Source: Ectocarpus siliculosus
Lineage: Eukaryota; Sar; Phaeophyceae; Ectocarpales; Ectocarpaceae
Direction of reading: 5' to 3'
Assembly: GCA_000310025.1 (NCBI GenBank)
Contig: FN649741.1
Span: 2,096,163-2,116,954, forward strand
DNA length: 20,792 bases
The notes under the pieces were generated by a model. The model did not search any database. It saw only the letters and a list, made by a program, of their open reading frames with translations, and was not told where the DNA came from. The position numbers and the translations under genes are program-made. Below, piece by piece: positions 1 through 20,792 of the stretch. Numbering within the stretch: the stretch's first letter is position 1; every line of letters starts with the position of its first letter.

Positions 1-385
1 GTTCAGGTTGGGCCCCACCCTTTTCCCCAGGTTTTTTGGGTAGCCGGAAAAAGGGGGAAATTTTTTTTGGCCAACCCTCCCCCCAAGGGGGGGGGGGGGC
101 CTTGGGGTTTTCCGGGGAGTGGGGGGAAAAATATTTCTTTTGGCCACAAACCCGCCCCTGTGGGCCCGGAAAAAATTTGTTTTTGGGGTTCCTTCCCCCC
201 CACCCACTTGGGCCCTTGTGAAAAAACATTCCAGGGTTTTTTGGGGATTTTTGGAACCCCCCCCCCCCCTCCCCTTGGGGGGGGAAAAATTTTTAATTTT
301 TGGGGGAGGTTTTGTTCTTTAGCCATCCCCAAGAAGGTAAGCCCTGGGGGAAAGGGGGGACCCCCGGGGGGGGGGGGGGGCGCTG
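1..385. other. Low-quality contig end
   Basis: Almost the whole stretch is runs of one base (long G, C, T and A blocks), very unlike the sequence after about 385. The open frames here encode only Pro/Gly/Phe/Lys-rich strings that follow from the homopolymers. I read this as an untrimmed read tail, so no gene is called. The missing 5' exon of ispH may lie here or beyond. Confidence 0.8.
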
Positions 386-793
386 CGTGGCGGGTCTCTG
401 TGATACGTTCTGAGACGTTGCTCAGACGTCGCTCAGACGTCACGCGTTCGCTGTCTGCGAAGAAGGGGTTGGTTTTCTATCTAGCTGTGACAGGGAAGAA
501 CCACGACTCTGTGGCACGTGAGCGGAGCTACTGTAGTATCAATGGAGGGGTGTGTACCCGGCCCGACGGGGGGGCTGGGGATGGTACTAGTTTATATTTT
601 CGGCGTGGGTATCAAGACACGTTTTCTGGGCTTATGTTTTCGCCCAGTTTCTCCACCTGGGAAAGAATAAAGGAACACCCGACCTACCTACTACGGAGAC
701 CGTGCGTTAGGCGCCAAGTGGATTTTGTCCGTTCATGAGCACTGACAGCTCGAAATGATGATGCCTGCTCCCCCGTTGCCTGTGGTGTCGCAG
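386..793. other. 5' flank or first intron of ispH
   Basis: No recognisable exon was found here. A conserved block found in plant IspH just upstream of the first exon seen (a segment around an Asn-Tyr-Asn-Arg motif) is absent from all three forward frames. A pyrimidine-rich tract followed by a CAG at 791-793 looks like a splice acceptor, so this stretch is probably intron with the targeting exon further upstream. An in-frame ATG at 755 is the alternative start. Confidence 0.45.
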
Positions 794-3700
794 GAGGACG
801 TTTCGGCGCTCATGTCGGACGAGTTCACGAGCGACATCATCTCGGAGTTCAAGGAGAACAAGGGCAGCATCACGAGGGGTGACACGACCTTCAAGCTCGC
901 CGAGTACTACGGCTTCTGCTGGGGGGTGGAGAGGGCGGTAGCCATGGCGTTCCAGGCCAGAAAGCACTTCCCCGACAAGGTAATGACGACATTGGTGGTT
1001 CCTTTCCCCTCAGACACCTCTGTTGTGTCCAAACACGACGGCTCTAAACTTGGCACCCTTGTTTCGTGCCAGCTTGCCTCGAGATCTTCACACGCAGACT
1101 TGGGCGCCCGGGTTTTGTACATGCCGGACGAAAATTTCCCTCCTTTTGCATTGGCTATTCCCCCCAGGAGGACGGTTCCTGTCGTAGTGCAGCGTGCCTG
1201 TTGATGGTGGGTAAAAAACCATCACCGGCGCGGTTTTGTGTTCTTCTTGAGTTTCTCCACATCTACGATGTGGTTGGCGCGTCGAGTTCGGCAATATCCA
1301 CTCACGGAAGCGTATGGCCGACTTTTTTCGCGGTGTTTGTCTCTCTCCGTTGCCATTTTCTCCCTGCGTTGCCAGACTATGCACATCACGAACGAGCTGA
1401 TCCATAACCCGGGAGTCAACGAGAAGCTGGATGAAATGGGCGTCAACTTTGTGCCAGGTCTGGGTGACAGTAGCTGCTCAGATAAAATTGTCCACAGGTG
1501 TCGTTTATCTCTGGTGTTGACTGACCACATTATGAAGTCGTTGCCGAAGAGGAGCAACATGCTTGTGGTTGCTGCTGTGTGTATTTCTTTGCTCTGTTGG
1601 GCGGCTTGGGCGGCAGCAGTGCCGGTCGGTGGACCATACGACGGTACAATTAATTTTGCCAGCCTGGCGTGATTTATTCTCGCGTTTTGTTGTTTCTGTC
1701 GTGGAAGGTGGCGTTCGTTCTGTCGTGTTTTTCCTTTTGGCGCACGGCGCTCGCGCTTTTCGTGCAAGTAAATTTAGCGTTGCGTTGGGATTGTTTGGAC
1801 GGGCCCTGGAAGTATCTAGAATGTATCCACGACAGCAGTCGTTGTTGGCGTTTCTTCTCCTCGTCTCGCCCCACTTGAGGGCATCAACATCCGCCCGATG
1901 GTTTTCAGTCTCACCCCCCGCCTCTTGCATTGTCGGCATTGCTCTCTCCCCCATCACCCCCTCTCCCGTAAATCTCAGTGAGCGACAAGGGCGGCAAGGA
2001 CCTGGAGACGATCGATGACGGAGACGTTGTGATCCTTCCGGCGTTCGGCGCGTCCCTCGAGGAGATGCAGACGCTCGACGAGAAGAACGTGCAAGTGGTA
2101 GACACGACCTGCCCCTGGGTGAGCAAGGTGTGGAACACGGTCGACAAGCACACCAAGGCGCAGTTCACCTCGGTGATCCACGGCAAGTGGGCCCACGAGG
2201 AAACGGTGGCGACGGCCTCCTTCTGCGACAAGTACCTGGTGGTGAAGAACATGGCCGAGGCCGAGTACGTTGCCGCGTACATCGCCAACGGGGGCGGCGA
2301 CAAGGCGGAGTTCATGGAGAAGTTCAAGAACGCCATGTCGGAGGGCTTCGACCCGGACGTGGACCTGGTGAAGGTAGGGCTCGCCAACCAGACGACCATG
2401 TACAAGCGCGAGACCCGCGACATCGGGAAGCTGTTTGAGAAGACGCTCATGGAGAAGTACGGCCCGGCAGAGGTCGGGGAGCACTGGATGGCGTTCGACA
2501 CCATCTGCGACGCGACACAGGAGCGGCAGGTAAGGCGGGAAGAGGGGGGTTCGGGCGGCGGTGAACCAGGAAGGGATTGTAGTTTTGGTGACTCAAACGC
2601 GGTGGCAATTTCATGTGGAAGGAGTTTGATAGCGATGGGGGGGGGGGGGTGTACTCATAGTCGTGCATGCCGTAGTCGTTAGACCATTGACCTCGCATCC
2701 CTACAAAGCCGGGACGGAGCACGCCGGGTTCTAACCGGACCAGGCTCTCACATCACCAAGCGCGAAGCGCCGTGAGGTATTCGGCGAGTCGCATGAAGGG
2801 TGCGCTGCATCCTGCTAAGGGTCGGGGGGAGGTTGTTTGCTTTCTATGAGGGCTGCTGCTGCTGCTTTGTGTGTTTTGTTGCTGGTTTTGCGGCGATCGG
2901 TCACCTGCTCTCTTTGCCCATGTGCATCGGTCCCGGCGTCACATCGAAGGACAAGACTCTTGTTTCGTTCCGGTTCGACGTTAGCCGGTACCTCTCGGTG
3001 CTTCCACCGGTACTGCTGGCTCGCAGCGCTGGTTCTGTACTGGTGCGAAGCTGGTTGTACAGTTCGATGCCGCCAAAGGTCTGTTCTACTGCGGCTGCCG
3101 CCACTGCTGTGCGTATGCGTTCACATGTATTTCGTTCAGCACACTCATCGTTGTCCTTGCCGTACCGTGTACTGACGCTGCTGCTGCTGCTGCTGCTGCT
3201 TCGCGTACGTACGTGCTTCGACTGCGGACAGGACGCCATCTTGGAGCTGGTGGAGGAAGAGATCGACCTCATGCTGGTCGTGGGAGGGTGGGACTCGTCC
3301 AACACGCAGCACCTCGCGGAGATCTCCGCCAACAAGGGCATCCCGACGTTCTGGGTCAACAAGGCTAACTGCGTCAAGCCGGACGGGTCGATCGCCCACG
3401 TCGACCCTCACTCCATGGAGGAGCTGCGCACCGAGAACTTCCTGCCCGCGGGGGAGATCGTGATCGGAGTCACCTCCGGCGCGTCCACCCCGGACGCCTA
3501 CATGGAGCAGGTGCGGAGACGGGACTCGGTGTCTGGATGGGGGGGAGGGGGGGGGGGGTGCTCTTGGGCTGTTTTCCCCGCGCTCTGAGCGAAACACCGA
3601 AGCAGCAGCAGTTGCAGTGACTCGCTTGGGTGCGCCAATTCGGTGGCCTTGCGTTTTTCTGCGCCTTGCTCTCCTTCCGACTCTCTTTGCTCTATGTTGG

Positions 3701-4234
3701 CGTTGGCGTGATCTGCAGTGGTTCGAGCAGACCGAATTTTGTTGGTCTTGGGAGTGAGTCGCTGAACTGTTCGTTTGGTCTGGGCGCAGATAGTCGGGGA
3801 GGGGATGCCGGGGCACTTGCTCTCGCGCCCTTGGGTCGTGTTGCGCGCCCCCCCGTAACACGAAGGCCATGGAGGTCGGGTCGGAGAATCTGTGAAGGCG
3901 GTGTGTTTGTGGGGTGCATGGGACGCGATGAGGGTCCCACGCTGGCATACACGTCTAGCGTTGTGCGCTGCGCAGGTGTAGCGAACGGACGCCTGCCGAA
4001 TGCTGGAGGGAGTTCCGTTTCATGCTGCAGAAAGCTTCGCTTTCTCAAGAGTTTGCCATGCGTGGTGGTCATGTTCGCATACTTGTCATTTTGCCGCATT
4101 CTCCTCTGCTGAAACGTCACTTACCTCTCTTTCTGTTCGTGCCCGTTGACTCTGGAATCCCCGGCACTGATGCTTGTCTCATGCAGGCGGTGGAGAACAT
4201 CTCGATGCTCAAGAAGCTGGCAGCAGCGGCTTAA
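794..4234 (+). CDS. 4-hydroxy-3-methylbut-2-enyl diphosphate reductase (IspH/LytB), plastid type, 5 exons, 5' partial
   Basis: IspH is the [4Fe-4S] enzyme that reduces HMBPP to IPP and DMAPP, the last step of the plastid MEP pathway. Exons are 794-979, 1376-1457, 1979-2529, 3232-3510 and 4187-4234; all introns are GT-AG (396, 521, 702 and 676 bp) and phases join without a break. Counted from the in-frame ATG at 755 the protein is 394 residues. The three cluster cysteines are visible: Cys55 in GFCWGVERA, Cys147 in VDTTCPWV and Cys279 in [10 protein letters not shown]. Substrate-site residues are also present: His85 in ELIHNP, His170 and His175-Glu176 in [15 protein letters not shown] at 308-311 and SGASTPD at 368-374. 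The order and the long exon 3 match the plant/cyanobacterial subgroup rather than the shorter E. coli form. The C-terminus is a 15-residue exon ending LKKLAAAA. The plastid transit peptide is not seen: either it sits in an upstream exon spliced to 794, or translation starts at 755. Exon 1 as given uses the acceptor at 792-793. Confidence 0.93.
3178..3198 (+). repeat. (CTG)7 microsatellite in ispH intron 3
   Basis: Seven perfect CTG units lie about 30 bp upstream of the exon 4 acceptor. A shorter CTG-rich run is also present near 2848 in the same intron. Other CTG tracts occur at 15986 and 16670. Confidence 0.9.
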
Positions 4235-6475
4235 TCTGGGCGCGACCGTTGGTAGGATGTGATGCCCGGAAACCAAGTGTTTGGCCAGGACGGGCGCACG
4301 CAACCCCACCAATAATTGCCATGCGCACCGTGCGCACAGGGCCACAGGGGGCGAGCGGTGTGGCCCGGGGTCGGGAGACGCCATGATATTTACTGGTGCA
4401 CCGCCGAAGGTTGCATGTACCTGGTACGCGGAAGGCTTCGTTGTTGTTTTTTGTCTTCTGGTGTCTTTTCGTTGTTTGGGGAGCCCTGTTTTCGGCTATT
4501 TCCCGAGATTTTTGTCGCGAGGACGTGACATTTCAGCGGGAAACGCACTCTTCTTCTTCGGAGAATGGCTTGGCGGGGAGGGGGGAGCAGCCGAGCACCA
4601 AGCAGGCATGAAGAGAAATAGGGAGCGCGAGAGAGAAAGCAGACTTGGGTTAGGGTTAACCGTGTTCCCGCTACGCCGCTGCCGGCGGTGTTGGTGTTGT
4701 TTGTTAGTCGGGTATGTTCGGGTATGTTGCACGAAAGAGCTGCACGAGATACAAAAACGTCGGGTGAACAACCACACAAGCGAGCGCTCTTCTGAGGAGG
4801 TGCACCGAAATTTTTGTGTTGGAGTGTGATCTGGTTGCCCCCAAACTTGGGATGTGTACCATAGAAACACGCGGAATACGCGTCAACACTAAGCCAGAGG
4901 TTGCGCGTCGTTCGTCATTTTGGTACTCAATGGTCAGCAGATGACAAGATATGACAGACAGTAATTTAGCATGAACCGCCTTCCTTTCCGGTTTTGCACT
5001 ATCGATCCATGTGTTGGTGTGAGAAAAGACCACGCAAAGGCGCTCCTGTGAGGAGCTAGGAATAGCGCATTCATCACAGCTGGTTCGTAACTTGCCCCCG
5101 GCAAGCATGGATCGTGGGTGAGACCCTCATGGCGCACGAAGAGAGGCCACCTCTCGCGAAACTGTTGAGAAAGCTTGAGCTGAATCTCTCGCTGATTGTG
5201 TTGATTCAGTTTCCTGTGTTAGTATATATTAGTATCGTATTGGAAGACACGGGCGGTGGATGATGGAAAAAGTGAAAACAAGGCCGTATGTACTGTTCTC
5301 GAAATAACGAACCAACGTCCATTTTTTTATCACGCGGGACAGAGTGTGTTTGTCGGCAAATTCCTCACGAGCCTCGCCGTCGGTTTTGGCGACATCTGGG
5401 ATTAAAGGGCAAAGACCGCGGTGTTGCTCGTGCTGTTCCTCAATTGTGCGCAGCACATTTGTCAGAGAGGCAACAGGAAAAGAGCAGGTAGCCGCAGAAA
5501 AGTACCGCGATTTTGTTGATATTCTTGCAACGAGTGGACCATCGGTCCCTTCTGAATTCTCCGCGCCCGCCCACCCAATGCGATTGCTCACGAATGGGAG
5601 GCAAGGGAAGGCGAGTAAGGGAAATGGGTAAGGTAGAATGGGGAGACGTGCGATCTGATTAATCATGTCTCAACCCGCCCTCGCTTCTCCGCGATTGCTC
5701 TCTTCGTGTGACTGCAGCCGTTTCCCCGCTTACCGTACGTTCGCGATCTGCTATGTACAATAGTTTCCTCTGCCCTTGTGCTGCGTAGCCACAAATCTCT
5801 CCGCCCCCAATAGCAGTTATGTGTTCGTCCTCCTCGCTCGGCGCTTCTTGGCATTATTATTGTCTTCCGTGTCGTGGACAAATCGAAGAAAAACAGCACC
5901 GACAGCCATATGGCAGCGTCCAACATGCATACACGAAGAACAAGAGGCACGAGGAGACCAACAACATGGAGAATCACTTATTCACCTTCGTTCGCGTACC
6001 GGACGTCACGACCAAAAGCAACTCCGCGGGGCCTCACTCTATTGGAAGCAAGTTGGTGATCGACACTCAGTATCTAACCCCCTTTCAACCCCGAATGGAA
6101 TGAGAGCATAATCACGCGTTTCCCGACGCCCACATCAGTCGCGATCCCTCTCGCAGGTTCCTCCGCCTGGAGGTGTGTGTGGAATCAGCCCAAAATCGGG
6201 GCTGCTGGTTGGCTGTACGGGGTCCGTTGTCGCAGATCTTCGCTCAGTCCAGATCCCACGGCTACCGTTTCCCAATCAGCAACAGCCGCACAAGCGTAAA
6301 AGAAGTCCCTTCTTCTTCCCTGCACATGGCAAGCATTAACAGCAGGGGAACAGCAGTCAAACCGCTGGACACGGCAGTTGTACAAATCGTGTCGCAACAC
6401 CAACGAGGGTGGCAGATGCAAGAGCGTAACTGCCGGGCCAACCACCTTTAACTTGCCTCGGTTTCCTTCTTCAAG
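4235..6475. other. Intergenic stretch, no confident gene
   Basis: This holds the 3' flank of ispH and about 2 kb in which open frames on both strands lack splice-bounded, GC3-rich coding signal. The best frames are 5344-5631 (+) and 5229-5666 (-). They overlap each other, and neither shows a motif I recognise. A single pair of telomere-like units sits at 4647-4661. Confidence 0.5.
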
Positions 6476-6608
6476 TGCAACGACTCGTACATCCAGGTGG
6501 CCCGTTCCTCTGCCTACTTCTTCGACACGGGCCTGGGTGATCCGATGTTCGTCGAGGGTGGCATTCTGTCGATCTGCCGCACGAGTTGCAAGTTCACGGC
6601 GGGAAACG
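6476..6608 (+). CDS. Orphan exon, unknown product
   Basis: After a pyrimidine-rich tract ending TTCAAG, a frame opens with CNDSYIQVARSSAYFF and runs through FVEGGILSICRTSC to FTAGNG. About four fifths of its codons end in G or C, as in the ispH and Lon exons and unlike its surroundings. A possible GT donor follows at 6609; without it the frame stays open to a TGA at 6695-6697, but codon bias drops after 6610. I do not recognise the family. The pattern of short hydrophobic stretches with Cys and Gly could suit an extracellular beta-rich protein, but that is a guess. No companion exon was identified on either side. Confidence 0.4.
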
Positions 6609-6610
6609 GT

Positions 6611-7045
6611 TACGAAAGAGAAGAACATGCAAGGGCCATGAGGACAACATATTTTTTGTGTTTTTCATGCACCAACGATGCAAGAAAACAAGCATGAGAC
6701 ACGCCGTCATTGCCACAGGGAGTTACGCAAGCGGTCGACGTGAAAATGACGGGCTTCTCATCGCAAGGAAAGGTTGGGTGTGGACAACCCAGAGGGTGTC
6801 TCGTTGACAAAAATTCTCCTGAGTCGGCCGTTGGTCACGGACTCAACCCGAATCCTATTGCGATAAAAAAATGCCATAATGTTCAAGTTTCCAACATGTC
6901 AGCAGTCATCGGGCAGATCATCAACACAGTTTCCGTACACCAAATATTAGGTCGACCACCAGTTCACATTTGGTGGCCTTGGTTTTGCTTTTGTTGCGAA
7001 AACGAGTTGAGCCCATGGGAGTTCGCAGATACTGGTGTACGTCAA
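6611..7045. other. Non-coding or unresolved
   Basis: Lower GC and A/T-rich patches. No open frame with coding bias and no clear repeat was seen. It could be intron of either the 6476 exon (+) or the 7198 candidate (-). Confidence 0.4.
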
Positions 7046-7198
7046 GAGCGCACCTGGGTTCTCCATGTCGTGCATGAATTCATTCAAGGTCTTGGTCTTC
7101 CGCTCCTGAGCGAGAAGCTGCCCTCCTCCTACAATCGGTTGCCGTTGGGCAGTTGAGAACAGGGAAGAACGCGTGGCGAGCGTCGGGCGACGCAACAT
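7046..7198 (-). CDS. Possible first exon, mitochondrial-like N-terminus, unknown product
   Basis: From an ATG at 7198 (minus strand) the frame begins MLRRPTLATRSSLFSTAQRQ. This is rich in Arg, Ser, Thr and Ala and lacks acidic residues, as in mitochondrial presequences. It continues through LLAQERKTKTLNEFMHDMEN to a potential GT donor just after 'ACCCAG' near 7046. Unspliced, it would stop after 83 residues. No downstream exon was found, so both the gene and its targeting are uncertain. It starts about 470 bp downstream of the stop of the coiled-coil gene on the same strand. Confidence 0.3.
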
Positions 7199-7671
7199 CT
7201 ATTTGGTGCCACCGCCGTCTGGCCTGCACGAAACAAGCCGCATATGATGAGAAAAAAATCGCGATGGGTTCCAGGTGTGCCGGGCCAAACGTACAACGCC
7301 ACGGGTAATTATGTGAAACCCCCAAGGAAAGGAAAAGCCAACCGAAAATGTCTGACACTCTGCGATGTGAATACTCACCTCCCTCGACAGATGGTGCGAG
7401 GCAACACCAACACTCACCGGCATCCACGGAGTCACCCGGGTCACCTTGAGACTTTGGGAGGCGTTTCACGAAAGTGGCAACCTAACACGGAGTGACATCA
7501 AAACATGCAAACGAAAGACGCTTTATTCTCAGATGCTTGCCTCAAGCAACAGGGCGAGGTCGTCAGAGGGGTCAAGCAAAATAGCGAGGCTCATAGTCCC
7601 ATGGGAATGGGGCCTTTCATCATACCGAAGCGATTGATCATTATGCTTACCTGACCCTGGAGGTCTTTGTT
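7199..7671. other. Spacer between two minus-strand candidates
   Basis: Contains the probable 3' flank of the coiled-coil gene (stop at 7672-7674) and the upstream flank of the 7198 start. The minus-strand open frame across it (7080-7469) has no family motif and weak codon bias. Confidence 0.35.
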
Positions 7672-7905
7672 TTAAGCTTTCAGTGCTTCCAGTTCGGCGT
7701 AGTGCTTCTCCTTGTCAGCTTTCAGTGCCTCCAGTTTTGCGGAGTGCTTCTCCTTGTCAGCTTTCAATGATTCCAGCTCAGCCAGGTTTCCGTCGTGGGT
7801 TGGCACTGACACGGGAGATCGAACAAGACCTCCGCCCCATGCGCTCGAGGTTTCGGCAGGTCGGATGTCGGCCTCGGGAAGAACTACGTATACCAGAAGG
7901 CTAAC
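7672..7905 (-). CDS. Terminal exon with 14-residue coiled-coil repeat
   Basis: The minus-strand frame opens after a CAG acceptor at 7906-7908 and runs 77 codons to TAA (7674-7672). The first part includes a short hydrophobic patch (SLLVYVVLPEADIRP) and a Gly/Ser/Pro linker. The last third is two full copies and one partial copy of a 42-bp unit encoding LExLKADKEKHxAx, a charged 14-residue (two-heptad) repeat expected to form a coiled coil. Copies differ at synonymous and non-synonymous positions, so this is not merely recent slippage. The frame joins in phase 0 to the candidate exon at 8149-8241. Function unknown; coiled-coil oligomerisation is inference. Confidence 0.5.
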   Translation of the reverse strand, partial: VSLLVYVVLPEADIRPAETSSAWGGGLVRSPVSVPTHDGNLAELESLKADKEKHSAKLEALKADKEKHYAELEALKA

Positions 7906-8148
7906 CTGGATCGCCCAACAAGCAGAGTTCTTAACAAAATCGCCTAAGAAATTACTTCACTTCGAAGTAGCATTTTTCTGTCAAATTGCCTACAAGCGTC
8001 GTCGATCCTAACCAAAATCGAATTTCGCGCCCGTGGTGATGCTGCTCAAAGTCGAACGAAAACGTCGTTAGTCAAGCGAACCATCGGAGGGCCACACGCA
8101 GGACAAGTCACGACGACGGTTCGGTTCGCTCGTAGATAAGCGTTGTAC

Positions 8149-8241
8149 CTTTGCCCCGGTGTCGTTCGCGCCCTGAGGGCAATCCTGACCCACTGCCGTC
8201 AAAATCTTGCGCAGATGTCGCTTGCCAAGCCGGCTCCCAGC
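8149..8241 (-). CDS. Candidate internal exon, unknown product
   Basis: A 93-bp block on the minus strand is bounded by a pyrimidine-rich CAG acceptor and a GT donor. In phase 0 it reads AGSRLGKRHLRKILTAVGQD and on to DTGAK, basic then polar. A second frame is also open across it, so the reading frame rests only on phase agreement with the neighbouring candidates. Confidence 0.3.
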
Positions 8242-8374
8242 CTGGAGGGACATGAGGGCACACAAGAAAAATCGCCGGACAAATATGGATATCCCAACCA
8301 AATAACGGCGTTCCGTGGATCACACAAGGTCGCAGCGCCTACATACCGTGTACCTGCACCACATTGGGTCTTAC

Positions 8375-8601
8375 CGTTTCTCTACGGTCGCTAGGCTCGT
8401 AATTCGTAACCTCTTCGATAAACCACTCCATGACGGCTTCCTCGCTCACACCGTCTGTCAAGACGCCAAATTTGGATCCACCTGGAACACGAGAAACACG
8501 ATCGAGTACCATAAAACACAATTCTTCGGTCGAGGCGGTGCATCTTGTGCTGGCGATGAGGGTTCGACATACATCAAGCGGCAGAGAAACGCAAGCTTCT
8601 T
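8375..8601 (-). CDS. Candidate internal exon, unknown product
   Basis: The minus-strand frame contains VSLPLDVCRTLIASTRC, then GGSKFGVLTDGVSEEAVMEW and FIEEVTNYEPS, and ends at a good GTAAGA donor. The acidic, aliphatic composition looks coding. The 5' boundary is weak: the only acceptors are AG dinucleotides near 8602-8605 without a pyrimidine tract. A second frame (beginning DVDLVGHRYVHTPVREHEEK near 8661) is open over the upstream half, which suggests either a frameshift (mutation or sequencing error) or a different exon start. Confidence 0.35.
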
Positions 8602-8787
8602 CTCTTCATGTTCGCGCACGGGAGTGTGCACGTACCGGTGGCCAACCAGGTCCACATCCATCGCGGATTAATCGTCTGCTAGCATGACAACCAGGAGAAT
8701 GCCCTCGGATTGCCCGACACCCTACACTCTCCCCGACGGTGCTGCACAGGAGCCTGTCACGGAGCAATATGGAGCCGATCGTCCTGT

Positions 8788-8892
8788 GCATCGTTGTGTC
8801 TGCCAACGTCATCGAATTCCCATGGCGCTTAGGGTCCAAGCATCGTTGTGTCTGCCGAACGTCATCGAATTCCCATGGCGCTTAGGGTCCAA
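8788..8892. repeat. Tandem duplication, two ~52-bp copies
   Basis: Unit 8788-8839 is repeated at 8840-8892 with a single-base insertion (CCAACG versus CCGAACG). Each copy contains an EcoRI-like GAATTC and an NcoI-like CCATGG. It lies in a stretch with no called exon, between the minus-strand candidates at 8375 and 9085. Confidence 0.95.
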
Positions 8893-9084
8893 GCAACTTG
8901 TGATACTGCACATCTTGACGACCAAACCTTGGCGAGGCCCTATGCTATTTTATACATGGCGTGATTTGGGCCGTATGTACACACACAGCGCATACGCACG
9001 CAGCCTTGCATTCACCAAGGCACGATTGGCCACGGGCAAGAACCAAGTCCTTGGACCTTAGGCCATTGTCAAACATTCCCTCAC

Positions 9085-9304
9085 CTGCCGCCCAGCCCAC
9101 ACCCGCTGCGTTGGGCGTGCGTTTTTCTTCGGCATCGTGGGACGTGGCGATAGGACCGTCTGGGAGACCGTCGGTGAGTCGTAGGGCCACCGTCCTCGCC
9201 AGCTTACAACACTCAACAGCATCCGGTGCTAAATCGCCTGTGAAGTCAGCCAGTCCGCCGACCAAGGGCACTGCGCCAGACATGAGCTGCAAGGCCGTCC
9301 CTCC
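9085..9304 (-). CDS. Candidate internal exon, hydrophobic helical segment
   Basis: On the minus strand the block runs from a CAG acceptor to a GTGAGG donor (220 bp, phase 0 in, phase 1 out). It starts GGTALQLMSGAVPLVGGLAD, then DLAPDAVECCKLARTVAL, and ends with a more polar part. The alternating small, aliphatic and charged residues resemble amphipathic helical adaptor regions found N-terminal to NTPase domains in some receptor-like proteins, but no family can be named. Its phase agrees with the exon at 10447-10053 upstream. Confidence 0.4.
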
Positions 9305-10052
9305 CTGCACGATGTCACAATATATCGGGTCGCTTTTCGGTTGGCAAAAAACACGAAGGGTATTGCACACGAAACAAAGGTCATTTCGCTTTTATCCAAT
9401 CCTATTTATTTCTTGGCGCGCTAGGTAGCACCTCTGGTACACGATGAGAGTACCTACCAGCGTCACAAAAAAATACTCATTCTAACGGGGAAAAATCGCT
9501 AGAAAGGTGCAGCGGTCCTTTGCTTTTCGACGTTAGACTCAACAGCGCATATTCAACAACAAGCGCTTGCTACGCAGTGTTGTCACGGCTGCCGTAGGGT
9601 TTGAACTCCTGACCTTTGCGCGATCCAAATTCTGCAAGATACCCTTAGGCCGACTGGGCGACGTATCGGTCAGCGCACCCATTTGCACGCATCTACCCAC
9701 GGCACCAACCTTGCCGATGGCACCGATTTTGCTCGTCGACACCAAGCCGCTGGCGACAACGACCTCTGATGGCAGTGTAGTACTCCGTGGGACCCCGGGC
9801 TAAGCCCGCCTCCTTCCGCTGTAAGCCCTCGTCCTCGGTATGTCTTGACTGTGCGCTCGAACAGCATCGCAAGATAGATAGTGTCAGCTCGAAAACAGCC
9901 TTGGGCACGCCAAGTACTTTGCAGCAGGCCAGGAGAGGGAGGACACCCGCAGTCGCGAGTAAGGGTACAACCTATCATGCTTCATGCGACGAAATTGTCC
10001 ACACTCAGCCCTGACCTACCGATGTTGTTGAGAAAGCGGACAACTCACTCAC

Positions 10053-10447
10053 CGTCATCTCGCCCAGAGTCTTGGCCATCGCTACCAGCCTGTCGAGCTC
10101 CCGCAGCTTTTCCCTGTCGGTGAGCTCAGTGCCGAGACGAACGGATTCAGGGGCAGGTTTTCCGAGGAGGCGTTTTACGTCCTCAAACTTTCCAAGGTTT
10201 TCTCGAGTGAGCTCCTCCACCGCGGGGAAGGAAGCTACCTGCACCCGAAACTCGTGCTCCGTATCGCCCCCCCCTGACGAGGACACACGTCCATCGGCAG
10301 TGGGGTTTGCTCCCCCCGACTGAAAGCTTGCGTGCTCCTGGGCCCCACTCTGCTCGACGATTTTCTGCTTGGACCGTTTCTGCTCCGCTGACTCTTTTCG
10401 CAGCCGGGCTGTCCACTGCGAAAGTGACTGGTCATCCGTAGGCCCCC
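10053..10447 (-). CDS. Internal exon of an unrecognised minus-strand gene
   Basis: This is the best-supported exon of the gene: 395 bp on the minus strand between a pyrimidine-rich GCAG acceptor at 10448-10451 and a GTGAGT donor at 10052-10047. It reads through QSLSQWTARLRKESAEQKRS, a Ser/Gly-rich middle (about 35 residues), then FRVQVASFPAVEELTREN and TDREKLRELDRLVAMAKTLG. Charged helical segments flank a flexible linker. No P-loop or kinase motif is present. The incoming phase (two bases complete a Gly codon begun by a G) is exactly that left by the 72-bp minus-strand LRR exons, so an LRR N-terminus is possible. Function unknown. Confidence 0.55.
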
Positions 10448-11277
10448 CTGCAATGCCGAGAGCAAAACACGTCCGTTTCCGTGTGGTCGATTTCCGGTGG
10501 TTCGGGCGATGCAAGATTCGGGTACCTTGATGTTAGCTCTGCGTTTGCGTTGCCAAGCGGCAATCGTCCTCTGACCCCCGTTACCACGCACTCCCTCAGA
10601 ATTGGTTGTGCCGACATCCACTCGAATTCTCATGGAGGGGAATAATCCTGTGACAATGCTTGACCAAACCCCTCCCAAGGAATCTGATCCCAGCATGAGC
10701 ATCATATCGCGCGCAGCAGGGCAGCGAACATATCTCGATCCACACCAATCCCGCACCCCACTCTTTATTGGAATAGGTTTTTGTGTGAGTTCGTATTGGC
10801 GTGGGTGAAAAGTAGAACAGTGCACAAGGAGTCCCCACAGCACATTTACGTGAATAGGTGGATGAGGTCAGGGCAACAGGGGCAATTTGTTCTGGAAAAT
10901 CACAACTTCAATGTGGGTGTAGCACAACAGATTGCAGCAGCAATCTCGATGTAGCCATACGCATGTGGATGCGACATTATGCTGAGATAGTCCTGGAACG
11001 AGAAGTATTGTGGTGGTGGAAGGCCGCGTTCAATAGGAACTGTACAAAGGTAGAACACAACCCAAGAAACAGTTTTCTTCGTCTCGAAGATTAATGAGGT
11101 GCGATTTTTGTTGGGGGGGAGAGGAAAGTGCTGGCGAGAAAAGAGAGAGCACCACGAATGGTTTTCAGATCACCAAGGAGCAAGCACACACAGATCACCT
11201 ACCGACCAAAGGGACATACCCTTCGAAAGAGACAGCTCTATCTGGAGGGATCTGATCTGCACTATGTATGAAAGGAC
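10448..11277. other. Candidate intron between LRR array and 10447 exon
   Basis: No exon was seen. The minus-strand open frame 10235-10843 runs through it only as read-through upstream of the acceptor at 10448. A/C-rich plus-strand segments around 10858-11160 show no LRR pattern. Confidence 0.4.
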
Positions 11278-11322
11278 ATGCAAGCTGTTAGGTTTTCCAG
11301 CTCCGGCAGGGTGGGACATGCA
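11278..11322 (-). pseudogene. LRR exon relic (minus strand)
   Basis: On the minus strand a core reading LPELENLTAC follows CCCACC, matching the middle of the LRR consensus, but there is no clean acceptor, the second half has decayed and no 72-bp frame remains. It fits the alternating order of the array, lying just before the motif at 11402 and the plus-strand exon at 11489. Confidence 0.35.
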
Positions 11323-11488
11323 GTGAACGAGCAAGTACGGCTTGAACGAGGCACAGAAAAAACAAGGTCGCGTTCCCGCGGCCTCTAGAACACCAAACTC
11401 ACCCACGCCGTAGGCGTGTAAGTGATACATAAAATGCGGGAGAACGACTTGTTTCCCCCGGTAATCCGTATTTGCTCATTCGCTGCAG

Positions 11489-11559
11489 GTCCCATCCCGC
11501 AGGGGTTGGAAAACTCGCAGCACTGCAGCAACTCTACCCTACGCTAAACCAGCTAACCG
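11489..11559 (+). pseudogene. LRR exon with 1-bp deletion (plus strand)
   Basis: Acceptor TGCAG and donor GTGAGT are intact, but the exon is 71 bp instead of 72. It starts GPIPQGL, and after one missing base the rest reads KLAALQQL and LNQLT, which is a normal LRR. Unrepaired, it shifts frame and meets stops. This is either a pseudo-exon or a sequencing error. Confidence 0.75.
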
Positions 11560-11740
11560 GTGAGTTTCTTGTTTTGCCCTGATCGAGGTCATCAGGATGA
11601 ATCTCGCCGATGGGTGGGCGAGTAGGTATAATGTTTCCCCCGATAAACTTTCAGGTTCAGGATGAATCCCACCAATGCGCATGTCAGATTCAAGCAATCT
11701 GGTGTGACGTGTACATGCCGACTCCGTCGGAGACAGTTAC

Positions 11741-11812
11741 CGCTGAGCTTGTCCTGGTCCAGGCGGAGCGATTCCAGCTTGGCGAGCTGCCCTAGCGACG
11801 CCGGAATTTCGC
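11741..11812 (-). CDS. Intact 72-bp LRR exon (minus strand)
   Basis: On the minus strand, a CAG acceptor and a GTAACT donor bound exactly 72 bp encoding one plant-type LRR: GEIPASLGQLAKLESLRLDQ followed by DKLSG. All consensus positions (IP, LG, the spaced Leu) are kept. Phase 1 at both ends, so exons of this kind can be added or lost without changing frame. In phase with the 10447 exon downstream. Confidence 0.8.
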
Positions 11813-11998
11813 CTGCGTGGTACAGAATACAGGAGGCGAGGAGGTCGTTTGTTCGTCGGTGGCATTTTTCTAGATAATCGATCTCCGTAGATCTTATCCC
11901 GCCCACGCCGTGGTGAGTAGGTGCGTTATAGAAGCCCGGTAAGTCCCCCCCAGCTAAAGTTGGGATGACAAACGATTGTTCGCCATTTCCGCACGCAC

Positions 11999-12060
11999 GT
12001 TACCGGAGGAGCTAGGGAAGTTGATTGGTGTATTTATCTCGACAGCAACAGCCTTTCAGG
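11999..12060 (+). pseudogene. LRR exon relic (plus strand)
   Basis: Reads LPEELGKLIG, then after a frame break YLDSNSLSG. The acceptor position has CAC instead of CAG. Recognisable as a decayed LRR exon in the plus orientation. Confidence 0.6.
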
Positions 12061-12181
12061 AAATTATTTCGAATTCGTTAGAACATGCATGAATCCAGTG
12101 TAGGCGTTGGCGGGACACGTGTCCATATATATTCATTTTTCTTTAGCGTGCGTACAAATACGTTTCATTTTCTGTCTGCAG

Positions 12182-12247
12182 GACGAATTCCTGAGGCGCT
12201 GGGATTGTAAAAAGTTGCTCCGCTGGGTTCTAGAAGCCTAAGCGCCA
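12182..12247 (+). pseudogene. LRR exon relic with stop (plus strand)
   Basis: Follows a good TCTGCAG acceptor and starts GRIPEALGL, then TAA. The second half is degraded and shorter than 72 bp, and no clear donor is seen. Confidence 0.6.
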
Positions 12248-12330
12248 CTAGAAGCGTACTCGGTGTTGTAGGAAGGGTGCGATAAATGTTTGTTTTTCCC
12301 CGCTAATCTGCATTTCCTCATTCCTTGCAG

Positions 12331-12402
12331 GCCCCATCCCGCCAGAGCTGGGAACCCTCAGAAAGCTAAACACGCTGTCGTTCTTCCGCAACCAGCCCAC
12401 AG
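12331..12402 (+). CDS. Intact 72-bp LRR exon (plus strand)
   Basis: A pyrimidine-rich TTGCAG acceptor and a GTGATT donor bound 72 bp encoding GPIPPELGTLRKLNTLSF followed by FRNQPTG. Phase 1 at both ends. One full LRR of the GxIPxxLG type. Confidence 0.8.
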
Positions 12403-12549
12403 GTGATTTATTGCCTCGATTTAGCTTATTTCTCGAACTGATTCCATGGGTGAATCCTGCAAATGCGTTGGCGGGACAGATGGTCTTCGAAACCGAACGA
12501 CGAATTCTGAAAAAACAGAATGAAGTGAATGTCTTGATGCACACTTAAC

Positions 12550-12621
12550 CAGTAAGGTCGTTGTCTTCGATCCAAAGACTCTCCAGCTGGCGTAGGGCTC
12601 CTAGCTCCTCGGGGATTCGCC
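12550..12621 (-). CDS. Intact 72-bp LRR exon (minus strand)
   Basis: On the minus strand an ACAG acceptor and a GTTAAG donor bound 72 bp encoding GRIPEELGALRQLESLWI followed by EDNDLTG. Phase 1 at both ends and intact. Its closest sibling by sequence and orientation is 11741-11812. Confidence 0.8.
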
Positions 12622-12804
12622 CTGTTCAAGTCGCATAGCAGAAACGTCACCAAGACTGCATATTTCTATAACAAACATTTTCACTCCCTTCCTAGATAAT
12701 GTGTCCCACGTAGGTGTGGGCGAGTAGGTGGTGTTCCAGAAGTCAGCGGATTTGTTGCACAGAATTCAAACAACACGCCTTGCTTTAGACTTGCTCATCT
12801 ACAG

Positions 12805-12876
12805 GACATATCCCACCGCAGCTAGGAAATCTGAGCGCCTTGGTGCAGCTCAACCTCCGCTGGAATAAGTTGGATG
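12805..12876 (+). CDS. Intact 72-bp LRR exon (plus strand)
   Basis: A CTACAG acceptor and a GTGAGT donor bound 72 bp encoding GHIPPQLGNLSALVQLNL followed by RWNKLDG. Phase 1 at both ends. Near-identical to 13256-13327, including the flanking intron, so the two arose by a tandem duplication of about 451 bp. Confidence 0.85.
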
Positions 12877-12995
12877 GTGAGTCCAGCATGTCCAACACCG
12901 CAAATGATTATTTCGAAATCTGCAGAAACAACAGCATGCTGAATCCGGCCCACGCGTTGGCGTGACAAATGCATCTTATAATAAGCCTCTCTCAC

Positions 12996-13067
12996 CAGAA
13001 AGGTGGTTTTCAGAGAGCTAAAGCGTCTGCAGCTTGCGGAGATCTCCCAGCGCCTTGTGAATGGGTT
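12996..13067 (-). pseudogene. 72-bp LRR exon with in-frame stop (minus strand)
   Basis: Minus-strand TTACAG acceptor and GTGAGA donor with exact 72-bp length and phase. It reads PIHKALGDLRKLQTL, then TAG, then LSENHLS. The stop occupies a variable position between the conserved leucines, so one base change has silenced an otherwise intact exon. Confidence 0.75.
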
Positions 13068-13255
13068 CTGTAACAGGCGAAAACGAACGGGCGAAAGTGT
13101 ATGAACTTAAAGTAGTCAACCTTTTACAGAACATCGGGCCCACGTATCTTCTAGAACATGCGACCTAGTCGCCAACGCGTGGGCGAATAGGTGATCGTCT
13201 AGAAGCGAACGGATTTGATGTTCGGAATTCCTTGCTTTGACTTGTACACCTACAG

Positions 13256-13327
13256 GACACATCCCACCGAAGCTAGGAAATCTGAGCGCCTTGGAGCACC
13301 TCAACCTCGGATGAAACAAGTTGGATA
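13256..13327 (+). pseudogene. 72-bp LRR exon with in-frame stop (plus strand)
   Basis: Duplicate of 12805-12876: CTACAG acceptor, GT donor at 13328, exact 72 bp. Reads GHIPPKLGNLSALEHLNLG, then TGA where the sibling has TGG (Trp), then NKLD. The flanking intron is also duplicated. Confidence 0.8.
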
Positions 13328-14572
13328 GTAGTACAGGGCGTTCAACAGCAAATTTTAATATTTCTCTTGAAAACCCCACCCACGCGTGGGTGAGTAGCTG
13401 TTCTAGCAGGTTTGGAGGAACACATTTCTAGAATGCAACCCATCAATTATTCAAAATCGAAAACTTGCTGAACTATACAGTGGAAGTATATAGTTCGTCC
13501 CCATTGAACTGGTGAGACAACCACTTGACATCCCCTTGCACACAGTCTAGAAGCGAAATCGGACGTGTTCAGCAACAAAACCAACCACCAAGCCAACCGG
13601 TCCGGTGCGGAACGGATTACTATTATTTATCGCAAACGATCAAGAATACGGCAAAAGACGCGTCCGTGAGAATACCCTTACTCTGGCAATGAGAATATCC
13701 TTACTTTGCGAGTAAAGGTCCCTGAAGTGGTGAATAACCGTTCACCAACCGAGGTAAGTTCGCTCTTATTGCAATGTGGCAAGGAATGGCCAAGCGTGGG
13801 TGACTTTAGTCGGCCTTGCTAGGTTGAAAGGTGAGAGTGAGCTTCGGGGGCCCGCTTCCACCCTTCGGTTGGTCACAGCAGACGGAGGGTCTTTTTGTTG
13901 TAAAGATCTTCACACCTCGAGAACGTCGTTCCTAGGACCAAGGAAAAGAGCTGTTGATCCAAGCCCGTTTCGCGGCCCTCAGCACCAAACATCACTCGGC
14001 AATGCACCCTCCCTCGAAACTTCGCCAGAGTGAATTGCGCAGGCAAGGATATCATTGGGGTTGGGCGGAATTTTGGATCCCCACTACCTGAGCTGTTAGG
14101 AAGAACAGCCTGTCTACTGAAAGCGGCCCCTGTGCAAGAGCACACGAGACACACTACAATAGACCCGTCGGAAGGCATCGGGAAAAACGAAATTCGTTGA
14201 TGCTCGCACAGGGCGGCAGTAGAGGCTGCTCTAAACATACTCCGAGTATGTATCATGCAGGCTACCTCCACACGCCTCGTTGAAATCAAAATAAACTTTC
14301 ACAAGTTGAAAGAGCCAGAACGGCGGGCGCTCAAATTAGGTCGGTCGTTTTTGCATTCTATCTCCACATAACTATGATCTCACTCGAGGACACACCCTAT
14401 AGCGGCGGGGTGTGTGTGTTGGCGCGCTCATTTCTGCTTCTGGGGTGGTGATATCGAGGGTCGAAAAAGCGGCCTACGATTTCCGCAAATTGGACCAACA
14501 CCCAGTGTGCTGCTTTTTTTTTGCGAGGTCAAGGGTTACGGGTCCGTAGCGGTCAGCACCGCTGTGACAAAT
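13328..14572. other. Downstream flank of LRR array, no confident gene
   Basis: A further copy of the array motif is at 13376-13400. A short imperfect direct repeat (GAGAATAyCCTTACT) occurs around 13670 and 13691. The minus-strand open frame 13873-14289 has no recognisable motif and no splice evidence. Sequence related to the outer edge of the inverted repeat may begin near 14448 (ATATCGAGGGTCG, compare the reverse complement near 15335-15355). Confidence 0.4.
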
Positions 14573-15298
14573 GTTAAGGGCGCGGGGGGGATCGCAGTAC
14601 CTCCTCTTCAAAAAAACAGGAAACGCCTGGAAACGCCTGCATATCTCGGTTTTCCAAAGTCTAACTCCAGTACGAAACTACCATCGTAAATTAACCGCCC
14701 GCAGCGGTCGCTTGTGTACAATGTTAGTAGCTGAGGTTGTACCCCTTGCGATACACTACAGACTAGCGGTCCGCGATTTTCCAAACGATCCTTCTATCAT
14801 CGAGTTCGGTGAGCTACAAGCTAGATTTTTGAAGCTGCTGTGCGGTCCAATTTTGAAACGCTTCAAGCACACGGTGAACACGAATCACCGCCTATGTGAG
14901 TGTATGGGGCCGCGAACTTCAGCGCAGCTCTTCCCTCACATACCCAGCTGGTCGCCATTGTCGATTTGAATGCCTAGGGTCATGTATATGCATGTCCAGC
15001 CTTTAGGCAAAGGTGCTTGAAGCGTTTCAAAATTGGACCGCACAGCAGCTTCAAAAATCTAGCTTGTAGCTCACCGAACTCGATGATAGAAGGATCGTTT
15101 GGAAAATCGCGGACCGCTAGTCTGTAGTGTATCGCAAGGGGTACAACCTCAGCTACTAACATTGTACACAAGCGACCGCTGCGGGCGGTTAATTTACGAT
15201 GATAGTTTCGTACTGGAGTTAGACTTTGGAAAACCGAGATATGCAGGCGTTTCCTGAATTTTTCAGAGGAGGTACGGCGATCCCCCCGCGCCCTTAAT
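14573..15298. mobile_element. Long inverted repeat (fold-back or MITE-like element)
   Basis: Left arm 14573-14870 and right arm 15013-15298 are reverse complements separated by a 142-bp centre. In the inner 230 bp or so I see a single mismatch (CTACCATCG versus CTATCATCG). The left arm also carries an extra GGAAACGCCT duplication and the outer 50 bp diverge more. Both arms therefore show the same open frame read inward, which is a consequence of the repeat rather than evidence for two genes. No transposase was found. Long arms with a short centre suit a non-autonomous fold-back element or a hairpin RNA source. No target-site duplication could be defined. Confidence 0.8.
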
Positions 15299-16226
15299 GT
15301 TCGGTTCCGGCGCAGATTATGGACTGTTTTTTTGAGACTGCTGCGACCTTCGATATTTCTGCTCCAGCAGTAAACCTGAACGTTCCAGCCTAGGCATCCG
15401 GCGCCGCTTTCTGGTGCCTCTACTGAAGATGGAACCGGCGGGAAGGTTGCTATCTTCTTGAAGTATATTGGGTAAAGTATTAATATAGAGCCAGTGTCAG
15501 AACAAAGGTGGCGTCGGTCCCGGAAAAAAACACTCACTCTGGCACTCTCGGTAGGGATCTACGACCCGGGTGCGTATCATCTCGCCGACTGGTGTTCTCT
15601 CCACGTGTCTGGTGCGCACCAGCGTCAGACGGACTCCGGCAATCCTGCATTAAATACTTACTTGCCTTCGGGGGTTGGCCAGCAGATCCGCGGTATTGGG
15701 TATAATAGGGGGAGTGCAGCTTGGACCCTGTCGGTCCTTTTGTTGTGACTGACCACGCCACCGCTTTCTTCGTGCAGCTCCCCTCTGTACGGTTGACTAC
15801 ACCGCGGTAAATGGGTACCTTCTGGAGCTCTCCTAAATACCTGCCCACCACGCGCTTGTGATTGAACAACATGCAAAAATGGATGATGCATGACATGATG
15901 ATGTGTGTGTATTCTCGGCGGGGGGGGGCACCTTTTAATGTTGCAATCCGCGGGTTCTCCGCTTGGTGACAGCAAGTGACAGCAACTGCTGCTGCTGCTG
16001 CTGCTGCTGTGCGTGTGCTTGAACCAGTGCCCGCCACTTGACCTTGGAGAGAGCATGAGCTCGGAAGATGTCGCTCCTGTGCAGCTGGTGAGCCCCCGCA
16101 GCGTAATCATGTGACAATGACGACGTGCTGTAAAGGCCGTGCTTGGCAGGAAGGGCTTGTTGGCCTCAACCATTTTTCCATTTTGAAGTTGGACATTGGA
16201 CGCACACCTCTTTTAGTTTGTTACAG
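15299..16226. other. Unresolved region with CTG repeat
   Basis: A plus-strand frame 15494-15748 (DPGAYHLADWCSLHVSG) is open but without splice or family support. The minus-strand frames are Ala-, Gln- or Ser-rich because of the CTG tract at 15986-16009 (8 units). Confidence 0.35.
15986..16009 (+). repeat. (CTG)8 microsatellite
   Basis: Eight perfect CTG units, preceded by two imperfect GTGACAGCAA copies. Confidence 0.9.
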
Positions 16227-16453
16227 AGTGCCGCACCGGCGACCACTTGTCCGTGTGCGACGTGGAACAACTTGCAAAGCTGGTTAGCAGTTATGGATCT
16301 TGCCTTATTGATCCCCCATCAAGTGCCTGGGGTACGCCTCAGATCACGGGGGACATTTGTGACAGAAATGTACTCTTCCCAACGACAGCCCTGACCTGCT
16401 GTACGTACGACATGAACGCGACAGACATGTGCAGTGCGCTGTGTTCCCTGTGA
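16227..16453 (+). CDS. Cysteine-rich terminal exon, unknown product
   Basis: After a pyrimidine-rich TTGTTACAG acceptor the frame reads CRTGDHLSVCDVEQLAKLV, SCLIDPPSSAWGTPQITG, DICDRN, LTCCTYDMNATDMCSALCSL and stops at TGA (16451-16453). About 75 residues contain eight or more cysteines including a CC pair, typical of a disulfide-bonded extracellular domain. The acceptor phase (two bases complete a codon) equals that left by the plus-strand LRR exons, so it could be the tail of a plus-strand LRR gene, but 2.9 kb and the inverted repeat lie between. Family not recognised. Confidence 0.5.
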
Positions 16454-16667
16454 TCGCACCGCCCCCACACCCCACACCGGATAGTTCACGTGAGAGGAGC
16501 GTTTCTGTCGCTGCATATCTACGACCATTCTCTAACTCTTGTCCTCACTCGAAGCGTGTCATAGGGATCTATGGTGCCCCCCCCCCTCCTACAGCCGTAC
16601 TGGTTCAACCCGGCAGTTGTCAGGAAACATATAAGCGTGTACAAGTACCCCTCAAATTCTCGTTCAG

Positions 16668-16717
<50 letters not shown>

Positions 16718-16960
16718 TCCCCGTGCTGCATCCCCTTTGGGCATGAGTTGCGTGCCTCACTCGGGAAGGCCGACCTGCTGCTCCATGAAATCGCCCCCAT
16801 CCATCAGCAGTCTATACGATGCCAAGGATGAGTTGATTTTCTGCGATGTGGACTCCGCACTGCTGTGACCAGCTAGGGATGTCATGTATCCGTGGGCGGG
16901 GTGCACCTTGGCCGCCGTCGGAAGTGTTCGTCGTGTGTGATTCCGCCGCCAGAGCCCAAG
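16454..16960. other. Intergenic with (CTG)15 microsatellite
   Basis: No supported exon. Poly-leucine, poly-serine and poly-alanine open frames here are products of the CTG tract. Confidence 0.5.
16670..16714 (+). repeat. (CTG)15 microsatellite
   Basis: Fifteen perfect CTG units, the longest in the window, upstream of the Lon gene and outside any supported exon. Confidence 0.95.
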
Positions 16961-17065
16961 ATGGTGGGGAGGTGCGGGGAGGGGGTGGAGGGCATTCGAA
17001 AGAAAGTGTACGCGCTGTCGACGAGGATAGATTGGCGTGCACGAACAAGCATCTGTGCCGTGCCA
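16961..17065 (+). CDS. Possible 5' exon of the Lon gene
   Basis: The ATG at 16961 opens 35 codons (MVGRCGEGVEGIRKKVYALS and on to SICAVP) before a GTAGGT donor at 17066. The phase is 0, as needed to join the exon at 17273, and the join would give a VPPVFVVRDR sequence close to the usual start of a LON domain. There is no homology to support it beyond phase and spacing. Confidence 0.3.
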
Positions 17066-17272
17066 GTAGGTACGCGCAGGGTGTCTTTGCCCTTCTTCCC
17101 GCTCGCCTTGTATTAGATACAAATACTTCGTAGTACAGTAGATCTCGGAGAGTGCTATAATACGCCGCCGCCTTACTACTTACTACCCGGCCGAACTGCT
17201 GTTACGCACCCACCATGCGCGCACGCCCTTCTTCACCCCACGCAACGACGGCGGGTTTTCATGATGTAAAAG

Positions 17273-20200
17273 CCGGTGTTCGTGGTGCGGGACCGGGTGC
17301 TGTTCCCCGGAGGCCTGCTGAGGCTAAGCGTGGGCAAGCCCAAGTCGGTGCGGCTGGTGGAGTCCCTCCTCGGCACCCGAGAGGACGGCCTCCACCGACA
17401 TGCCAACGGCGGGGGGAGCGGAGGAGGACCTACCATACTCGTTGCCATATTCACACAGAGGTATGCATACGTGTACATACGTGTCAAACAGAGGGAAGGC
17501 ACGCCTACTTGAGACTCGAGATATTTATGTCGCGAAGCCTCATTGCCTTGGGTGGTTGTGGGTTCAAAAGTCACGCGCGGAACGATTTGCATGCACACAG
17601 ATATTTTTTTTCCGTCTCTCTTCTTGGAGTTGACGCGGTTGCCCGAGAGTTGCCGGTAGTTTGCAACAGCTCGTTGAAAGATCGACTGCTGCATAGGAGT
17701 AGCACTGACGGTGTCCAACGCACAGGTGGTGAGTGAGAGCATGCAAGTGTGCGATGTCCATGTCCGCCAACCCTCTATAACGTAGCTCCTGTGTTATCTG
17801 CACCTATAAACGCGTGGTTCAAGCGTCGCCCGTACCCCGTAGCACCCACTCGAACTGGTGTTCCGTTCTTGCGTCCAATCCCAACGCAATCACGTGCTCC
17901 GTGTGCCAACTCTCCTCGCTCTCGTTCTCCCTGAAGTATTTCCGTGTGTGCTCCCTGGTTATCATTCTTTCGTAGTAAATCTAACGTTGTGCTCGCTCTA
18001 TTGTTCTCCTCTCTCACCTGCGTACCTCGCGTACAGCCGACAAATGCGTGTGGGCACTCTCCAAATAGCGTGAGGACATCGACACGTGTTGGTCCTTTTT
18101 CATGACTCTGCCAGGACGCACTCGTTGGTCTGCCGAGGTTACCCGTGTCATACATGACCCCCGTGGCGATTTGTATGACGATGCCTCTTTTCTTTTCTTT
18201 GTGTGTGTGTGTGTGTGTGTGTGTTGATTCGTTTTCCACCGCGCCGTGACACCCGACACACGCTGCAAGGGTCGGCGCCGTTGACGAGGAGGGGTCGGCA
18301 TCCGATGACGTCGCGATTGTCCGAGACCAGCAGCAACGGCCGGGGGCGGGTGGCGGCGGAGGCGGCGGAGGCGGCGGAGGCGGCGAGGGCCGCATCCTCA
18401 GCACCATGAGCCGTGTCGGGTGTGCCGCCAAGGTGGTGCAGATGGGGAGGGTCACCGGCAGCGAAACCTTCAAGGTGACGCTGAGACCGGTTGCTGGTGT
18501 TCCTGCATGTTGTTTCTGTTGTTTCTGTTGCTACTGCCGCTGCGGTTGTCATTGTTGCTTGCTGATGTTCGTGTCTGTTGCTCTACTGCTGCTGGCACTG
18601 CTGCTCCTGCTGCTGGTGGTGGTGCTGTTCCTGCCGCCGCGGGCTGTGTGGCTCTGTGCTTGTTTTGTATATCGTCCTGGAATGTGGCGTCTGATTTCGA
18701 CCTGCTTCGGTCTGCTCCCAGCTCCCCTGCCCTCTCCCAGTTCTCGCCGGACCTCATGCCTGCTCTCCCTCCCCACCCTGTCTGTACATTGATCGAAACG
18801 GCCGCATCACTGGGGCTTTGCTGCCACACCAGTATTCTGTGCTCGTGCAAGGCGTGTCGCGCATCCGTCTGCTGAGCGTTTCGGAGGAAGAGCTGATGCT
18901 GCACGGGACTGTCGTGCGCCTCCACGATCAGGGTTCCATCGCCGATGCGGAGGTGCGTGCGTCTTGCGGGTTTCGTTCGTGTTAGTTAGGGTGTCCCCGG
19001 GCTCGGCTCACCAGCAGTATCAGTACCAGCAGCACCAGCAGTACCGTCAGCACCAGCATCGCCAGAAGAAGAAGCAACAGCAGCACCACCACCGCCAAGA
19101 GTTTCGAGGTACTTCGTGAGACCGCCCCCCGTCCCCCAAACCTCCTCTCCGCGCGCCCCCCCCCTCTCCTCCCCCGTCGGGGGAGCCCGATGACTAGACG
19201 GCGTGGTCGGGTGTTTCGTCTCATTAAGCCTAACCACGTGTGTTGGCCGGTGTGTGCGGTCCATCCTACGTAAAGAAAAAACAGCATACACGTAGCCGCG
19301 CACGAGCACCAGTGAGCGTTAGCTCTTCCGGGCCTCAACGCCAAATCTTGGTAAGTAGATTGGGATAGGGGCCGACGTCAACAAAAGGCATGAAGGGCGG
19401 AAAACAAACAAGGAGGAAAGAGGCTTTCGCAAGGCCGGCGGGGGGATCGGGGACAGGCACCCCCTTCCTTCGTCTTGGGGACCAACCACATCTCCCTCTC
19501 TCCCGTCTCGCTCTCTTTGCCCCTGTCTCGACCCCCAACCTCCCCTCCTCCCAGGTGAAGGCGCTGTCGCTGAACCTTCGAGAGGCGGCCCAGGCCCTGC
19601 TCGAGGTGCTCAAGTCGCGCAGCCACCCAAGGGCGATGAACGCTAGGGAGATACTCGATGCCGTGTCGGCGGCGTCCCCCGGAGCCGTCGCGGATGTCCT
19701 GGCCTCGAGCATCAACATCCCCACGAACCAGAAGCAGGCGAGCGATCTCTCATGTCATGGTTGTGTGTGCGCGTTAGCCTCGTCGGCGCGCTGACCGGCT
19801 GCTTACCAATGCGCCCGTCCTTCAGCGGGAAAACCGTGCATGTTCGCGGTTGTGCGTGTGTGGGTTGTGTGTTGTGTCTGCAGCGCACTACGCGGGTACT
19901 TCGCAGTATTTCGTCGTGCGTGTTCGCGCATGAGGAGGCCGAATATTCCCACACGCAACATCCACGAGTTGGGGGCGTTTGTGCGTGTGCGTCGACTCAT
20001 GCGATGCAGCATTTTTTTTCACTTGTTTTTTTTTTTTCGTCCTTTTTTTCGAAAGCCCGTCCCACAACTACCAGCATGGATCTCTGTGTGCAAAAGCCGC
20101 GGCTGTTTGTGTGCTGGTCTACTGCTTGTCAGACTCTGCACCGTGTTCTTTTCTACGAGTTCATTCGGGGCGTTAAGTGAAGCCGGTGTTCCTGCCGAAC

Positions 20201-20616
20201 AGCCCCTTTCGTTTGGGCCAATAAGCCGCTCGAGAAGAGGCTTCCATCTCCTTCTTTTGCAACGTTTCCTCCGGTAGCGACACCCCTCGCTTGTCCCTCG
20301 AGGAGATATTGTACTCAGACTTTGGAAGCGTACCTCGAACGAAATGAGGAGGCTGCGACAAGAGGCATTGTCCTCCATCAATCCCAACACACACCACCTC
20401 CCCCGCCCTCATCCTCCCCCCGGACAGGCCATTCTTGAGGAAACCTCTCTCGAGAAGAGGCTGCGGCGGGTGCTGGAACTCGTGCGCGAGCAGACACGGG
20501 TTCTCTCGATCGCCAGCAAGATTAACTCGGAGGTGGAGGGAAAGCTCAACAGTCGGCACAGGGAGTACTACCTCCGGCAGCAGCTCAAGGCCATCCGCTC
20601 TGAGCTTGGCGAAGAG
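17273..20616 (+). CDS. Lon protease (ATP-dependent, S16 family), N-terminal part, 3' truncated by contig end
   Basis: Lon is an AAA+ serine protease that degrades damaged proteins in mitochondria or peroxisomes. Exons are 17273-17460, 18270-18474, 18833-18952, 19555-19737 and 20428-20616; phases agree throughout (introns 809, 358, 602 and 690 bp), giving 295 residues. Exons 1-4 form the LON substrate-binding domain: VFVVRDRVLFPGG at the start, GKPKSVRLVE, TILVAIFTQ, then VGCAAKVVQM and YSVLVQGVSRIRLL, which is the VtLrGlsRi motif of the family. Exon 4 gives KALSLNLREAAQALLEVLKS and SSINIPTNQKQ. Exon 5 gives ILEETSLEKRLRRVLELV, then NSRHREYYLRQQLKAIRSEL, the conserved helical region before the ATPase. 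The Walker A/B motifs and catalytic Ser-Lys dyad would follow but lie off the contig. A Gly-rich insert is present in exon 2. The LFPGG...GKPKSVRLVE form recalls plant LON2 (peroxisomal), but the compartment cannot be settled without the C-terminus. The acceptor at 17272 (AAAAG) is weak and the start codon is not certain. Confidence 0.9.
18201..18224 (+). repeat. (GT)12 microsatellite in Lon intron 1
   Basis: Twelve perfect GT units 45 bp upstream of the exon 2 acceptor, next to a T/C-rich stretch. Confidence 0.95.
18350..18388 (+). repeat. GGC/GGA repeat encoding a Gly tract in Lon exon 2
   Basis: GGC-GGA-type triplets encode about 11 consecutive glycines between DQQQRPGA and EGRILSTM inside the LON domain. 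The frame is kept on both sides, so it is a coding repeat and probably a surface loop. Confidence 0.85.
19009..19098 (+). repeat. CAG/CAC-rich low-complexity stretch in Lon intron 3
   Basis: Imperfect CAG, CAC and AGAAG triplets; the complementary frame encodes poly-Leu/Val. Lies in intron 3, so not translated in the gene model. Confidence 0.7.
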
Positions 20617-20636
20617 GTGAACAGGTTAATTGAGCC

Positions 20637-20792
20637 TGGGGGGGGGGGGGGGGGGGGGGGGGGGAAAAAGGGAAAAACCTCTGGGGGGGGAAAAAGGGGG
20701 GCCCCCCTTTTTAAAGAAAATTCCTCCAAAAAAAAACTTGTTTTCGGGAAAAAATTTTCCCCCCAAAAAAAAAACTTTTTTTTTTTTTGAAA
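20637..20792. other. Low-quality contig end
   Basis: Long G runs followed by alternating A, G, C and T homopolymers, like positions 1-385. Reliable sequence ends near 20636, soon after the donor at 20617. The apparent continuation of the Lon frame here should be ignored. Confidence 0.8.

What the first reader, a model, noticed from the sequence alone, without database searches (positions are those of the whole stretch)
11278..13327. LRR exon array with exons alternating on both strands
Ten LRR exons or relics lie in about 2 kb. Six are on the plus strand (11489, 11999, 12182, 12331, 12805, 13256) and four on the minus (11278, 11741, 12550, 12996), interleaved, mostly as plus-minus pairs at a period of about 450 bp. 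Exons in both orientations keep their own acceptor, donor, 72-bp length and phase 1, so either strand could supply in-frame repeats to a transcript. Published work on Ectocarpus candidate receptors (ROCO, NB-TPR) describes exon-per-repeat LRR or TPR shuffling; alternating orientation within one array goes beyond a simple tandem array. It could be an inversion-competent reservoir of receptor repeats, or the outcome of inverted duplication. The functional reading is inference.
Basis: partly seen in the sequence, partly recalled or inferred. Interest (0 to 1): 0.88.

Follow-up and report, generated by a model that had tools for sequence, protein, structure and literature searches.

The report
Mobile LRR exon cassettes, both orientations
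What looked like one odd cluster of receptor exons facing both ways is an old member of a wider set of about 240-base exon cassettes that move one at a time, land in either direction and, in related receptor genes, seem to count only when they face the gene's way.

Summary
In detail: all ten exons or relics were re-found. But 4 of 10 are intact, two per strand, and I found no N-terminal exon and no Roc hit nearby. It looks like an old orphan array.

It belongs to a wider class. I fetched 24 other mixed-orientation arrays and 4 one-strand controls. The unit is a ~240-bp cassette with one 72-nt LRR exon: of 1264 match rows between arrays 1062 hold one exon and 18 two; 530 direct, 532 inverted. 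Cassettes meet at palindromic junctions, two half-sites around a GC or TA core; a cassette mostly keeps its own half-site whatever its neighbour.

An N-cap exon was found in 14 of 24 loci and always points into the array; Roc hits lie beside 4. Sense exons are intact in 142 of 154, antisense in 81 of 129; the gap lies in older cassettes. Four binding-face codons are hypervariable.

So 'either strand supplies repeats' is not supported; cassettes able to stand either way are. The mover, and any somatic role, are unknown.

The parts
11284..11326 (-). LRR exon fragment (relic)
   Evidence: nhmmer E 0.021, model positions 12-54 only
11404..11420 (.). probable cassette junction (CACGCC..GGCGTG), degenerate
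   Evidence: motif scan; not scored by the profile
11489..11559 (+). LRR exon, 71 nt (1-nt frameshift), splice sites kept
11597..11628 (.). cassette junction, donor-donor, centre after 11612
   Evidence: score 22.4
11741..11812 (-). intact 72-nt LRR exon GEIPASLGQLAKLESLRLDQDKLS(G)
11892..11923 (.). cassette junction, acceptor-acceptor, centre after 11907
   Evidence: score 14.1
11995..12059 (+). decayed LRR exon, no acceptor AG
12089..12120 (.). cassette junction, donor-acceptor, centre after 12104
   Evidence: score 22.2
12182..12253 (+). decayed LRR exon (stop, GC donor)
   Evidence: no junction found between it and the next exon (score -8.4)
12331..12402 (+). intact 72-nt LRR exon GPIPPELGTLRKLNTLSFFRNQPT(G)
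12450..12481 (.). cassette junction, donor-donor, centre after 12465
   Evidence: score 27.4
12550..12621 (-). intact 72-nt LRR exon GRIPEELGALRQLESLWIEDNDLT(G)
12699..12730 (.). cassette junction, acceptor-acceptor, centre after 12714
   Evidence: score 15.5
12805..12876 (+). intact 72-nt LRR exon GHIPPQLGNLSALVQLNLRWNKLD(G)
12939..12970 (.). cassette junction, donor-donor, centre after 12954
   Evidence: score 28.0
12996..13067 (-). LRR exon, 72 nt, splice sites kept, one TAG
13162..13193 (.). cassette junction, acceptor-acceptor, centre after 13177
   Evidence: score 14.5; listed without mismatch to the palindrome pattern
13256..13327 (+). LRR exon, 72 nt, one TGA, splice sites kept
13374..13405 (.). 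probable outer junction after the last exon (CCCACGCGTGGGTGAGTAG)

Best explanation
The array is a decayed, gene-less member of a mobile exon-cassette system that builds the LRR part of ROCO-type receptor genes in this genome. The unit is a cassette of about 240 bp: a half-site, about 94 nt of intron, one symmetric 72-nt LRR exon, about 68 nt of intron and a second half-site. Cassettes are copied or moved one at a time into junctions between other cassettes, where half-sites of consensus GTNGGCGGGA (read inward) meet around a 2-bp palindromic core, GC or TA. Because the site and its core are near-symmetric, insertion goes either way with equal chance. In a working gene an N-cap exon sits at one end and a Roc domain at the other; sense cassettes add one in-frame repeat each, antisense cassettes are silent and decay unless turned round. 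Shown: unit, junctions, equal orientation, gene context in part of the loci, decay asymmetry, hypervariable codons. Inferred: that orientation sets inclusion at splicing, that moves happen by cutting and joining at the junction core, and that inversion can restore a silent exon. Unknown: the enzyme, and whether it acts in germ line or soma.
For: Genome: 504 exact hits to a 5' exon pattern against 2 for the reversed control. Unit: of 1264 match rows >=85% between 25 mixed arrays, 1062 hold one exon, 18 two, 184 none; single-exon rows 530 direct, 532 inverted (each pair appears from both sides, about 632 distinct pairs). Spacers add up: acceptor-acceptor 188, donor-donor 136, donor-acceptor 163. 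Ends of single-exon matches: of 1676, 1144 lie within 60 nt of a located centre and 672 of these within 8 nt, against 15-134 with the centre shifted by 20-45 nt. Junction profile: 233/348 above the 99% shuffle level, 7/147 intron pieces of one-strand genes; hold-out 108/174. Half-sites: own half conserved in a family (0.74-0.96 at positions 2-16), partner half less so (0.24-0.82); position 1 follows the partner. Copies: 60 pairs >=97% over >=200 nt, 53 between loci. Gene: N-cap in 14/24 loci, 14/14 pointing inward (four of the 14 supplied the query peptides); Roc hits beside L006, L011, L013, L024, tested by Pfam in L006 and L024 and against the PDB in L024. Use: intact sense 142/154, antisense 81/129; singletons 73/82 against 31/73, recent ones 69/72 against 50/56. 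Binding face: with mean intron divergence 1.0% (29 pairs), four codons differ at 12.1% of bases and the rest of the exon at 1.4%. A solitary cassette outside any array: L032.
Against: No moving enzyme was found: Resolvase and Phage_integrase give one partial hit each, just over cut-off. A search for clean empty and filled sites was inconclusive because families repeat. 115 of 348 scored junctions miss the threshold and 25 of 373 were not scored for their length; only 4 of 14 N-cap-to-first-exon spacers reach it. 532 of 1676 match ends lie more than 60 nt from any located centre. The palindrome alone is not confined to arrays: 141 places with up to 2 mismatches against 64 for the reversed control. 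GC and TA cores differ on the two sides of 17 cassettes, which simple one-step insertion does not predict. Both N-cap and Roc were found in 2 loci only (L011, L024). COR-A was found once, not beside these arrays. I chose the 24 loci for mixed orientation, and relatedness among exons makes the Fisher p-values optimistic. No RNA data.
Confidence: 0.75

Rival explanations
1. Exon-carrying TIR element (MITE-like): each cassette is a non-autonomous DNA transposon that makes a 2-bp target duplication and prefers the ends of its own kind. Same cassette, different mover.
For: Inverted ends and a 2-bp core at each joint; one solitary copy away from arrays, L032.
Against: The two ends of one cassette hardly co-vary (0.581 against 0.562 over positions 1-12); GC and TA cores on the two sides of 17 cassettes, TA-TA in 3; one end of the solitary copy lacks its half-site and no clear target duplication was seen. 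No transposase family was searched for.
Confidence: 0.35
2. Two-way reservoir: exons on both strands supply repeats to transcripts of either strand.
For: Splice sites, length and frame are kept on both strands in recent cassettes (69/72 sense, 50/56 antisense).
Against: Older antisense exons decay, 31/73 intact against 73/82 sense; in 14/14 loci where an N-cap was found it points into the array from one end.
Confidence: 0.07
3. Ordinary inverted or tandem segmental duplication followed by decay.
For: +12805 and +13256 match over 128 nt at 84%; 9 of 108 distinct family adjacencies are shared between places.
Against: Matches hold one exon, not runs of exons, in random orientation; control LRR arrays and three NB-ARC loci show direct repeats only; ends cluster at junctions.
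Confidence: 0.04
4. Misassembly of repeats placed minus-strand copies wrongly.
For: Homopolymer-rich poor sequence at both window ends; arrays are repetitive.
Against: The same unit, junctions and 1:1 orientation recur in 25 arrays; decay follows the gene strand, which assembly error would not be expected to produce.
Confidence: 0.03
5. The palindromes are intron hairpins selected for splicing control, not joints.
For: Palindromes recur in the spacers.
Against: The two halves vary independently at all positions but the first; each half goes with its cassette.
Confidence: 0.05

Closest known systems
Brown-algal ROCO genes with one LRR per 72-bp exon (Zambounis et al. 2012, recalled, not held; Teng et al. 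2024, PMC11378527: abstract, sections 11 and 15, and passages)
   Same: 72-nt symmetric LRR exons; N-terminal LRRs before a Roc domain; four variable concave-face sites; LRR-only sequences suggested as a reservoir.
   Different: What I saw of Teng et al. describes exon shuffling and alternative splicing; the words antisense, opposite, orientation, inverted and palindrom do not occur in its main text, nor did I see single-exon cassettes or junction half-sites there.
Lamprey VLR donor cassettes (PMC3308329, passages seen)
   Same: [quoted passage not shown] fixed ends with variable interior.
   Different: VLR donors flank the gene and are copied by a gene-conversion-like process in lymphocytes; here cassettes sit inside the gene as exons with splice sites and their own end sites, and somatic change is not shown.
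Integron gene cassettes and attC sites (recalled)
   Same: Cassettes joined through hybrid palindromic sites in an array.
   Different: Here each junction is two cassette-owned half-sites, orientation is random, the cargo is an exon, and no convincing integrase was found.
Exon-carrying DNA transposons, e.g. a CACTA element in soybean (PMC1947982, search listing only)
   Same: Inverted ends (recalled), gene pieces moved and spliced.
   Different: Those carry captured gene fragments; here one uniform exon per unit, packed in arrays within the host gene.
NB-ARC genes with TPR-like repeats in the same genome
   Same: Receptor-like genes with repeated units.
   Different: Three loci fetched: internal repeats all direct, none inverted; TPR-like reading frames seen in L030 and L031 lie on one strand each, TPR by eye only.

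Membership tests
Brown-algal ROCO LRR-exon genes | 72-nt LRR exons in one phase | tested here: met
   Window 4 of 10 intact; 290 intact of 398 profile hits in 25 arrays, 3 of the hits being N-caps
Brown-algal ROCO LRR-exon genes | Roc domain downstream, same strand | tested here: not met
Met for 4 of 24 other mixed loci (L006, L011, L013, L024)
Brown-algal ROCO LRR-exon genes | COR domain | tested here: inconclusive
   One COR-A hit genome-wide, just over cut-off; Teng et al. also report that InterProScan did not identify COR in brown algae
Brown-algal ROCO LRR-exon genes | Positive selection on concave-face sites | tested here: met
   Class, not window: codons 15, 17, 19, 20; divergence counts, no codon model fitted
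Brown-algal ROCO LRR-exon genes | Exons spliced in varied combinations | not testable with these tools
   No RNA data
Lamprey VLR-like somatic assembly | LRR cassettes in both directions | tested here: met
   VLR description
Lamprey VLR-like somatic assembly | Somatic rearrangement in immune cells | not testable with these tools
   One reference assembly, no reads
Integron | Tyrosine recombinase (integrase) acting on the array | tested here: inconclusive
   One partial PF00589 hit at C76:55488, just over cut-off, not at a fetched array
TIR / MITE transposon | Terminal inverted repeats | tested here: met
   Shared half-site profile at both ends
TIR / MITE transposon | Target-site duplication at insertions | tested here: inconclusive
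   2-bp core at each joint, but cores differ across 17 cassettes; solitary copy has lost one end
TIR / MITE transposon | A transposase acting on these ends | not tested
   No transposase family was searched for

The most novel reading that the evidence does not exclude
A dedicated recombination system acts on half-site junctions to move and invert single LRR exons inside ROCO receptor genes, so that exon orientation works as an on/off switch for each repeat, germ-line or even somatic: a eukaryotic exon-cassette repertoire outside animals, with parallels to lamprey VLRs and integrons.
Probability: 0.35. Interest if true: 0.97.

Novelty: new variant of a known kind. Interest (0 to 1): 0.88.

Why it matters
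Brown algae were proposed to build receptor repertoires by exon shuffling, perhaps somatically, but no unit, site or joint was shown in what I could read. This gives all three: a cassette with defined ends, a junction motif with a 2-bp core, and a readout (orientation against the gene strand, with decay of antisense exons). Each can be tested with long reads from single tissues or sister strains. It also gives a natural case where DNA inversion could switch single protein repeats on or off.

Tried and rejected
Conserved-hairpin idea: rejected, since the halves of a junction vary independently. Targeted hypermutation of the binding-face codons: not favoured, since fourfold synonymous sites inside or near the stretch are mostly not raised (codon 18: 0/199, codon 13: 0/164; exceptions codon 12 26/129 and codon 16 31/198), so selection fits better. 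Same arrangement at NB-ARC genes: not seen in three of the 27 listed hits; repeats all direct (38, 78 and 9 pairs, 0 inverted). My first motif scan for TPR found nothing there; TPR-like frames were then seen by eye in L030 and L031, not checked by a family search. Empty-site comparison: inconclusive. Recombinase search: two families only. COR search: one hit. A first near-perfect-palindrome scan of the window gave nothing at its threshold because the palindromes are imperfect. The left flank of L012 was cut wrongly by my script (negative index) and was not used. Structure prediction was not run: spliced exons joined together are not letter-for-letter window sequence.

Limits: the listings are cut at about 100 places of 504, 105 and 107 matches; arrays beyond those lists were not seen, and partial matches point to further, unfetched places (such as C15:4023582 and C33:926927). 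I picked L001-L024 because they looked mixed. By inspection, whose list is cut within C7, the dense clusters on C1, C4 and C5 were mixed and the sparse ones on C2 and C3 one-strand. An N-cap may lie outside the fetched stretch in some of the 10 loci without one. Gene strand of L006 and L013 was taken from the Roc hit. Junction thresholds use single-base shuffles; spacers outside 60-320 nt were dropped (25 of 373). Family cut-off was 88% identity over at least 180 nt.

Full report
Observation. A profile of 72-nt LRR exons re-finds all ten claimed exons on the claimed strands, the 11278 relic only weakly, with no hit in 20 shuffled windows. Four of ten are intact: -11741, +12331, -12550, +12805. 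The others have a stop, a shift or lost ends. The best match of each window cassette among the fetched loci is 69-89% identical, in different loci, often over part of its length only. Of ten ORFs tested, three hit Pfam, all LYTB, between 755 and 3585 (one is just under its cut-off). So the window seems to hold an old orphan array.

Genome-wide class. A 31-place pattern for the acceptor and first half of the exon has 504 exact hits, 222 forward and 282 reverse, against 2 for the reversed control. I fetched 24 loci whose hits were dense and on both strands, and 4 control loci with hits on one strand. In the 25 mixed arrays (with the window) the profile finds 398 hits, three of them N-caps. The 41 exons of the controls are on one strand in each locus, and their median spacer is 834 nt against 136-188 nt in the mixed arrays.

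The unit is one exon. Comparing all mixed arrays, 1264 match rows of at least 85% identity and 90 nt were found, about 632 distinct pairs. Of the rows, 1062 hold exactly one exon, 18 hold two and 184 none. Single-exon rows are direct in 530 and inverted in 532. Control arrays gave 14 match rows, all direct, up to three exons, median 1.5 kb. Spacer lengths add up as expected if every cassette carries about 94 nt before and 68 nt after its exon: acceptor-acceptor 188, donor-donor 136, donor-acceptor 163.

Junctions. A half-site profile shared by both sides, read from the centre inward as C-G/A-T-N-G-G-C-G-G-G-A, marks 233 of 348 scored junctions above the 99% level of shuffled spacers, and 7 of 147 pieces of control introns. 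Trained on 13 loci, it marks 108 of 174 junctions of the others. Of 1676 ends of single-exon matches, 1144 lie within 60 nt of a located centre; 672 of these lie within 8 nt of it, against 15 to 134 when the centre is shifted by 20-45 nt. The two halves vary independently except at position 1, z 10.9. Members of one family mostly keep their own half-site while the partner half differs; only position 1 follows the partner, for example C with C or A with A at the acceptor end of family F1. Cores are GC in 188, TA in 20 and other in 25 of 233. This is what joining of cassette-owned half-sites around a 2-bp core would leave behind. The palindrome by itself also occurs elsewhere: 141 places with up to 2 mismatches against 64 for the reversed control.

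Recent movement. At 88% identity 159 of 398 cassettes fall into 35 families; the two largest have 17 copies each, in 10 and 9 loci, on both strands. Sixty pairs are at least 97% identical over 200 nt, 53 of them between loci; one fully identical pair lies in opposite directions inside L003. Of 117 neighbouring family pairs 108 are distinct and 9 adjacencies are shared. L018 and L019 share the pairs at both ends but not the order between. L002 and L003 have N-cap flanks 96% identical over 1050 nt and share the first cassette in place, with different neighbours after it. Genome searches with two cassettes listed 18 and 17 near-full-length copies (candidates capped); all lie in the fetched arrays except one in C26, which is solitary in the 5 kb fetched, with one half-site kept and one lost.

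Gene context and use. An N-cap exon (MASTDREAL...NNLRG type; sub-threshold LRR_10 scores in Pfam) was found in 14 of 24 mixed loci and in all 14 points into the array (four of these loci supplied the query peptides). Roc hits lie beside four arrays, on the same strand as the N-cap in L011 and L024, without a found N-cap in L006 and L013. That of L024 is a full Roc, closest in the PDB to a leucine-rich-repeat protein (4wnr) and LRRK2. With the gene strand set in 16 loci, intact exons are 142 of 154 sense and 81 of 129 antisense, p 1.5e-9. In recent cassettes the two do not differ significantly (69/72, 50/56, p 0.18); in singletons they do (73/82, 31/73, p 6e-10). Related exons are not independent, so these p-values are optimistic. 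The simplest reading is that cassettes arrive intact either way, sense ones are used and kept, antisense ones are not.

Binding face. Among 29 cassette pairs with intron divergence under 2% (mean 1.0%), codons 15, 17, 19 and 20 differ at 12.1% of bases and other exon sites at 1.4%. Fourfold sites between them are mostly not raised, codons 12 and 16 excepted, so selection rather than regional hypermutation is favoured, in line with the four sites reported by Teng et al..

Not general to repeats. Three NB-ARC loci have only direct internal repeats; in two of them TPR-like frames are visible, on one strand.

Mechanism. I favour insertion and inversion at junction cores, by an unknown enzyme. A TIR element with a 2-bp duplication remains a serious rival. 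Resolvase and integrase searches gave one partial hit each, just over cut-off. Whether any of this happens in somatic cells cannot be tested here.

Literature. Teng et al. 2024 (abstract, sections 11 and 15, and passages) describe 72-bp LRR exons, alternative splicing and an LRR-only reservoir, and note that no somatic rearrangement or recombinase is known. The words opposite, antisense, orientation, inverted, transpos and palindrom do not occur in its main text. The listings (10 of 95 shown) showed no other report of antisense or palindrome-flanked LRR exons in brown algae. Zambounis 2012 was not held, so priority is not settled. Lamprey VLR donor cassettes also lie in either direction (PMC3308329, passages).

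Noticed in passing
window 1-400 and 20640-20792: Both ends of the window are rich in stretched homopolymers and look like poor-quality read ends.
   Followed up: partly
window 755-3585: Split LYTB (ispH, HMBPP reductase) gene on the plus strand, three ORFs, the first just under the Pfam cut-off.
   Followed up: yes
window 20344-20640: ORF that resembles the N-terminal part of a Lon protease by eye (recalled); Pfam gave no hit to this ORF.
   Followed up: no
window 14570-15300 and L017 1-600: Dispersed repeat shared with the flank of another array, in both directions (82-90%).
   Followed up: no
L032:2431-2644: Solitary LRR cassette (92% to family F1) with no other LRR exon within the 5 kb fetched; donor-side half-site kept, acceptor-side lost.
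   Followed up: partly
L031:1804-6094: Direct tandem repeat of about 745 bp, ~91% identical, downstream of an NB-ARC hit.
   Followed up: no
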